From positions 124,001 to 188,000 of the forward strand of contig CACADE010000002.1 of NCBI GenBank assembly GCA_902531175.1: a stretch of DNA of 64,000 nt, read 5' to 3'. This stretch comes from an uncultured Pelagibacteraceae bacterium. GTDB taxonomy: Bacteria > Pseudomonadota > Alphaproteobacteria > Pelagibacterales > Pelagibacteraceae. A program made the translations under genes and the position numbers. The notes below the pieces were generated by a model. It worked only from the letters and a program-made list of their open reading frames with translations. It searched no databases and was not told the DNA's origin. Positions 1-64,000 of this stretch are shown here, one piece after another (the first letter of the stretch is position 1; every line of letters starts with the position of its first letter).

Positions 1-522
1 GCTGCTCTAACAGTTGGACCTTTTTTAAAGGAAATAGGTAATAGCATGGGTTTAGACGTTTCAGCTGAAAGCGCTTTAGCGGCAGGCGGAGTAATGGGCA
101 TTATGATTATACCATTCATTTCAAGTTTAAGTGACGATGTGATTACAAGTGTACCTCAAAGTTTAAGAGATGGAAGTTATGCCATGGGAGCAACCAAATC
201 AGAAACAATAAAAAAAGTTATTTTTCCTGCAGCATTGCCTGGTATAGTTGGATCTATTTTGCTTGGTGTTTCAAGAGCAATTGGAGAAACAATGATAGTT
301 GTTATGGCCTCTGGTTTAGCTGCTAATTTAACTTTAAATCCATTAGAATCTACTTCAACAATTACAGCGCAAATTGTTGTAATATTAATTGGAGATCAAG
401 CTTTTGGCGACCCAAAAACGCAAGCTGCATTTGCTTTAGGTATGTCATTATTTTTAGTAACGCTCTGTTTGAATATTGTGGCCTTAAGAGTAGTTAAAAA
501 ATATAGAGAAAAATATGAATAA
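1..522 (+). CDS. pstC: Phosphate ABC transporter permease PstC (5' end outside window)
   Basis: Inner-membrane permease that pairs with PstA to carry phosphate across the cytoplasmic membrane. The frame is open from base 1 with no stop, so only the last 173 residues are visible. They contain the EAA-type cytoplasmic loop (DGSYAMGATKSE, around bases 166-205) that docks on the PstB ATPase, then two hydrophobic segments and a basic C-terminus. The stop overlaps the pstA start by 8 bp, indicating translational coupling. The family call is secure; any Pho box or PstS would lie upstream of the window. Confidence 0.95.
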   Translation, partial: AALTVGPFLKEIGNSMGLDVSAESALAAGGVMGIMIIPFISSLSDDVITSVPQSLRDGSYAMGATKSETIKKVIFPAALPGIVGSILLGVSRAIGETMIVVMASGLAANLTLNPLESTSTITAQIVVILIGDQAFGDPKTQAAFALGMSLFLVTLCLNIVALRVVKKYREKYE

Positions 523-1783
523 AAATAAAGAACAATTATTAAATAAAAGATATAAAGCTGAAAAGAGATTTCGATTATACGGTCAAAGTGCAATTTTTAT
601 GGCACTTTTATTTTTAACAATCTTTATTTTTAAAATTTTTTCGACAGGCTATTCAGCCTTTCAAAAAACTTGGCTTATTGTTCCAGTTACTTTTGATGCT
701 GAATTAATGATGTTAGAGCAAAATCCTTCTAAAGAGGATTTAAAAGATGCTGATTATTACGATATAGCATTAAAATCAATGGCTGATTTGGATCCAAATG
801 CTAATGAGGATCAAGAAAATGAGCTGAAGAGAATGGTCTCTTACTTTTTCGAAAGAGAGATTAAAAGGGAACTTTTAAACGACCCTTCATTAATTGGAAA
901 AACTAAAGATGTTTATTTAACTGCCTCAGATGATTTAGATCAAGTATTTAAAGGCAATTATCCAAGAGATTTACCTGAAGATCAAAGAAGAGTTACGGAT
1001 TATCAATTAAAGATTTTTGATCAACTTGTAGAACTAGGAAAAGTTGAAAGTAAATTCAATTTAAGTTTTTTTACATATCCTGATTCAAGAGAAGCTGAAT
1101 TAGCTGGTATAGCAAGTTCATTTATGGGATCAATATTTTCTATACTTGTTTGTTTAATGATAGCTTTTCCTGTAGCAGTTCTAGCAGCTATTTATTTAGA
1201 GGAATTTGCTCCTAAAAACAGATTTACTGATTTTATTGAGGTAAATATAAATAATTTAGCAGCAGTACCTTCAATTGTTTTTGGTCTTTTAGGACTGGGT
1301 ATTTTACTTGCTGTATTTCAATTACCTAGGTCAACACCTCTAGTCGGTGGAATAACTTTATCGTTGATGACTTTACCAACAATTATTATTGCTTGTAGAG
1401 CATCTTTAAAAGCAGTTCCTCCAAGTATAAGAGAGGCAGCACTTGCAATGGGTGCTAGTAAAATGCAAACTACAATGCATCATACAGTTCCGTTATCTAT
1501 GCCAGGGACTTTATCCGGTACAATAATTGGTTTGGCCCAAGCTTTAGGCGAAACTGCACCTTTGATATTGATTGGCATGGTGGCTTTTGTAAATACAATA
1601 CCAGGATCTCCCTTAGATCCAGCTGCAAGTTTGCCAGTGCAAATTTATATTTGGGCAGAGAGCGCTGAAAGAGGTTTTGTTGAGAAAGTTTCTGCCTGTA
1701 TTATGGTTCTATTAGGATTTTTAATTATAATGAACTTATTTGCACAAATAATTAGACATAAATTTGAAAAAAAATGGAGTTAA
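515..1783 (+). CDS. pstA: Phosphate ABC transporter permease PstA
   Basis: Second permease of the Pst high-affinity phosphate transporter. At 422 aa it is much longer than the E. coli protein (about 300 aa). After a first membrane segment (about residues 27-47) there is a hydrophilic, acidic insertion to about residue 205, like the extracytoplasmic N-terminal extension (DUF3333 type) of many alphaproteobacterial PstA proteins. The transporter core follows, with the EAA loop ([10 protein letters not shown], about residue 306) and membrane segments. It overlaps pstC by 8 bp and is followed directly by pstB. Confidence 0.95.
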
Positions 1784-1784
1784 G

Positions 1785-2540
1785 ATGATAAAGATAAATT
1801 CAAAAAATGTAGATGTTTTCTATGGAAAAAAACAAGCTCTATTCAATATAAATTTAGATATTGAAGAAAATCAAGTTACAGCACTGATTGGGCCTTCAGG
1901 TTGTGGTAAATCTACTTTTTTAAGATGTCTAAACCGAATGAATGACGTTATTGATATATGTAGAGTAAAAGGGCAAATTATAATTAATGATTTTGATATC
2001 AATGATAAAAGTTGTGATGTTGTTAGATTAAGAGAAAAAATTGGTATGGTTTTTCAAAAACCAAATCCTTTTCCTAAAACTATTTATGAAAATATTTCTT
2101 ATGGTCCAACAATTCATGGTATGGCTCAATCAAAGAATGAAATGGATGAAATAGTTGAAACTAGCTTAAAAAAGGCAGCATTATGGGAAGAGGTGAAAGA
2201 TAGACTTCATGAACCAGGTACTGGTTTGTCTGGTGGTCAACAACAAAGATTATGTATAGCAAGGGCAATTTCAGTTAAACCTGAAGTTATTCTAATGGAC
2301 GAGCCTTGTTCTGCTTTAGATCCTATTGCTACAGCTCAAATAGAAGAACTAATTGATGAGTTAAAAAAAGACCATACTATTATAATAGTCACTCACTCAA
2401 TGGCACAAGCTGCAAGAGTTTCTCAAAATACAGGTTTTTTTCACCTTGGAGAATTGATAGAACATGGTTCTACTGATAAAATATTTAAGAATCCAGAAAA
2501 CAAAAAAACTCAGGATTATATCACAGGGAGGTTTGGATAA
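1785..2540 (+). CDS. pstB: Phosphate ABC transporter ATPase PstB
   Basis: ATPase subunit that powers the PstCA channel. Walker [10 protein letters not shown] is near residue 36, the signature LSGGQQQR near 148, Walker B VILMDEP near 168 and the switch His in VTHSM near 203. A TTG start at 1764 is possible, but I chose ATG 1785 because a GGAG ribosome-binding site (1776-1779) sits 5 bases upstream and the 251-aa product matches the family length. The stop TAA shares its last base with the phoU ATG. Confidence 0.95.
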
Positions 2541-3247
2541 TGACCGAAGCACCACATACAGTAAAGTCTTACGAAGAAGAACTTAAAAATTTAAATAGCA
2601 ATATAATTAAAATGGGTGGATTTTGTGAAGAAGCTTTGGGTAAAGCTATTCAAGCAATTACTACAAGAAATAGTGATAATGCTGAGGCAGTAATTAAAGA
2701 TGATGAAAAAATTGATAAATTTGAGACTTTAATTGAACAGCAAGTAGTAAATTTAATTGCTTTAAGACAACCTATGGCCATAGATCTTAGAGAAACAGTC
2801 ACTGCTTTAAAGATATCTTCTGACCTTGAGAGAATAGGTGATTTAGCAAAAAATATTTCTAAAAGAACTCTTTTGTTAAATGAAAATTTACCAAAAAATT
2901 TAGTAGATGCTATTATAAGAGTATCTTCGGATGCTCAAAAACAATTGAAATCAATATTAGATGCATATTTAGAAAGATCTTCGAGTATGGCAATTAATGT
3001 ATGGGAAAGCGACGAACAAATTGATGATTTAACAAATTTATGCATGCAAGAAGTGATTAGATATTTAAAAGATAACGAAAATAACTTAAGTGATGGAACC
3101 CACTTATTATTTGTAACTAAAAATATAGAGAGAATAGGTGATCATACAACCAACATTGCTGAGCAAGTATATTATTTAGTTAAGGGAGAATATCTAGAGG
3201 GTGATCGACCAAAAGGCACAGAACCTATTGTTACTGGAGAAAAGTAA
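2540..3247 (+). CDS. phoU: Phosphate transport regulator PhoU
   Basis: PhoU is a cytoplasmic helical protein that links Pst transporter activity to the PhoR/PhoB system and limits phosphate uptake. The 235-aa protein has the usual two homologous halves, each ending in the metal-binding motif family (ERIGDLAKNI near residue 97, ERIGDHTTNI near residue 197). It overlaps pstB by one base and is followed 3 bases later by phoB, so pstCAB-phoU-phoB reads as one operon. Confidence 0.95.
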   Translation: MTEAPHTVKSYEEELKNLNSNIIKMGGFCEEALGKAIQAITTRNSDNAEAVIKDDEKIDKFETLIEQQVVNLIALRQPMAIDLRETVTALKISSDLERIGDLAKNISKRTLLLNENLPKNLVDAIIRVSSDAQKQLKSILDAYLERSSSMAINVWESDEQIDDLTNLCMQEVIRYLKDNENNLSDGTHLLFVTKNIERIGDHTTNIAEQVYYLVKGEYLEGDRPKGTEPIVTGEK

Positions 3248-3250
3248 AAT

Positions 3251-3934
3251 ATGTCGGCTCACATTTTTATAGCTGAGGACGAGGCTGCTATAATAACTCT
3301 ACTAAAGTATAACCTTGAAAAAGAAGGTTACAAAGTAAGTTTCTGTGAAAATGGTGAAGATGCGCTTAAACAAATTAAAGATAAGCTTCCTGACTTAATA
3401 TTAATGGATTGGATGTTGCCCGATTTGTCAGGCGTTGAAATATGTAAAAATTTAAAAAAAAACAAAAAGCATAATGACATACCAGTAATAATGTTAACAG
3501 CAAAAGGCGAGGAGGAGGACAAATTAAGAGCTTTTGATACAGGTGCAGATGATTATGTAACAAAACCATTTAGTCAAAAAGAACTTAATGCAAGAATTAA
3601 ATCTTTACTCAGAAGATCAAAACCACAATCCACCGTTGATGTTGTTGAGTTTACAGATCTAAAAATAGATAGAATAACAAAAAGAGTTTATAGAAATAAC
3701 ATTGAAATATCTCTAGGACCTACAGAATTTAAATTATTAGATTTTTTTATCAAAAATCCAAAAAGGGTATATTCAAGAGAACAACTCTTAAACAATGTTT
3801 GGGGAGAAAATATTTACGTTGAAACTAGAACTGTCGATGTGCATATCAGAAGATTAAGACAGGCTATTAATATAGATAATACTAAGCCTTTAATTAGAAC
3901 TGTAAGATCAGCAGGTTATTCTTTAGAATCTTGA
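3251..3934 (+). CDS. phoB: Phosphate-regulon response regulator PhoB
   Basis: OmpR/PhoB-type response regulator, 227 aa. The receiver domain (about residues 1-120) has the phosphoacceptor Asp at about 53 (LMDWMLPD) and the conserved Lys in VTKPF near 104. The C-terminal winged helix (about 130-227) carries the trans-activation loop and the recognition region around VDVHIRRLRQ. No PhoR kinase follows; it may lie upstream of the window. The 3' end overlaps the convergent SixA-like gene by 19 bp. Confidence 0.93.
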   Translation: MSAHIFIAEDEAAIITLLKYNLEKEGYKVSFCENGEDALKQIKDKLPDLILMDWMLPDLSGVEICKNLKKNKKHNDIPVIMLTAKGEEEDKLRAFDTGADDYVTKPFSQKELNARIKSLLRRSKPQSTVDVVEFTDLKIDRITKRVYRNNIEISLGPTEFKLLDFFIKNPKRVYSREQLLNNVWGENIYVETRTVDVHIRRLRQAINIDNTKPLIRTVRSAGYSLES

Positions 3935-4440
3935 AGGTCTTTAGGTCTAGTAAATTCTTTAATTAAACCATTTCCATCTAATTTATTCCATTCATTAAAA
4001 TCAAAATAAATTTTTGCAAATGCCGATGTCGGAAATTTGTAGTTTAATAATTTAAAATGGTTGTTGTTGTGATTTTTTGTCAGTGATCGTATTAGATTTT
4101 TAACAGTAGGTTCATGGTTAATTAAAAGCACTGATTTATATTTTTTTGGTATTTTTTTTATTATATCTATAATTTTATCTTCACTTGATAAGTATAATTT
4201 TTTTGAAGAAATAATTTTTTTTGGTTTATCTATTTTTTTTAATAAAATTTTTAGGGTTTTCTTTGTTCTTTTTGATGATGAAAGTAATATGTAATCAAAC
4301 TTATAATTGTTTTTAACAAAAAATTCACAAATCTTTTTTGCATTTTTCTCGCCACGCTTACTTAATGGTCTTTCATGATCATCAAGATTTGGGTGGTCCC
4401 AGCTAGATTTTGCATGACGCATAACGTATAATTTAAGCAT
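3916..4440 (-). CDS. SixA-like histidine phosphatase superfamily protein
   Basis: A 174-aa branch-1 histidine phosphatase. Visible motifs are the catalytic MRHAKS (His9), the ERPLSKRG helix typical of SixA-like phosphohistidine phosphatases, and the second conserved His in LLINHEPTV. I chose ATG 4440, which puts the phosphatase motif at the N-terminus; the frame stays open to 4533 but that extension is hydrophobic and would overlap ppk. The substrate is not evident: family members act on phosphohistidine proteins or small phosphoesters. It stands between phoB and ppk. Confidence 0.8.
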   Translation of the reverse strand: MLKLYVMRHAKSSWDHPNLDDHERPLSKRGEKNAKKICEFFVKNNYKFDYILLSSSKRTKKTLKILLKKIDKPKKIISSKKLYLSSEDKIIDIIKKIPKKYKSVLLINHEPTVKNLIRSLTKNHNNNHFKLLNYKFPTSAFAKIYFDFNEWNKLDGNGLIKEFTRPKDLQDSKE

Positions 4441-4453
4441 AAATTTTAAATAT

Positions 4454-6604
4454 ATGACTGCATTAAAAAAACAAGATAAAGAAACACTAAAATCTAAATA
4501 CATAAATAGAGAGCTGTCTTGGCTAAAATTCAACGACAGAGTTCTTCTTGAGGCCCAAAATTTTGAAAATCCTCTTTATGAAAGAATTAAATTTTTATCT
4601 ATAGCTGGATCAAATTTAGATGAATTTTTCATGGTTCGTGTTGCAGGTTTATATAGTCAAATCAAACAAGATGTAGATTCACTTAGTTCTGATGGTCTTA
4701 CTCCTGATGAACAAATGAGTGAAGTTATTTTGGAAACAAATAATCTTCTTAATAAACAAAATAAAATATTTAGAGATTTAATTCTTCAATTAAAAAAAGC
4801 AAATATAAGTATAGTTAAACCTGAAAATTTAAGTAAAACTGAACAAAAAAGATTATTTAAAATTTTTAATGAAGAAATTTACCCTCTGCTAACCCCATCA
4901 GCAATAGACCCAGCTCATCCCTTTCCATTTATTGCAAATCAAGGAAGAGCATTAGTTATGAGATTAAATAAGAAAAATAAAAAAAGGACTTTAAATGCAA
5001 TAATAGTAATTCCAAAAGCTTTATCAAGATTTATTGAAATAGATGGAAATAAAAGTTTTAAAAAATTTTTAATTATAGATGATGTTATAAGTTTTTTTGC
5101 CTCTGAAATATTTCCTGATCATGATTTAGATAAAAAAATGTTATTTAGAGTTATAAGAGATAGTGATGTAGAAATTCAAGAGGAGGCCGAAGATTTAGTA
5201 AGATCTTTTGAATTGGCTTTAAAAAGAAGAAGAACAGGTGACATAGTACGTTTAGAAATTTTAAAAAATAGTAATAATGACTTAATTAAGTTTATAACCA
5301 ATAAGTTAAACGTAAAATCTGAATACATCTATGAAATTGAAGGCATTGTTGGAATTCAAGATATAGACCAAGTTTGTAAAATTAAAAATTCTAAATTAAG
5401 ATTTAAAAATTTTAATCCCAGGGAGGTTGAGAGATTAAAGGAGTTTAATAATAATTTTTTTGATACTATAAAAAAAAAAGATTTAATAGTTCATCACCCT
5501 TTTGAAACATTTGATGCTGTCGTTGAGTTTTTAAATCAAGCTGCATATGATAAAAAAGTTATAGCAATTAAACAAACTCTATACAGAACAACGCTAGATT
5601 CTCCAATTGTTAAAGCCTTAATAACAGCAGCTGAAAATGGAAAGACAGTAACCGCTTTAATAGAGATCAAAGCAAGATTTGATGAAGAAGCAAACATTCA
5701 ACTTTCAAGAAGTTTAGAAAATGCAGGAATTCAAATAGTTTATGGTTTTGCAAAATATAAAACACATGCAAAATCATCTTTAATATTAAGAAAAGAGCAG
5801 GGAAAAATTCAAACTTATATACATCTGGGAACTGGCAATTATCACCCAGTTAATGCAAAAATTTATACTGACTTATCTTTATTTAGCTCTGATAAAAAAA
5901 TAGCAACTGATGTGGAAAAATTTTTTAATTATGTAACTGGTTATTCAAAACCACGAAATCTTAGTAAAATATCTATATCACCAATTAATCTTAGGGAAAC
6001 CTTGAACAAATGTATTGCTAACGAGATAACAAATGTCAAAAAAGGTAAAAAAGGTGAAATATGGGCCAAAATGAATTCCTTGGTAGATCCAGCGATAATT
6101 GATAAATTTTACGAAGCTTCAAATGCTGGAGTAAAGATATTTTTATTTGTAAGAGGTGTTTGTTGTTTAAGACCTGGAGTTAAAGATAAATCTGAAAATA
6201 TAATAGTTAAAAGTATGATTGGAAGATTTTTGGAACACTCAAGAATTTATTGTTTTGCAAATGGAAAAACAATGCCTAGTAGAGATGCAAAAGTTTTTAT
6301 TTCATCAGCAGATTTAATGCCAAGAAATTTAAATCGAAGAGTAGAACTTCTAGTTCCAATTGAAAACCAAACAGTCCACGAACAAGTTCTTGATCAAATT
6401 ATGTTAGCTAATTATTTAGATAAAAAACAAAGTTGGGAACTTGATGCTAGTGGAAATTATAAAAAAATTAAATATAGTGAAAATGATTCTTTTTCAGCCC
6501 ATGATTATTTTATGAATAATCCTAGTTTATCTGGAAGAGGTAAAGCTAAATTAAAAATGAAACCGAAAAAATTAAACTTAAGACTTATTAAAAGTGGAAA
6601 TTAA
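4454..6604 (+). CDS. ppk: Polyphosphate kinase 1
   Basis: Membrane-associated PPK1 makes polyphosphate from ATP reversibly. At 716 aa it is full length. The N-terminal domain begins INRELSWLKFNDRVL, and the phospholipase-D-like catalytic half has the autophosphorylated His in KTHAKSS (about residue 438) and the second His in HLGTGNYHP (about residue 457). The last 11 bases overlap the ppx start, so the pair is probably translated together. The position after the pst operon fits joint control of phosphate storage, but no Pho box was identified. Confidence 0.96.
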   Translation: MTALKKQDKETLKSKYINRELSWLKFNDRVLLEAQNFENPLYERIKFLSIAGSNLDEFFMVRVAGLYSQIKQDVDSLSSDGLTPDEQMSEVILETNNLLNKQNKIFRDLILQLKKANISIVKPENLSKTEQKRLFKIFNEEIYPLLTPSAIDPAHPFPFIANQGRALVMRLNKKNKKRTLNAIIVIPKALSRFIEIDGNKSFKKFLIIDDVISFFASEIFPDHDLDKKMLFRVIRDSDVEIQEEAEDLVRSFELALKRRRTGDIVRLEILKNSNNDLIKFITNKLNVKSEYIYEIEGIVGIQDIDQVCKIKNSKLRFKNFNPREVERLKEFNNNFFDTIKKKDLIVHHPFETFDAVVEFLNQAAYDKKVIAIKQTLYRTTLDSPIVKALITAAENGKTVTALIEIKARFDEEANIQLSRSLENAGIQIVYGFAKYKTHAKSSLILRKEQGKIQTYIHLGTGNYHPVNAKIYTDLSLFSSDKKIATDVEKFFNYVTGYSKPRNLSKISISPINLRETLNKCIANEITNVKKGKKGEIWAKMNSLVDPAIIDKFYEASNAGVKIFLFVRGVCCLRPGVKDKSENIIVKSMIGRFLEHSRIYCFANGKTMPSRDAKVFISSADLMPRNLNRRVELLVPIENQTVHEQVLDQIMLANYLDKKQSWELDASGNYKKIKYSENDSFSAHDYFMNNPSLSGRGKAKLKMKPKKLNLRLIKSGN

Positions 6605-8105
6605 AGTTTTTAAAAATAAACAAAATTTAAAATTAAAACCTGCTAAATTAGCAGTTATTGATATAGGCTCTAATTCTATTAGGATGCTAATTTATGAAGA
6701 TTTTAGCTCTTCTCGTGTGCCTTTTTTCAATGAAAAAGCTGTTTGTGAACTTGGTAAAAATTTAGATAAATCAAGAAAACTTCATAAGTCTGGTGTTGAT
6801 TATGCTCAAAAAGTATTGAAGAGATTTTCAGAGATTTTAAATGTTTCTAAAATTTCTAATTTAAAAATAATAGCAACTGCAGTTTTAAGAGAAGCAACTG
6901 ATGCAAAACCATTTGTTGAATACGTAGAAAATCTTTTTAAGAAAAAAATAGAAATCTTAAGTGGAGAGGAAGAAGCAATTTGTTCAGCTGAAGGTGTTAA
7001 AATTGGATTTGATAATGTAGATGGGTTAGTTGCTGATCTTGGTGGAGGTAGTTTAGAATTAGCTCGAGTTGAAAATGGTTTGATCACTAATAAAACATCT
7101 TTACCCTTAGGTGTTTTAAGATTAATTAATAATCCAATTGTAAAAAAGAGAAACCTTTCTAAATATATAAAAAAACTTTTGAGAGATGAAAAATGGTTAT
7201 CTAAAAAAAAATTTGAAAATCTTTATTTAGTTGGCGGAACATGGAGAGCTTTATTTAAACTTCATCTTTTTCAAAATAAACACCCTGTCCACATAATCCA
7301 TCAGTATTCAGTAAATTATGAAACTTTATCAACATTTATAGAAAAAATAGCATCGTTCAATAAAGCAAAACTAAAAACAGTTGAATATATATCTAAATCT
7401 AGAACACCTTATCTACCATATAGCTCTATAATTTTAGATGAGATCATGAGAGCAACAAATCCAAAAAACATAATATGTTCCATAAGCGGTATTAGGGAGG
7501 GATCTTTGACGAAAGATTACTTTAAAAATATTGATAACTCTCAAGTTTTTGAAAAATCATTAGAATATATTTCTAAGAAGAGAGGTGATTTGGGATTAAC
7601 CTACAAAAAGTATTATGAATTTATCAAACCTGTATTTGATGGTAATGAACATTTTGATGAAAAATTGCTTAATTTAGCTTGTGTTTTAAGTCATATGGAT
7701 TGGGGACTTGGTGCTTTTCAAAAAGCAGAATTAGTTTTTCAAGAAACATTAAATACTCCATTATTGAGACTTTCACATAAAGAAAGAATTCAAATAGCTC
7801 TTTCATGTTATTGGAGGTACTGCAGCATTAAATACAACCCTAAAATAGAATATTTAACTTTTTTAAATAATAATGAAATTTTTTCTAGTAAACAAGTTGG
7901 TGCAGCATTAAGATTTGCACATTCACTTACATCTATTTCAACTATCTTCTTAGAGGAATTTAAATTGTATAAAAGAGGTAACTCTGTATTTTTAAAAATT
8001 CCAGCACAACACCAAGAAATAATTTCTAAACAAGTTACAAAAAGATTTAAAGCTCTGGCGAGAGAATTATTTTTAGAACCAAGAGTAATTTATTCAAATA
8101 ATTAA
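6594..8105 (+). CDS. ppx: Exopolyphosphatase (Ppx/GppA family)
   Basis: Exopolyphosphatase releases phosphate from polyphosphate chain ends. The 503-aa protein starts with GTG 6594 inside the end of ppk. The ASKHA-fold motifs are present: IDIGSNSIRML near residue 22, TAVLREATD, GEEEAICSAEG, and the phosphate loop ADLGGGSLEL. A C-terminal helical HD-like part (from about residue 320) matches the long Ppx form. GppA-type pppGpp hydrolysis cannot be excluded from sequence, but the ppk partner favours Ppx. The perfect hairpin at 8238-8271 is the likely terminator. Confidence 0.92.
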   Translation: MEIKVFKNKQNLKLKPAKLAVIDIGSNSIRMLIYEDFSSSRVPFFNEKAVCELGKNLDKSRKLHKSGVDYAQKVLKRFSEILNVSKISNLKIIATAVLREATDAKPFVEYVENLFKKKIEILSGEEEAICSAEGVKIGFDNVDGLVADLGGGSLELARVENGLITNKTSLPLGVLRLINNPIVKKRNLSKYIKKLLRDEKWLSKKKFENLYLVGGTWRALFKLHLFQNKHPVHIIHQYSVNYETLSTFIEKIASFNKAKLKTVEYISKSRTPYLPYSSIILDEIMRATNPKNIICSISGIREGSLTKDYFKNIDNSQVFEKSLEYISKKRGDLGLTYKKYYEFIKPVFDGNEHFDEKLLNLACVLSHMDWGLGAFQKAELVFQETLNTPLLRLSHKERIQIALSCYWRYCSIKYNPKIEYLTFLNNNEIFSSKQVGAALRFAHSLTSISTIFLEEFKLYKRGNSVFLKIPAQHQEIISKQVTKRFKALARELFLEPRVIYSNN

Positions 8106-8237
8106 TATATAATTTAATTTATTACAACTTACAGGTTAGTGATTTTTCTTCTTTAATATATTTTTAATTTTATTGAAACATATCTTTAATCCAAATGTAA
8201 TATTGTTCTGTGATTAAATTGTAAACATTAAACCCCT

Positions 8238-8276
8238 GAAATACGCTCGGTATTATTATTGAGCGTATTTCTTTTT
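8238..8276 (+). terminator. Rho-independent terminator of ppk-ppx
   Basis: Perfect 11-bp inverted repeat, GAAATACGCTC at 8238-8248 and GAGCGTATTTC at 8261-8271, with a 12-base loop followed by five T (8272-8276) on the plus strand. The 3' arm lies inside the last codons of the minus-strand NUDIX gene. It is the only classical intrinsic terminator I could see in the window. Confidence 0.85.
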
Positions 8277-8744
8277 ATAAAACAAATACATTCCTATATG
8301 AGATGCATTGTTAAATTTACCATTCTCAATTAATTTAATTATTTGATGATCTGAAACTATGTGGATTTTAATTCCTTTTTCAGGCTTTGAAATTTTAATA
8401 AGATTATTACAAAAAAAACCAGTAATTTTAGTGGTGAGTCGACCTGGTTCAGAATAAAATGAAGTAATTTTTCTTAATTTATTTCTTGATTTATATCCTG
8501 TTTCTTCAATTAATTCTTTTTTAGCAGATATTAAAGCTGTTTCATGTTTTTCAATTATACCAGATGGAAACTCAAAATTAATTTGATTTATAGGAATTCT
8601 TTTTTGTGAAACCAAAATATACTTGTTCTTAATTTTGGGTATTACTATTGAAAGGTTTGAGGTTTTTAAAAAATGATAAAATTCTTTTTTTTTAAATTTT
8701 TTATTAATTAATTTAATATTGTTTGTTAGTTTTAAATTTTTCAA
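8256..8744 (-). CDS. NUDIX hydrolase, ADP-ribose pyrophosphatase-like
   Basis: A 162-aa NUDIX hydrolase. The Nudix box is complete (G-x5-E-x7-KE-x2-EE-x-G: GIIEKHE near residue 62, then KELIEETGY), with an Arg-to-Lys change at its first catalytic pair. A Pro/Gly pattern after the box (YSEPGRLTTK) resembles ADP-ribose or nucleoside-diphosphate-sugar hydrolases; the substrate is inferred. The start is uncertain: TTG 8744 overlaps the TGA of the upstream aquaporin (ATTGA arrangement) and gives a normal-length protein. The frame stays open further upstream inside the aquaporin gene. Confidence 0.75.
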   Translation of the reverse strand: MKNLKLTNNIKLINKKFKKKEFYHFLKTSNLSIVIPKIKNKYILVSQKRIPINQINFEFPSGIIEKHETALISAKKELIEETGYKSRNKLRKITSFYSEPGRLTTKITGFFCNNLIKISKPEKGIKIHIVSDHQIIKLIENGKFNNASHIGMYLFYKKKYAQ

Positions 8745-9400
8745 TCTTTTTCTAAGAATAATTTTTTTGCGATATAAACAGCAATTAACATACCAATTAA
8801 TTCTGCAATTATATAAAAAGGAGTGTTTAAATAACTTATACCAGTAAACGACTCTGTGAATGTTCTTGCTATTGTTACAGCAGGATTTGCAAAAGAAGTT
8901 GACGAGGTAAACCAATAACCAGCAGTGATATATAAACCAACTGATCCAGCAACAGCTATTTTACCTGATTTCATTGAACCAAAAATAATTAAAATAAGAC
9001 CCAACGTAGCAACTATTTCAGAAGTAAAAATATAAATCCCACTCCTTGACTTTGTTGATAATTCAAAAACCTGATGTTCAAAAAAGAAATTAGCTAATGC
9101 TACACCTAGCAAACATCCAAGTATCTGAGCAGAAATATAAAAGGGTAGAAGGTTTTTTTTTAACTTTCCTGTAATTGTCATAGCAATACTTACAAATGGA
9201 TTGAAATGAGCCCCAGATACATCAGCAAATACTGTTATTAGCACAAACAATCCAGCTCCGGTTGCCAATGTGTTTGCTATTAGCATTACTGCTATATCAT
9301 TAGTTAGATTTTCTGCCATTAAACCTGATCCAACTATGATCATGACCAGAAAGCAACTTCCAATGAACTCTGAAAGAAAATATCTATTTTTATTTTTCAT
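8741..9400 (-). CDS. MIP-family channel, AqpS/GlpF-like aquaporin
   Basis: Integral membrane channel of 219 aa with six membrane segments and two half-helix loops. The first loop has NPF (residues 67-69, HFNPFVS) instead of NPA; the second has canonical NPA (172-174, ANPAVT) followed by the selectivity Arg (about 179). It overlaps by 11 bp the upstream ArsC-like gene. That pairing matches the AqpS-ArsC arrangement known from Sinorhizobium, where arsenate is reduced and arsenite leaves through the channel. Water or small-solute transport remains possible. Confidence 0.85.
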   Translation of the reverse strand: MKNKNRYFLSEFIGSCFLVMIIVGSGLMAENLTNDIAVMLIANTLATGAGLFVLITVFADVSGAHFNPFVSIAMTITGKLKKNLLPFYISAQILGCLLGVALANFFFEHQVFELSTKSRSGIYIFTSEIVATLGLILIIFGSMKSGKIAVAGSVGLYITAGYWFTSSTSFANPAVTIARTFTESFTGISYLNTPFYIIAELIGMLIAVYIAKKLFLEKD

Positions 9401-9821
9401 CTATCCAATCTTTAATTTTATTACTTATAATATTGAAAGTTTTTCTAATGATTATTTGCTTTTCTTCGTCATTTGCATTTTGAAGTTTAGCTACCGGATC
9501 TTCTATATCCCAATGTATAATTTGGTTTTTATCAGGCCAAATAGGACATACCTCATTATTTGCGTTGTTGCATACTGTTATTACATGATCCATTTTTAAT
9601 TCTTTATTGATAAATTTTTCAAAGTTTTTAGAACTGTAATTAGTTAGATCATAACTTTTATTTTTTTCTAAAAAACTTTTAACATCTTCATTGATTTTTC
9701 CAGATGGATTACTACCAGCACTAAAAGCATAAAATTTATTTGAGTATTCGTTATTAATAATACTCTCAGCGATAATGCTTCTCGCTGAATTTCCTGTGCA
9801 TACAAATAAAATATTTTTCAT
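9390..9821 (-). CDS. arsC: Arsenate reductase, low-Mr protein tyrosine phosphatase fold
   Basis: Thioredoxin-linked ArsC-type reductase of 143 aa. The P-loop CTGNSARS has nucleophile Cys8 and Arg14, the redox cysteines are probably Cys84 and Cys92 (VCNNANNEVCPIWP), and the DP motif has Asp108. This cysteine pattern separates arsenate reductases from plain low-Mr tyrosine phosphatases. It shares a base with the stop of the small membrane gene upstream and overlaps the aquaporin downstream. No ArsB/Acr3 pump or ArsR is visible nearby, so export would depend on the aquaporin. Confidence 0.85.
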   Translation of the reverse strand: MKNILFVCTGNSARSIIAESIINNEYSNKFYAFSAGSNPSGKINEDVKSFLEKNKSYDLTNYSSKNFEKFINKELKMDHVITVCNNANNEVCPIWPDKNQIIHWDIEDPVAKLQNANDEEKQIIIRKTFNIISNKIKDWIDEK

Positions 9822-10042
9822 TAAAAAATAATTTTATAAATACCAATTACAAACAAAGGAATTTGTAATCCAAAATTAGTTAATATGGCCTTATCTTTTA
9901 ATAAAAAACCCGATATTGTCCATCCAACTACACCAAGACCATGAAAATATATATTAATTGGATATATATTTAAATTTGTAAGCAATATTCCTGTTAAGAC
10001 TAAAAACGTGCTTATCCATTTGAGATATTTTTTTAAAAACAT
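9821..10042 (-). CDS. Small membrane protein of unknown function
   Basis: A 73-aa protein with two or three hydrophobic segments (about residues 10-27, 34-48, 54-72), a basic N-terminus and the turn NIYFHGLGVVGW. I do not recognise a characterised family. Its stop shares a base with the arsC ATG (TAATG), so it is probably the first gene of the arsC-aquaporin-NUDIX transcript and might assist that module; that role is inference from position only. Confidence 0.65.
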   Translation of the reverse strand: MFLKKYLKWISTFLVLTGILLTNLNIYPINIYFHGLGVVGWTISGFLLKDKAILTNFGLQIPLFVIGIYKIIF

Positions 10043-10100
10043 AAAACTCCTTTCTCTATACTTATGACAGTTATGTTAAAGATTTATTAAAATTATTATT

Positions 10101-10439
10101 TTATATTAAATTGATTATGTATCTATGGATAAAATATCCTCCGATTAGCAATATTAAACCTGTAATATAAATTATGAAAAAATTCATATTAAAAGATTTT
10201 GCAAAAAAGAAGGGTACAAAGAATAAATAACTTGCTGGTACTGCAATAAATATACTTTTTGTAAACATTACTGTTTTTTCTGTATCATTATGCTCATAAT
10301 ACGAAAACAGTATCGCTATTAGTGATACTAAGGGTAATGCAATAATAAATCCAGCGAGCTTAGGATTTTGACCAGCCAACCAACTAGAAAATGCGATAAT
10401 TAAACCCCCAGCAATAATTTTAAAAAAAAAGAATAACAT
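10101..10439 (-). CDS. Small integral membrane protein, DUF3147-like
   Basis: A 112-aa, almost wholly hydrophobic protein with about four membrane segments. Its N-terminal half (GGLIIAFSSWLAGQNPKLAG) resembles the DUF3147 group of small membrane proteins; function is unknown. It lies between zur and the arsenic module on the same strand with gaps of 29 and 58 bases, so it could belong to either transcript. Confidence 0.65.
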   Translation of the reverse strand: MLFFFFKIIAGGLIIAFSSWLAGQNPKLAGFIIALPLVSLIAILFSYYEHNDTEKTVMFTKSIFIAVPASYLFFVPFFFAKSFNMNFFIIYITGLILLIGGYFIHRYIINLI

Positions 10440-10468
10440 TGTTGTAAATATTTATAGTTATATACAAA

Positions 10469-10867
10469 TTATTTAACAGAACATTTTTTGCAAAGCCCAA
10501 AGAATTCAAGATTATATTTATTGAATTTCATACCCGCTTTGTCTTGAAAATTTTTTAAATATTTTGAAAGTTTGCTGTCACTAATTTCACTTACTTCTTC
10601 ACAGCTTTCACATATTGAAAATGCTGTTGCCTTAGAAATCTGACAATTTGAATTTTTGCATGCAACGAAAGCATTTCTACTTTCAATTTTGTGAATTTTT
10701 CCAATTTTAACCAATTTATCAAGCGCTCTATAAACTTGAAGAGGGGCTTTAATACCTTTTTTTTGTAAATTATGTAAAATTGAATAAGCTTTTATGGGCT
10801 CATTTACTTTTTCAATGTAATCAAGAACTATTTGTTGATTTTTTGATAGTGTTTCCTGTTTAAGCAT
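10469..10867 (-). CDS. zur: Zinc uptake regulator Zur (Fur family)
   Basis: Fur-family repressor of 132 aa: an N-terminal winged helix (about residues 10-75, with the recognition region around PLQVYRALDKL) and a C-terminal dimerisation domain with two Cys pairs (CESCEE, LCKKC) that form the structural zinc site. I assign it as Zur rather than Fur because it is next to znuB and znuC and because two Zur-type boxes occupy the znuC/znuA promoter region. It lies 24 bases after znuB, probably in the same operon, giving feedback control. Confidence 0.88.
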   Translation of the reverse strand: MLKQETLSKNQQIVLDYIEKVNEPIKAYSILHNLQKKGIKAPLQVYRALDKLVKIGKIHKIESRNAFVACKNSNCQISKATAFSICESCEEVSEISDSKLSKYLKNFQDKAGMKFNKYNLEFFGLCKKCSVK

Positions 10868-10891
10868 AGTTTTTCTTTTATCAATTTCCCA

Positions 10892-11695
10892 TTAGTTTTT
10901 CAATTGTATCGTCTGTTTAACTTTAAATAGAGATATTACAAATAATAATAACGCTGCAGCAATGATAGATGGCCCCGAAGGAGTATTGAATTGCAATGAA
11001 GAAAATAAACCCATGATTACTGATAATAATCCTCCACATATAGAAAAAATTACCATCTTTTTGGGAGTATCTGATATGTTACGAGCCATAGCCGTTGGTA
11101 TAATTAACATCCCAGTTATTAATAAAAGTCCTACAATTTTTATAGAAATTGCAATTATTGCTGCCATTAAAATAGTAAATATTGCTTTTGCTCTATCAGG
11201 ATTTAATCCTTCTGCTTCTGCAAGTTCATAATTTACTGTTGAAGCAAATAAAGGTTTCCAAATTATTTTTAATACAATTAAAATTATTGCTCCTCCTCCC
11301 CATATAATTATCAAATCATCAACATTAACAGCTAATATGTCTCCAAATAATAGTCCCATGACATCAAATCTTATAAATGAGAGAAAACCAATTACCACTA
11401 AGCCAACTGCTAATGCTGAGTGAGCTAAAAGACCAAGTAAAGCATCACCGGGCAAATTAGTATTTTTTTCAAGTTTAACTAATATGATTGCTATTACTGA
11501 TGAAATGATAAATATCGAAATTGCTATATTAATTTCGAATGCCAATGCCATTGTAACACCAAGTAATGCTGAATGTGCTAATGTATCTCCGAAATAAGAT
11601 AATCTTCTCCAAACTACAAAGCAGCCCAAAGGACCTGTTACAAAAGCAACACCTATACCAGCAATTAAAGCTCTTATAAAAAAATCATCAAACAT
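10892..11695 (-). CDS. znuB: Zinc ABC transporter permease ZnuB
   Basis: Inner-membrane permease of the ABC-3 family, 267 aa with about seven or eight membrane segments. Family features are visible: an N-terminal region with GPLGCFVVWRRLSYFGDTLAHSA and a later conserved stretch RNISDTPKKM. It starts directly at the znuC stop and is followed by zur. With ZnuC and ZnuA it imports zinc; manganese transport by a related system is less likely given the Zur context. Confidence 0.93.
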   Translation of the reverse strand: MFDDFFIRALIAGIGVAFVTGPLGCFVVWRRLSYFGDTLAHSALLGVTMALAFEINIAISIFIISSVIAIILVKLEKNTNLPGDALLGLLAHSALAVGLVVIGFLSFIRFDVMGLLFGDILAVNVDDLIIIWGGGAIILIVLKIIWKPLFASTVNYELAEAEGLNPDRAKAIFTILMAAIIAISIKIVGLLLITGMLIIPTAMARNISDTPKKMVIFSICGGLLSVIMGLFSSLQFNTPSGPSIIAAALLLFVISLFKVKQTIQLKN

Positions 11696-12442
11696 TTAAT
11701 TTTTTTTTATATCTCCATCATTTGAATGAACATGATCATGCTTATGTTCATATATAGAAAGGGTTTGTGAAGCTTGTTCGCCAAATAACAGTTTATACTC
11801 ATTATTCATTGCAACGTCTTTTGGTGTTCCTGAACAACACACGTGGCCATTTAAACAAATAACATGATCTGTTGCTGTCATAACAGTATGCAAATCATGA
11901 GAAATTAATAAAATTCCACAATTTAATTTATCTGCTATTTCTTTTATTAATTTATACAATGCAATCTCCCCAGTAAAATCAACTCCTTGAACCGGCTCAT
12001 CCAATACTAAAAGATCAGGTTTTTTTGAAACTGCTCTTGCAAGAAGCACTCTTTGAAATTCTCCACCAGATAAATTTCCTAAATTCTGGTTTTTAAGATG
12101 ATCTGCACCCGTTAATTTTAAAGCTTCATTTATTTTTTCTTCATCGAGTTCATCTGTTAAAACCATAAAATCACTCACTTTAAGTGGCAATGTCCAGTCA
12201 ATTGAAATCTTTTGAGGAACATATCCAATTTTATCAGTAAATTTTTCTACATTGCCTTCTATATTCTTATGAAGTCCTATCGCAATTTTTGCAGTTGTGC
12301 TTTTGCCAGAACCATTTGGCCCAATTAATGTTACTATCTTTCCTCTTTCAACAATTAAAGAAACGCCTTTTACAAGCCATTTATTCCGTTGTTTTAATCC
12401 AACTTCAGTTAATTTTACTAATACATTGTTCTCAATTGTCAT
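11696..12442 (-). CDS. znuC: Zinc ABC transporter ATPase ZnuC
   Basis: ATPase subunit of zinc import, 248 aa. Walker A GPNGSGKST is near residue 41, signature LSGGEFQR near 124, Walker B LLVLDEP and the switch His in ISHDLHTVM. A short His-rich tail (YEHKHDHVHSND) may bind zinc. It is the first gene of the minus-strand znuC-znuB-zur operon, 72 bp from the divergent znuA, with tandem Zur-type boxes between them. Confidence 0.94.
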   Translation of the reverse strand: MTIENNVLVKLTEVGLKQRNKWLVKGVSLIVERGKIVTLIGPNGSGKSTTAKIAIGLHKNIEGNVEKFTDKIGYVPQKISIDWTLPLKVSDFMVLTDELDEEKINEALKLTGADHLKNQNLGNLSGGEFQRVLLARAVSKKPDLLVLDEPVQGVDFTGEIALYKLIKEIADKLNCGILLISHDLHTVMTATDHVICLNGHVCCSGTPKDVAMNNEYKLLFGEQASQTLSIYEHKHDHVHSNDGDIKKN

Positions 12443-12463
12443 TTATTACCTTGACTTATTAAT

Positions 12464-12494
12464 GTTATATTATTACACAATGTTATATTATAAC
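12464..12494. promoter_or_regulatory. Two tandem Zur-type boxes between znuC and znuA
   Basis: Box 1 at 12464-12476 (GTTATATTATTAC) and box 2 at 12482-12494 (GTTATATTATAAC) start 18 bp apart. Box 2 is a perfect dyad around its central base and box 1 is one change away. Both match the GTTATANTATAAC core of known alphaproteobacterial Zur sites. The spacing is close to two helical turns, which would place two dimers on the same DNA face and could repress both divergent promoters. Confidence 0.82.
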
Positions 12495-12514
12495 AATTAA
12501 CACTAAATTAAATT

Positions 12515-13609
12515 ATGAAAAACTTAAAAAAATCAACATTAATAATTACAATATTATCTTTTTTAGCTCTTTTTACATCAGCAAAAGCAGAAATAAAAGT
12601 TGTAGCTTCAATTAAGCCTATACACTCTTTAGCTAGCTATCTGATGGATGGAGTTGCTAAACCAGACCTAATAGTCGATGGATATTCTTCACCACATGGA
12701 TTTCCTTTAAAACCATCTCATGCAAAGATGTTACAAGAAGCTGATCTTATTTTTTGGGTAGGTGAAGATCTAGAAAACTTCATGGAAAAACCATTAGACT
12801 CAATTGCAAAAAAAGCTGAAAAAATTGAATTAATGGAAATTAAAGGTCTTAATAAATTAAAATTCAGAGAACGAAATATTTTTGGTGATCATGATGATCA
12901 TGACGATCACGGACATAAAGAAGATGGCCATAAAGAAGATGATCACGATGATCATGACCATAAAAAGAAAGATGGACATGACGACCACGATGATCATGAC
13001 CATAAAAAGAAAGATGGGCATGACGATCATGATGACCATGGACATAAAAAGAAAGATGACCATGATGACCACGATGATCATGCAGGACATGAAGGTCACC
13101 ACCACGGTGAGCATGACCCACATATTTGGTTAGATCCAATGAATGCTAAAGTTATATTAAATGAAATGGCAGAGCATTTAATTGAAAATGATGCTAAGAA
13201 CGCATCAAAATATAAAAGCAATTTAAAGAAAGCACTAAAAGATATTGATAAACTTGTTAGTGACGTCTCTTCTGAATTAAATCAGAGTGTTGCATCAATT
13301 GTTTTCCATGATGCTTACCAATATTTTGAGAAAAGATTTAATGTTAATATATTGGGTGCTTTTACAGTTAATACAGATGTAATGCCAGGAGCAGAACAAT
13401 TGGCTGAGATCAGAGAAATAATTGAGCATGATAAAGTAGCTTGTGTATTTTCTGAACCACAGTTTAATCCAAATATCATTAAAGCTGTAGCAAAAGATAT
13501 GAATATTAAAACTGGTGTTGTAGACCCATTAGGAGCTACTTTGGATCCTGGAAAAGACTTATATTTTGATTTAATCAGAAATATGTCTAAATCTTTTAAA
13601 GGTTGTTAA
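12515..13609 (+). CDS. znuA: Periplasmic zinc-binding protein ZnuA with His-rich loop
   Basis: Substrate-binding protein of the zinc importer, 364 aa. A signal peptide (residues 1-25, cleaved after SAKA) precedes two cluster-A-I lobes. Likely ligands are His61 (SPHGF), the His of FHDAYQYF (about 267) and an Asp near TLDPGKD, with the conserved DPHIWLDP motif after the loop. Between them (about residues 126-203) lies an unusually long His/Asp loop built partly of 14-residue repeats, typical of zinc-capturing ZnuA proteins. It is divergent from znuC and shares the Zur boxes. Confidence 0.94.
   Translation: MKNLKKSTLIITILSFLALFTSAKAEIKVVASIKPIHSLASYLMDGVAKPDLIVDGYSSPHGFPLKPSHAKMLQEADLIFWVGEDLENFMEKPLDSIAKKAEKIELMEIKGLNKLKFRERNIFGDHDDHDDHGHKEDGHKEDDHDDHDHKKKDGHDDHDDHDHKKKDGHDDHDDHGHKKKDDHDDHDDHAGHEGHHHGEHDPHIWLDPMNAKVILNEMAEHLIENDAKNASKYKSNLKKALKDIDKLVSDVSSELNQSVASIVFHDAYQYFEKRFNVNILGAFTVNTDVMPGAEQLAEIREIIEHDKVACVFSEPQFNPNIIKAVAKDMNIKTGVVDPLGATLDPGKDLYFDLIRNMSKSFKGC
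12950..13075 (+). repeat. Three imperfect 42-bp tandem repeats in znuA
   Basis: Three in-frame copies with a period of 42 bp begin at 12950, 12992 and 13034; each contains the run CATAAAAAGAAAGATG. They encode the repeated His/Asp/Lys segment (HDHKKKDGHDDHD type) of the ZnuA loop. The copies differ mainly at third codon positions, so the protein pattern is conserved while the DNA has drifted. Confidence 0.85.
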
Positions 13610-13626
13610 TTAAAAATTGAACTTTT

Positions 13627-13657
13627 GCCGTAAATAATATCTAATATTATTTATGGC
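13627..13657 (+). promoter_or_regulatory. 13-bp hairpin that contains the Ldh_2 gene start codon
   Basis: Arms 13627-13639 (GCCGTAAATAATA) and 13645-13657 (TATTATTTATGGC) pair over 13 positions with one G-T wobble and a 5-base loop. The ATG at 13653-13655 is inside the 3' arm. No T run follows, so it does not look like a simple terminator for znuA. It could hide the start codon in a read-through transcript. Confidence 0.6.
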
Positions 13658-14651
13658 AACCGTTCCTTTAAGTTTAGAAGAAATTTTTCATTTAGCTAAA
13701 AAAACATTAATAGCTAACGGATGCGATGAAGAAACAGCAGATACTTTATCTACTTTAATCAAAAATGCTGAAAGAGATGGATCATTATCTCATGGTCTAT
13801 TTAGATTACCCGCTTATGTATCTGGTTTAAAAAGCGGAAAAATTAATGGTAAGGCTAGACCATTGATTTCAAAATTAACCCCAAGTGTTGTTAAAGCAGA
13901 TGGGAAAAATAGTCTTGCCCCAATGGTTTTAAAATATGGAATACCAGAACTCGTAAAAGCTGCAAAAGAAAATGGAGTTGCAGTTTTAGCAATTACTAAT
14001 TCTCATCATATGGCTGCTATGTGGCCTGAGACTGAAGCAATAGCAGAGCAAGGACTTGTTGCTTTTGCCTGTACATCATATAAGCCAGCAGTTGCACCAG
14101 CAGGAGCAATTAAACCTTTATTTGGAACAAACCCAATTTCATTTGCTTGGCCAAGAAAAAATAAACCACCTGTAGTTTATGATATGGCTACTGCATCGAT
14201 GGCCATGGGAGAGGTTCAAGTTGCAAAAAGAGAAGGGCACAAGGTCCCAATAGGAACTGGTTTAACTAAAGATGGAAAAGAAACAACAGATCCTGGTGAA
14301 ATAGCAGATGGTGGAGTTTTGTTGCCATTTGGCGGCTATAAAGGCTCAGGAATAGCAATGATGGTCGAATTACTTGCTGGAGCCTTAGTTGGAGATAATT
14401 TTAGTTATGAGACGGCTGAGAAGGATACAGATGATGGTGGACCACCAAGTGGTGGAGAGTTTATTTTAGCTATATCTCCTGACAAATTAACAAATTCTGA
14501 TTGGGATAGTCATTCAAATAAATTCTTTGAGAAAATGAAATCAATGGGAGAGGTTAGGTTGCCTGGTGAAAGACGTCACAAAAACAGATTAGATACTGGA
14601 CCTAGAAATATTAATGAGGAACTTGTTAATAAAATAAAATCTTTAAGTTAA
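13653..14651 (+). CDS. Ldh_2-family oxidoreductase, probable piperideine/pyrroline-2-carboxylate reductase
   Basis: NAD(P)-dependent enzyme of the malate/L-lactate dehydrogenase type 2 family, 332 aa. Visible are the catalytic His in DGSLSHGLFRLPAY (about residue 51), the second conserved His pair NSHHMAAMW, and the glycine-rich cofactor region LLPFGGYKGSG. The pattern SHGLFRLPAYVSGLKSG is closest in memory to DpkA/LhpI-type imino-acid reductases, but other 2-oxoacid substrates are possible. There is no ribosome-binding site; the start codon is in a hairpin. The end overlaps xthA by 9 bp. Confidence 0.75.
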   Translation: MATVPLSLEEIFHLAKKTLIANGCDEETADTLSTLIKNAERDGSLSHGLFRLPAYVSGLKSGKINGKARPLISKLTPSVVKADGKNSLAPMVLKYGIPELVKAAKENGVAVLAITNSHHMAAMWPETEAIAEQGLVAFACTSYKPAVAPAGAIKPLFGTNPISFAWPRKNKPPVVYDMATASMAMGEVQVAKREGHKVPIGTGLTKDGKETTDPGEIADGGVLLPFGGYKGSGIAMMVELLAGALVGDNFSYETAEKDTDDGGPPSGGEFILAISPDKLTNSDWDSHSNKFFEKMKSMGEVRLPGERRHKNRLDTGPRNINEELVNKIKSLS

Positions 14652-15419
14652 TTCAATTTCAATTGGTGTGTGATCTGAAGGTTTTTGTCTTCCACGAGGA
14701 AATTTGTTAATTTTAACATCTTTCACAAGATTTATAATTGAGTTTGAAACTAAGAAATGATCAATTCTCATGCCATTATTTTTTTGCCATGCACCACTTG
14801 TGTAATCCCAAAAAGTATATCCTTCTTTATCAGGGTGGATATATCTATATGCATCATGAAAACCTAAACTTAATAATTCTCTTAATTTTTTTCTTATCTC
14901 AAGTCTAAATAATGCATCATTTTCATATCCTTTAGGATTATGAACATCTACTGCAGATGGAATTATATTAAAATCACCACCAATAATTATATTTTCTTTT
15001 TTTTTTAAATAACCTTTTAACTTCTTAATTAAACTTTCTAGCCAATATAATTTGTAAGTATATTTTTCTGTATCAACAGGATTTCCATTGGGTGTGTATA
15101 TGTTTATTAATTTAATAGTTTTTGATTTATGTTTTAGATCTGCAGTAATAATTCTAGATTGTTTATTTTTGTCTTTAAAAATATCTTTTTCAATTTTGTC
15201 TAATTTTTTTTTAGAAATTATCGCAACTCCATTATATGATTTTTGACCAAATACATAATTCTGGTAATTTGATTTTTCAAAGTCTTCGTAAGGATAGTTT
15301 TCATCTTGAGCTTTGATCTCTTGCATCATTAAAATATCTGGTGAATATTTTTTTAGATACTCTTTAATATTTTCAATTCTTGCTCTTACAGAGTTAACAT
15401 TCCAGGAACTAATTATCAT
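14643..15419 (-). CDS. xthA: Exodeoxyribonuclease III (AP endonuclease)
   Basis: Mg-dependent AP endonuclease and 3' exonuclease of base-excision repair, 258 aa. EEP-fold motifs are all visible: SWNVNSVRAR at the N-terminus, the metal-binding Glu in MQEIK, GGDFNI, RIDHFLVS and the final SDHTPIEIE. I chose ATG 15419, which starts at the motif MIISSWN; it shares one base with the erpA stop, so the two genes are co-transcribed. Confidence 0.92.
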   Translation of the reverse strand: MIISSWNVNSVRARIENIKEYLKKYSPDILMMQEIKAQDENYPYEDFEKSNYQNYVFGQKSYNGVAIISKKKLDKIEKDIFKDKNKQSRIITADLKHKSKTIKLINIYTPNGNPVDTEKYTYKLYWLESLIKKLKGYLKKKENIIIGGDFNIIPSAVDVHNPKGYENDALFRLEIRKKLRELLSLGFHDAYRYIHPDKEGYTFWDYTSGAWQKNNGMRIDHFLVSNSIINLVKDVKINKFPRGRQKPSDHTPIEIELT

Positions 15420-15736
15420 TAAAGCGAGAAAGATACGCCACAACCACAAGAAGATTTACTTTGTGGGTTGTTTATTTTAAATGAATCTCCGATCAATTCT
15501 TTTACAAAATCAACTTCAGATCCTTTTAGTAAATCAGCCGATGTTTTGTCGATAAGAATATTGTCTTGTTGTAGATCATCATCATTAGCAGAGTTATCAA
15601 ATGAGAAATCATATTGAAATCCAGAGCATCCACCACCTTTAATGGCGATTCTAAAAAATGACCCTTTATCTTTTGATGATAGAAGATGGTTTATCTGCTT
15701 TATAGCATTATCTGTAAATTTAATTTCTTTAATCAT
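15419..15736 (-). CDS. erpA: Iron-sulfur cluster insertion protein ErpA/IscA type
   Basis: A-type carrier that delivers Fe-S clusters to apoproteins, 105 aa. The three conserved cysteines are present, in GGGCSGFQY (about residue 46) and in the C-terminal SSCGCGVSF. The start is ATG 15736; the longer open frame to 15823 adds a non-conserved hydrophobic extension. It is divergent from dgt (50-bp gap) and overlaps xthA by one base, an order also common in other alphaproteobacteria. Confidence 0.9.
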   Translation of the reverse strand: MIKEIKFTDNAIKQINHLLSSKDKGSFFRIAIKGGGCSGFQYDFSFDNSANDDDLQQDNILIDKTSADLLKGSEVDFVKELIGDSFKINNPQSKSSCGCGVSFSL

Positions 15737-15786
15737 AATTAAACATTGATAAAAACAATATAATAATATTTTGCCATTTTTAAAGA

Positions 15787-16905
15787 ATGAAAAATTACTC
15801 AAAATTAGGAACATTTGCTTCAAAAGGTAGACTGTTCAAAGAAGCGAGCAATCCTTTCAGATCACCTTTTCAAAGAGATAGAGATAGAATAATTCATTCT
15901 ACCTCTTTTAGAAGATTGAAGCACAAAACTCAGGTATTTGTGAATACTGAAGGAGATCATTATAGAACCAGAATCACGCATTCCATTGAAGTTTCACAAA
16001 TTGCTAGAACAATTGCTAAATACTTAGGTTTAAATGATGATTTAGCTGAAACATTAAGTTTAGCTCATGATTTAGGTCATACCCCATTTGGTCATGTGGG
16101 AGAAGAGTCCCTAAATGAATGTATGTATGAATATGGGGGATTTGACCACAACCTTCAAACACTTAGGATAGTAATGTTCATTGAAAATAAATATTTTAAA
16201 TTTGAAGGTCTTAATTTAACATTAGAAACATTAGATGGACTTATTAAACATAATGGTCCGATAACAAAGCTAGTCAAAATAAATAATTTAATTGGTTTGA
16301 AAAATTTAAAAAATAAAATTAATTTTTCAAAAAACTCCTCACTGGAGGCTCAAATTGCATCTATATCTGATGACGTTGCATACAATAACCATGATATTCA
16401 AGATGGAATAAAAGCTAAATTATTTACTTTAAACGATCTTAAACAAATCTCTTTTTTTGATGAAATTTTAAAATCATATAAAAACAAATTAAAAAGTGAA
16501 AATAATGATATTCTCGTATATCAAACTATAAGAGACTCTATAAATTTAATGGTTCAAGACTTAATAAAAACAACGACAAGAAATATTTTAATAAATAAAA
16601 TATCTACAAAAAAAGATGTATCAAATAAAAAAAATCAAATTGTTGATTTTTCCAACAAATTAAAAATAACTATAAATGAGATTAGAGATTTCCTTAGAAT
16701 AACTATGTATAATAATAAAGATGTATTAAAAAAAAATAACGAAGGAAAAAAGATAATTAAAAAGCTTTTTAGTGTAATTAACAAAAATCCAAAAAAGTAT
16801 ATTAAAACTAAATATTTAAAAACTAACAAAGAAAGAGCTATATCTGATTATATTTCTGGCATGACAGATAGGTACGCCATACAATTATATAGAGCATCAA
16901 AATGA
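15787..16905 (+). CDS. dgt: Deoxyguanosinetriphosphate triphosphohydrolase-like protein
   Basis: HD-domain dNTP triphosphohydrolase, 372 aa, cleaving dNTPs to nucleoside and triphosphate. The metal-binding residues are visible: THSIEVSQIART (His about 62) and AHDLGHTPFGH (His-Asp about 97). The N-terminal SNPFRSPFQRDRDRIIHS is the usual start of the short, alphaproteobacterial dGTPase type. It overlaps argS by 4 bp (ATGA), and the erpA-dgt-argS neighbourhood is typical of the class. Confidence 0.92.
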   Translation: MKNYSKLGTFASKGRLFKEASNPFRSPFQRDRDRIIHSTSFRRLKHKTQVFVNTEGDHYRTRITHSIEVSQIARTIAKYLGLNDDLAETLSLAHDLGHTPFGHVGEESLNECMYEYGGFDHNLQTLRIVMFIENKYFKFEGLNLTLETLDGLIKHNGPITKLVKINNLIGLKNLKNKINFSKNSSLEAQIASISDDVAYNNHDIQDGIKAKLFTLNDLKQISFFDEILKSYKNKLKSENNDILVYQTIRDSINLMVQDLIKTTTRNILINKISTKKDVSNKKNQIVDFSNKLKITINEIRDFLRITMYNNKDVLKKNNEGKKIIKKLFSVINKNPKKYIKTKYLKTNKERAISDYISGMTDRYAIQLYRASK

Positions 16906-18632
16906 ATATATTTGAGGAATACTTAAATAAAATTTTAAATAAAATTAAATTAGCAAGTGAAGAAAAGCTAATTTTATTACCTGAAAGTTTATCTGGTATA
17001 AATGTAGATATACCTCCTAAAAAATTTAAGTGCGATCTGTCAACTAATGTTGCAATGGTTTTATCTAAAACAAATAATGAACCACCAATTAAAATTGCCG
17101 AAAAATTGAAAGATATTATTTTTAAAGACGATAATAATATTGAGAAGATAGAAATAGCAAATCCTGGATTTATAAATATTATTTTAAAAAAAGAGTTTTG
17201 GACTTCATTTCTTTTAAATATAAATAATCTTAATAATTTTGGTGCATCACTTAATGGCTCTAAAAAGAAACATTTAATTGAATTCGTGTCAGCAAATCCC
17301 ACTGGACCATTACATGTTGGTCATTGTAGAGGTGCTATTCTAGGTGATGTTATCTCTAATTTGTTAAAATTTAACAATCAAGAAGTTGTAAAAGAATATT
17401 ACGTAAATGATCATGGTAATCAAATTTTACATTTTACTAGATCTGTATATTTGAGAATAAAAGAAAAATTAGATAATCAAACCTTTCCACTAAATGAGGA
17501 TGATTTATATCCAGGAGAATACATCAAGGATATAGCCCAACATATTATAGATAATAATAAAGATTTACAATTTGATGATTATGAAAAAATTAAGTTAACA
17601 CTTACTAAACTAGCAATTACAGAGTCACTTAAACTCATTAAGACTAATTTAAATAATTTGGGAATTATTCATGATAATTTTGCGAGTGAGACTGAAATAG
17701 TTGAAAATAAAGAGGTTGATAAGGTTATTGAGAAACTTAAAAAAGATAAATTTGTATATATAGGAAAAATCAAAGCTCCCGAAGGAGAAGACACAACTAA
17801 TTGGGTAGAAAGAGATCAATTACTTTTTAGATCAACAGATTTTGGGGATGATAAAGATAGGGCATTACAAAAATCTGACAACACATGGACTTATTTTGCT
17901 GGAGATGTTGCGTATCATAATACAAAACTAAACAGAAAATTTGATAAATTAATAAATATTTTAGGAGCGGATCATGCGGGTTATATAAAAAGAATTACAT
18001 CTGTTGTTGAAGCATTATCTGGAGAAAAAAATAAATTAATTTGTAAAGTAAGCCAACTTGTTAAGTTAATAAAAGATGGCAAACCTTTTAAAATGTCTAA
18101 AAGAAAAGGTGATTACATTACCGTTGAAGATTTAATTTCTGAGGTTGGAAAAGATGCAACAAGATTTATTATGCTAAGTAGAAGCAATGATGCTGAATTA
18201 GATTTTGATTTTACAAAAGTAAAAGAAAAATCTAAAGACAATCCACTTTATTATGTTCAATATTGTTATGCTAGAATTTCATCGGTTTTTAGAAATATAA
18301 ATAAAAATATTGATGACAAGATTGATAATGAAAATAATAATATGCAATTTAATAATGAAGAAATTGAAATTTTTAAAAAAATATCTGAATGGCCTAAATG
18401 TGTAGAAATTTCCACTAAAAAACTAGAACCTCATAGGATCCCTGTATATTTATATGAGTTATCATCTCAATTTCATTCCTATTGGAATATGGGAAAAGAT
18501 GATGTTGAAAAAAGATTTATCAATGATGATAAAACAATAAATATAGAAAAACTAATATTTTTAAAATCTATTGCAAAAACAATTAAAACTGGAATGGATA
18601 TTATAGGTGTTGATACACCTGAAAAAATGTAA
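16902..18632 (+). CDS. argS: Arginyl-tRNA synthetase
   Basis: Class I synthetase charging tRNA-Arg, 576 aa. The HIGH-type motif is PTGPLHVGHCRGA (about residue 133), the KMSK loop is a clear FKMSKRKGD (about residue 400), followed by the DALR-type anticodon-binding helices. The N-terminal Add1 domain is present. It starts within the dgt stop and ends sharing a base with the next small gene (TAATG), so translation is coupled on both sides. Confidence 0.97.
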   Translation: MNIFEEYLNKILNKIKLASEEKLILLPESLSGINVDIPPKKFKCDLSTNVAMVLSKTNNEPPIKIAEKLKDIIFKDDNNIEKIEIANPGFINIILKKEFWTSFLLNINNLNNFGASLNGSKKKHLIEFVSANPTGPLHVGHCRGAILGDVISNLLKFNNQEVVKEYYVNDHGNQILHFTRSVYLRIKEKLDNQTFPLNEDDLYPGEYIKDIAQHIIDNNKDLQFDDYEKIKLTLTKLAITESLKLIKTNLNNLGIIHDNFASETEIVENKEVDKVIEKLKKDKFVYIGKIKAPEGEDTTNWVERDQLLFRSTDFGDDKDRALQKSDNTWTYFAGDVAYHNTKLNRKFDKLINILGADHAGYIKRITSVVEALSGEKNKLICKVSQLVKLIKDGKPFKMSKRKGDYITVEDLISEVGKDATRFIMLSRSNDAELDFDFTKVKEKSKDNPLYYVQYCYARISSVFRNINKNIDDKIDNENNNMQFNNEEIEIFKKISEWPKCVEISTKKLEPHRIPVYLYELSSQFHSYWNMGKDDVEKRFINDDKTINIEKLIFLKSIAKTIKTGMDIIGVDTPEKM

Positions 18633-18889
18633 TGCTAAAAGAGCTTAAATATCTATTTTATTTAATAATTATATTTTTCTTTCTATTTTTTACTCTAAGA
18701 TATTATTTTTCAGACGATAATTACAAGAAATCATATAGAGCAGTTTCAAGTATTGATGAAAAAATATCATCTAACGAAAATAATCTATTTATTCTTAAAA
18801 ATGACACGGACAACATTATTGATTATGTAGAATACAAAAATAAAAACACAAAAAAATATTCTTTTTGGGAATTGTTATATAATGATTAA
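18632..18889 (+). CDS. Small membrane-anchored protein in the SPOR-gene position
   Basis: An 85-aa protein with one N-terminal membrane segment (about residues 6-26) and a polar Asn/Asp/Lys-rich tail; no known domain is visible. In many alphaproteobacteria a longer SPOR-domain, FtsN-like protein occupies the place between argS and nagZ. This protein could be a much-shortened relative that keeps only the anchor, but no SPOR sequence can be seen. It overlaps argS by one base and nagZ by eight. Confidence 0.65.
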   Translation: MLKELKYLFYLIIIFFFLFFTLRYYFSDDNYKKSYRAVSSIDEKISSNENNLFILKNDTDNIIDYVEYKNKNTKKYSFWELLYND

Positions 18890-19832
18890 AAGAACTAGAG
18901 CTTTTATATGTGGCATTAGTGGACATAATTTAAAAAAAAGTGAAGTAAGTTTTTTAAAAAAATATAAGCCATGGGGAATAATCCTTTTTTCAAGAAATAT
19001 AAAAACAATCAATCAAGTTCAAAAATTAACTGGTTCGATTAAAAAAATATTTAAAAACTCTAATTATCCAATTCTAATTGATGAAGAAGGTGGAAGAGTA
19101 AGTAGATTAAGAAAATTCATAGATAATTCCATTTTTAGTGCAAAATATTTTGGTGATTTATATTCAAAAGATAGAAAAAAATTTGATATTTATTTCAATG
19201 TTTATGTTAAGCAAATATCCTATTTGTTAAGACTTATTGGTATTAATATTAATACAGTTCCCGTATTGGATTTAAGACGAAATAAGTCTCATAAAATTAT
19301 AGGTGATCGATCCTATTCAAATGATAAAAAAACTCTGTCTAAAATTGGCGATATATCTATCGAAAAATTTCACGAAAATAGGGTTGGTACAGTAATTAAA
19401 CATCTTCCAGGTCATGGTTTAGCTAAAGTTGATAGTCATTATAAATTACCAGTTATAGACAAAGATCTAAAGTATCTTAAAAAATATGATTTTTTTCCAT
19501 TTACCAAAAAAAAATCTGTTTTAGGTATGACCGGTCACTTGTTGTTTAAGAAACTTGATCCGATAAATAACGTTTCACATTCTAAACAAATCATAAAAAT
19601 GATTAGAAAAGAAATATCATTCAAAGGAATATTAATGTCAGATGATATTTCTATGGGTGCTCTTAAAGGAAATTTAAAAAATAACGTTATTAAATCTTTT
19701 CTTGCAGGTTGTAATTTGGTGCTTCATTGCAATGGAAAAATGAGCGAAATGAATGTAGTAGGTCAAAATTCACCTTATATCGATGATTTTATTGTAAAAA
19801 AAACTTCTAAATTAATTCAAATAATAAGTTAA
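18882..19832 (+). CDS. nagZ: Beta-N-acetylhexosaminidase NagZ (GH3)
   Basis: Cytoplasmic glycosidase of peptidoglycan recycling, 316 aa, removing N-acetylglucosamine from anhydro-muropeptides. Family motifs: IDEEGGRVSRL near residue 67, the catalytic KHLPGHG loop followed by DSH near residue 172, and the nucleophile Asp in LMSDDISMGAL near residue 250. It is the single-domain NagZ form without a signal peptide. It sits between the small anchor protein and scpA in a same-strand series. Confidence 0.92.
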   Translation: MIKRTRAFICGISGHNLKKSEVSFLKKYKPWGIILFSRNIKTINQVQKLTGSIKKIFKNSNYPILIDEEGGRVSRLRKFIDNSIFSAKYFGDLYSKDRKKFDIYFNVYVKQISYLLRLIGININTVPVLDLRRNKSHKIIGDRSYSNDKKTLSKIGDISIEKFHENRVGTVIKHLPGHGLAKVDSHYKLPVIDKDLKYLKKYDFFPFTKKKSVLGMTGHLLFKKLDPINNVSHSKQIIKMIRKEISFKGILMSDDISMGALKGNLKNNVIKSFLAGCNLVLHCNGKMSEMNVVGQNSPYIDDFIVKKTSKLIQIIS

Positions 19833-19842
19833 ATTTAAAACC

Positions 19843-20574
19843 ATGAGTGATTCTTTAGAATTTAATGTTGATCTTAGTAATTACTCTGGATCATTAGAAA
19901 TACTTTTAGATTTAGCAAAATCACAAAAAGTTGATTTGGAAAATATATCAATCACTAAATTAGCAGATCAATTTCATGATTTTATAACAAAAACTGAAAA
20001 TTTAAATTTAGAATTGGCCTCAGAATATTTGCTTATGGCTACTTGGTTAACTTATCTTAAATCTAAACTACTATTACCAGAAACAGAAGAAGAGGAATTT
20101 AAAGCTCTTGAAGTAGCAGAGAAATTAAAGCTCCAACTTAAAAAACTAGAATTAATAAGATTATTGTCTTCTCAGATGTTGAGCAGAAAAAGATTAGGCA
20201 AAGATATTTTTATGAGAGGTTCAAAAAGTGGAATGAGATCAATTTATAATTCTCAATATTCATTAACATTATTTGAATTATTAAAAACGTATTCGAATAT
20301 CGTAATGACAAAAGATTTTCAGAGAATGAATATTCCGAAACTTCCAGTATTTACTACTGAAGAAGGTATTAAAGTTATAAAAGAGTTTTACAATAATTTA
20401 AATGATTGGAAAAATATGACTGATCTAATACCAAAAAATTTTAGAAATTCTAAAACTTTAAGTAAGACTGGTAATGCAGGAATTTTTGCTGGATCTTTAG
20501 AGCTTGCAAAAGAAGGTAATATATCTATTAAACAAAATAATTTATTTGAGGACATATATATTAAAAAAATCTAA
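19843..20574 (+). CDS. scpA: Segregation and condensation protein A
   Basis: Kleisin subunit of the SMC-ScpAB condensin, 243 aa. The N-terminal signature FNVDLSNYSGSLEILLDLAKSQ (the LEILLDLA helix) and the block SEYLLMATWLTYLKSKLLLP are characteristic. The C-terminal winged-helix region is present but diverged. It shares its last base with the scpB ATG. No smc gene is visible in this window. Confidence 0.9.
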   Translation: MSDSLEFNVDLSNYSGSLEILLDLAKSQKVDLENISITKLADQFHDFITKTENLNLELASEYLLMATWLTYLKSKLLLPETEEEEFKALEVAEKLKLQLKKLELIRLLSSQMLSRKRLGKDIFMRGSKSGMRSIYNSQYSLTLFELLKTYSNIVMTKDFQRMNIPKLPVFTTEEGIKVIKEFYNNLNDWKNMTDLIPKNFRNSKTLSKTGNAGIFAGSLELAKEGNISIKQNNLFEDIYIKKI

Positions 20575-21266
20575 TGAATAAATTAAAAAAAAATAATGTT
20601 GTATCATTTCCATCTAAATTAAGTGATGTTGATAAAGAAATAGAAGCTATTGTTTTTGCAGCTGCAGAGCCTTTAAATATTGAAACTATTGAAAATAAAA
20701 TTTCAAAAAAGACAGATGTTGAAAAATCTTTACTAAAACTTCAGAATTTTTATTCTGATCGTGGAATAAATTTAGTCTGTATATCCAATAAATGGTCTTT
20801 TAGAACTTCACCAAATTTATCCTCATTAATGTCTCAACAAAAAACTGTTGAAAAAAAATTATCAAAAGCCGCGATAGAAACACTTGCAATTATTGTTTAT
20901 CATCAACCAGTAACTAGAGCTGAAATAGAAGAAATTCGTGGAGTTGCGTTCGGAAATAATACACTTGAGATATTGATGGAATTGAACTGGGTTAGACCTC
21001 AAGGTCGAAAAGATGCCCCTGGTAAACCTATTCAATATGGAACAACAGATGACTTTTTAAGTCATTTCAATCTCCAAAAATTGTCAGATCTTCCAACCGT
21101 TGATGAATTAGGAACCGCAGGTCTTATTGATACATCTAGTGTAGATGCATCTATATTTGGAACAGGCAAATTCTATAAAGAAAAACAAGAGGATAAAAAG
21201 GAAAATATATACTCCGATATAGATGAGATGCTTAATAGCACTCTTAATACCGATAACGATAAATAA
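20574..21266 (+). CDS. scpB: Segregation and condensation protein B
   Basis: Winged-helix partner of ScpA, 230 aa. The typical motif LSKAAIETLAIIVYHQPVTRAEIEEIRG (from about residue 95) and the segment QGRKDAPGKPIQYGTT mark the family. The N-terminus is extended by about 15 polar residues and the C-terminus by an acidic tail. It overlaps scpA by one base and precedes tatA by 42 bp, the common alphaproteobacterial order. Confidence 0.92.
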   Translation: MNKLKKNNVVSFPSKLSDVDKEIEAIVFAAAEPLNIETIENKISKKTDVEKSLLKLQNFYSDRGINLVCISNKWSFRTSPNLSSLMSQQKTVEKKLSKAAIETLAIIVYHQPVTRAEIEEIRGVAFGNNTLEILMELNWVRPQGRKDAPGKPIQYGTTDDFLSHFNLQKLSDLPTVDELGTAGLIDTSSVDASIFGTGKFYKEKQEDKKENIYSDIDEMLNSTLNTDNDK

Positions 21267-21308
21267 AAAAATAGTTTTAAAACTAAAATTATAAGGTTAT
21301 AAGTAATT

Positions 21309-21506
21309 ATGAGTATAGGATTTTGGCAAATTGCAATTGTAGTAATTTTAGTAGTATTACTTTTTGGTAGAGGTAAAATCTCTAGTCTTATGGGTGATGT
21401 TGCTAAAGGAATTAAAAGTTTTAAAAAAGGTATGGCTACAGATGCTACAGACGATAGCCAACCAAAAAATATATCTGAAAATCAAGACTCAGACAAAAAA
21501 GAGTAA
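21309..21506 (+). CDS. tatA: Twin-arginine translocase subunit TatA
   Basis: Pore-forming subunit of the Tat export system for folded proteins. The 65-aa protein has one N-terminal membrane helix (about residues 5-20), the FGRGK hinge motif, an amphipathic helix ([13 protein letters not shown]) and an acidic tail. It is shorter than most TatA proteins, in line with the compact genome. The next gene, tatB, begins 3 bases after the stop. Confidence 0.93.
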
Positions 21507-21509
21507 TCA

Positions 21510-21746
21510 ATGCCACAGATCGGCTGGTTTGAAATATTAATAATAGTATCTATTGCAATAATAGTTGTAGGACCAAAAGACTTTCCTGTAATGTTAAAAA
21601 AAGTTGGATCATGGATAGGTTCAGCCAAAAGATATTTTTCGGATGTTCAAAATCAAGTTACAGAAATAACAGATGTTTCTATTAAAGAAGAATTAAAAAA
21701 AAATACTGAAATCATGAAAGAGGATAAATCTAAAGATGACAGCTAA
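21510..21746 (+). CDS. tatB: Twin-arginine translocase subunit TatB
   Basis: Receptor subunit that binds Tat substrates with TatC. The 78-aa protein has the TatB pattern: IGWFEILIIVSIAIIVVGPKDFP with the Glu in the membrane helix and the GPKDFP hinge, then an amphipathic helix. It is much shorter than E. coli TatB (171 aa) because the C-terminal region is nearly absent. It overlaps tatC by 11 bp. Confidence 0.9.
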   Translation: MPQIGWFEILIIVSIAIIVVGPKDFPVMLKKVGSWIGSAKRYFSDVQNQVTEITDVSIKEELKKNTEIMKEDKSKDDS

Positions 21747-22509
21747 AAAAAAAGAAACAGGTTTTATAAGTCATCTTACTGAATTAAGACAAAGACTAAT
21801 AAATTCATTTATCTTCTTAGCAGTATTATTTGTAGTTTGTTACTATTTTTCTGAATACATATATGGATTTTTAGTTGAACCTTACGCTAATGCTGTAAAG
21901 GATGATAATGTTGATAGAAGATTAATTTTTACTGCTCTTCAAGAAACATTTTTAACATATCTTAAAGTTTCTTTTTTTGCTGCTTTCTTTGTGACCAGTC
22001 CATATATCCTTATTCAAATTTGGAAATTTATTGCACCAGGATTATACACCCATGAAAAGAAAGCAATTATGCCTTACTTAGTAATTACACCAATACTTTT
22101 TTTACTAGGAGGTATGCTTGTTTATTATCTAATTATGCCACTAGCATTTAAATTCTTTTTATCATTTGAAAGTGCAGGACTTGGGACTAGCTTACCAATT
22201 CAATTAGAAGCTAAAGTAAATGAATACTTATCTCTTGTGATGAAGTTAATTTTTGCATTTGGATTAAGTTTTCAGCTACCAGTTGTATTAAGTTTGCTTG
22301 CAAGAATAGGAGTTGTAAATTCAACTTATTTAAGAGAAAGAAGAAAATATTTTGTTGTAATAATATTTGCTGCTGCTGCAATATTAACTCCACCAGATCC
22401 AATTACACAAATAGGTTTAGCAATACCTTTGTTAATTTTATATGAATTATCAATTTTTTCTGTAAATATTATCGAAAAGAAAGCTCAAGAGAGAAATGCA
22501 CAATATTAA
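21736..22509 (+). CDS. tatC: Twin-arginine translocase subunit TatC
   Basis: Six-segment membrane protein that recognises the twin-arginine signal, 257 aa. The N-terminal FISHLTELRQRL motif with the conserved Glu and the segment WKFIAPGLYTHEKK are diagnostic, and the PPDPITQIGLAIP region is present in the last segments. The tatABC operon runs directly into serS with a 14-bp overlap. Confidence 0.96.
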   Translation: MTAKKKETGFISHLTELRQRLINSFIFLAVLFVVCYYFSEYIYGFLVEPYANAVKDDNVDRRLIFTALQETFLTYLKVSFFAAFFVTSPYILIQIWKFIAPGLYTHEKKAIMPYLVITPILFLLGGMLVYYLIMPLAFKFFLSFESAGLGTSLPIQLEAKVNEYLSLVMKLIFAFGLSFQLPVVLSLLARIGVVNSTYLRERRKYFVVIIFAAAAILTPPDPITQIGLAIPLLILYELSIFSVNIIEKKAQERNAQY

Positions 22510-23755
22510 GGATATTAGAAAAGATATCGATAATTTTAAAAATACAATTAAAAATCGAAACGTTGATGTAGACTTTGACCAAATATTAAATCTTGATGAA
22601 GAAAATAGAAAATTAATTCAAGAAAAAGAAAAATTAGAAATGGAAAAAAAATCTATTTCTAAATCTAAAGATGAAACCCTTTTTGAAAAGTCAAAAGAAA
22701 TTTCAAATAAAATAGATGATTTAAGTAAAAATCAAAAAAATGTTAAAGAACAACTTGATCAGATATTAAGTAATATTCCTAATTTACCATTGAATGATGT
22801 CCCTGTAGGTAAGGATGAAAATAGTAATAAAGAGGTTGTAAAATCTGGTAAAATTAAAGAAATGAGTTTTAAACCAAAATCTCATTATGAAATTGGTGAA
22901 AAACTGAATATGTTAGATTTTGATTTAGCAACAAAAACAACTGGATCAAGATTTGTTTTTGTTAAAGACAAATTAGCATCATTAGAAAGAGCAATTTCTA
23001 ATTTTATGATTGATACACATGTAAATAATAATGGCTACACTGAAATCTCTCCACCTTTAATGGCTACAGACAACACTATGTTTGGAACTGGCCAATTGCC
23101 CAAATTTGAAAATGATCAATTCGAAATTAAGTTTGATGATAAAAATGATAGAAAGTTTTTAATCCCTACTGCTGAAGTGATCTTAACTAATATGGTTAAA
23201 AATCAGATATTAAATCTAAAATCTTTGCCAATGAGATTAGTTGCATCAACACCTTGTTTTAGAAAAGAAGCAGGAAGTTATGGTAAAGATACAAAGGGCA
23301 TGATTAGACAACATCAATTTTATAAAGTTGAATTAGTCAGTATTGTAGAAAATAATAAATGCATTGAAGAACTAGAGAGAATGACTAATTGTGCAACTAA
23401 AATTTTAGATGATTTACAATTACCTTACAGAAAAATTATTTTAAGCACTGGTGATATGGGTTTTAGTGCAGAAAAAACTTATGACATAGAGGTTTGGCTT
23501 CCATCTGAAAATAAATATAGAGAAATATCAAGCTGTTCTTCATGTGGAACATTTCAGGCTAAAAGAATGAAAGCTAGATATAAAAATAATAATAACGAAA
23601 ATGAATTTGTTGGTACTTTAAATGGGAGCGGACTTGCCGTTGGTAGAACTTTAATTGCGATATTAGAAAATTATCAAACTGAGGATGGTTCAATAACTAT
23701 TCCTGAAAAACTAAGACCATATATGAACAATATGGAGAAAATAGGTATCAATTAA
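22496..23755 (+). CDS. serS: Seryl-tRNA synthetase
   Basis: Class II synthetase charging tRNA-Ser (and tRNA-Sec where present), 419 aa. The N-terminal coiled-coil arm (about residues 25-105) is followed by motif 2 (TPCFRKEAGSYGKDTKG) and motif 3 (NGSGLAVGRTLIAILENYQ). It starts within the end of tatC, so it is probably translated from the tat mRNA, as in several alphaproteobacteria. Confidence 0.97.
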   Translation: MHNIKDIRKDIDNFKNTIKNRNVDVDFDQILNLDEENRKLIQEKEKLEMEKKSISKSKDETLFEKSKEISNKIDDLSKNQKNVKEQLDQILSNIPNLPLNDVPVGKDENSNKEVVKSGKIKEMSFKPKSHYEIGEKLNMLDFDLATKTTGSRFVFVKDKLASLERAISNFMIDTHVNNNGYTEISPPLMATDNTMFGTGQLPKFENDQFEIKFDDKNDRKFLIPTAEVILTNMVKNQILNLKSLPMRLVASTPCFRKEAGSYGKDTKGMIRQHQFYKVELVSIVENNKCIEELERMTNCATKILDDLQLPYRKIILSTGDMGFSAEKTYDIEVWLPSENKYREISSCSSCGTFQAKRMKARYKNNNNENEFVGTLNGSGLAVGRTLIAILENYQTEDGSITIPEKLRPYMNNMEKIGIN

Positions 23756-23812
23756 GAGTTGTCTTCTAAAAGTATATAGTATAAATAATCGTTAACTTTT
23801 TAAGGACTTAAC

Positions 23813-24097
23813 ATGGACGCAGGAATTGGACAATTTATACCCCTAATTTTAATATTCGTAATATTTTACTTTTTCTTAATTAGACCCCAGCAAAAGAAAG
23901 TTAAAGAACATAAGGCTATGGTTGAAGCTTTAAAGCGTGGAGATAAGGTTATTACTTCTGGTGGTATCGTTGGTACTGTAGAACGAGTTATCGATAATGA
24001 AAAAGTAGAAGTTATGATAGCTGATAATGTTAAAGTTGAAATTGTTCGAGCTACAGGAATACAAGGACTAGTTACTAAAGCTGAACCAAAAAAATAA
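23813..24097 (+). CDS. yajC: Preprotein translocase subunit YajC
   Basis: Single-span membrane accessory protein of the SecDF complex, 94 aa. The pattern FYFFLIRPQQKKVKEHKAM after an N-terminal membrane helix, then GDKVITSGGIVGTV, is diagnostic. An AAGGA ribosome-binding site precedes the ATG. The gene begins the yajC-secD-secF series, 57 bp after serS. Confidence 0.95.
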   Translation: MDAGIGQFIPLILIFVIFYFFLIRPQQKKVKEHKAMVEALKRGDKVITSGGIVGTVERVIDNEKVEVMIADNVKVEIVRATGIQGLVTKAEPKK

Positions 24098-24109
24098 TAA
24101 CTTCCTAAA

Positions 24110-25663
24110 GTGTTATATTTTTCTAAATTAAGAGTTTTTAGTGTTTTAATTTTTACACTTATTATTTCATATTTTACTATTTCCAACTTTACAAAAGTTG
24201 ATGATGAATTTTTCTCAAAAAATATAAAATTAGGATTAGATTTACAAGGTGGCTCTTATTTATTGTTAGAGATAGATAACGAACCAGTCATTACTCAAAG
24301 ATTGCAAAGTAAAGTATTAGAGTTTAAAAAATTTTTCAAAGATAAAGATATTAAGGTTAGAAATTTTGTAATTGAGGATAAGTCAATTATATTCGATGTT
24401 GAAAACTCTAAGATTGAGGATGTTAAATCTCTGTTAGATGATGATAAAAGTGAGATAAATCCTTATTTTCAACAATACAAATCGCATCAATTTAACTTTG
24501 AAAACGTGGATACCTCATTTAAGTTAGAATTTTCTGACTATGGATTAGTATTGTTAAAAAATTCTTCATTAGATCAAGCAATTGAAATTGTAAGAAGAAG
24601 AGTTGATGAAGTAGGTACTAATGAGCCAAATATTTTAAAAAGAGGTAATGATCGAATTCTTGTTGAGTTACCAGGGCTAGATGATCCTGGTAGAATTAAA
24701 TCTTTATTAGGTAAAACTGCAAACTTAACATTCCAATTTATATCCAGTAGTTCTGAAGAATCATTTGGAACAAAAAAACTTTCTTTTGAGGATGGTTCTA
24801 GTGAAGCCATTGTTAGTAAACGAATTGTTTTAAGTGGTGATAATCTTATGGATGCCAAGCCAACTATGAATAATCAAACTAATGAAACAGTTGTTTCATT
24901 TAGTTTGGATAGAGTAGGAGCAAAAAAGTTTGGTAAGGCGACTTCAAATGGTGTTGGAAAAAGGTTGGCAATTGTTTTGGATGGAAAAATTATTAGCGCT
25001 CCTGAAGTCAGAGAACCAATTATTGGAGGAAATGGACAGATATCTGGTAATTTCACTTTTCAATCAGCAACAGATTTAGCTTTACTCTTAAGATCAGGTG
25101 CTTTACCGGCTCCACTTAATATTATCGAAGAAAGAACTGTAGGTCCTGACCTTGGAAAAGACTCAATTAATGCAGGAATTATGTCATTGATAATAGGATT
25201 TATCTTAGTCGTTGCCTTTATGTTTTATAAATATAGATTTTTCGGCTTAATTGCTAACTTAGCCTTAATTTCTAATTTATTTTTACTAGTCGGTATTCTA
25301 ACATTATTTGAAGCTACTCTTACACTCCCTGGAATTGCAGGTATTATTTTAACAGTAGGTATGGCTGTTGATGCAAATGTTTTAATTTTTGAGAGAATTA
25401 AAGAAGAATTAAAAAATGAAAATAATTCAATTGTAGCTTTTGATTCCGGTTATACAAAATCGCGAACAACAATTTTAGATGCCAATATTACAACTTTAAT
25501 CGCTGCAGTAATACTTTTTTTCATGGGATCAGGTCCAATCAAAGGCTTCTCTATAACGCTTGGAGTTGGAATACTTACAACACTATTTTCAGTATATTTC
25601 ATTGCTCGTTTAATTACTGCTTACTATGTCATCAAAAATAAACATAAGGAAAAACTTATATAA
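24110..25663 (+). CDS. secD: Protein translocase subunit SecD
   Basis: Proton-driven membrane subunit that assists Sec export, 517 aa. An N-terminal membrane segment is followed by the D1 motif LGLDLQGGSYLL, a large periplasmic domain (about residues 45-345) and five C-terminal segments with TVGMAVDANVLIFERI. The start is GTG 24110, 12 bases after yajC, with no strong ribosome-binding site. The stop shares its last base with the secF ATG. Confidence 0.95.
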   Translation: MLYFSKLRVFSVLIFTLIISYFTISNFTKVDDEFFSKNIKLGLDLQGGSYLLLEIDNEPVITQRLQSKVLEFKKFFKDKDIKVRNFVIEDKSIIFDVENSKIEDVKSLLDDDKSEINPYFQQYKSHQFNFENVDTSFKLEFSDYGLVLLKNSSLDQAIEIVRRRVDEVGTNEPNILKRGNDRILVELPGLDDPGRIKSLLGKTANLTFQFISSSSEESFGTKKLSFEDGSSEAIVSKRIVLSGDNLMDAKPTMNNQTNETVVSFSLDRVGAKKFGKATSNGVGKRLAIVLDGKIISAPEVREPIIGGNGQISGNFTFQSATDLALLLRSGALPAPLNIIEERTVGPDLGKDSINAGIMSLIIGFILVVAFMFYKYRFFGLIANLALISNLFLLVGILTLFEATLTLPGIAGIILTVGMAVDANVLIFERIKEELKNENNSIVAFDSGYTKSRTTILDANITTLIAAVILFFMGSGPIKGFSITLGVGILTTLFSVYFIARLITAYYVIKNKHKEKLI

Positions 25664-26556
25664 TGAAAACAATCTATTTTAATAAGTTTTATAAAAGTTT
25701 TAATATACTTTCAGGTATATTAATTATTGCTTCCTTAGTTTTCTTAGTTTTTAAAGGATTGAATTTTGGTGTTGATTTTAAAGGGGGTACTCTAATAGAG
25801 CTAAGGACTGACACATCTTCTGCTAATATCACAAAAATAAGAGATAGTTTTAATGAAATGAATCTTGGTGATGTTTCAGTAAAAAATTTTGGTAATGAAA
25901 CAGATTTTGTAGTTAAATTTGAAAAACAAAATTCAAATGACCCACAATTTATAGAACAGATAAAAACTAAGCTATCAAATTCGATAGGCACGGTTGATTT
26001 TAGAAGAGTAGAAAATGTTGGGCCAAAAGTTAGTGCAGAACTTTTGAGATCAGGTGTAATTGCGATAGCTTTATCTTTAGCGGCTATGCTTTTATATATA
26101 TGGATTAGATTTGAGTGGCAATTTAGTCTTGGAGCTATTTTAGCTTTATTTCATGACGTTATAATTACATTAGGAGTATTTTCTGTATTTTCATTAGAAA
26201 TCAATCTTTCTATCGTTGCAGCTGTTTTAACAATTGTTGGATATTCAATGAATGATACAGTTGTAATATTCGATAGAGTTAGAGAAAATTTGCGCAAATA
26301 TGCAGATATTAGAATATTTGAATTAACAAATATCTCAATAAATGAAACTTTATCCCGAACAATAATAACTTCAGTTACTACATTATTGGCACTTTTATCT
26401 ATATTTATTTTTGGCGGAGAAATATTAAAAGGATTTTCTTTAGCAATGATATTGGGAGTAATTTTTGGAACTTACTCATCAATTTATATTGCAAACCCAG
26501 TACTAGTCTCTTTAAAAGTTAGCCAAAGAACAATTGTTAAGGAAGAAAAAGAATAA
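25663..26556 (+). CDS. secF: Protein translocase subunit SecF
   Basis: Partner of SecD in the RND-type export motor, 297 aa with six membrane segments. The D1 counterpart GLNFGVDFKGGTLIELR is near residue 30, and the conserved C-terminal segment YSMNDTVVIFDRVREN is present. It ends one base before the stop of the convergent PuuD-like gene, with no terminator visible between them. Confidence 0.95.
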   Translation: MKTIYFNKFYKSFNILSGILIIASLVFLVFKGLNFGVDFKGGTLIELRTDTSSANITKIRDSFNEMNLGDVSVKNFGNETDFVVKFEKQNSNDPQFIEQIKTKLSNSIGTVDFRRVENVGPKVSAELLRSGVIAIALSLAAMLLYIWIRFEWQFSLGAILALFHDVIITLGVFSVFSLEINLSIVAAVLTIVGYSMNDTVVIFDRVRENLRKYADIRIFELTNISINETLSRTIITSVTTLLALLSIFIFGGEILKGFSLAMILGVIFGTYSSIYIANPVLVSLKVSQRTIVKEEKE

Positions 26557-27159
26557 TTAATAAAGATTTTGTGCCGCTACCATTGTTAATAACATTGGTA
26601 AGGATAAAAGTGTGTTTGTTCTAGAAAACAACATTGCAGTCTTTGCTGACTTAGCTTTAACTTCAGGTTCACACTCAACCATACCTAAAGCTCTTTTTTG
26701 ATTTGGCCAGATAACAAACCAAACATTGAATGCCATTATTAATCCTAACCACATTCCAATTCCTATTGCAGTATTTTTTCCGCCACCTGATCCAATTCCT
26801 AATGTCATCGCTTGATGAACGTATCCATTAAAATAGGCTAATAATAATCCTGATATGATTGTAAATAGTGCTGCCCATCTAAACCAAAATAATGCTGCAG
26901 GAGCTATAACTTTGCCTATTGCTGGTTTTTGTTCGTCTGGAATTTTAGCCATGTTAGGAATTTGAACAAAATTGAAATACCACAGTAAACCAATCCACAT
27001 AATACTTACAGTTACATGTACGTATCTTAATAACCAACTCCAAAATAAAACATCAAAATCAAATCCACCATTACCTATATAAAGACCAATAAATAGTAAT
27101 ATTGCAATAGCCAGTGATAAATGAACAGTCTTTGATAATGATTGTAATATTGAAGTCAT
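26557..27159 (-). CDS. Membrane protein similar to the N-terminal domain of PuuD (Urate_ox_N type)
   Basis: A 200-aa protein with about five membrane segments and conserved aromatic/His positions (HVTVSIMWIGLLWYFNFVQIPNM split over residues 48-70; WPNQKRALG near 152). It matches the membrane domain of the PuuD-type urate oxidase family. Complete PuuD proteins continue into a cytochrome c domain with CxxCH; that part is absent here, so urate oxidation is not supported. A heme-linked or redox membrane role is possible but unproven. Confidence 0.65.
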   Translation of the reverse strand: MTSILQSLSKTVHLSLAIAILLFIGLYIGNGGFDFDVLFWSWLLRYVHVTVSIMWIGLLWYFNFVQIPNMAKIPDEQKPAIGKVIAPAALFWFRWAALFTIISGLLLAYFNGYVHQAMTLGIGSGGGKNTAIGIGMWLGLIMAFNVWFVIWPNQKRALGMVECEPEVKAKSAKTAMLFSRTNTLLSLPMLLTMVAAQNLY

Positions 27160-27194
27160 CTCTAGTATGATTTTATATTATTTTTCTATAAAGA

Positions 27195-30071
27195 TTAAGC
27201 GGTTTTTTTAAATTTTGTATCTAATAAAGGCTTTAAAAATTTACCTGTATAGCTATCTTTCACTTTTGCAACTTCCTCGGGTTTGCCTTCGGCAATAATA
27301 TTTCCACCTTTAACACCACCCTCAGGTCCCATATCTACAATATAATCGGCAGTTTTAATAACATCTAAATTATGCTCAATAACTACAACTGAATTACCCG
27401 TTGCAACAAATGTGTGTAAAATTTCCAAAAGTTTTTTTATATCATGTTGATGCAATCCAGTAGTTGGTTCATCTAATATATACATTGTTCTTCCTGTAGA
27501 CCTTTTAGATAATTCTTTAGCAAGCTTTATACGCTGAGCCTCTCCACCTGATAGAGTTGTAGCTTGCTGACCAATTTTTATGTATCCAAGACCAACTTTC
27601 TTTAACGTTAGAAGTTTAGTTTTGATGTTTGAAATATTTTCAAAATACTCACATCCTTCATCAACAGTCATATTTAAAACATCTGCAATACTCTTATCTT
27701 TGAATTTAATCTCTAATGTTTCTCTGTTGTATCTAGTGCCTTTGCATTCATCGCATGTTATGTAAACATCAGGAAGAAAGTGCATTTCGTAAGTAATTAC
27801 ACCATCTCCTTCACATGCTTCACATCTTCCACCCTTTACATTGAAAGAAAATCTTCCAGGTTTATAGCCTCTACTTTTTGCTTCAGGTAAATTGGTAAAC
27901 CAGTCTCTTATAGGACCAAAAGCTCCAGTATATGTAGCAGGATTTGATCTAGGAGTTCTACCAATAGGTGATTGATCAATATCTATAACTTTATCAATTA
28001 ATTCTATTCCTTTAAATCCTCTAAATGGCTGAGGAATTTTTCTAGACTTATTATTATTCAAAGTAAGATTTAATGCATTGTATAAAGTTTGAAGTATCAA
28101 AGTAGATTTACCACTTCCAGATACACCAGTAACACAAGTGAAACTACCTAAAGGTATTTTTAAATTTACGTTATTTAAATTATTTCCCGATGCACCATTA
28201 ATTTCTAAAAATCTACCATTTTTTGCAAGTCTTCTATTTTTTGGAATAGGTATGAAACTCTTATTTGATAAATATCTTCCAGTAATACTTTTATCATTTT
28301 TTAAAATTTGCTCATAGGTACCTTCAGCAACAATTTCTCCACCTTTATTTCCAGCTTCAGGTCCTAAATCTATTATATGATCTGCATTCTCCATTGTTTC
28401 TGTATCGTGTTCGACAACAATAACAGTATTACCTAAGTCTCTTAATCTTTTTAATGCATCTATAAGTTTTACATTATCTTTTTGATGTAACCCAATTGAT
28501 GGTTCATCTAAAACGTATAGAACTCCAGTTAAACCTGATCCTATTTGTGAAGCTAGTCTAATCCTTTGTGCTTCACCACCAGATAATGTTCCAGACTCTC
28601 TAGATAAAGTTAAATAATCAAGTCCAACATTTAAAAGAAAATCTAAACGTTCATTAATTTCTTTTAATATATGTTGAGCAATTTTAATTTGTCTTTTGTC
28701 TAATTTAACTTCTAAAGATCTAAACCATTCCTTAGCATCAAAAATTGATTTTTCTGTAACTTGGCTTATGTTTAATTCATTTATTTTAACACAAAGAGCT
28801 TCATCTTTTAATCGATAACCATTGCATCTTTCACATTTTGTATCAGATTGATATTGAGCAATTTCTTCTCTTTTCCAATCGCTGTCTGTCTCTAAATATC
28901 TTCTCTCTAGATTATTAACAACACCTTCAAAGGTTTTTTTGTGAGAATACTTCTCATAGCCATCGTCATAAGTAAATTTAATTTCTTCATCATCAGATCC
29001 ATACAAAATTACATCCTTAATTTTTTTTGGTAGTTTTGACCATTTATCATCTAATGAAAATCCATAATGTTTAGATAAAGATGCCAATGTTTGAGCGTAA
29101 TACATTGATGTAGATTTTGCCCAAGGTTCAATAGCACCATCTGCGATAGATTTTTTTTCATTTGGAACAACTAAATTTGGATCAACATTTAATTTCATTC
29201 CAATACCTTCACATTCTTCACAAGCTCCATACGGACTGTTGAATGAGAAAAGTCTTGGTTCAATCTCTTCAATAGTAAAACCACTTTCAGGACAAGCAAA
29301 TTTAGTAGAGAAAATTAGTTTTTCGATTTTTCTGTATTTTTTTGGAAGTGTTTCATTTTCATATTCAACAAAAAGTAATCCATTTGCTAAATTAACAGCT
29401 GTTTCAACACTTTCAGCTAATCTGTTTCCTAATGAGGAATTTACTACAATTCTATCAACTAAAATTGAAATATCATGTTTGAGTTTTTTATTTAATTCTG
29501 GAACACTTTCAATATCATATAATTGGTCATCAACTTTAATTTTTCTAAATCCTCTTTTTTTGTATCCTAATATATCTTTTTTATATTCACCCTTACGTCC
29601 TCGCACGACTGGTGCATATAAATATATGGTAGATTTTTTTGGTAATTCTTTAATCTTATCTACAATTTGACTAATAGTTTGTGAAGTAATTGGTTTACCA
29701 GTGAATGGAGAGTAGGGTATTCCAGCTCTTGCATAAAGTACTCTCATGTAATCGTATATTTCTGTTACAGTTGCAACTGTTGATCTTGGATTTTTAGAAG
29801 TATTTTTTTGTTCTATGGAGATTGCTGGACTTAAACCTTCGATTAGATCTACATTAGGTTTTTTCATTTTATCTAAAAACTGTCTTGCATAAGCAGATAA
29901 ACTTTCAACATATCTTCTTTGACCTTCTGCATAGACAGTATCGAATGCTAATGATGATTTTCCAGACCCAGAAAGACCTGTTATTACAACAAATTTATCT
30001 TTAGGAATCTCTAGTGAAATATTCTTTAAATTGTGCTCTTTTGCGCCCTTAATAAGTATCTTTTTAAGCAT
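27195..30071 (-). CDS. uvrA: Excinuclease ABC subunit A
   Basis: DNA damage sensor of nucleotide excision repair, 958 aa. There are two ABC ATPase modules with Walker [14 protein letters not shown] (about residue 32) and [10 protein letters not shown] (about 646), and two LSGGEAQR signatures. The second zinc module is intact (CEACEG, CDECKG). The first has CPESG in place of CPxCG, a variant that I recall as common in alphaproteobacteria. It is divergent from ssb across an 80-bp region. Confidence 0.97.
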
Positions 30072-30117
30072 AATTTTAGTTGCTTTAGATTAATAAAATT
30101 AATATTCAAGCCTATTA

Positions 30118-30133
30118 ATGTTATAAATAACAT
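30118..30133. promoter_or_regulatory. 16-bp dyad in the uvrA/ssb divergent promoter region
   Basis: ATGTTAT, two bases, ATAACAT: a perfect 7-bp inverted repeat centred 26 bp before the ssb ATG. It resembles the Zur half-sites seen near znuA but has a one-base shorter spacer. No alphaproteobacterial LexA box (GAAC-N7-GTTC) was seen in this gap. It may be an operator or a chance dyad in AT-rich DNA. Confidence 0.35.
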
Positions 30134-30151
30134 TTCAAATATATAAATATT

Positions 30152-30598
30152 ATGGCAGGAAGCTTAAATAAAGTACTTTTAATCGGTCGATTAGGCGCAG
30201 ATCCAGAAATTAAACAAATGGTTAACGGTAAAAGTGTAGCAAGATTAAGCCTAGCTACTAGTCAATCATGGAAAGATAAAAATACCGGTGAAAAAAAAGA
30301 AAAAACTGAATGGCATAGAGTAGTTGTTTTTAATGAAGGACTAGTAAATGTAGTTCAACAATATTTAAAAAAAGGAGCACAAGTATACGTTGAAGGACAA
30401 CTGACTACTAGAAAATGGAAAGATGAACAATCAGGTCAGGATAAATATTCTACTGAAATTTTAATTCAAGGATACAATTCATCATTAACAATGTTAGGTG
30501 GAGGAAATCAAAATTCAATTCCATCTCAAGACAACAAACAAAGTTTTGATGATAGTTCTATGACTCAAAACGAGTTAGACGACGATATCCCTTTCTAA
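30152..30598 (+). CDS. ssb: Single-stranded DNA-binding protein
   Basis: OB-fold tetrameric ssDNA-binding protein, 148 aa. The N-terminal signature [18 protein letters not shown] and [11 protein letters not shown] are typical, and the acidic C-terminal tip DDDIPF is the standard docking site for replication and repair partners. It is followed after 4 bases by gyrA, an order known from other alphaproteobacteria. Confidence 0.97.
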
Positions 30599-30602
30599 AT
30601 AA

Positions 30603-33176
30603 ATGCAAAAAAACGAAGTAACTAAAGATTTAAATATCAAACCAATTTCGATGTATGATGAAATGAGCTCATCATATTTATCTTACGCTATGAGCGTAAT
30701 AATTAGTAGGGCATTACCCGACATAAGAGATGGACTTAAACCTGTTCACAGAAGAATTTTATATGCAATGCACAAAGGTGGTTTTGATTGGACAAAACAA
30801 TTTAGAAAATCTGCAAGAATTGTTGGAGATGTAATTGGTAAATACCATCCGCATGGTGATCAAGCTGTCTATGATGCCTTAGTTAGAATGGTTCAAGATT
30901 TTTCAATGAGTGTTCCGTTAATTGATGGTCAAGGTAATTTTGGTTCAATAGATGGTGATCCCCCTGCAGCAATGAGGTATACAGAAACCAAACTTGCAAA
31001 AATTTCTCAATTCTTGATTGATGATATAGAAAAAAATACTGTTTCATTTAAAAGTAATTACGACGAAACTGAGCAAGAGCCAACAGTGCTGCCAGCTCAA
31101 TATCCTAATCTTTTGGTAAATGGAGCTGGAGGTATCGCTGTTGGTATGGCAACTAGTATACCACCACATAATCTTGGTGAAATAATTGATGGAACTTTAG
31201 CGCTTATAAAAAATAAAGACATTAAAGTTAAAGAGTTAATGAAGCATATACCTGGCCCTGATTTTCCAACAGGAGGAGTGATTATTGGTAAAGATATTAT
31301 TCGAGAAGGATACAAAACAGGTAGAGGCTCTTTTAAAATTAGAGGTGAAATAAATGTTGAAAATCTTAAAAACGGTAAAGATAGATTGGTAATTACATCA
31401 ATACCTTATCAAGTAAATAAATCTAATTTAAACGAAAAAATTGCAGAATTAGTTAGAGACAAAAAAATAGAAGGTATAAGTGACATCAGAGATGAGTCTA
31501 ATAGAGAAGGTATAAGAGTTGCAATAGACTTAAGAAGAAGTGTTGAACCAGAGACAATCAAAAGACAACTTTATAAATATACATCCATTGAAACTTCATT
31601 CGGTTTTAATTCTTTAGCGATTGTTGATAACAAACCTAAAACATGTTCGTTAAAAGATTTTTTAGAGAACTTTTTAAAATTTAGAGAAGATGTAGTTATT
31701 AAAAAAACTAAATATGATTTAAAAAAAGCTGAAGATCGCGTTCATGTTTTGCTTGGTTTATCTGTTAGTGTAGAAAATATTGATAAAGTAATAAAAATTA
31801 TTAGATCTTCAAAAAATCCTGAAGAGGCAAAAAATACTCTTATAAAAACAAAATGGAAAATAACAAAATCTGCAAAATTAATTAAATTAGTTGATAACAA
31901 AAATTATAAAGGATCATATAACTTATCTGAAACTCAAGTCACATCAATACTAGAACTTAGATTACAAAAATTAACTGCCCTTGGAATTAATGAAATTGAA
32001 GAAGAAATAAAAAAATTATCTGAATTGATTACAAAGTATAAAAAAATAATAAATTCTAAAAGTGAACTATTAAAAGTTATAAGTAATGAGTTATCTCAAA
32101 TTAAAGAGAAATTCTCATCTCCGAGAAGAACACAGATTATAGATGCTGTTTTAAACTATAATATTGAAGAAACTATTCAAAAAGAATCTGTAATAATTAC
32201 AATTACATTACAAGGATACATTAAAAGAGGTGCCTTAAGTAATGTTAAACAACAGAAAAGAGGTGGAAAAGGCAAAACAGGGATTAAAACACGAGACGAA
32301 GATTCTGTAGTACAAACATTATCAGTAAATACACATACTTCTGTGTTGTTTTTCTCTACAGAAGGATTAGCTTACAAAGTTAAAGCTTGGAAAATTCCAG
32401 AAGGATCAGCTGCATCAAAAGGTAAATCGTTATTTAATATTCTTCCTCTAAAAAATCATCAATCAATTAGTTCAATTATGCCATTTCCAGATAGCGATGT
32501 CGATACAAAAGATATGCATATCATTTTTGCAACAAGTGAAGGAAAAATTAGAAAGAATAATCTTGAAGATTTTACCTCAATTAATGCTTCAGGCAAAATT
32601 GCAATGAAACTTGACGGTAATGATAAAATTATTGGTGTTAAAATTTGTAGAGATGATCAGGATATAATTTTAAGTACTAAATTAGGAAAATGTATAAGGT
32701 TTGAGTCTAAAAAACTTAGAGTTTTCAAGGGTAGATCATCAAAAGGTATAAGAGGTATCAATTTAGCAGAAAATGATACTATTGTATCTCTGTCGATTAT
32801 TGATCATGACTCAAATAAGAAAGTAAAAACTAAAGACCAAAAATCAGAAATTAAAGCTAAAGAAAAATTCATATTATCAATCACAGAAAATGGTTATGGT
32901 AAGAGAACATCTCATTATGATTATAGAGTTACAAATAGAGGAGGAAAAGGAATTATTGGTATTGTAAATTCACAAAGAAATGGGAATGTTTCTTCATCCT
33001 TTCCTGTTTTTGAAGGAGATCAAATATTAATTTCAACAAATAAAGGTAGAGTAATAAGAACAGCTGTTAAAGAAATAAGAATAGCTGGTCGTAATACGCA
33101 AGGTGTTAGAATAATTAAACTGACTGGTGATGAAAAAGTAGTTTCTGCTATTAAATTAGATGATAATCTCATCTAA
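30603..33176 (+). CDS. gyrA: DNA gyrase subunit A
   Basis: Catalytic breakage-reunion subunit of gyrase, 857 aa. It has the [15 protein letters not shown] start, HPHGD, and the active Tyr in AAMRYTE (about residue 125). The C-terminal beta-pinwheel carries the GyrA box QKRGGKG (about residue 560) that separates gyrase from topoisomerase IV, and a repeated RGGKG. The stop shares its last base with the coaD ATG. Confidence 0.97.
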
Positions 33177-33670
33177 TGAAAAATATAGCTATCTATCCTG
33201 GAACTTTTGATCCAATTACCTTTGGTCATATAGATGTCATTAAAAAATCACTTAAGATAGTAGATAAAGTAATTGTAGGTATTTCAGATGGAAATCAGAA
33301 AAATTTCCTATTTTCATTAGATGAAAGAATAGAAATTGTTAAAAGAGCTCTTTATAAAGATCTGAAATTTAAAAAGAATAAGGTTGATGTTATAAAATTT
33401 AATACTTTAACAACAGACCTTTGTAAAAAATATAAATCAAACATCATCCTAAGAGGCTTAAGAGCAGTTTCTGATTTTGAGTACGAATTTCAACTTGCTG
33501 GAATGAATAGAAAGCTTAATAATCAAGTTGAGACAATTTTTTTAATGTCAGATGTTGAAAATCAAATAATATCATCTCGATTTGTTAAAGAAATCGCTCA
33601 ACATAATGGTGATTTAAAAAAATTTACAACTAAAAGTACAATTAAATCATTGAAAGAGGTTTATGAATAA
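33176..33670 (+). CDS. coaD: Phosphopantetheine adenylyltransferase
   Basis: Nucleotidyltransferase making dephospho-CoA from phosphopantetheine and ATP, 164 aa. The TxGH-type motif is YPGTFDPITFGH at the N-terminus, and the C-terminal ISSRFVKEIA contains the second ATP-binding motif. RGLRAVSDFEYE is also family specific. It overlaps gyrA by one base and the next gene by eight. Confidence 0.95.
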   Translation: MKNIAIYPGTFDPITFGHIDVIKKSLKIVDKVIVGISDGNQKNFLFSLDERIEIVKRALYKDLKFKKNKVDVIKFNTLTTDLCKKYKSNIILRGLRAVSDFEYEFQLAGMNRKLNNQVETIFLMSDVENQIISSRFVKEIAQHNGDLKKFTTKSTIKSLKEVYE

Positions 33671-34220
33671 ATTTTTAAATATTTTAATTATTTTTTATTT
33701 TTTTTTATCAACAAATTTAATAGCAAAGGAGAATATAATGATTTTAAAATTAAAAGATGGTGATGTAAAAATTGAAATGTATCCAGACGTTGCCCCAAAT
33801 CATGTTAAAAGAATTCAAGAGTTAGCAGATTCAGGACAATACGATAATGTTGTTTTTCACAGAGTAATTGATGGGTTTATGGCACAAACAGGTGATGTAA
33901 AATTTGGAAATTCATCTTCAAAAGATTTCGATTTAAGAAGAGCGGGTATTGGTGGATCTGATTTACCAGATTTAAATCAAGAATTTAATGACCTTCCTCA
34001 CGATAGAGGTACTGTCTCTATGGCTAGATCATCCGATCCTAATAGTGCCAATAGTCAATTTTTCATATGTTTTAAGCCAGCACCTTTCCTAGATAGACAA
34101 TATACTGTTTTTGGAAAAGTAATAGAAGGAATGGAATTTGTTGATATGATTACAAAAGGTGATGGTGATAACGGAGCAGTTTCAAATCCTGATAAAATTA
34201 TAAGCTTTAAATCTCAATAA
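33663..34220 (+). CDS. Periplasmic peptidyl-prolyl cis-trans isomerase, cyclophilin type
   Basis: Cyclophilin of 185 aa. An N-terminal signal peptide (about residues 1-22, ending STNLIA) indicates export, and the internal Met after it would give a cytoplasmic form of the usual PpiB length. Motifs FHRVIDGFMAQTGD, NSANSQFFI and YTVFGKVIEGM cover the isomerase active site. The overlap with coaD supports the long start at 33663. Confidence 0.9.
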   Translation: MNKFLNILIIFYFFLSTNLIAKENIMILKLKDGDVKIEMYPDVAPNHVKRIQELADSGQYDNVVFHRVIDGFMAQTGDVKFGNSSSKDFDLRRAGIGGSDLPDLNQEFNDLPHDRGTVSMARSSDPNSANSQFFICFKPAPFLDRQYTVFGKVIEGMEFVDMITKGDGDNGAVSNPDKIISFKSQ

Positions 34221-34231
34221 TTTAATAATGA

Positions 34232-35344
34232 ATGTCATTAAAAGATTTCAATTTTAATGTTCATCACACTCAAAATTATGCAAGAGTAGGAGTTATAGAG
34301 ACTCATAGAGGTGATATTAATACTCCTGCGTTTATGCCAGTTGGTACACAAGCAACTGTTAAAGGTGTTTTTTTAGAAGATATAAAAAAAACAGGTAGTG
34401 AAATAATTTTATCAAATACATATCATTTAATGATAAGGCCTGGTGTTGAAAGAATTGAAAGTGTTGGAGGACTTCATGAATTCATGAATTGTGATTTGCC
34501 AATTTTAACGGACTCAGGTGGTTTTCAAGTTATGTCTTTGTCAAAATTAAATAAAATCGATAGAGATAAAGGTGCAATTTTTCAATCACATATAGATGGT
34601 AAAACTTTTATTTTAAGCCCTGAAGAAAGCATAAGAATTCAAAAAGGTTTGAACTCAGACATAGTAATGGTTATGGATGAATGCCCTAAAAATACTAAAG
34701 ATTATGATAAAATTAAAAAATCAATGGAATTATCATCAGAGTGGGCAAAAAGATCAAAATATGCATTTGGAATAAATGACCACAAAGGTTTATTTGGAAT
34801 TGTGCAAGGTGGATTATTTAATGATCTAAGAATCAAATCTTTAAACAATCTTATTGATATTGGATTTAATGGATATGCTCTAGGAGGATTGGCAGTAGGA
34901 GAAACACAGGATGAAATGTTTGATGTTCTTGATGGAATAAAAGATCATATGCCTAAAGAAAAACCAAGATATTTAATGGGTGTTGGTACTCCATCTGATA
35001 TACTCGGTGCAGTTAAGAGAGGTGTTGATATGTTTGACTGTGTAATGCCAACGAGATCTGGGAGAACTGGTTTGGCTTTTACATGGGAAGGACAAATTCA
35101 AATTAGAAACTCAAAATATAAAAATGATAATACTCCACTGGACAGAAGTGTCACAAAGTTCAATTTAAATAAATATTCTAAGAATTATTTAAATCATTTA
35201 TTTAATACCAACGAAATGTTGGCCTCAATGATTCTGACCCTTAATAACATCAACTTTTATCAAGATTTAATGAGAAACATCAGAGACAATATAAAACATG
35301 GTACTTTTGATGAATTTCACGATAAGTACATCAATATATTGTAA
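34232..35344 (+). CDS. tgt: Queuine/preQ1 tRNA-ribosyltransferase, apparently lacking the zinc site
   Basis: Exchanges guanine 34 for preQ1 in GUN-anticodon tRNAs, 370 aa. The catalytic parts are intact: TDSGGFQV (about residue 100) and the nucleophile Asp in MFDCVMPTR (about 269). In the family the C-terminal zinc site is C-x-C-x2-C plus a His (Cys318, Cys320, Cys323, His349 in Zymomonas). The aligned residues here are Val307, Lys309, Leu312 and Asn338, while the flanking PLD, YS and NINFYQDLM positions align well. The fold must hold without zinc, or the gene is relaxing. Confidence 0.93.
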   Translation: MSLKDFNFNVHHTQNYARVGVIETHRGDINTPAFMPVGTQATVKGVFLEDIKKTGSEIILSNTYHLMIRPGVERIESVGGLHEFMNCDLPILTDSGGFQVMSLSKLNKIDRDKGAIFQSHIDGKTFILSPEESIRIQKGLNSDIVMVMDECPKNTKDYDKIKKSMELSSEWAKRSKYAFGINDHKGLFGIVQGGLFNDLRIKSLNNLIDIGFNGYALGGLAVGETQDEMFDVLDGIKDHMPKEKPRYLMGVGTPSDILGAVKRGVDMFDCVMPTRSGRTGLAFTWEGQIQIRNSKYKNDNTPLDRSVTKFNLNKYSKNYLNHLFNTNEMLASMILTLNNINFYQDLMRNIRDNIKHGTFDEFHDKYINIL

Positions 35345-35394
35345 ATTTTTAACATTGATTAATAAAAAAAAATCAATATAAAAACGCTTCTTGG

Positions 35395-35470
<76 letters not shown>

Positions 35471-35471
35471 C

Positions 35472-36293
35472 TTAAGCAATAGGAGGATATTTAATAATAA
35501 TTTCGTTTATCCAGTTCGTAATATTATTAATTCTATTTGTTGATGATGGGTGAGTAGACATAAATTCTGGTGGTTCTTTCCCTTTTTTAGCTTCTTTCAT
35601 TCTTTCCCAAACTTTGATTGTTTCCCTTATGTCATAACCAGATAGTGATGCAAATATCAAACCAAGATAATCAGCTTCACTCTCTTGTTTTCTATTGAAA
35701 GGATTCATAATTCCTATCTGTGACAATAAACCGACAGCATTCATCCCTGTGGTTCTATTTATCTGAGATACTTTACCTTTAGTGGCTATATCTAAAATTG
35801 CTGTACCAGTATTTAACAAAACACCTCTACTTGCTCTTTCTACTGAATGTTTTGCAACAGCATGAGCTATTTCATGACCCATCACAGCAGCCAATCCGTC
35901 TTCATTTTTAGTTATATCTAATAGACCAGTATAGACAGCAATTTTACCTCCAGGCATACACCAGGCATTTTTAACTTTCTTTTTATCAATAAGTATATAT
36001 TCCCAATCAAAATTTACAGTTGGATCAGGGATATTATTTCGGTCAAAGTATTCTGATATTGAATATTCAATTTTAGATCCAATTTCTTTTATTTGATTTA
36101 ATGTTTTAGTATCTTCACTTAAAGTTTCTTTCTCTTTTACCTTTTCATATAATTGAGCAGCTTTTGCATTAAGGTTAGATTCGGGAATTAATTTTAGTTG
36201 TTTTCGATCAGTTATCGGTGCACTACCACATGCGGATAGGCCAAAAGATAAGCAACTACAACCAAATAAATGTATGAAATTTCTTCTATTCAC
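35472..36293 (-). CDS. M48-family metalloprotease, lipoprotein
   Basis: Zinc metalloprotease of 273 aa, similar to the periplasmic LoiP/BepA-like group without the TPR part. The N-terminal signal carries a lipobox (LSAC, Cys about 22) preceded by an RR pair. The active-site motif is HEIAHAVAKH (about residue 142), with the third zinc ligand Glu in ESEADYLG. Such proteases take part in outer-membrane protein quality control; the substrate here is unknown. Confidence 0.87.
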   Translation of the reverse strand: MNRRNFIHLFGCSCLSFGLSACGSAPITDRKQLKLIPESNLNAKAAQLYEKVKEKETLSEDTKTLNQIKEIGSKIEYSISEYFDRNNIPDPTVNFDWEYILIDKKKVKNAWCMPGGKIAVYTGLLDITKNEDGLAAVMGHEIAHAVAKHSVERASRGVLLNTGTAILDIATKGKVSQINRTTGMNAVGLLSQIGIMNPFNRKQESEADYLGLIFASLSGYDIRETIKVWERMKEAKKGKEPPEFMSTHPSSTNRINNITNWINEIIIKYPPIA

Positions 36294-36322
36294 TTTTTTT
36301 ACCTAATATATTACACCTTTTT

Positions 36323-36328
36323 TATAAT
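36323..36328 (+). promoter_or_regulatory. Consensus -10 element before the micro-ORF and DUF502 gene
   Basis: A perfect TATAAT sits 7 bases before the ATG at 36336. Transcription starting at the usual distance would begin at or next to that ATG, giving a leaderless message. No convincing -35 hexamer was found, so the element is tentative. Confidence 0.4.
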
Positions 36329-36335
36329 AATTAAT

Positions 36336-36413
36336 ATGATACTTAATAACAAAATTTTAATAGTACTATTTGTACTGGCAGTCGTATTTGTTTTATATGC
36401 AAGTTACAGTTAA
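36336..36413 (+). CDS. 25-residue single-span micro-protein
   Basis: A short open frame (ATG 36336, TAA 36411-36413) encoding a short polar N-terminus and one hydrophobic helix (ILIVLFVLAVVFVLYAS). It ends 3 bases before the DUF502 ATG and follows a perfect TATAAT. The composition fits a small membrane protein, but AT-rich DNA readily makes such frames, so this needs conservation evidence. Confidence 0.4.
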   Translation: MILNNKILIVLFVLAVVFVLYASYS

Positions 36414-36416
36414 TTT

Positions 36417-37040
36417 ATGGCAAAATTAAAGAGAAGAGGCATTTCAATCCTTGGAAGACTTAGAAACTATTTTATAGCAGGAATAGTTGTTCTTGTTCCA
36501 ATAGGTATAACATTATATTTAACTAGATTTTTTATATCTATATCGTCAAAATTAATACCAAACGAATTAAATCCAAATAGTTATTTGCCTTTTGCAATAC
36601 CAGGTTTGGAAATATTATTAGCTATAATTTTTATTACAATAATTGGAAGTTTATCTCTTTCATTTATTGGAAAAAAAATACTTAAAATATTTAATGATAT
36701 ATTAAAACGAATACCAATTCTTAGAACAATTTATTCAGCAATTGGCCAAATGACCGAAACATTAGCACCAAAAAAAGGATCAAAGAAAAGTGTAGTCTTA
36801 GTTGAGTATCCGAGAAAAGGTAGTTGGGCAGTAGGGTTTGCGACCAGAGAAAACGATGGTGAAATATCAAAAAAAACAAATACTAATCTTATTAATGTAT
36901 TTGTTCCAACAACACCAAATCCTACGAGTGGATTTTTATTAATGTTCCCCAAAGATGAAGTTATTTATTTAGATATGACTTTTGAAGAAGCGTCTAAATT
37001 TATTGTTTCAGCTGGTACTTCAGATCCAAAAAAAATTTAA
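36417..37040 (+). CDS. DUF502 family inner-membrane protein
   Basis: A 207-aa protein with two membrane segments (about residues 15-37 and 58-80) and a conserved soluble part. The motifs GIVVLVPIGITLYL, IPILRTIYSAIGQ, VEYPRKGSWAVGF and FVPTTPNPTSGFLLM are those of DUF502, a widespread uncharacterised family. Function is unknown. The 3' end overlaps recG by 4 bp on the opposite strand. Confidence 0.88.
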   Translation: MAKLKRRGISILGRLRNYFIAGIVVLVPIGITLYLTRFFISISSKLIPNELNPNSYLPFAIPGLEILLAIIFITIIGSLSLSFIGKKILKIFNDILKRIPILRTIYSAIGQMTETLAPKKGSKKSVVLVEYPRKGSWAVGFATRENDGEISKKTNTNLINVFVPTTPNPTSGFLLMFPKDEVIYLDMTFEEASKFIVSAGTSDPKKI

Positions 37041-39076
37041 GAAATTTCGTTAATTATTGAGGCTCGATCGTATAATTTTAATAATTTGTTATATTTACTA
37101 AAATTATCACCTTTCATCTCTAATTTTTTTACTTCTGCTTCAGCGAGTAAGAATAAATCTTCATTTAATATGGGATCAGCTAATCTAAAATTTTTAATTC
37201 CACTTTGCTTAAATCCTAACAAATCTCCATATCCACGTAATTTCATATCTTCCTCAGAAATTATAAAACCGTCATCTGAACTTTTGAGAATATTAATTCT
37301 TTTTTTTGCATTTTCACTTAATGAGGATTTAAACATCAATATACAGTAAGATTGTTTACTACCACGTCCAACACGACCACGTAACTGATGTAATTGGGAT
37401 AAACCATACTTATCAGCATTTTCAATAACAATTACGTTAGCATTAGGAAAATCAATTCCAACCTCAATAACGGTGGTTGAAACCAGTATATCCAACTTTC
37501 TATCTAAGAAATTATTTAAAATTTTATTCCTTTCATCCTTATCGAGTGAACCATGAATTAATCCAATTCTATTCTTAAAATATTTTTCTAAATACTTGAA
37601 TTTATTTACTACAGATTGTTGTTCAACTTTTTTCGATTCTTCTATCAAAGGACAAACCCAGAAAATTTGATTTTTATTAGAAATTTCTTTTTTAACAAAT
37701 TTAATTATTTCAGATATTTTATCTTCTAACTTACTGTAAGTGACTATTTTTTTTCTATTTTTTGGTTTTTCTTTAATTAAGGTTAAATCCATATCACCAT
37801 AAACCGTCATCATCATTGTTCTTGGTATTGGAGTTGCAGACATGACAAGAACATCGCAGTTATTTCCACCTTTTTCTGATAACTCTTTACGCTGACGAAC
37901 ACCAAATTTATGTTGTTCATCAATAATTATTAAACCCAGTTTATTGTATTCAACTTTTTTTTGGAATAACGCATGTGTTCCTATCAGAAAGTCTATCTTA
38001 CCAAGGTTAAGATTTTCTAAAATTTTCTTTCTATCAGCATATTTTGCCTTACCTGTTAACATTTCAATTTTTATATTTTTGGGTAGATATTTTTTAGCAA
38101 AAGAAAAATGTTGCTTTGCTAGAATTTCAGTAGGCACCATAAAGCTTGTTTGATATCCAGCATTTATACAATTTACTGCTGCTATCATTGATACAATTGT
38201 TTTACCTGACCCAACATCTCCTTGTAAAAGTCTAAACATTCTACTTTTTGATTTAAGATCTTCGTTTATAATTTTTATTGCAGCTTCTTGATCATTTGTT
38301 AATTTAAAATTTAAATCTTGTATCAATTTTTCCTTACAATCTTTAAAAATTTTTTGTGATTTCTTAATTTTTTTTATTTTAGTTCTTATCTTTGAGGATA
38401 ATAAAAAATGAGCAAACAATTCGTCAAAAACTAACCTTTTGTAATACTTAGATTTTAAAATTTCTTTAGTATCAAGACTGTGAATTTTTAATATTGCATC
38501 TTTCCACTTAATATTGTTAAATTTTTCCTTTAAATCATCATTTAGCCACTCATCTAAATCTGGTAATTCCTTTAAGACTTCATTAATTATATTATTGTAT
38601 TTATTAATTGTAAGACCATCTGTAAGACTATACTTATTTTTAGTCTCTAAGATATTTTCATTACTTTCTTTAACTTGAGTCGGATTAGTGATTTGATATT
38701 TATTTCTAAAAAAATTAATTTTTCCACTTATTATTATTTCAGTATTTAACGGTAAGATTTTTTTTATATATCCTTCATATGAATTAAAAAAAACACAATC
38801 AATTTTAATATCATTACTTTGACACACAACTCTGTTAGGTAATCGTCTTATTCTAGGAAAATTATATTTTAAGGGTGTTAATTTAATTGTTTGTAATTTA
38901 CCTATTTGTATATCACCAATATTTGTTACTTTTGAATTTTCAATTTTACTCGTAGGCAGATGCCACAATAAATCAAAAATTGTATTTATATTTTTTCTTT
39001 TAAATAATTGGCTTGTTTTTTTCCCTATACCTTTAATATTCTGAATATTTGACAATAAATATTCGTGATCATTCAT
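37037..39076 (-). CDS. recG: ATP-dependent DNA helicase RecG
   Basis: Branch-migration helicase for stalled forks and recombination intermediates, 679 aa. An N-terminal wedge/OB region precedes the SF2 motor: motif I LLQGDVGSGKT (about residue 281), motif II IIDEQHKFG (DEQH), motif III MSATPIPRT, and VI QLRGRVGRG. It is divergent from sdhE with a 26-bp gap, as in many alphaproteobacteria. Confidence 0.95.
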   Translation of the reverse strand: MNDHEYLLSNIQNIKGIGKKTSQLFKRKNINTIFDLLWHLPTSKIENSKVTNIGDIQIGKLQTIKLTPLKYNFPRIRRLPNRVVCQSNDIKIDCVFFNSYEGYIKKILPLNTEIIISGKINFFRNKYQITNPTQVKESNENILETKNKYSLTDGLTINKYNNIINEVLKELPDLDEWLNDDLKEKFNNIKWKDAILKIHSLDTKEILKSKYYKRLVFDELFAHFLLSSKIRTKIKKIKKSQKIFKDCKEKLIQDLNFKLTNDQEAAIKIINEDLKSKSRMFRLLQGDVGSGKTIVSMIAAVNCINAGYQTSFMVPTEILAKQHFSFAKKYLPKNIKIEMLTGKAKYADRKKILENLNLGKIDFLIGTHALFQKKVEYNKLGLIIIDEQHKFGVRQRKELSEKGGNNCDVLVMSATPIPRTMMMTVYGDMDLTLIKEKPKNRKKIVTYSKLEDKISEIIKFVKKEISNKNQIFWVCPLIEESKKVEQQSVVNKFKYLEKYFKNRIGLIHGSLDKDERNKILNNFLDRKLDILVSTTVIEVGIDFPNANVIVIENADKYGLSQLHQLRGRVGRGSKQSYCILMFKSSLSENAKKRINILKSSDDGFIISEEDMKLRGYGDLLGFKQSGIKNFRLADPILNEDLFLLAEAEVKKLEMKGDNFSKYNKLLKLYDRASIINEIS

Positions 39077-39102
39077 GATTTATATATATAAAGATTTAAT
39101 TA

Positions 39103-39363
39103 ATGGATTCAAATAAACAAAATTTAATTAATAAAATTCTATACAGAGCTCAATATCGCGGAACTAAAGAAATGGATATCTTTGTTTCTAAATTTGTTAA
39201 TTCAATTATTGACAATCTCGATAATAAAGAATTAGTTTCTTTAGATAAGCTAATTAATTTTGATGACGAAACCTTAGTCAACTTAAGTTTAGGTAAAAAT
39301 TCAAAAGATTTTGAAGATAAAATCATCTTAGAAAAACTTATAGAATTTAAAAATAAATATTAG
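39103..39363 (+). CDS. sdhE: FAD assembly factor SdhE (Sdh5/CptB)
   Basis: Small helical protein of 86 aa that promotes covalent flavinylation of succinate dehydrogenase. The family motif RGxxE is present as YRGTKEMD (about residues 18-25), followed by the helical core NKELVSLDKLINFDD. The divergent recG neighbour supports the call. Its stop codon directly abuts the 3' end of the convergent tRNA-Ser, with no intergenic base. Confidence 0.87.
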   Translation: MDSNKQNLINKILYRAQYRGTKEMDIFVSKFVNSIIDNLDNKELVSLDKLINFDDETLVNLSLGKNSKDFEDKIILEKLIEFKNKY

Positions 39364-39453
39364 TGGCGGAGAGACTGGGATTCGAACCCAGGAAAGAGTT
39401 GCCCCTTTGCCGGTTTTCAAGACCGGTGCTTTCAACCGCTCAGCCATCTCTCC
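39364..39453 (-). tRNA. tRNA-Ser (anticodon TGA)
   Basis: A 90-nt class II tRNA with a long variable arm on the minus strand. Read 5' to 3': acceptor GGAGAGA pairing TCTCTCC, anticodon stem CCGGT/ACCGG around CTTGAAA, T-arm GGGTTCGAATCCC, and encoded CCA. The 3' CCA complement begins immediately after the sdhE stop codon. Confidence 0.97.
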
Positions 39454-39513
39454 TAATTTGTAATAATTAAAATTCTATATTTCATAAACAAAATAGTTTA
39501 ATTGATCAATATA

Positions 39514-40398
39514 ATGTTAAGCAAAAATCAATTTAATAAAGGTATAATTTTAACGGCATTTGGTTCCTTCTGGTGGGGTTTTATTGGAGTTATATATTTT
39601 AAATATATTGCTTTTGCTGGCCACATTGAAGTTGTCCTACATCGAAGTGCATGGACAACTGTTATGCTAATATTAACAACAATCATTCTATCAAAGTGGA
39701 AAAAATTTAGCTCAGTTTTTAAGGATAAAAAAAAAATTATGATGCTTTTTTTATCTGGATTATTAATTTTTACAAATTGGGCTGTTTGGATTTATGCAAT
39801 AGGTAATGATCAGGTTATAGATGCTAGTTTTGGATATTTTATAATGCCTATAATAAGTGTTTTTTTAGGTTATTTTTTTTTAAAAGAGGAATTAAGTTTC
39901 AAAACTAAAATTTCACTTTTAATCGTAACTATATCAATTTTTTATTTAGTTATATCCAGTTTCCAATCAATACCATGGGTTGGATTAATTGTAGCTTTAA
40001 GTTGGAGTTTTTATAATTTAGTAAGAAAAAAAATTGAAGTAGACACAGATATTGGTTTATTAGTTGAAAGTTTATTTATTTTTCCAGCGGTAATATTTGC
40101 ATTTTATTTAATTGTACAAAATGATTTAAATGATTTTGACATATCGAATGTCAAATTAATGTTAATATTCATGCTAGCGGGTCCTATGACCGTGATTCCT
40201 TTATATTTATATGTTAGGGGTGTTGAATTATGTGGTTTAGGTCCAACAGGCATGGTTTTTTATATAACTCCAACTTTACAATTTTTGTTGGGTTATTACT
40301 TATATAATGAGGAATTAGATATACATAAATTAATCAGCTTTATTTTGATATGGATTGCTGTATCGATATACCTAAAAGATTTGTATGAAAAAAATTAA
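39514..40398 (+). CDS. rarD: RarD-type EamA/DMT transporter
   Basis: Ten-segment membrane permease of the drug/metabolite transporter superfamily, 294 aa. The N-terminal pattern FGSFWWGFIGVIYFKYI and the internal HRSAWTTVML and NWAVWIYAIGND are typical of RarD proteins. The substrate is unknown. I prefer ATG 39514 over TTG 39502. It overlaps the next gene by 14 bp. Confidence 0.85.
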   Translation: MLSKNQFNKGIILTAFGSFWWGFIGVIYFKYIAFAGHIEVVLHRSAWTTVMLILTTIILSKWKKFSSVFKDKKKIMMLFLSGLLIFTNWAVWIYAIGNDQVIDASFGYFIMPIISVFLGYFFLKEELSFKTKISLLIVTISIFYLVISSFQSIPWVGLIVALSWSFYNLVRKKIEVDTDIGLLVESLFIFPAVIFAFYLIVQNDLNDFDISNVKLMLIFMLAGPMTVIPLYLYVRGVELCGLGPTGMVFYITPTLQFLLGYYLYNEELDIHKLISFILIWIAVSIYLKDLYEKN

Positions 40399-41380
40399 AT
40401 TACTTATCGTATCAATATTAATTATATTAAATTCTGGAACTCTAATTGCTGATGATTTCAATGATTGGAAAGTTAAATTTAAAAAAAGGGCTATTAAAGA
40501 AGGTGTTAGTAAGGTCACAGTCGATAAATTAATAGACGGATCAAAATTTTTATCTGATGTAATTAAATATGATAGATATCAACCAGAATTTTATGAAGAC
40601 ACAAACACTTATATTTCTAAAAGAACCTCATCAAAAAAAGTAAAATTAGGAAAAATCATATTAAATAAAGAAAACAATATTATTAATAAGGTATCTTCTG
40701 AATACAAAGTAGATAAAAATTTACTATTAGCACTAATGGGTATTGAAACTAATTTTGGAAACTATTTGGGTAAAATGGATATCGTTTCTTCACTTGCAAC
40801 ATTAAGCTACGATCAAAGAAGAAGTGAATTTTTTACTAAAGAATTAATCACCCTTTTAAAATTAGTAGATGAAAAAATTATAGATCCTAGTACATTATTT
40901 GGATCTTGGGCAGGTGCATTTGGTAATTTTCAATTTATGCCATCCACAATTAAAAATCATGCAATTGACTATAATAAAGATGGATCAATTGATCTAAAAA
41001 ATATTGAGGATTCTTTTGCATCTGCAGCTAACTATTTAAGTAATCTTGGATGGAATGATAATACTCCGTGTTTTTATAGAATTAATCTAAGTGAAAACAT
41101 TCCTGATAAATATTTAAATACGTCAGCAAAAAAAATTAAACATGAGAGAAAAGTAAAATATTTAAAAAATTATATAAAAAATTCGTCTTTTTTGGACAAA
41201 TATGACAATTTGACAGCAGCAATAGTTACTCCTGATGCTGAAATAGTTGAAAATGCAAATAAACTTAAACCAGCATATATTATTTTTAATAATTATAAGC
41301 TAATCTTAAAGTGGAATAGGTCATTAAGATTTAGTTTGGCGGTATGCACATTAAAAAATAGTTTTAAAAATGAAACTTAA
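40385..41380 (+). CDS. Lytic murein transglycosylase, MltB-like
   Basis: SLT_2-domain enzyme that cleaves peptidoglycan glycan strands, 331 aa with a signal peptide (about residues 1-22, ending GTLIA). The catalytic Glu is in LMGIETNFG (about residue 120), and GAFGNFQFMPST plus NKDGSIDL are family motifs. No lipobox is seen, so it is probably soluble in the periplasm. It overlaps the RlpA-like gene by 11 bp and starts a cell-wall cluster. Confidence 0.88.
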   Translation: MKKIKLLIVSILIILNSGTLIADDFNDWKVKFKKRAIKEGVSKVTVDKLIDGSKFLSDVIKYDRYQPEFYEDTNTYISKRTSSKKVKLGKIILNKENNIINKVSSEYKVDKNLLLALMGIETNFGNYLGKMDIVSSLATLSYDQRRSEFFTKELITLLKLVDEKIIDPSTLFGSWAGAFGNFQFMPSTIKNHAIDYNKDGSIDLKNIEDSFASAANYLSNLGWNDNTPCFYRINLSENIPDKYLNTSAKKIKHERKVKYLKNYIKNSSFLDKYDNLTAAIVTPDAEIVENANKLKPAYIIFNNYKLILKWNRSLRFSLAVCTLKNSFKNET

Positions 41381-42122
41381 GATAATAATTTTTTTAGCAA
41401 TAATTTTAACATCATGTGAAACTACTAATAAAAAAGTAACCACGAACAAAGATTTTAAAAATTATTCAAATGATGGATTTGCTCTCATATATAATAATGA
41501 TATTTACAAAAAACGAATAGTTTCAAAAAAAATAGATCAAAGATCATTAATTATTTTCAATAATAAACTTAAAAAAGATACAGATATAAAAATAACAAAT
41601 TTGTTAAATGAAAAGTATTTGATTGCTAAAGTAGGAAAAAATTCGAAATATCCAATTTTTTATAACTCAGTAATTTCTGAAAGGATTGCGACTGAACTTG
41701 ATATTGATCCTGATCAACCCTATGTACGTGTAGAAACAATAAATTCTAGTAATACTTTTGTTGCAAATAAAGCTAAAACATTTGATGAGGAAAAGAAAGT
41801 AGCTAATAAAGCTCCAGTAGACAGCATTTCAATCCAAAATATATCAATTGAAAAAGATAATAATTCAAAAGTTGAAAAGGTGAAAAATACAAAATTTGAA
41901 TTTATAATTAAATTTGCTGATTTATTTTTTGAAGAATCTGCAATTACATTGAAAAAAAGACTTGAGGATGAATACAATTTAAAAGACATAAATATCAAAA
42001 AAATGTCTAAAAATTTATATAGAGTTTACAAGGGTCCTTTTTATAATTTAGGATCAATTAAAAATGTATATAATGAGATTGCTGATATAAATTTTGAAAA
42101 TATTGAATTAATAAAATTATGA
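41370..42122 (+). CDS. RlpA-like lipoprotein with SPOR-like C-terminus, degenerate
   Basis: A 250-aa lipoprotein (lipobox LTSC, Cys at about 16). The middle (about residues 35-120) follows the RlpA double-psi-barrel layout, including ITNLLNEKYLIAKV, but the catalytic His and Asp positions of active RlpA (the NDRGP region) are not conserved. The last 75 residues resemble a SPOR peptidoglycan-binding domain (LYRVYKGPF). It lies in the usual mltB-rlpA-dacC order, which supports orthology; enzymatic activity is doubtful. Confidence 0.68.
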   Translation: MKLKIIIFLAIILTSCETTNKKVTTNKDFKNYSNDGFALIYNNDIYKKRIVSKKIDQRSLIIFNNKLKKDTDIKITNLLNEKYLIAKVGKNSKYPIFYNSVISERIATELDIDPDQPYVRVETINSSNTFVANKAKTFDEEKKVANKAPVDSISIQNISIEKDNNSKVEKVKNTKFEFIIKFADLFFEESAITLKKRLEDEYNLKDINIKKMSKNLYRVYKGPFYNLGSIKNVYNEIADINFENIELIKL

Positions 42123-43273
42123 AAATAAAAGCACTATTAATTTTTGTCCTATCATTTTTAGTTATAACCAATATTTCTTATGCAAAATTTAACATAAATG
42201 CACGAACTGCAATATTACAAGACTATTTATCTGGTGAAATTTTATATGAAAAAAATTCTGATGAGAGAATTTTTCCTGCCTCTATGACAAAAATAATGAC
42301 TTCAATCATTGCTTTTGATTTATTGAAAAGTGGAGAAATTACTTTAGATGAAAAATTTATCGTTTCTGAAAATGCCTGGAGATTATCCTCATCTGGTTAT
42401 TCATCAATGTTTATAATGGTTGGAGATGAAGTTTCGGTAGAAGATTTATTATTAGGTATAATTGTTGCTTCAGGTAATGATGCTTGTGTAGCATTGGCTG
42501 AAGGTATAGCAGGAACTGAGGACGAGTTTGCATTACTAATGACTGAGAAAGCCCAAGAAATTGGGATGGAAAATACTAATTTTTCAAATTCGTCAGGGAT
42601 TAATGATGATAATAATTATTCAACCGTTAGAGATATTTTAATTATGTCTAATTATTTAATCAAAAAACATCCTAAATATTATGAGTATTTCAAAATTAAA
42701 GAATTTACTTGGAGTAGGACGGGCGGTGATCCCATTACTCAAGGAAATAGGAATCCATTATTATATAAAAATATGGGTGTAGATGGAATTAAAACAGGCT
42801 ACCTTGGTTCAGAAAAATATTCACTTGCATCTTCTATATTAAGAAAAGAAAGAAGATTAATTGCTGTTGCAAGTGGTTTTGAAACTAAAAATTCTAGATC
42901 AAAGCAATCACAAAAATTGTTAACATGGGGAATTACAAATTTCGATACAATAAAAATAAGTAACGATAACGAATATCTTTATGAACTAGATGTTTGGCAG
43001 GGAAATAAGAAAAAAGTAAAAGTTAATACTAAAGACATAATTTATAAGACCATCCCAAAAGCTAAAAAAAAATATATGAAAGTGAAAATTGTTTATGACG
43101 GTCCTATACAAGCACCGATAAAAAAAGGTGAAAAATTAGCGGAAATAAAAGTATTATATAAAGATGAAGTTATATCTAATCATGACTTATTTTCTACAGA
43201 AAATATCAAACAACAAAATGCAATATCAAGGTTGATAACTTCTATCAATTTTTTGATATGGGGCGATGTCTAA
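42119..43273 (+). CDS. dacC: D-alanyl-D-alanine carboxypeptidase (PBP5/6 family)
   Basis: Low-molecular-weight penicillin-binding protein trimming pentapeptides, 384 aa with a signal peptide (about residues 1-22). The three active-site motifs are visible: SMTK (Ser about 55), SGNDA (SxN), and KTGYLG. A C-terminal beta domain and an amphipathic end (TSINFLIWGDV) suit membrane attachment. It overlaps the genes on both sides by 4-8 bp. Confidence 0.93.
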   Translation: MKIKALLIFVLSFLVITNISYAKFNINARTAILQDYLSGEILYEKNSDERIFPASMTKIMTSIIAFDLLKSGEITLDEKFIVSENAWRLSSSGYSSMFIMVGDEVSVEDLLLGIIVASGNDACVALAEGIAGTEDEFALLMTEKAQEIGMENTNFSNSSGINDDNNYSTVRDILIMSNYLIKKHPKYYEYFKIKEFTWSRTGGDPITQGNRNPLLYKNMGVDGIKTGYLGSEKYSLASSILRKERRLIAVASGFETKNSRSKQSQKLLTWGITNFDTIKISNDNEYLYELDVWQGNKKKVKVNTKDIIYKTIPKAKKKYMKVKIVYDGPIQAPIKKGEKLAEIKVLYKDEVISNHDLFSTENIKQQNAISRLITSINFLIWGDV

Positions 43274-43880
43274 ATATCCAATTATTATATTTGAAGGCAT
43301 TGAGGCCTCGGGAAAAACTACAAACTTTAAAATTGCTGCAAATTATTTAAAAAAACGAAGAAAAAGTTTTATAAAATTAAGAGAGCCTGGTGGTTCAATT
43401 TTTTCAGAAAAAATAAGAAAATTGATTTTAAATAAGAAACTAAATTTAAATAATAAAACTGATTTATTACTATTTTATGCTGGAAGATCAGAAAATTTTG
43501 AGAAAATTATTAAAAAAAATTATAAAAAAAAAATAATACTAATTGATCGTTTTACGGATTCTACTATTGCGTATCAACATTATGGAATGAAAATTGATTT
43601 AAAGGTAATTAAAATGCTGAATAAGTTTATAATTGGAAATTTTAATCCTAATATAGTTTTTTTAAGTACTGTAAATTCAAAAAATTTACAAAAAAGGCTC
43701 AAAAATAGATCTAAATTAAATAGATATGATAAATTTAAACTTAAATTTTATAATAAAGTCCAGAACGGATATGAAAAAATATCAAGCAACAAAAACAAAT
43801 ACATTAAAATTAATTCAAACACAAATACTATTAACGAAGTAAAAAAAATCATAATAAATGAACTTGAGAAAATAATATAA
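43266..43880 (+). CDS. tmk: Thymidylate kinase
   Basis: Phosphorylates dTMP to dTDP, 204 aa. The P-loop is FEGIEASGKTT near the N-terminus, the substrate motif LREPGGS follows, and IDRFTDSTIAYQHYG is the DRx region. It is directly followed by holB with no gap, the standard bacterial pairing of tmk and the delta-prime gene. Confidence 0.95.
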   Translation: MSKYPIIIFEGIEASGKTTNFKIAANYLKKRRKSFIKLREPGGSIFSEKIRKLILNKKLNLNNKTDLLLFYAGRSENFEKIIKKNYKKKIILIDRFTDSTIAYQHYGMKIDLKVIKMLNKFIIGNFNPNIVFLSTVNSKNLQKRLKNRSKLNRYDKFKLKFYNKVQNGYEKISSNKNKYIKINSNTNTINEVKKIIINELEKII

Positions 43881-44750
43881 ATGTCTGAATATAAACTAAT
43901 AGGACATGAAACATATTTAGAAAAATTTGTAACACTTTATAAAAATAATAATCTTCCAAATAAAATTTTATTAACTGGCAAAAAAGGTATTGGAAAATCA
44001 TTACTTGCCAAAAAATTTTTATATAAAGTTTTTAATTCCGATAATGATTACGAACTAATAAAAAACAAATCTCATCCCAATATTTTAAATATAAAAAAAT
44101 ATAATGATAAAAAAAATATAGAAATTGATCAAATTAGAGAAATCATAAAGTTTACAAATCAATCTTCCTTTAATAATAAGTCAAGATTTATAATTCTTGA
44201 TGATGTCGAATTTTTAAATACTAATGCAACAAATGCCTTATTGAAAAATTTAGAAGAACCGAATGAAAATGTTTTTTTTATTTTAATTTATAATTCAGAA
44301 AAGTTTTTAATCGATACAATAAAATCCAGATGTATAGAATTTAAATTAAGTATCTCCAATGAAAATACCAGATTAATTGTCAATAATTACTTTAATGAAA
44401 ATATTTATGATCAAATAAACTCAAATTTGATAAATTATTACTCAACACCTTATTTTTTAATATCATTAATAAATTATATGAATGAATATGAATTATCATT
44501 ATCCGAAACCACAATTGATGATTTATTAAATAATTTAATAAATAATAAGCATTATATTAAACAAGAGTTTATAAGAAATAATTTAAATATGATTATTGAA
44601 TTATTTTTTTATAAACATATAAACACAACAAAAAAATTTTCATATAAAGTTAAAGAATATTATTATTCAAAACTATCAAATGTAAAAAAATTTAATCTTG
44701 ATTATGAAACTTTTTTTTTGGAATTTAAGGATAAATTACTAAGTGAATAA
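43881..44750 (+). CDS. holB: DNA polymerase III subunit delta'
   Basis: AAA+ clamp-loader subunit, 289 aa. It has GKKGIGKSLLAKKF as P-loop, LDDVEFLNTNATNALLKNLEEP as the Walker B/sensor region and SRCIEFKL. The four zinc-binding cysteines of the E. coli protein are not present. The C-terminal half is low in complexity and rich in Asn/Tyr, as in other very AT-rich genomes. It overlaps metG by 8 bp. Confidence 0.88.
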   Translation: MSEYKLIGHETYLEKFVTLYKNNNLPNKILLTGKKGIGKSLLAKKFLYKVFNSDNDYELIKNKSHPNILNIKKYNDKKNIEIDQIREIIKFTNQSSFNNKSRFIILDDVEFLNTNATNALLKNLEEPNENVFFILIYNSEKFLIDTIKSRCIEFKLSISNENTRLIVNNYFNENIYDQINSNLINYYSTPYFLISLINYMNEYELSLSETTIDDLLNNLINNKHYIKQEFIRNNLNMIIELFFYKHINTTKKFSYKVKEYYYSKLSNVKKFNLDYETFFLEFKDKLLSE

Positions 44751-46269
44751 AAATTACTATATAACAACACCAATTTACTATCCTTCTGCAAAACCTCATA
44801 TGGGACATGCATATTCAAGCATAATTGCTGATTTTTTTGCACGTTTCAAAAAAATTGATGGTTTTAATGTATATTTTTTAACAGGCACAGATGAGCATGG
44901 TTTAAAAATACAAAGATCTGCTGAAAAGTTAAATAAGGATCCAAAATCTTTTTGTGATGAAATAAGTAAAACATTTGAGGATTTAACTAAAACATTAAAC
45001 TTATCTAATACAGATTTTATTAGAACTACAGAAGATAGACATAAAGTATCTGTACAAAATTTATGGAATATACTTGAAAAAAACAAACAAATTTTTTTGT
45101 CTAAATATTCTGGTTGGTATTCAGTATCAGATGAGGCTTTTTATAATGAAGATGAAGTCGAAGAAAAAGATGGTTTAAAAGTTGCTAGATCATCCGGTTC
45201 AACAGTTGAGTGGGTTGAAGAAGAATCTTTTTTTTTTAAACTTTCAGAATGGGAAAAACCGTTATTAGATTTGTATGAAAAAAATAAAAACTTCATATTA
45301 CCTGAAAGTAGAAGAAATGAAGTAATAAGCTTTGTCAAAAGTGGATTAAAAGACTTATCTGTTAGTAGAAAAACATTTTCTTGGGGTGTAAAAGTGCCAA
45401 GTGATGAAAATCATGTCGTTTATGTATGGTTAGATGCATTAACAAATTATTTAAGTTCTTTAAAATATCCCGATGAAAATAATGAATTATATAAAAATTT
45501 TTGGCCAGCGGATTTACATATTATTGGTAAAGACATATTAAGATTTCATGCTATTTATTGGCCAGCATTCTTACTAGCGGCAAAAATAGAGCCTCCCAAA
45601 AGAGTTTATGGGCATGGATGGATCCTTTCAGGTGATGAAAAAATGTCAAAATCAAAAGGAAATATTTTAGATCCGTTAGAAATAATTAATGTTTATGGTT
45701 TAGATCCATTAAGATATTATTTACTTAAAGAAGTTTCCTTTGGAAATGATGGCAATATTTCAGAGGAAAAACTTGAAAACTGTATTAATAGTGATTTAGC
45801 AAATAATTTTGGAAATCTCTGCCAAAGAGTACTTTCGTTTGCAGAAAAAAATTGTTCCTCTTTAATACCTGATCACAAATTTAATAATGATGATTTAGAA
45901 ATTTTAAAACCATTAAATAATCTAGATAAAATAAGATCATTTATAGATAATCAAGACATAAATCAATATATGAGTTTTATTGTTGATAGATTGTTTGCCG
46001 CAAACAAATATTTTAACGATCAGGAACCTTGGAAGAAGAAAGATGAAAGATTAAGGTTGAATACGATAGTTTATACTGCATTAGAATTAATTAGAAAAAT
46101 CACTATTTTGCTTTATCCAGTAATGCCAGAAACATCTGTAAAAGTGCTAAATGTTTTTAATGAAACAGAAAATTCTATTGATTTTACATCAATTGATAAT
46201 AATGAAATTTTAAAAAAAGATTTAAAAATAAATAAATTAGATATTTTGTTTAAAAAAATTGAAAAATGA
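44743..46269 (+). CDS. metG: Methionyl-tRNA synthetase
   Basis: Class I synthetase for tRNA-Met, 508 aa, of the short form without the C-terminal dimerisation domain. The HIGH motif is SAKPHMGHAYS and the KMSKS motif KMSKSKGNILDP (about residue 303). The zinc-knuckle region has no cysteines (YSVSDEAFYNEDE), as in the zinc-free subclass. The start is GTG 44743 inside the end of holB, and the end overlaps tatD by 4 bp. Confidence 0.95.
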   Translation: MNKNYYITTPIYYPSAKPHMGHAYSSIIADFFARFKKIDGFNVYFLTGTDEHGLKIQRSAEKLNKDPKSFCDEISKTFEDLTKTLNLSNTDFIRTTEDRHKVSVQNLWNILEKNKQIFLSKYSGWYSVSDEAFYNEDEVEEKDGLKVARSSGSTVEWVEEESFFFKLSEWEKPLLDLYEKNKNFILPESRRNEVISFVKSGLKDLSVSRKTFSWGVKVPSDENHVVYVWLDALTNYLSSLKYPDENNELYKNFWPADLHIIGKDILRFHAIYWPAFLLAAKIEPPKRVYGHGWILSGDEKMSKSKGNILDPLEIINVYGLDPLRYYLLKEVSFGNDGNISEEKLENCINSDLANNFGNLCQRVLSFAEKNCSSLIPDHKFNNDDLEILKPLNNLDKIRSFIDNQDINQYMSFIVDRLFAANKYFNDQEPWKKKDERLRLNTIVYTALELIRKITILLYPVMPETSVKVLNVFNETENSIDFTSIDNNEILKKDLKINKLDILFKKIEK

Positions 46270-47030
46270 TAGACTCACATTGTCATCTTGATCACGAGCC
46301 TCTTTATTCAAATATTGGTGATGTTATTAAACGTTCTAAAGAAAATGGATTAAAGAAAATTTTAACTATTTCAACTAATTCAAAAAGTTTTCAAAATATT
46401 AAAAAGATTATAAATCTTGATGATATGATTTATGGAAGTATAGGAATTCATCCTCACGAGTCTAGCAATGATAAAATGAATAAAAAATTCATTGTTGAAA
46501 ATGCTAATAAATTAAGAAAAATAATTGGAGTAGGAGAGACAGGATTAGATTTCTATTATGAAAATAGTCATAAAGATGATCAAATTAAAAGTTTTGAAAC
46601 ACATATAGAAGCCTCCATTGAACTTAAATATCCTTTGATAGTTCATTCTAGAAGTGCCGAAAAAGAAACTTTTGATATTTTAAATAGATATAAAAATAGC
46701 GATATTAAAATACTTATGCATTGTTTTACAGGTTCGAAAGAGTTTGCTAAAAAAATGATGACATTAAATGCGTATTTTTCTGCAAGTGGAATAATAACTT
46801 TTAAAAATAGTATTGATCTTCAAGAAACATTTAAAATGATTGAAAATGATAAAATATTAATTGAAACAGATAGTCCATTTTTAGCACCTATACCAATGAG
46901 AGGTAAAAAAAACGAACCTTCTTTCATTAAATATACATTGGAAAAACTTTCAGAATTAAGATCAATGACCTTTGATGAATTAGAAAATATTACAAATAAT
47001 AATTTTGAAAGACTGTTTTTTAGAAAATGA
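46266..47030 (+). CDS. tatD: TatD-family metal-dependent deoxyribonuclease
   Basis: TIM-barrel metallohydrolase of 254 aa, similar to TatD/YcfH. Metal-binding residues are in MIDSHCHLDH at the N-terminus, GETGLDFYYE, VHSRSAEKET, MHCFTGS and the C-terminal ETDSPFLAP. Members act as 3'-5' exonucleases or D-aminoacyl-tRNA deacylase-like enzymes. It is coupled by 4-bp overlaps to metG and to the next metallo-beta-lactamase gene. Confidence 0.92.
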   Translation: MIDSHCHLDHEPLYSNIGDVIKRSKENGLKKILTISTNSKSFQNIKKIINLDDMIYGSIGIHPHESSNDKMNKKFIVENANKLRKIIGVGETGLDFYYENSHKDDQIKSFETHIEASIELKYPLIVHSRSAEKETFDILNRYKNSDIKILMHCFTGSKEFAKKMMTLNAYFSASGIITFKNSIDLQETFKMIENDKILIETDSPFLAPIPMRGKKNEPSFIKYTLEKLSELRSMTFDELENITNNNFERLFFRK

Positions 47031-47803
47031 GTATAAAATTTATAATATTAGGTTGTGGAAGCTCCATGGGAGTACCGAGACCTGATGGTTTTTTTGGAAA
47101 TTGTGATCCTAAAAATAAGAAAAATTATAGAACAAGATGTTCAGCACTTATTAAAACAACTGATGAAAATATTTTAATTGATACATCTCCTGACTTAAGA
47201 CAACAGTTATTACGTCATAAAATAAAAAAAATTGATAAAGTATTTTATTCACATATGCATGCCGATCAAACTCATGGAATAAATGATTTAAGATCTTTTT
47301 TTATTAATAGTAGAAAACAAGTTAATGTTTATGCTGATAATCAAACATCCAAATACTTAAAACAAAGTTTTTCATATTGTTTTGAAAGTTTCTCAAGAGA
47401 ATATCCAGCTACTTTAAAATTAAATAAACTAAAAAAAAATTCATTTATTAAACATAAAAATAAAAATATAAAATTTAAGTCTATTGTTGTTGAGCACGGT
47501 TCAGTCAATTCTAATTGTTTTATAATTGATAAAAAACTTGCATACATTACTGATGTAAGTAATATTTACAAAAAAGATTATTCTTATTTCAAAAATCTGA
47601 AGTATTTAATAGTTGATTGTCTTTGGTACAATTTTCATCCATCACACTTTAATTTGGAAAAATCCTTATTATTTATTAAAAAATCTAAACCAAAAAAAGC
47701 TATTCTTTCAAATTTATCACCAGTATTAGATTATAACCAGTTAAAGAAAGTTATACCTAAAAATGTTATACCAGCACATGATGGTTTAACGATTGAACTA
47801 TAG
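47027..47803 (+). CDS. MBL-fold metallohydrolase, PhnP-like
   Basis: A 258-aa metallo-beta-lactamase-fold phosphodiesterase-like protein. Visible motifs: GCGSSMGVPRP at the N-terminus, the zinc motif SHMHADQTHGIND (about residue 75), VEHGSVNSN and the Asp in ITDVSN. The set resembles PhnP cyclic phosphodiesterases, but no phosphonate genes are near; in alphaproteobacteria this gene usually follows tatD. The substrate is unknown. It ends 6 bp inside the convergent Gpx gene. Confidence 0.83.
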   Translation: MSIKFIILGCGSSMGVPRPDGFFGNCDPKNKKNYRTRCSALIKTTDENILIDTSPDLRQQLLRHKIKKIDKVFYSHMHADQTHGINDLRSFFINSRKQVNVYADNQTSKYLKQSFSYCFESFSREYPATLKLNKLKKNSFIKHKNKNIKFKSIVVEHGSVNSNCFIIDKKLAYITDVSNIYKKDYSYFKNLKYLIVDCLWYNFHPSHFNLEKSLLFIKKSKPKKAILSNLSPVLDYNQLKKVIPKNVIPAHDGLTIEL

Positions 47804-48343
47804 TATTTCTTCAATTTTATTTATGATTTTATTTGATGTAGGTTTTGTAAAAGAAGCATATGTTTCCTCTACATTTCCCTGTTTATTGATTAATATTTTA
47901 TGAAAATTCCACTTAGGAATTGCAGATTTGCCAAAATTATTTTGTGCCCACACAAAAATCTCATGAGCATCCCTTCCTTTTACTTCAGTAATAGTTGTTA
48001 ATGGAAAATTTATTTCAAAATTGACCTCACAAAATTCTTTTACTTCACTATTGGTTTTTTTTTCTTGATTGAAAGAGTCTGAGGGCACTCCAAGAACAAT
48101 AAGACCCTTAGATTTGTATTCATCCCATAAATCTTGCAAATCTTGGTATTGTTTTGTGAAACCACAATAGCTGGCGGTGTTTACTATAAGTATAACTTTA
48201 TCTCGATAATCTTTTAGTTTAATGATTTCTCCACTAATACTCTCAATTTCTAGATCGTATAAACTTTTCTGATCGTTGCTGTTTGCTGAATTTTTAAAAA
48301 AAAACATTATTATTGTTAAACTTATTATTATTAATCTTTTCAT
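47798..48343 (-). CDS. Glutathione peroxidase-like protein, exported
   Basis: Thioredoxin-fold peroxidase of 181 aa with a signal peptide (about residues 1-21, ending SANS). The active Cys is in NTASYCGFTKQY (about residue 60) and the conserved Trp in PKWNFHKILI. The usual NQF segment reads SDSFNQE, so the tetrad Gln is changed, as in a bacterial subgroup. It probably reduces lipid or alkyl hydroperoxides in the periplasm using an unknown thiol donor. Confidence 0.85.
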   Translation of the reverse strand: MKRLIIISLTIIMFFFKNSANSNDQKSLYDLEIESISGEIIKLKDYRDKVILIVNTASYCGFTKQYQDLQDLWDEYKSKGLIVLGVPSDSFNQEKKTNSEVKEFCEVNFEINFPLTTITEVKGRDAHEIFVWAQNNFGKSAIPKWNFHKILINKQGNVEETYASFTKPTSNKIINKIEEIL

Positions 48344-48350
48344 AAACTAC

Positions 48351-49523
48351 TTACTTATTTGGTGTAAGTAGTATTAAGAAGTAACCAAATAAAGTGGATA
48401 AAAATGACCCAGTCAAAACTCCAATTTTAACTCCATCCATGTATTGCATATTTTCAACAAATGCTAAATTTCCAACAAATAGACTCATTGTAAACCCAAT
48501 ACCTGTTAAAACACCAACGCCATAAAAATTAAACCAGTTAGAATTATTAGGCATCTGGGCAATTTTCATTTTTATTGAAACATATGAAAACACAAATACT
48601 CCTAATTGTTTACCAACAAACAATCCTAACAATATTCCCAATGGAACTTTATCAAGTAATGATGCAAAAGATAAACCTTCTAATGAAACACCAGCATTTG
48701 CAAAAGCAAATAATGGCATAATACCAAATGCAACATATGGACTAATCGCATGTTCAATTTTTATTAGTAGCGAAAAGTCTTTGTCTTTTTTTCTATGAGG
48801 TATAGTCATTGCTAGCAAAACACCAGCAATCGTTGCATGAATGCCAGAATTGTGAGTGAAGTCCCAAAGAAATATTCCAACAATTAAATAAGGTAAAAAT
48901 TTCTTTATATTAAACTTATTTATTACTAGAAGAACAATAAAGGCTAAAAGCATTAAGCTTAGATATTTAATACTCAGATCACCTGAGTAGAATAATGCAA
49001 TAATTACTATAGCTCCTAAATCATCTATAATAGCTAAAGCAGTTAGAAAAACTTTTAAAGATAATGGAACTCTTTTACCTAATAATGACAGCACTCCTAA
49101 AGAAAATGCGATATCAGTTGCAGATGGAATTGCCCAACCATTCATTGTTTCACTATCTCCAAAATTAATAAAAACATAAAATAATGCAGGTACTAACATT
49201 CCACCAACTGCTGCGATAATTGGAAGAAGGGCTTGTTTTATATTTGAAAGTTCACCTTGTAAGAATTCTCTTTTAATTTCTAATGTTACAAAGAAAAAAA
49301 ATATTGCCATTAAAGCATCATTTATCCAATGTAAAACTGATAATTTTAATCCAAAATTATTTATTCCTAAAAATAAATATTTATTCAATGTAGAAAAATA
49401 TAATTCAGATAAATTAGAATTACTTACAATTAAAGCTATTATCGCTGCAAAAAGTAAAACAAGACCACTTGCGGCTTCAAGCTTGAAAAACCATCTAAAT
49501 GGTTTTGTAATTATCTGAATCAT
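48351..49523 (-). CDS. nhaA: Na+/H+ antiporter NhaA
   Basis: Twelve-segment sodium-proton antiporter, 390 aa. The essential Asp pair is in ALAIIDDLGAIVII (about residues 168-169), with FFFVTLEIKREFLQGEL, SATDIAFSLGVL and GFTMSLFVGNLAF as further family signatures. Sodium export fits a marine organism. It is downstream of the zinc-ribbon gene and 7 bp upstream of the Gpx gene on the same strand. Confidence 0.95.
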   Translation of the reverse strand: MIQIITKPFRWFFKLEAASGLVLLFAAIIALIVSNSNLSELYFSTLNKYLFLGINNFGLKLSVLHWINDALMAIFFFFVTLEIKREFLQGELSNIKQALLPIIAAVGGMLVPALFYVFINFGDSETMNGWAIPSATDIAFSLGVLSLLGKRVPLSLKVFLTALAIIDDLGAIVIIALFYSGDLSIKYLSLMLLAFIVLLVINKFNIKKFLPYLIVGIFLWDFTHNSGIHATIAGVLLAMTIPHRKKDKDFSLLIKIEHAISPYVAFGIMPLFAFANAGVSLEGLSFASLLDKVPLGILLGLFVGKQLGVFVFSYVSIKMKIAQMPNNSNWFNFYGVGVLTGIGFTMSLFVGNLAFVENMQYMDGVKIGVLTGSFLSTLFGYFLILLTPNK

Positions 49524-49525
49524 TT

Positions 49526-50020
49526 TTACCTGACTAAATCTTTAATAAATAATTTCAAGTCATTTATTACTAGATACAAATTATCTGACATTTTCAATAT
49601 GCCAGGAAATATAACAGATATCTGATTTTTAAATGTGTCTAAAAGTAATATAAATGCAATAATTGATATAATTATCAAAAATATTTTTTTAATAATATTG
49701 TTTTCTCTTGAAACTGAACTTTTATTAATAGACACTAATTCTTTTGATGTACTCTCTTTTGTTGAAGATTTTTTTGAAATTTTTTTTCTTATTTTTTTTG
49801 TTTGTTTTATAGGTTCTTCAACTGGCTCAACATTGATTTCTGATTTACTTTCTTTAATTTCATTTATTTTTATAGTTTCAGCCTCTAATTTTATATTTCC
49901 TTCCTTTTTAAAAAACCATGTATGATCGCAATTGCCGCACTTTAAAAGTCTACCTTCATCTGGAATTAATTTTTCTTCAATATTGAACTTCTTAGAACAA
50001 GCTGGACATTCAATGATCAT
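49526..50020 (-). CDS. Zinc-ribbon (MJ0042-type) membrane protein
   Basis: A 164-aa protein starting with a zinc ribbon: two CxxC pairs (CPACSKKF and CGNCDHTW) spaced 20 residues apart, the MJ0042 pattern. A charged low-complexity linker (about residues 40-110) leads to one membrane segment (IIKKIFLIIISIIAFILLL core near 112-130). Function is not known; such proteins are common in alphaproteobacteria and may sense or scaffold at the membrane. It ends 3 bases before nhaA. Confidence 0.78.
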   Translation of the reverse strand: MIIECPACSKKFNIEEKLIPDEGRLLKCGNCDHTWFFKKEGNIKLEAETIKINEIKESKSEINVEPVEEPIKQTKKIRKKISKKSSTKESTSKELVSINKSSVSRENNIIKKIFLIIISIIAFILLLDTFKNQISVIFPGILKMSDNLYLVINDLKLFIKDLVR

Positions 50021-50115
50021 AGATACTTATATATAGCAATTTTTATAAAATTTCCTTTTAAATAGTGATTAATATACTTTGAAATTTTTTTTATCTACTG
50101 TATTAGTACTCAATT

Positions 50116-50192
50116 CGGGGTGTAGCGCAGCCTGGTAGCGCACTTGGTTTGGGACCAAGGGGCCGTAGGTTCAAATCCTACCACCCCGACCA
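50116..50192 (+). tRNA. tRNA-Pro (anticodon TGG)
   Basis: A 77-nt tRNA with acceptor CGGGGTG pairing CACCCCG, anticodon stem CTTGG/CCAAG around loop TTTGGGA, T-arm AGGTTCAAATCCT, and encoded CCA. Only four T separate the CCA from the ATG of the next protein gene, so 3' processing of a joint transcript would leave a nearly leaderless mRNA. Confidence 0.97.
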
Positions 50193-50196
50193 TTTT

Positions 50197-50478
50197 ATGA
50201 AAAAAGTAAAAATATATAAACCCTCTAAAACTGCTATGCAGTCAGGATTAAAGAAATTCGATAAATGGATTATTGAGTACATTACTGATGATCCAGGCAC
50301 CAATCCCTTGATGGGGTGGGAGAGTTCTACAGATACATATGGTGAATTAAAATTAGAATTTTCAACAAAAGAATTAGCAATTGAGTATGCAAAAAAAAAT
50401 AATATTGATTTTGAATTAATAGAACCAAATAAAAGAAAAGTTACTTTAAAATCTTACGCTGATAATTTTACAAAATAA
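50197..50478 (+). CDS. NDUFS4-like NADH dehydrogenase accessory subunit
   Basis: A 93-aa protein of the ETC complex I subunit family, homologous to mitochondrial NDUFS4, a supernumerary complex I subunit also found in alphaproteobacteria. Typical parts are VKIYKPSKTAMQSG at the N-terminus and DPLMGWESSTDT-like NPLMGWESSTDTYGE in the middle. I chose ATG 50197 just after the tRNA; the frame opens earlier but inside tRNA-Pro. It shares its last base with the next ATG. Confidence 0.87.
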   Translation: MKKVKIYKPSKTAMQSGLKKFDKWIIEYITDDPGTNPLMGWESSTDTYGELKLEFSTKELAIEYAKKNNIDFELIEPNKRKVTLKSYADNFTK

Positions 50479-51476
50479 TGTTTAAATTTTTTACAGAAAG
50501 AAAATGGTACGGTTGGAGTATATTTGGATCAATCTTCATATTAGTTTCAACCTGGTATCAAGTTCAATTAGATGTAAAAATTAATGAATGGTTTGGTGAA
50601 TTTTACGATACTCTTCAAAAAGCTCTGACAGAACCTGGTTCAGTAACAGAAACCGAATTTATTGGATATTTGTTTACATTTGCAAAAGTTGCAGGTCTTT
50701 GGATTATAATTGCAATTATAACAGGATTTTTTGTATCTCATTGGGTGTTTAGATGGAGAACTTCAATGGCTGAATATTATCATTCTCAATGGCTGAAAGC
50801 ACGTTTAACAGAAGGGGCTTCGCAGAGAGTTCAAGAAGATACTTTAAAATTTGCAAGAATAATGGAGGGTCTTGGTGTTGGACTTCTAGATAGTATAATG
50901 ACTTTAGTAGCCTTCTTACCTATATTATGGGGATTATCCAAACAAGTCGATGTACTTCCATGGATTGGTGCGGTTGATCATGCTTTAGTTTGGGTTGCAA
51001 TAATATCTGCACTTGGTGGAACAGTTTTATTAGCAGCAGTAGGAATTAAATTACCTGGTATTGAATATGATATTCAAAAAGAAGAAGCAGGTTATAGAAA
51101 GGAATTAGTTCATGGAGAAGATGATCCTATAAGAGCAGCTCCACCAACTATAGGTCAATTATACGATAGAGTTAGAGGTATTCACTATAAATCATATTTT
51201 CACTACTTATATTTTAATGCAGTCAAGTGGAGTTATTTTCAAGGTATGGTAATTGTTCCTTATTTAGCATTAGCACCAACTATAGTTTCAGGCGCTATTA
51301 CATTAGGTTTTGTTCAACAAATAACCAGAGCATTTGGAAGAGTTGAAAATTCCCTACAATATTTAGTTAGAAGCTGGTCTACAATAGTCGAATTAATCTC
51401 GGTATGGAAAAGATTGAGTGAATTTGAGGCTAGATTGAAATATAATTCAGAAGAATCCATTGCTAAAAATATTTAA
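50478..51476 (+). CDS. SbmA/BacA-like inner-membrane transporter
   Basis: A 332-aa membrane protein of the SbmA/BacA family of proton-driven peptide importers, with about six to seven membrane segments. Diagnostic stretches include WYGWSIFGSIFILVSTWYQVQ (start), RWRTSMAEYY, EGASQRVQEDTLKFA and LVRSWSTIVELISVWKRL. It is shorter than E. coli SbmA (406 aa). No ATPase domain is present. Physiological substrates in free-living marine bacteria are unknown. It overlaps glpX by one base. Confidence 0.87.
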   Translation: MFKFFTERKWYGWSIFGSIFILVSTWYQVQLDVKINEWFGEFYDTLQKALTEPGSVTETEFIGYLFTFAKVAGLWIIIAIITGFFVSHWVFRWRTSMAEYYHSQWLKARLTEGASQRVQEDTLKFARIMEGLGVGLLDSIMTLVAFLPILWGLSKQVDVLPWIGAVDHALVWVAIISALGGTVLLAAVGIKLPGIEYDIQKEEAGYRKELVHGEDDPIRAAPPTIGQLYDRVRGIHYKSYFHYLYFNAVKWSYFQGMVIVPYLALAPTIVSGAITLGFVQQITRAFGRVENSLQYLVRSWSTIVELISVWKRLSEFEARLKYNSEESIAKNI

Positions 51477-52420
51477 TGTCTTTAAATAAAGATTTGATTG
51501 AGAAACTTGTAAAAGTTACTTCAAGGGCTGCTATCAATTGTTATCAATATCTTGGTAAAGGTGATAAAAAAAAAGCAGATAAAGCAGCAACAGACTCAAT
51601 GAGGAAAGATTTAAATAATCTAGAAATTAATGGAGAAGTTGTGATAGGTGAGGGCGAACTTGATAAAGCACCAATGTTATATATAGGTGAAAAACTTGGA
51701 AAAGGTAATGGTCCAAATTTAGATATAGCTGTAGATCCACTTGAAGGAACAAACTTTGCTGCAAAAAATATTCCTGGAGCAATATCAGTTTTAGCAATTT
51801 CAGAAAAAGGTAATTTATTTAATGCTCCTGAAACTTATATGAATAAAATTGCTGTAGGTAAAGACGTTCCATTCGATGCAACAGATTTAGATTATCCCTT
51901 GAAAAAAAATATTAACAATATAGCAGATGCTAAAAATAAAAAAATCAGTGAACTCACAGTTTGTATTCTAGATAGACCTAGGCATAAAAAAATCATCGAT
52001 GAATTAAAAATTTTAGATGTAAATTTAAAATTGATTTCAGATGGTGATATTTGTGGTGCTCTATTAGTGACCAATAGTAAGTATAAAGTTGATCTATTTT
52101 TAGGTATTGGTGGTGGACCTGAAGGAGTTATTTCTGCTGCAGCTTTAGATGCATATGGATGTAAATTTCAAGGAAGATTTATATTTGAAACTGATCAAGA
52201 TAAAACAAGAGCAAAAAAAATGGGTATAAAAGACCTAAAAAAAAAATATGAATTAAATGAAATAGTAAAAGGGGATAGCATTTTTTGCGCCACAGGTATT
52301 ACTAATACTGAAATCGTTGCAGCTATAAAAAAAGAAAATACAAAATTTATTACAGAAACTCTTGTCACACACAAAAAAACTTCAATAGAAATTATAAAAA
52401 GTGAGGAACCTATAGCTTGA
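51476..52420 (+). CDS. glpX: Fructose-1,6-bisphosphatase class II
   Basis: Gluconeogenic phosphatase, 314 aa. The Li-sensitive phosphatase motifs are visible: GEVVIGEGELDKAPMLYIGE with the metal ligands near residue 57, DPLEGTNFAAK near residue 85, and DGDICGALL and GIGGGPEGVISAAAL for substrate binding. It is the only FBPase in this window and overlaps the SbmA-like gene by one base. Confidence 0.93.
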   Translation: MSLNKDLIEKLVKVTSRAAINCYQYLGKGDKKKADKAATDSMRKDLNNLEINGEVVIGEGELDKAPMLYIGEKLGKGNGPNLDIAVDPLEGTNFAAKNIPGAISVLAISEKGNLFNAPETYMNKIAVGKDVPFDATDLDYPLKKNINNIADAKNKKISELTVCILDRPRHKKIIDELKILDVNLKLISDGDICGALLVTNSKYKVDLFLGIGGGPEGVISAAALDAYGCKFQGRFIFETDQDKTRAKKMGIKDLKKKYELNEIVKGDSIFCATGITNTEIVAAIKKENTKFITETLVTHKKTSIEIIKSEEPIA

Positions 52421-52455
52421 TTATTTTTAATAATTGCAATAGAAACTCCATCTCT

Positions 52456-52530
52456 GGTCCCTTCGTCTATCGGTTAGGACACATGGTTTTCATCCATGAA
52501 AGAGGGGTTCGATTCCCCTAGGGACCGCCA
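52456..52530 (+). tRNA. tRNA-Glu (anticodon TTC)
   Basis: A 75-nt tRNA with acceptor GGTCCCT pairing AGGGACC, anticodon stem CATGG/CCATG around loop TTTTCAT, T-arm GGGGTTCGATTCCCC, and encoded CCA. The GIY-YIG gene ATG begins 3 bases after the CCA end. It also borders a region with a tyrosine recombinase and could be considered as an integration site, although no full-length repeat of its 3' end was found. Confidence 0.97.
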
Positions 52531-52532
52531 TA

Positions 52533-52814
52533 ATGCCTTACTTTGTTTATCTTATCATTTCAAAAAATAGTGACAATCCTGTAAGCTATGTTGGCTATAC
52601 AAATAATTTAAAAAAAAGAATTACTACACATAACTCCTCAAAAGGAGCAAAATTTACAAGAGGAAGAAAATGGAAATTAGCATATAGTAAGAGATATCTT
52701 TCTAAATCGATTGCAATGAGAGAAGAATATAAATTAAAAAAAAATATTAAATTGAGAAATAAAATCAAATTAAAATTTAAAAAAAATGAAAATTTCAATA
52801 TTACTCCCCTATAA
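52533..52814 (+). CDS. GIY-YIG nuclease-family protein (UPF0213 type)
   Basis: A 93-aa single-domain protein. The first beta strands read YFVYLIISK and SYVGYTNNLKKRI (the GIY-YIG motif with GYTNN), followed by the conserved Arg region and the Glu in AMREEYKLKK. Stand-alone members (YhbQ-like) are thought to be structure-specific nucleases, with poorly known roles. It starts two bases after the tRNA-Glu and overlaps the glycosyltransferase by 29 bp. A Lys-rich C-terminus is typical of the base composition. Confidence 0.83.
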   Translation: MPYFVYLIISKNSDNPVSYVGYTNNLKKRITTHNSSKGAKFTRGRKWKLAYSKRYLSKSIAMREEYKLKKNIKLRNKIKLKFKKNENFNITPL

Positions 52815-53829
52815 AGAAAATTTCTCTCCAATTTATCCAGGAGCAGTATCATTATTCTTAAAAGATACCATTCCTTTAAGCAAATTTAGAAACAATATAT
52901 TAGTATATGGAAATACAGATTATAAAACCAGACTACTAAAAAATTATAAAAATTTAGAATTTAAAAAATTTTTTTTTAAGAGCTCATCTAAATCATACAT
53001 AAAAAAATTTGTTGAAGAAGAAAATATAACTAGATCCAAACTCATTGAAATCCATAACAGGCCCAATTATGTAAATACAATTTATAAAAAAAATAAAAAT
53101 ATTGTTTTATATTTTCACAATGATCCACTTAAAATGAAACATTCAACTTCTATAAATGATAGAATAAATCTTTTGAAAAAAACTTTAATGTTAATATTTA
53201 ATAGTAGGTGGACTTTAAATCAATTTACAAAAGGTCTTAACAAAAAAATTTTTAAAAATAAATTAAATATAATTCACCAATCTACAAATAAAAAAAAAAT
53301 TAATTTTAAAAGAAAGAAAAAAATTATTATTTTTGTTGGAAGATTAAATAAATCAAAAGGATATGATCTATTTGGAAAAGCCGTAATAAATATTTTAAAT
53401 AGATTTCCTGACTGGAAAGCTATTGCTATTGGTGACGAACCAAGAGAAAAAATAATTTTTAATCATAAAAGACTTAAAACTCTTGGTTTTAAAAATAACA
53501 ATATAGTTACTAATTGGTTTAAAAAATCTGACATTTCAGTAGTTTGTTCTAGAATAGATGAGCCATTTGGAAGAACTGCTTTAGAAGCTTCTAGCGCAGG
53601 GTGTGCTGTTATTATATCTAATAAGGGTGGGCTTCCTGAAGCATCATCTTCAGCTATAAAAATTAAAAAACTCTCTATTAGAAATTTACAAAAAAAAATT
53701 GAAAAAGTAATAAATAATGAAAAATATAAGAAAAATTTACAAAAAAAAATTTATAAAAATTTTAAATTAACAAATGAATTAGCTGCTAAAAAGATAGATG
53801 AATATAGAATTAAAATTATTAAAACTTAA
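52786..53829 (+). CDS. Glycosyltransferase family 4 protein
   Basis: GT-B-fold glycosyltransferase, 347 aa. The C-terminal half has IIFVGRLNKSKGYDLF and the nucleotide-sugar motif EPFGRTALEASSAGCAVIIS followed by GGLPE, typical of GT4. The N-terminal half is poorly conserved and Lys/Asn-rich. The donor and acceptor are unknown; surface polysaccharide synthesis is a reasonable guess. It overlaps the end of the convergent recombinase gene by 11 bp and could belong to a variable region. Confidence 0.83.
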   Translation: MKISILLPYKENFSPIYPGAVSLFLKDTIPLSKFRNNILVYGNTDYKTRLLKNYKNLEFKKFFFKSSSKSYIKKFVEEENITRSKLIEIHNRPNYVNTIYKKNKNIVLYFHNDPLKMKHSTSINDRINLLKKTLMLIFNSRWTLNQFTKGLNKKIFKNKLNIIHQSTNKKKINFKRKKKIIIFVGRLNKSKGYDLFGKAVINILNRFPDWKAIAIGDEPREKIIFNHKRLKTLGFKNNNIVTNWFKKSDISVVCSRIDEPFGRTALEASSAGCAVIISNKGGLPEASSSAIKIKKLSIRNLQKKIEKVINNEKYKKNLQKKIYKNFKLTNELAAKKIDEYRIKIIKT

Positions 53830-54772
53830 TTTTATTTAAAGCATTATTTTTAAATATATTTGCCTCTCTAATATATCTTCTAACCATTTGTGTTGTTTTA
53901 TGACCTGTCATAGCCATAATGCTTCGCTCATCAGCGCCTGAATCAGCAGCTACTGTAGCAAAACCAGATCTTAAACTATGACCAGAAAAATTTTTGTTTT
54001 CGATACCTGCTAACTTTAAATATTCTTTCATTAATAAAACTACAGATTGGTCAGTTAATCTTTTGTTTGTTAATGATAAACCTTTAGAAAATCTTCTAAA
54101 AATAGGTCCAGACTTAATTTTAGAAATTTCTAACCACTTTTTTAGATTTATAACAGGACAGTAAATTTCATTATTGAAGTAGGGCAGTCCTTTAATCATT
54201 CCTTCTCCGAATTGGTCAGTTTTTGATCTTTTAACATTGATTTTTAGACCCTCAGGAACAAATTCTATATCCTCATGATCAATTGAAATAAGCTCGGTTC
54301 TTCTAAAGCCTCCTCCAAAGCCAATTAAGATTATTGATTTATCTCTATGTTTTTTTATTTCCTCAGTTTTTTGTTCATTAATTACATTAATAATTGATTT
54401 TAAATGATTGATTAATATAGGTTTTTTACCTTTCTGGATGCTTCCCTTAACCCTTCTTATCCCCATTAAATTTTCAATGATGATTGGATGTTTTGTATCT
54501 AAATAATGTCCCTTCAATTTATGAACCATGCTTATTGATACTAATCTTCGTCTTAAAGTGCTTATTTTAGAATTTTTTGAGAGATGGGTTAGGTATAAGG
54601 AAACTATTTTAGGCTCTGTTGGTAATGGATTTAGTCTATGTTTTGCACAAAAAGCTCCAAAATCTTTAAAGTCAGATTTATAAGCTCTTAAAGTATTATT
54701 TGCCTTAGAACTTTTAAGGTTATTTAAAGTTGCTTCATGAAGTGTTTTTAGCTCTGTTGTTAGTTCTTTCAT
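53819..54772 (-). CDS. Tyrosine recombinase (phage integrase family)
   Basis: Site-specific recombinase of 317 aa. The N-terminal SAM-like core-binding domain (about residues 1-110) precedes a complete catalytic domain: first Arg in GGFRRTELIS, Lys in KRSKTDQFG, HSLR box in GHSLRSGFAT, third His in TGHKT and the nucleophile Tyr in VRRYIRE. It has no Xer-specific context and no phage neighbours. A 14-bp inverted repeat with a 7-bp spacer lies 4-38 bp before its start. Confidence 0.9.
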   Translation of the reverse strand: MKELTTELKTLHEATLNNLKSSKANNTLRAYKSDFKDFGAFCAKHRLNPLPTEPKIVSLYLTHLSKNSKISTLRRRLVSISMVHKLKGHYLDTKHPIIIENLMGIRRVKGSIQKGKKPILINHLKSIINVINEQKTEEIKKHRDKSIILIGFGGGFRRTELISIDHEDIEFVPEGLKINVKRSKTDQFGEGMIKGLPYFNNEIYCPVINLKKWLEISKIKSGPIFRRFSKGLSLTNKRLTDQSVVLLMKEYLKLAGIENKNFSGHSLRSGFATVAADSGADERSIMAMTGHKTTQMVRRYIREANIFKNNALNKIKF

Positions 54773-54775
54773 ATA

Positions 54776-54810
54776 ATTACTAGTGATAACAATTAATTAT
54801 CATTAGTAAT
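54776..54810. repeat. 14-bp inverted repeat with 7-bp spacer upstream of the recombinase
   Basis: Arms 54776-54789 (ATTACTAGTGATAA) and 54797-54810 (TTATCATTAGTAAT) match at 13 of 14 positions around a 7-bp spacer (CAATTAA). The size and spacer length are those of a tyrosine recombinase core site, and the position next to the recombinase gene fits either a recombination target or an autoregulatory operator. It does not resemble the alphaproteobacterial dif consensus as I know it. Confidence 0.6.
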
Positions 54811-54827
54811 ATATCAAGTGATTTTAA

Positions 54828-55034
54828 ATGTCAAATGAATTAAAACTAAAGTTTATGACTATAGATGGTGAAATTCCTACAAGTTATTTTTTAATTATAT
54901 CTTTAGGTTTAACTATACTGAGTTATTTGGTTTACAAAAAAAATGGAAAATCATTAGAAGTATATTTCTTATCTGTTTTAACAATAATTTTCTATTTATC
55001 TTATTTTATTCTAATTTTCGTTGGTCCAAGATAG
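54828..55034 (+). CDS. Small two-span membrane protein of unknown function
   Basis: A 68-aa open frame with two hydrophobic segments (about residues 19-36 and 46-64) separated by a basic loop (YKKNGKS). It is divergent from the recombinase and ends about 80 bp before the structured RNA candidate. No family is recognised. The hydrophobic pattern with charged loops looks more protein-like than random AT-rich sequence, but coding status is unproven. Confidence 0.45.
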   Translation: MSNELKLKFMTIDGEIPTSYFLIISLGLTILSYLVYKKNGKSLEVYFLSVLTIIFYLSYFILIFVGPR

Positions 55035-55109
55035 TTTGTTAACGCTATTCACAGCTGTTAAAAAACCTTAATAATCAACTATAAAGTGATACTAATCATA
55101 TTTGCACTA

Positions 55110-55310
55110 TGATAATCTCTCAAATGAATTAAGAGGCAACTCTTAACTGACCAGCTGGGGAAAAATCGAGAGATTCAAGCCCAGAGGGCAGAAAACCACG
55201 CAGAGTAGCGCTAAAATTGCGGGGTGGAAGGCATGGCGGTAGCGCATACAACGACGTGCCAAAAAACTACTGATCTTTGTACCTGAAAAGGTGCAGAGAT
55301 ACAGGGTTTT
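55110..55310 (+). ncRNA. Unclassified structured RNA candidate
   Basis: A G+C-rich block in an AT-rich genome with nested and interlocking helices: 55114-55121/55168-55175 (8 bp); 55129-55135/55140-55146 with a GCAA loop; 55147-55159/55180-55191 (10 bp with an internal loop), whose loop holds the 55168-55175 strand, making an H-type pseudoknot; 55208-55212/55241-55245; 55230-55234/55256-55260; and a 12-bp stem 55273-55284/55289-55300 with a GAAA loop. U-G pairs in the stems favour the plus strand. I see no RNase P, tmRNA, SRP, 6S or group I intron signature. The ends are approximate. Confidence 0.7.
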
Positions 55311-55316
55311 CTTTAT

Positions 55317-55592
55317 ATGATCCTAAAAGGTACACAATTTCAAATTAAAGTTTGGAAATATTTAAAAACTATCAGGAAAGGTAGTGTTTTAACCTATTCT
55401 GAAGTAGCAAAGGGTATTAATAAGCCTAAAGCTGTTAGAGCTGTAGCGAATGCTATTGGAAAAAATCCATATGCTCCTAAAATACCATGCCATAGAGTAA
55501 TCAGGTCTGATGGATCTCTTGGAGGATATTCTGGAAAAGGTGGTATAAAAACCAAGAAAAAACTGCTCAAATCTGAGGGAATTTTGCTCTAA
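55317..55592 (+). CDS. Methylated-DNA-protein cysteine methyltransferase, single-domain
   Basis: A 91-aa protein equal to the C-terminal DNA-binding/active-site domain of Ogt/MGMT. It has the helix-turn-helix RAVANAIGKNP with its Arg, and the active-site motif IPCHRVIRSDGSLGGYSG with the acceptor Cys, so it differs from Atl proteins, which have Trp there. The usual N-terminal domain is absent; no start exists upstream before a stop at 55284. Repair of O6-alkylguanine is the inferred role. It begins about 16 bases after the last hairpin of the RNA candidate. Confidence 0.82.
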   Translation: MILKGTQFQIKVWKYLKTIRKGSVLTYSEVAKGINKPKAVRAVANAIGKNPYAPKIPCHRVIRSDGSLGGYSGKGGIKTKKKLLKSEGILL

Positions 55593-56123
55593 AAGTTAGC
55601 AATACCAACGTTTTTTTAAAATTTAACAACATTTAGTATTACAATTTTAAATTCCCCTATTGGTTGCAGCTTATAAAATGAAATCTTTAAATTAGGCCTA
55701 TATTTGGGGCATTAAAAGCTATATTCATAAATTGCATTACTTCTGTAATTATTTAGAAAATTAATATTTTTTAGTATATTTATATTAATTAATATTAAGA
55801 AATTCCCATATCAAAATAAAACTAGGTTTTTATTAGCAATAGATTTGTTCTAAATTTAATCATAATTGTTGATTTTATTGAATATTGGTCCCCTATCTCA
55901 TAATCCAATTTCAATATATATTTTTATAATTCAAATAACCGCATATTTATTGATTATTTTTTTAATTACCAGGACATGTCTAATTGACAAATTTTATAAT
56001 TTTATTCCATTATTTGTGTTTTATACTAGTTTAAATAAGTTTAGATATTATATAAAATTTAACAATTACAATAGTTTACACACATTAATTAATGTATTAT
56101 ATTAATATATAGTACATATAATT
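55593..56123. other. 530-bp stretch without a supported gene
   Basis: Very AT-rich DNA between ogt-like and EamA genes. One open frame of 79 codons (55866-56105, plus) is hydrophobic and low in complexity; I see no ribosome-binding site or family resemblance and do not call it. The stretch contains ATTCCCCTA (55651-55659), identical to a 9-mer in the tRNA-Glu T-arm (52512-52520). This is the longest apparently non-coding interval in the window. Confidence 0.5.
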
Positions 56124-56972
56124 TTACTTATATTTATGATAATATTCTCTTTTAAAAACATATAACCCAGATAAAACAATTATGAAAAGACCAATAAAAA
56201 TATATTTATCCGGAAAATCCGAAAACACATAATATCCTAAAATAAGGTTAGTAACTATCTCAAAATAACCAAATGGTGCTAATTTTGAAGCATCAGCGTG
56301 ACGAAGAGACAAAATGATTAATATATGGCCTAAACAGGCAAATATACCCATTAGAGCCATCCAAGACCATTGAATTGGAGTAGGATTAATCCAAACAATA
56401 GGAACAAAAAAAGATGCGATAATGACCCCTACTACGCCTGTAATCAGCAATGTGAGTAAAGGACTATCTGTTGAATGTAATTTTCGAGTTATTATTAGAT
56501 AAAAGCCGTAAAAACAGCCTGTTCCAACGGCTGTTAAACTAGCAAGATTAATCTCTATAATTCCAGGTCTTATAACGACTAAAATACCAAAAAAACCGAC
56601 TAATACAGCAGTCCAACGTCTATATCCGACTTTTTCGTTAAGTAAAAATGGAGAAAGAGCAGTTGTGACCAATGGAGCAACGAACGCCAATGTTAATGCT
56701 TTTGCCATAGAGATCACAGAAATGGAGTAAAAAAAACATATATTTGCAAAAAATAAAAACAAACCTCTAATTATTTGTAATTTGATATTTTGAGAAAACT
56801 TCAATTGTTCCCTAAAAAATAAAAACATAAAAAAAGTTGTGAATACAACTGTAAAAAAATATCTAGCCCACGTTATTTGAAAAAAAGACAAATCTGAAGA
56901 TAAGTATTTTGCAATTGCATCCATAAAGGGCAAAACTATCCATGCGGATAAATTTAAAAATATTGCTTTCAT
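56124..56972 (-). CDS. EamA/DMT-family transporter
   Basis: Ten-segment membrane permease, 282 aa, with two EamA repeats. Typical features are the N-terminal LSAWIVLPFMDAIAKYLSS, the Pro/Gly-rich LAFVAPLVTTALSPFLLNEKVGYRRW and the second-repeat glutamate region. Transported substrate unknown; S-adenosylmethionine or amino-acid efflux occurs among relatives. It starts directly after the AEC transporter stop on the same strand. Confidence 0.87.
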   Translation of the reverse strand: MKAIFLNLSAWIVLPFMDAIAKYLSSDLSFFQITWARYFFTVVFTTFFMFLFFREQLKFSQNIKLQIIRGLFLFFANICFFYSISVISMAKALTLAFVAPLVTTALSPFLLNEKVGYRRWTAVLVGFFGILVVIRPGIIEINLASLTAVGTGCFYGFYLIITRKLHSTDSPLLTLLITGVVGVIIASFFVPIVWINPTPIQWSWMALMGIFACLGHILIILSLRHADASKLAPFGYFEIVTNLILGYYVFSDFPDKYIFIGLFIIVLSGLYVFKREYYHKYK

Positions 56973-57872
56973 TTAAGCAAAATATTTAAGGGCGATAAAT
57001 ACTGTAATTGGCACTGTAACCAATGACATTAAAGTAGAAACAACAATTGTGCTGGAAATATTATCTACATTTTTTTTTGGTGAATACATTGAAGCAACCA
57101 AATAACAAAGTATTGCACTAGGCATTGAAGATTGAATTAGTAAAACTCCAGCTGCAAAACCAGATAAATTAAAAAATTTTATAATAAAAAAACCTACGAT
57201 TGGACCAAGAATTACTCTACCAATTGATGTTATAATTGAGTCTCTCAAAGAAAATACTTTCATTTGGGTTAAGGCAATACCTAAAGACATTAAAATCATT
57301 ACAATCATTGCATAAGATAAAAGCATTGTTGTATTAATTACAAAAACTGGCATTTCTTTGCCGTAGTATAAAAATATAACGGTCAAAATAATTGTATAGA
57401 AAGAAGGACTTTTTGCGATTATTGAAAAATCAAATTTTCGTTTTGCAAGAAATATATTAGCAGTAAAATGTAAAAGTATTACCAATGATGATATGGCTGC
57501 AGCTACGCCCATTCCCAATTTACCATATGCAAAAAGACATATTGGTATACCCATATTACCGGTATTAGGTAAAAAAAAAGTAGGTAATTCTCTGATATAA
57601 TCTTTTTTCATAAGAATTAAAAAAACAAGACCGATTAAAGCAAATGATGAGAGTAATATTAATGCGTAAATAAAATATTCTGCAAATATATCAAATGTGA
57701 CACCTGTAGATGTAAGAGAGAAAATTACTAAAGCTGGAGTTCCAAAATTTCCAGCATAAGATGTTATAAACGAAGTATCAAAATTTGGATTTTTTTTCCC
57801 TAATAAAAAACCAATTCCAACAATAAAAAATACAGGGAATAGAACTTCAAAGAGCTTTAAATAAAGTTCCAT
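56973..57872 (-). CDS. AEC-family transporter (auxin efflux carrier type)
   Basis: A 299-aa membrane protein with about ten segments. The pattern LFEVLFPVFFIVGIGFLLGKK at the N-terminus, FLPNTGNMGIPICLFAYG in the middle and QSSMPSAILCYLVA near the C-terminus match the AEC family (malonate or auxin-like efflux carriers in annotation). The substrate is unknown. It shares its first base with the hom stop, placing it in the argC-hom transcript. Confidence 0.87.
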   Translation of the reverse strand: MELYLKLFEVLFPVFFIVGIGFLLGKKNPNFDTSFITSYAGNFGTPALVIFSLTSTGVTFDIFAEYFIYALILLSSFALIGLVFLILMKKDYIRELPTFFLPNTGNMGIPICLFAYGKLGMGVAAAISSLVILLHFTANIFLAKRKFDFSIIAKSPSFYTIILTVIFLYYGKEMPVFVINTTMLLSYAMIVMILMSLGIALTQMKVFSLRDSIITSIGRVILGPIVGFFIIKFFNLSGFAAGVLLIQSSMPSAILCYLVASMYSPKKNVDNISSTIVVSTLMSLVTVPITVFIALKYFA

Positions 57873-59161
57873 TAAAAAAGTCTTAATAATACAGGGTTTT
57901 TAATAATATTTAAATTTGATTTAAAAGATTTAATACATTTCTGATAATCTTTTTCTAAAGATTTGTGAGTTATAATCACAATAGAAGCAGTTTTATTTTT
58001 ATTATTTGGTATTTGTATTAATCTTTGAACAGATATTTTGTGTTTAGCAAATTTTTTTGTGATTTCAGATAGGACACCCGGTTTATCTTTAACTTCAAGC
58101 CTAATATATAAAGCATTTGAATAATTATCTGTATTATATATTGATGGAGATTTTCTTTTATTATCAGAAATCCCAAAAGGGTATTTGATATTTCCACGTA
58201 AAATTGACAAAAGATCAGACATTAAAGCTGACGAGGTTGGACCAGGTCCAGCACCTTCTCCTTGCAAAACACTCTCACCTACTGGATTACCTTCAATTAT
58301 AACAGCATTCATAACACCATTAACATTTGCGATGTATGTATTTTTTTTAATTAAACACGGATGAACTCTTTCAAATAATTTATTATTAACAATTTCTGTT
58401 ATTCCCAATAATTTAATTTTATAATTTAATTGATTTGCAATTTCTAAATCCTTGTATTCTATATTTTCAATACCCTCCATTAGACATTTTGAATTTGATA
58501 TTTTATTATTAAATGCCAAAGCAGAAAGAATTTTAACTTTAGCTAAAGCATCGTAACCATTTAAATCTAATTTTGGATTACCTGGTTCAGCATAACCTAA
58601 TAGTTGAGCTTTTTTTAATACAGTTGAAAAGCCAGACTTAGTTTCTTCCATTTCAGATAATATATAATTACAAGTACCATTTAATATTCCATATACTTTA
58701 CTTATCTTGTTAGTTGCTAGTCCTTCTTTAATAGTCCTTAATACAGGGATTCCACCTCCTACTGATGCTTCAAATTCTAAATTAACTTTATTTTTTTCAG
58801 CAAGTTTAGAAAGATTATTGCCGTGTTTAGAAATTAATGCCTTGTTAGGAGTTACAACATGAATTTTATTTTTAAGTGCAAATTCTACAATTTTTTTTGA
58901 TATACCATCAGATTGACCAATGGCTTCTATTAAAATATCAATTTTATTATTTTTAAAAATTTTAAAGGGATCTTTATAAAATATTTTCTTATTAATTCTA
59001 AATTTTCTTTTTTTATTAATATTTTTAGCTGAAATTGCAGAAACAGAGATAATTTTTCCAGTTTTTTTTAGAATATCTTTTTTTTTTGTATTTAATTCAT
59101 TATAGAGATAATTACCGATCTGTCCTAATCCAACAATTGCTATATTAAGCTTTTTAGTCAT
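57872..59161 (-). CDS. hom: Homoserine dehydrogenase
   Basis: NAD(P)-dependent enzyme reducing aspartate semialdehyde to homoserine for threonine and methionine, 429 aa. The Rossmann motif IVGLGQIGNYLY is at the N-terminus, the catalytic region contains GILNGTCNYIL and GYAEPGNPKLDLNGYDALAK, and a C-terminal ACT domain (KDKPGVLSEITKKF) allows feedback control. Start choice: ATG 59161 (MTKKLN); ATG 59170 overlaps the preceding gene and is also possible. Homoserine is the route to the metY substrate. Confidence 0.92.
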   Translation of the reverse strand: MTKKLNIAIVGLGQIGNYLYNELNTKKKDILKKTGKIISVSAISAKNINKKRKFRINKKIFYKDPFKIFKNNKIDILIEAIGQSDGISKKIVEFALKNKIHVVTPNKALISKHGNNLSKLAEKNKVNLEFEASVGGGIPVLRTIKEGLATNKISKVYGILNGTCNYILSEMEETKSGFSTVLKKAQLLGYAEPGNPKLDLNGYDALAKVKILSALAFNNKISNSKCLMEGIENIEYKDLEIANQLNYKIKLLGITEIVNNKLFERVHPCLIKKNTYIANVNGVMNAVIIEGNPVGESVLQGEGAGPGPTSSALMSDLLSILRGNIKYPFGISDNKRKSPSIYNTDNYSNALYIRLEVKDKPGVLSEITKKFAKHKISVQRLIQIPNNKNKTASIVIITHKSLEKDYQKCIKSFKSNLNIIKNPVLLRLF

Positions 59162-59162
59162 A

Positions 59163-59366
59163 TCAATCATCTAAACTCGGAAAACTACTATTTTTTCCAT
59201 AATTAATAATTTTATTTTTAAAATCCTCGAAAGAAATATTTTTATCAATATCTAAATTTGGTTTTTCAACCATATCATCATTTTTTTTCTTTAAAAAAGA
59301 ACCAAAGTTTTGGTTAGAACAATTATTTATAAATAAAAAAATTAATAAAATTACTAGTATTCTCAT
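59163..59366 (-). CDS. Small lipoprotein between argC and hom
   Basis: A 67-aa protein with a short signal sequence and lipobox (FINNC, Cys about 16), followed by a polar acidic/basic tail without known domain. ATG 59366 shares a base with the argC stop (TGATG), so it is translated in series with argC and hom. The family is unrecognised; the link to amino-acid biosynthesis is positional only. Confidence 0.65.
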   Translation of the reverse strand: MRILVILLIFLFINNCSNQNFGSFLKKKNDDMVEKPNLDIDKNISFEDFKNKIINYGKNSSFPSLDD

Positions 59367-60388
59367 CAATTTAATCCTTCATCAGACTTATATCCAAATA
59401 AAATATTCATATTTTGAACAGCCTGTCCACTACCACCCTTAATCAAATTATCTATTGCTGACAATATAATAATTTTATTCTTATATTTGCTCTCACACAC
59501 GGAAATATAACAATTATTTGTGTTTATTACTTCATTAGTTCCTAAAAAAGTATTTGGTTTCAAAATTTTAATGAATTTATGATTTTTGTAATATTTTTTT
59601 AGAAAAGAATAAATTTTTTTAAGAGAATCATTTCTTTTTAGATCTAAATACATAGTAGTTAATATTCCTCTAAACATTGGTGAAAGATGAGGTGTAAATT
59701 GAAATTTTACCTTTTTGCCAGTTTTTATTTTTAGTTCCTGATCAATTTCTGAATTGTGCCTGTGAAAGGCTAAACCATAGGCACTCAATGTCTCATTTAA
59801 AAATTTGTTGTTATATTTTTTATGAATATTTCTGCCTGCACCTGAATAACCGGATTTAGAATCAATTATGATATTGTTTGATTTAACAATATTTTTATTA
59901 ATTAACGGTACTAGGGGTAATAAAATTGATGTTGGATAACAGCCTGGACAAGAAATTATCTTATATTTTTTAATGTTCTGATTATTCAACTCAGGTAAAG
60001 AATAAATACTTTTTTTGATTAATTTAGGTGCATTGTGTTTGATTTTATACCATTTCAAATAATCACTGGCTGATTTAAGTCTAAAATCTGCTGCTAAATC
60101 AATTAAAATATTTTTATTATTTAAATTTTTTGAAATTTTTTGAGCCTCTCCATTGGGTAATGCAGTAAATATAACATCAACATTTTTTAATAATTCTTCA
60201 TTAAATTTAACAATATTTGGTAGTTTATATTTATTAAAGTATTTATCATAAGAGCTAATTTTCTTACCTACAGAGGTATCACCACAAAGATATTTAATTT
60301 TAACTCTTTTATGTTTAGTTAATAATTTGACCAATTGAATACCTATGTATCCAGTAGCTCCAGCAACTAATGCATTAATCTTAGACAT
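59366..60388 (-). CDS. argC: N-acetyl-gamma-glutamyl-phosphate reductase
   Basis: NADPH-dependent third step of arginine synthesis, 340 aa. The Rossmann motif VAGATGYIGIQLVKLL opens the protein, the catalytic Cys lies in ISCPGCYPTS (about residue 147), and the His of LAFHRHNSEI and the FTPHLSPMFRG segment complete the active site. It follows rpsI after a 33-bp gap on the same strand, as in other alphaproteobacteria. Confidence 0.95.
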   Translation of the reverse strand: MSKINALVAGATGYIGIQLVKLLTKHKRVKIKYLCGDTSVGKKISSYDKYFNKYKLPNIVKFNEELLKNVDVIFTALPNGEAQKISKNLNNKNILIDLAADFRLKSASDYLKWYKIKHNAPKLIKKSIYSLPELNNQNIKKYKIISCPGCYPTSILLPLVPLINKNIVKSNNIIIDSKSGYSGAGRNIHKKYNNKFLNETLSAYGLAFHRHNSEIDQELKIKTGKKVKFQFTPHLSPMFRGILTTMYLDLKRNDSLKKIYSFLKKYYKNHKFIKILKPNTFLGTNEVINTNNCYISVCESKYKNKIIILSAIDNLIKGGSGQAVQNMNILFGYKSDEGLN

Positions 60389-60421
60389 ATTGTAATATAA
60401 CAGTTGTTTAATAAAATGATA

Positions 60422-60853
60422 TTATCTTTTAGAAAACTGATAACTTCTTCTAGCTTTTGCTCGACCAGGTTTTTTTCTCTCAACTGATCTAGAATCTCTC
60501 GTGGTAAGTTTTTCTTTTCTAAGTGTTGGTTTTAAATTTTCATCAAATTGTAATAGTGCTCTTGATATACCATGAACCAATGCTCCTGCTTGACCTGTGT
60601 GTCCACCTCCAACAACTTGGGATCTAACATCGTATTCTGTGGATTGATTGATAATTTCAAAAGGTCTTAGTATTTGCATTTTATGAGTAGCTCTTGTGAA
60701 ATAATCATCTAGATTTTTACCATTAACGTAAATTTTACCAGTCCCTTTTTTTAACCAAACTTTTGCAATTGAAGTCTTTCTTCTACCTGTTGCATATTTT
60801 GCATCTTTAAAATCTAATTTTAGTTTTGAGGATGTTGATTGATTTGTTTCCAT
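60422..60853 (-). CDS. rpsI: 30S ribosomal protein S9
   Basis: Ribosomal small-subunit protein, 143 aa. The core begins at YATGRRKTSIAKVWL (about residue 20), contains VVGGGHTGQAGALVHGISRAL, and ends with the tRNA-contacting tail RAKARRSYQFSKR. It starts one base after the rplM stop, the universal L13-S9 operon. Confidence 0.97.
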   Translation of the reverse strand: METNQSTSSKLKLDFKDAKYATGRRKTSIAKVWLKKGTGKIYVNGKNLDDYFTRATHKMQILRPFEIINQSTEYDVRSQVVGGGHTGQAGALVHGISRALLQFDENLKPTLRKEKLTTRDSRSVERKKPGRAKARRSYQFSKR

Positions 60854-60854
60854 T

Positions 60855-61313
60855 TTAATTTCTTACTATATTTTTTGAATTAAGTTTTCCAATCTCTATT
60901 ACCTCAGGGTTTTGTGCTGAGTGAGGATGATCTGATCCTGAATAAACCTTAAGTTTAGTCAATTGTTTTTTAGCTAAAGGACCACCTGGCAACATTCTTT
61001 TTACAGCCATCTTTAAAACTTCACCCGGTTTTGAAGATTGTAATATTTCAGGTGTTGTTTCTTTAATTCCTCCAGGATGACCTGTGTGTCTATAATATTT
61101 TTTATTTGAAAACTTGTTTCCTGTAAATTTTATTTGATCTACGTTTTTAACAACAACAAAATCTCCATTATCCATATGAGGAGTAAATGTTGCTTTATTT
61201 TTTCCTCTAAGAATTTTTGACACAACGGTTGCTAGTCTTCCTACCACAGCTCCAGTTGCGTCAATTTCAAACCATTTATTATTTAGGTCATCTTTTTTAA
61301 GAAATTTAGTCAT
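60855..61313 (-). CDS. rplM: 50S ribosomal protein L13
   Basis: Ribosomal large-subunit protein, 152 aa, first gene of the L13-S9 operon. Conserved stretches include WFEIDATGAVVGRLAT, FTPHMDNGDFVVV, YYRHTGHPGGI and VKRMLPGGPLAKKQL. I chose ATG 61313; the open frame to 61352 adds a non-conserved extension. A consensus promoter lies only 11 bp upstream of the ATG, which would make the message almost leaderless. Confidence 0.96.
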   Translation of the reverse strand: MTKFLKKDDLNNKWFEIDATGAVVGRLATVVSKILRGKNKATFTPHMDNGDFVVVKNVDQIKFTGNKFSNKKYYRHTGHPGGIKETTPEILQSSKPGEVLKMAVKRMLPGGPLAKKQLTKLKVYSGSDHPHSAQNPEVIEIGKLNSKNIVRN

Positions 61314-61323
61314 AATTGCGGGA

Positions 61324-61352
61324 TTAATACTTATAAATCGATATATTGTCAA
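61324..61352 (-). promoter_or_regulatory. Sigma-70 type promoter of rplM-rpsI
   Basis: On the minus strand, a perfect TTGACA (61347-61352) is followed after 17 bases by TATTAA (61324-61329). The predicted transcript starts about 61317, only a few bases before the rplM ATG at 61313. A 9-bp hairpin (61362-61370/61388-61396) lies just upstream between this promoter and metY. Confidence 0.55.
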
Positions 61353-61431
61353 ACGATATACAGTTAGAACTTAAGTCATTTTTGATAGTTTTAACTAATA
61401 AATAAGCTATAAATAAGCGATAATATTTGTG

Positions 61432-61437
61432 TATAAT
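61432..61437 (+). promoter_or_regulatory. Consensus -10 element of metY
   Basis: Perfect TATAAT 33 bases before the metY ATG; the -35 region is weak. A start near 61444 would leave a leader of about 26 bases that carries the AGGAG ribosome-binding site (61458-61462), too short for a SAM-II or SAM-V riboswitch. Confidence 0.4.
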
Positions 61438-61469
61438 AAATTCTTAAAAACTTAAACAGGAGCAACTAA

Positions 61470-62798
61470 ATGTCAGACAAAAAAGGAATGGATCCTAAAA
61501 CATATAAATTTGATACCCTTAGTTTACATGCAGGTTATCAGCCTCATAAAAATGCTGGTTCAAGACAAGTGCCAATATACCAAACAACTTCATATCTATT
61601 TGATGATGTAGATCATGCGGCAGCATTGTTTAATTTAGAAAGGGGTGGACATATTTATAGTAGGATATCAAATCCGACAGTTGCCGTTTTAGAGGAGAGA
61701 GTTGCTTCATTAGAAGGAGGAACAGCTGCACTTGCTACATCGTCTGGTATGAGTGCGATATTTCTTGCAGTAATGACTCTTTGTGAGGCAGGAGATCATT
61801 TAGTTGTATCATCCCAACTTTATGGCGGAACAGTAAATTTGTTTAGATTAACACTTCCAAAATTTGGAATTAAGACAACTTTTGTTAAACCGAGAGACAC
61901 AGAAGGATTTAAAAAAGCAATTCAAAAAAATACAAAAGGTATTTTTGGAGAACTTGTAGGTAATCCAGGAAATGAAATAATGAATATGCCTGAGATTGCT
62001 AAAATAGCTCACGACGAAGGTATTCCTTTAATGGTAGATGCAACTTATCAAACACCTTATTTATGCAAACCTATAGAACACGGTGCTGATATTGTAGTTC
62101 ATTCACTTACTAAATGGATGGCTGGTCATGGATCTTCAATGGCTGGTATAATCGTTGAAGGTGGCAAGTTTGACTGGATGCAAAATGATAAATTTCCAAC
62201 AATGACTCAACCATATGAAGGTTATCATGGATTATCTTTTGCTGAAGAATTTGGACCAACAGCGTTTACTATGAAAGCAAGAGCGGAAGGTATGAGAGAT
62301 TTTGGTCCTTGTCTAAGCCCTCAAAATGCATGGAATGTGTTACAAGGTATAGAGACACTTTCTGTCAGAATGAAAAAACATTGCGAGAATGCTGAAAAAA
62401 TGGTCGAGTATTTATTAGGCCACGAAAGTGTTGCTTGGGTTTCACATCCGAGTGTACCAGATCATCCTGATCATGATTTAGCAAGCAAATTATTACCAAA
62501 TGGTAAAGGATCAATGATAGCATTTGGTATTAAAGGAGGGAAAGCAGCAGGTGAAGCATTTATTAATAACGTTAAACTTGCTTCTCATTTAGCAAATGTT
62601 GGGGATACTCGAACATTGGTAATTCATCCAGCATCAGCTACACATTCCCAAATGGATGAAGCTACGTTAAAGTTTGCGGGTTTATCCCATGATATGATCA
62701 GATTATCTGTTGGTATTGAGGATATAGATGATATTAAAAACGACTTTGAAAATGGATTTAGAGCTGCTAGGAAACCTAGACTCGTATCCAATCAATGA
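61470..62798 (+). CDS. metY: O-acetylhomoserine sulfhydrylase (MetY-type PLP enzyme)
   Basis: Cys/Met-metabolism PLP enzyme of 442 aa, making homocysteine from O-acetylhomoserine and sulfide. Motifs: YSRISNPTVAVLEERVASLEGG, the stacking region SSQLYGGT, DATYQTPYLCKP, and the PLP Lys in VVHSLTKWMAGHG (about residue 213). The length and the NVGDTRTLVIHPASATHSQ tail favour MetY over cystathionine gamma-synthase or MetZ. An AGGAG site precedes the ATG. It overlaps the hydrolase gene by 4 bp. Confidence 0.9.
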   Translation: MSDKKGMDPKTYKFDTLSLHAGYQPHKNAGSRQVPIYQTTSYLFDDVDHAAALFNLERGGHIYSRISNPTVAVLEERVASLEGGTAALATSSGMSAIFLAVMTLCEAGDHLVVSSQLYGGTVNLFRLTLPKFGIKTTFVKPRDTEGFKKAIQKNTKGIFGELVGNPGNEIMNMPEIAKIAHDEGIPLMVDATYQTPYLCKPIEHGADIVVHSLTKWMAGHGSSMAGIIVEGGKFDWMQNDKFPTMTQPYEGYHGLSFAEEFGPTAFTMKARAEGMRDFGPCLSPQNAWNVLQGIETLSVRMKKHCENAEKMVEYLLGHESVAWVSHPSVPDHPDHDLASKLLPNGKGSMIAFGIKGGKAAGEAFINNVKLASHLANVGDTRTLVIHPASATHSQMDEATLKFAGLSHDMIRLSVGIEDIDDIKNDFENGFRAARKPRLVSNQ

Positions 62799-63607
62799 AG
62801 TTTCAAGTAAACAATAACGAAGTTTATGCCTCTACAGGTGGTAGACCATTTGATAAAAATAAACCATTAATAATTTTTGTACACGGTAGCGGACTAACTC
62901 ATATGACATGGGTTTTGCAAACAAGATATTTTGCTTTCCATGGATATAGCGTTTTAGCTTTAGATATGCCAGGTCATGGATTGTCGGGAGGCGAAAGTTT
63001 AAAATCAATTGAAGATATGGCCGATTGGGTAAGCGATGTTATTGATGCAGTTGGATATAAAGAAGCTTCTTTAGTTGGTCACTCACAAGGATGTTTAGTT
63101 ACAGTTGAGTGCACAGCTAGGAATCCAGATAAAATAAAAACTTTAAGTTTAATGGGTGGTGCTGGTGCAATTCCAATGAACCCTGAACTATTATCTTTAG
63201 CAGAAAACAACGATCCTAAGGCTGTAGAATTAATGATGGACTGGGCTCATGGGCCAGCTGGTCACTTTGGCGGTCATCCCGTTCCGGGGTTATATCATAT
63301 TAATACTGGTTCAATGTTAGCTAAAACAAGAACAATAAAAAATACCCTTGGTGTAGATTTTAGAGCATGTGATAATTACAAAAATGGTTTTGAGGCTGCA
63401 AAACAAATTAAGATACCTACCCTTTCTATACTTGCAACTGACGATAAAATGTGTCCAGTAAAAGAAGGTAAAAAACTGGCAAATTTAATTGAAGGAAGTC
63501 AAATAGATATAATAGATAATTGTGGACATATGATGTTATTAGAGGAAGCAGATCGTGTATTAAATGTTTTAAAAAAATTCATAATAACAAATTATCCAGC
63601 AAATTAG
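62795..63607 (+). CDS. Alpha/beta hydrolase
   Basis: A 270-aa alpha/beta-hydrolase. The oxyanion region is FVHGSGLTHMTW, the nucleophile elbow VGHSQGCLV (Ser about 103), the acid is probably the Asp in ATDDKMCP, and the catalytic His is in DNCGHMMLLE. It is not a MetX-type homoserine acetyltransferase, which has a different elbow and length. Substrate unknown. The ATGA overlap with metY indicates co-translation, suggesting a link with sulfur or methionine metabolism. Confidence 0.85.
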   Translation: MKFQVNNNEVYASTGGRPFDKNKPLIIFVHGSGLTHMTWVLQTRYFAFHGYSVLALDMPGHGLSGGESLKSIEDMADWVSDVIDAVGYKEASLVGHSQGCLVTVECTARNPDKIKTLSLMGGAGAIPMNPELLSLAENNDPKAVELMMDWAHGPAGHFGGHPVPGLYHINTGSMLAKTRTIKNTLGVDFRACDNYKNGFEAAKQIKIPTLSILATDDKMCPVKEGKKLANLIEGSQIDIIDNCGHMMLLEEADRVLNVLKKFIITNYPAN

Positions 63608-63626
63608 TAATTATAAATTTACATTT

Positions 63627-64000
63627 ATGAAAAAAAATTTTAGATTTTTTGATAATAGACAAAAATATTTACTTTTTGTAACAACAACTAACGAAAAGAA
63701 CAAGATTGCTGATGCGTTAAAACCTATTGTTCAAAAATTAAATCCAAAATTTCCAGCATTAAAAATATTTGATGCGGGTATGGGTGATGGATCGTTATTG
63801 ATGAGTGTGATGAGGCAGTGTCATCAAAAAATGCCTCAAATTCCTCTACTAGTAAGTACAAAGGAAATAAGCATGGAAGATGTTAGATTAGGACTTGAAA
63901 AACTTCCAGATCGATTTATCGAACATAAAAATACAGTATTTGTTATCTCCAATTTAAATTATGCAGAGTCAACAGCACTCAAATCAAATGACAAAAAAAA
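63627..64000 (+). CDS. Probable SAM-dependent methyltransferase (3' end outside window)
   Basis: An open frame from ATG 63627 to the window end (124 codons visible). After a basic start (FRFFDNRQKYLLFVTTT) it has IFDAGMGDGSLLMS, which resembles motif I (DxGxGxG) of Rossmann-fold SAM methyltransferases, about residue 49. The rest is unseen, so the assignment is provisional. It follows the hydrolase by 19 bp on the same strand, extending the metY cluster. Confidence 0.65.
   Translation, partial: MKKNFRFFDNRQKYLLFVTTTNEKNKIADALKPIVQKLNPKFPALKIFDAGMGDGSLLMSVMRQCHQKMPQIPLLVSTKEISMEDVRLGLEKLPDRFIEHKNTVFVISNLNYAESTALKSNDKK

Follow-up and report, generated by a model that had tools for sequence, protein, structure and literature searches.

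An IMES-2 RNA, probably the product of a free-standing gene, between a recombinase gene and ogt in a SAR11-type bacterium

The DNA analysed here, a stretch of 64,000 nucleotides that we call the window (contig CACADE010000002.1, positions 124,001 to 188,000 of the forward strand), comes from an uncultured Pelagibacteraceae bacterium. Between a tyrosine recombinase gene on the minus strand and ogt on the plus strand it carries a G+C-rich block set in AT-rich DNA, as had been noticed from the letters alone: G+C is 0.42-0.55 in the three 100-base segments starting at 55100-55200, against 0.20-0.37 in the neighbouring ones (starting at 54750-55050 and 55250-55500). Folding of the plus strand gives a z-score of -4.84, with 0 of 200 shuffles as good, and folding of the minus strand a z-score of -2.87, with 1 of 200 as good. 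Some distance away, at 52456-52814, a tRNA-Glu gene is followed directly by an open reading frame with a GIY-YIG domain. The features of the locus are as follows.

53819-54772, minus strand: tyrosine recombinase gene (Phage_integrase), outside the RNA unit
55036-55053, plus strand: DnaA-box-like 9-mer CTATTCACA at 55045-55053 and a degenerate 9-mer before it (sequence reading, motif match)
55076-55092, plus strand: conserved CAACTATAAAGTGATAC, with GTGATA (55086-55091) in the place of a -35 box (upstream alignment, in which this block carries the most information; promoter-pair scan)
55108-55113, plus strand: -10-like hexamer TATGAT, 16 bases after GTGATA (promoter-pair scan, upstream alignment)
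55120-55312, plus strand: predicted IMES-2 transcript (ends placed from the promoter position and the T-run)
55122-55262, plus strand: IMES-2 RNA core, RF02035 model positions 1-141 (Rfam match)
55129-55146, plus strand: hairpin P1 with a GCAA (GNRA) loop (Rfam consensus, covariation, loop counts)
55147-55191, plus strand: irregular hairpin P2 with an internal loop and a GAGA (GNRA) tip at 55168-55171 (Rfam consensus, covariation, loop counts)
55195-55225, plus strand: hairpin P3, 55195-55202 with 55218-55225, whose loop holds GCGCUA at 55208-55213 (covariation)
55208-55213, plus strand: first kissing strand, partner of 55240-55245 (two-sided changes at 3 of 6 pairs)
55230-55260, plus strand: hairpin P4, 55230-55238 with 55252-55260, one mismatch (Rfam consensus, covariation)
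55240-55245, plus strand: second kissing strand, UAGCGC (covariation of the kissing pairs)
55264-55312, plus strand: predicted intrinsic terminator, a 12-bp GAAA hairpin at 55273-55300 with flanking A- and T-runs (sequence reading, folding)
55317-55592, plus strand: ogt, with a 6-O-methylguanine DNA methyltransferase domain, outside the RNA unit

The structured block is a copy of the IMES-2 RNA, and its membership is settled. A cmscan search of the whole window against Rfam placed RF02035 (IMES-2) at 55122-55262 of the plus strand with 160.4 bits (gathering score 54.7) and an E-value of 3.2e-42, the match spanning the entire model (positions 1-141 of 141). It is the sole match in the window other than tRNAs; in a permissive scan of the surrounding kilobase four other families appeared, all below their gathering scores and all on different stretches. 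The original prediction had read the block as a new RNA class and had itself named this search, and a significant Rfam match, as what would remove the novelty; since RF02035 matches over its full model with an E-value of 3e-42, that class must be given up. It had also failed to recognise RNase P, tmRNA, SRP, 6S RNA or introns here, and the covariance models agree: no model of RNase P, tmRNA, SRP RNA or introns matches at the locus, where IMES-2 alone reaches its gathering score, and 6S RNA (RF00013) has no match in the window. RNase P RNA was found at another place in the same genome. The window copy has the four helices of the family and a marine host of the SAR11 type, and we found no difference from the family description.

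IMES-2 is thus an already known family, catalogued from ocean DNA; to our knowledge it has no assigned function. Weinberg reportedly described both IMES-1 and IMES-2 in 2009 as very abundant marine RNAs that rank with the most plentiful in their host cells. IMES-1 (RF02034) belongs to the same naming series and has no match in the window. We also considered it as a replacement in genomes that lack IMES-2 and dropped it: it matched in 0 of 58 genomes, in a search that rang nowhere at all and from which its absence does not follow. Among CC-licensed papers, a set that says nothing of print at large, one was relevant: in the part of it that we consulted, IMES-2 is among the non-metazoan matches of a squid assembly and may stem from environmental contamination (PMC6962438). 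The consulted passages of three others (PMC2704228, PMC2864571, PMC5069720) do not mention it.

The consensus helices are strongly supported by covariation among relatives. From 106 unique sequences of the common type (142 bases; the copies of genera g5 and g11 were not among them) we took 37 representatives differing by more than 5%. All of these but L186, 36 in number, were aligned by MAFFT with no structural model imposed. Across this unfitted alignment 94.4% of the cells are paired and 25 of 45 pairs vary on both sides, a value reached in 0 of 500 shuffles, and structures slid along the alignment give 32-41%; as the sequences share descent, the counts are not independent events. Further pair types show no clear excess (44 of 500 shuffles as high). 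A larger set of 42 distinct sequences, to which L186, L188 and the copies of g5 and g11 belong, was also placed on the helices of the model; here 93.8% of cells were paired and 34 of 45 pairs changed on both sides (0 of 500 shuffles; slid structures 33-41%), among them all eight pairs of P3. The GNRA loops of P1 and P2 are, by this comparison, mostly retained though their letters change: the P1 tip reads GCAA in 37 sequences, GUAA in one, GCGA in one and a different six-base loop in three (g5), and 55168-55171 of P2 correspond to GAGA in 35, GCAA in two and GAAA in one of the 42, the four without such a loop being the g5 and g11 copies.

A loop-loop contact between P3 and P4, whose pairs lay outside the fitted model, is likewise supported by comparison. 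The kissing pairs are formed in 96.4% of cases and change on both sides at three of six positions (18 of 500 shuffles reach three), and neither the 10 two-sided cells nor the covariation score was equalled in any of 500 shuffles; further pair types give no excess (349 of 500). The fully paired states are GCGCU with AGCGC in most sequences, UCGCU with AGCGA, GUGCU with AGCAC, GUACU with AGUAC and GCACU with AGUGC. The outer pair is broken in four sequences, one of which still compensates an inner pair. The comparison thus points to a covarying fold of four hairpins joined by this contact. Copies from genera g5 and g11 (L189, L190, L191 and L194) score 44-73 bits with our model R1 and 62-95 bits with Rfam's, far more diverged than the window copy; their P1 and P2 tips are changed, and their P3 and P4 loop sequences look exchanged.

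Much of the architecture drawn by eye in the original prediction is borne out: the comparison supports an RNA of the plus strand, in a genome of the SAR11 type, that is structured and has a crossing contact. The GCAA hairpin (55129-55135 with 55140-55146) is in the Rfam consensus, as are the helix 55147-55159 with 55180-55191, there interrupted by unpaired bases, and 55230-55234 with 55256-55260, there part of a longer helix. Three of the five crossing pairs proposed at 55208-55212 and 55241-55245 change on both sides, and a sixth (55213 with 55240) is possible; the 12-bp stem 55273-55284 with 55289-55300 and its GAAA loop exist as the terminator hairpin. Two elements did not survive. The pairing of 55196-55199 with 55224-55227 is out of register with the covarying helix P3, and the H-type pseudoknot of 55114-55121 with 55168-55175 can be dismissed because its pairs rarely form (all eight in 6 of 139 unique sequences and most commonly four of eight, counted at fixed offsets that may put sequences with a local insertion or deletion out of register), because the predicted -10 and start region shares bases with its 5' strand, and because 55168-55171 is the GNRA tetraloop of P2.

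The boundaries of the gene are predicted from a conserved upstream block and from the terminator. In the 177 upstream stretches that could be anchored (154 unique), the most conserved part is AAAGTGATAC, whose distance to model position 1, further downstream, is 33-38 bases in 173 of them and 28 bases in four; a -10-like hexamer follows, the best one at 15-19 bases matching TATAAT at 3-5 of 6 positions in the 154 unique upstreams. Promoter-like pairs are not enriched by count (7 found, where chance would give 4.1 +/- 2.1), and GTGATA-16-TATGAT is slightly surpassed by a pair at 55048-55075; it is therefore conservation that supports the promoter call. Elsewhere, a 16-base pattern of the block matched 12 times in nine genomes, against five times for a reversed control. 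By position, three of these matches are IMES-2 promoters; among six others that we inspected, one lies in a reading frame, one before a gene that looks like a regulator of the LacI type, and four look coding. On the downstream side, 109 of 115 unique stretches show a fold at least as stable as -8 kcal/mol with no fewer than 5 T among the next 8 bases; an automated scan of 54750-55700 returned no terminator-like site.

This unit was then found in more than one neighbourhood. A DNA-pattern scan of contigs gave at least 120 stretches, and the 120 listed all carry the label Pelagibacteraceae or Pelagibacterales (SAR11) and are of marine bacterial origin; as some loci of different samples represent one genome, our counts are made on unique sequences. 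Of the 120 listed loci, 97 have ogt downstream by tblastn, that is, every testable one in the recombinase context; two have the recombinase upstream but a stretch too short to tell, and 21 lie beside mnmA. Within the recombinase context the distance from model position 1 to the start of the ogt match is 187-204 bases in 96 loci; in the remaining one it is 384. Single copies from genera g12 and g8 also lie beside mnmA (checked with Pfam for g12 only), and three g5 copies between SNase and SRAP genes (Pfam for one); one g11 copy is flanked by RmuC and SelO genes. DNA-repair or nuclease-type genes (ogt, SRAP, RmuC, SNase, recombinase) recur among the neighbours, possibly by coincidence.

The original prediction had left undecided whether the RNA is free-standing or the leader of ogt; the first alternative, with its several contexts, promoter block and terminator, is now favoured and the second disfavoured, for three reasons. 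First, the RNA and the same kind of upstream block occur beside mnmA, where 19 of the 21 listed loci lack ogt downstream and the other two are too short to tell. Second, the g5 and g11 copies have other neighbours, and the RNA does not hold the constant place before one gene that a leader or riboswitch would have. Third, ogt occurs without the RNA in two relatives: in G022, which has a recombinase 92% identical to that of the window, the recombinase, a small open reading frame and ogt are in place with nothing resembling IMES-2 between them, and in G012, where ogt is present and IMES-2 absent, different genes occupy the site. A riboswitch or attenuator whose upstream fold would switch the terminator hairpin before the ogt start would account for the terminator lying between RNA and ogt and for the 97 of 97 linkage; set against these contexts it is highly improbable. 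Because the gene contexts vary, the conserved unit is RNA plus upstream block, the latter retained in 154 unique upstreams from several contexts, and not RNA plus ogt. The RNA is also closer to the window copy than ogt is in all 39 unique sequences with an alignable ogt (means 91.5% and 79.8%; 44 further unique sequences fell outside this comparison). We conclude that IMES-2 is, as comparison supports well, probably a free-standing small-RNA gene, and we consider it very likely that this and the identity hold together.

The short distance from terminator to ogt leaves room for read-through expression of ogt, and in the recombinase-ogt context a free-standing RNA may thus also supply ogt transcription. 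This dual role fits the constant linkage there and the arrangement in G022, where without the RNA ogt follows the small open reading frame almost directly; with the linkage not retained in other contexts, we regard it as possible but doubtful. Far less can be said for a part of a recombinase-linked mobile element, either an attachment site or an element-borne RNA. The recombinase gene adjoins the RNA in one context and IMES-2 is patchy in its presence, but the recombinase remains where the RNA is absent (G022 and G012), none of the 16 testable among the 21 listed mnmA loci has a match to this recombinase upstream, and no IMES-2 match occurs among 50,697 phage records. Viral contigs gave no match by exact pattern and two by a shorter pattern, both Rfam-negative for IMES-2. 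We consider this reading very improbable.

The IMES-2 gene is widespread in one family and far from universal there. The genome studied has a single copy. With 60 relatives it makes a set of 61 in which 21 have IMES-2, namely this genome and 20 of 36 others of its genus, compared with 0 of 24 from another family of the order. Larger samples, searched with stricter filters, gave 154 of 299 genomes of the genus at least 70% complete (29 of 59 of high quality) and, across the order, 213 of 398 genomes at least 75% complete (75 of 151 of high quality) and 6 of 12 genera; the order genomes listed with a match all belong to the family of the window, and each has one match save G555, which has two. 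We find the RNA in single-cell records of SAR11 and in the genomes G336, G331 and G333, each a single contig. Since 145 of the 299 genus genomes lack a match (30 of 59 of high quality), IMES-2 is not essential to the group.

Distant copies were sought where the gene seemed absent. For six genomes of the genus that consist of one contig (G012, G097, G245, G309, G332, G335), Rfam's model, run at a permissive E-value, yielded nothing credible; at this setting chance matches also turn up in 10 of 14 controls. Nor did these six give a credible match with a model that includes the distant members (R2), for which the best first-look candidates were scored. Weak R2 matches of 12-19 bits appeared in six same-genus and two other-family genomes lacking IMES-2. 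Those in G385 (C1), G381, G369 and G374 were rejected as hidden homologues, being one common stretch at the end of a gene (reading frames listed for two), presumably rpoA; we relied solely on score and alignment in calling those in G385 (C3), G245, G290, G044 and G046 chance matches. Rfam returned nothing in the seven weak-match loci tested.

Free-standing structure and size invite comparison with 6S RNA, which is itself free-standing, about 190 nt long and a long bulged hairpin. IMES-2 might have replaced it as a regulator of RNA polymerase: 6S RNA matched in 0 of the 61 genomes of the group against 5 of 14 controls including Caulobacter (under stricter filters), and IMES-2 seems to have a promoter and terminator of its own. 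Its fold has no long bulged 6S-like hairpin, however, and genomes without IMES-2 also lack detectable 6S RNA, so the two do not complement each other; a replacement is rather improbable.

The upstream region holds one further element. In many relatives the 9-mer preceding CTATTCACA reads TTATCCCCA or TTATCCACA, where the window is degenerate, its own best match to TTATCCACA having two mismatches. Such adjacent 9-mers stand before the IMES-2 promoter in more than one gene context. A forward match to TTATCCACA within one mismatch occurs in 17 of 25 diverse upstreams (differing by more than 25% in gapped identity, a 75% cut) and a reverse-strand match in 0 of 25, with 1.2% among shuffles; at a 65% cut the numbers are 5 of 9 and 0, and among all unique upstreams 88 of 141 match forward. 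An exact tandem-box pattern, sought in 21 genomes, matched at five places: the coordinates of one put it just upstream of IMES-2 (G223), and another has identical letters (G366). DnaA might bind such boxes, the site titrating DnaA or controlling the RNA. Against this replication-coupled element, the motif was chosen after the alignment had been viewed and the upstreams are related by descent, no more than 2 of the 14 genomes with IMES-2 in that set of 21 have the exact tandem boxes at the IMES-2 promoter, and the window's GC skew, positive for the most part to either side of the gene (negative at 4-kb steps at 8, 28, 36 and 56 kb), has no switch near it. We judge the element unlikely, and control of IMES-2 output by DnaA through the putative boxes similarly so. 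Less likely still is a replication-coupled regulatory RNA in the full sense, in which DnaA would act at the boxes and the kissing-loop RNA would report or control the cell cycle through a protein partner. CcnA, a non-coding RNA of Caulobacter tied to cell-cycle regulators (PMC8959179), would by its description be a possible alphaproteobacterial analogue if DnaA control were real. If true, a cell-cycle RNA would be at work in a type of cell that ranks with the most abundant of the ocean.

Taken together, the best explanation (probability about 0.7) is an independent IMES-2 gene whose RNA acts in trans, most likely by binding protein, with an output perhaps tied to DnaA. A gene of about 190 nt would be read in this SAR11-type bacterium from its own predicted promoter to its terminator as a short, abundant RNA. 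The compact fold, the conservation and the size suggest a role in trans, most likely through protein, in a ribonucleoprotein or as a global regulator in the manner of 6S RNA with RNA polymerase. The protein-binding part, taken by itself, is tentative, and an abundant trans-acting RNA working with a protein is our best guess. To a known family the analysis adds a host range, distant members, the covariation of a kissing-loop contact and a DnaA-box-like upstream element. The proposed promoter, the terminator and the covarying loop-loop contact are predictions that can be checked in existing metatranscriptomes, and the presence of the RNA in about half of the sampled genomes, together with its clean absence from the same site in the close relative G022, offers a natural comparison for finding its function.
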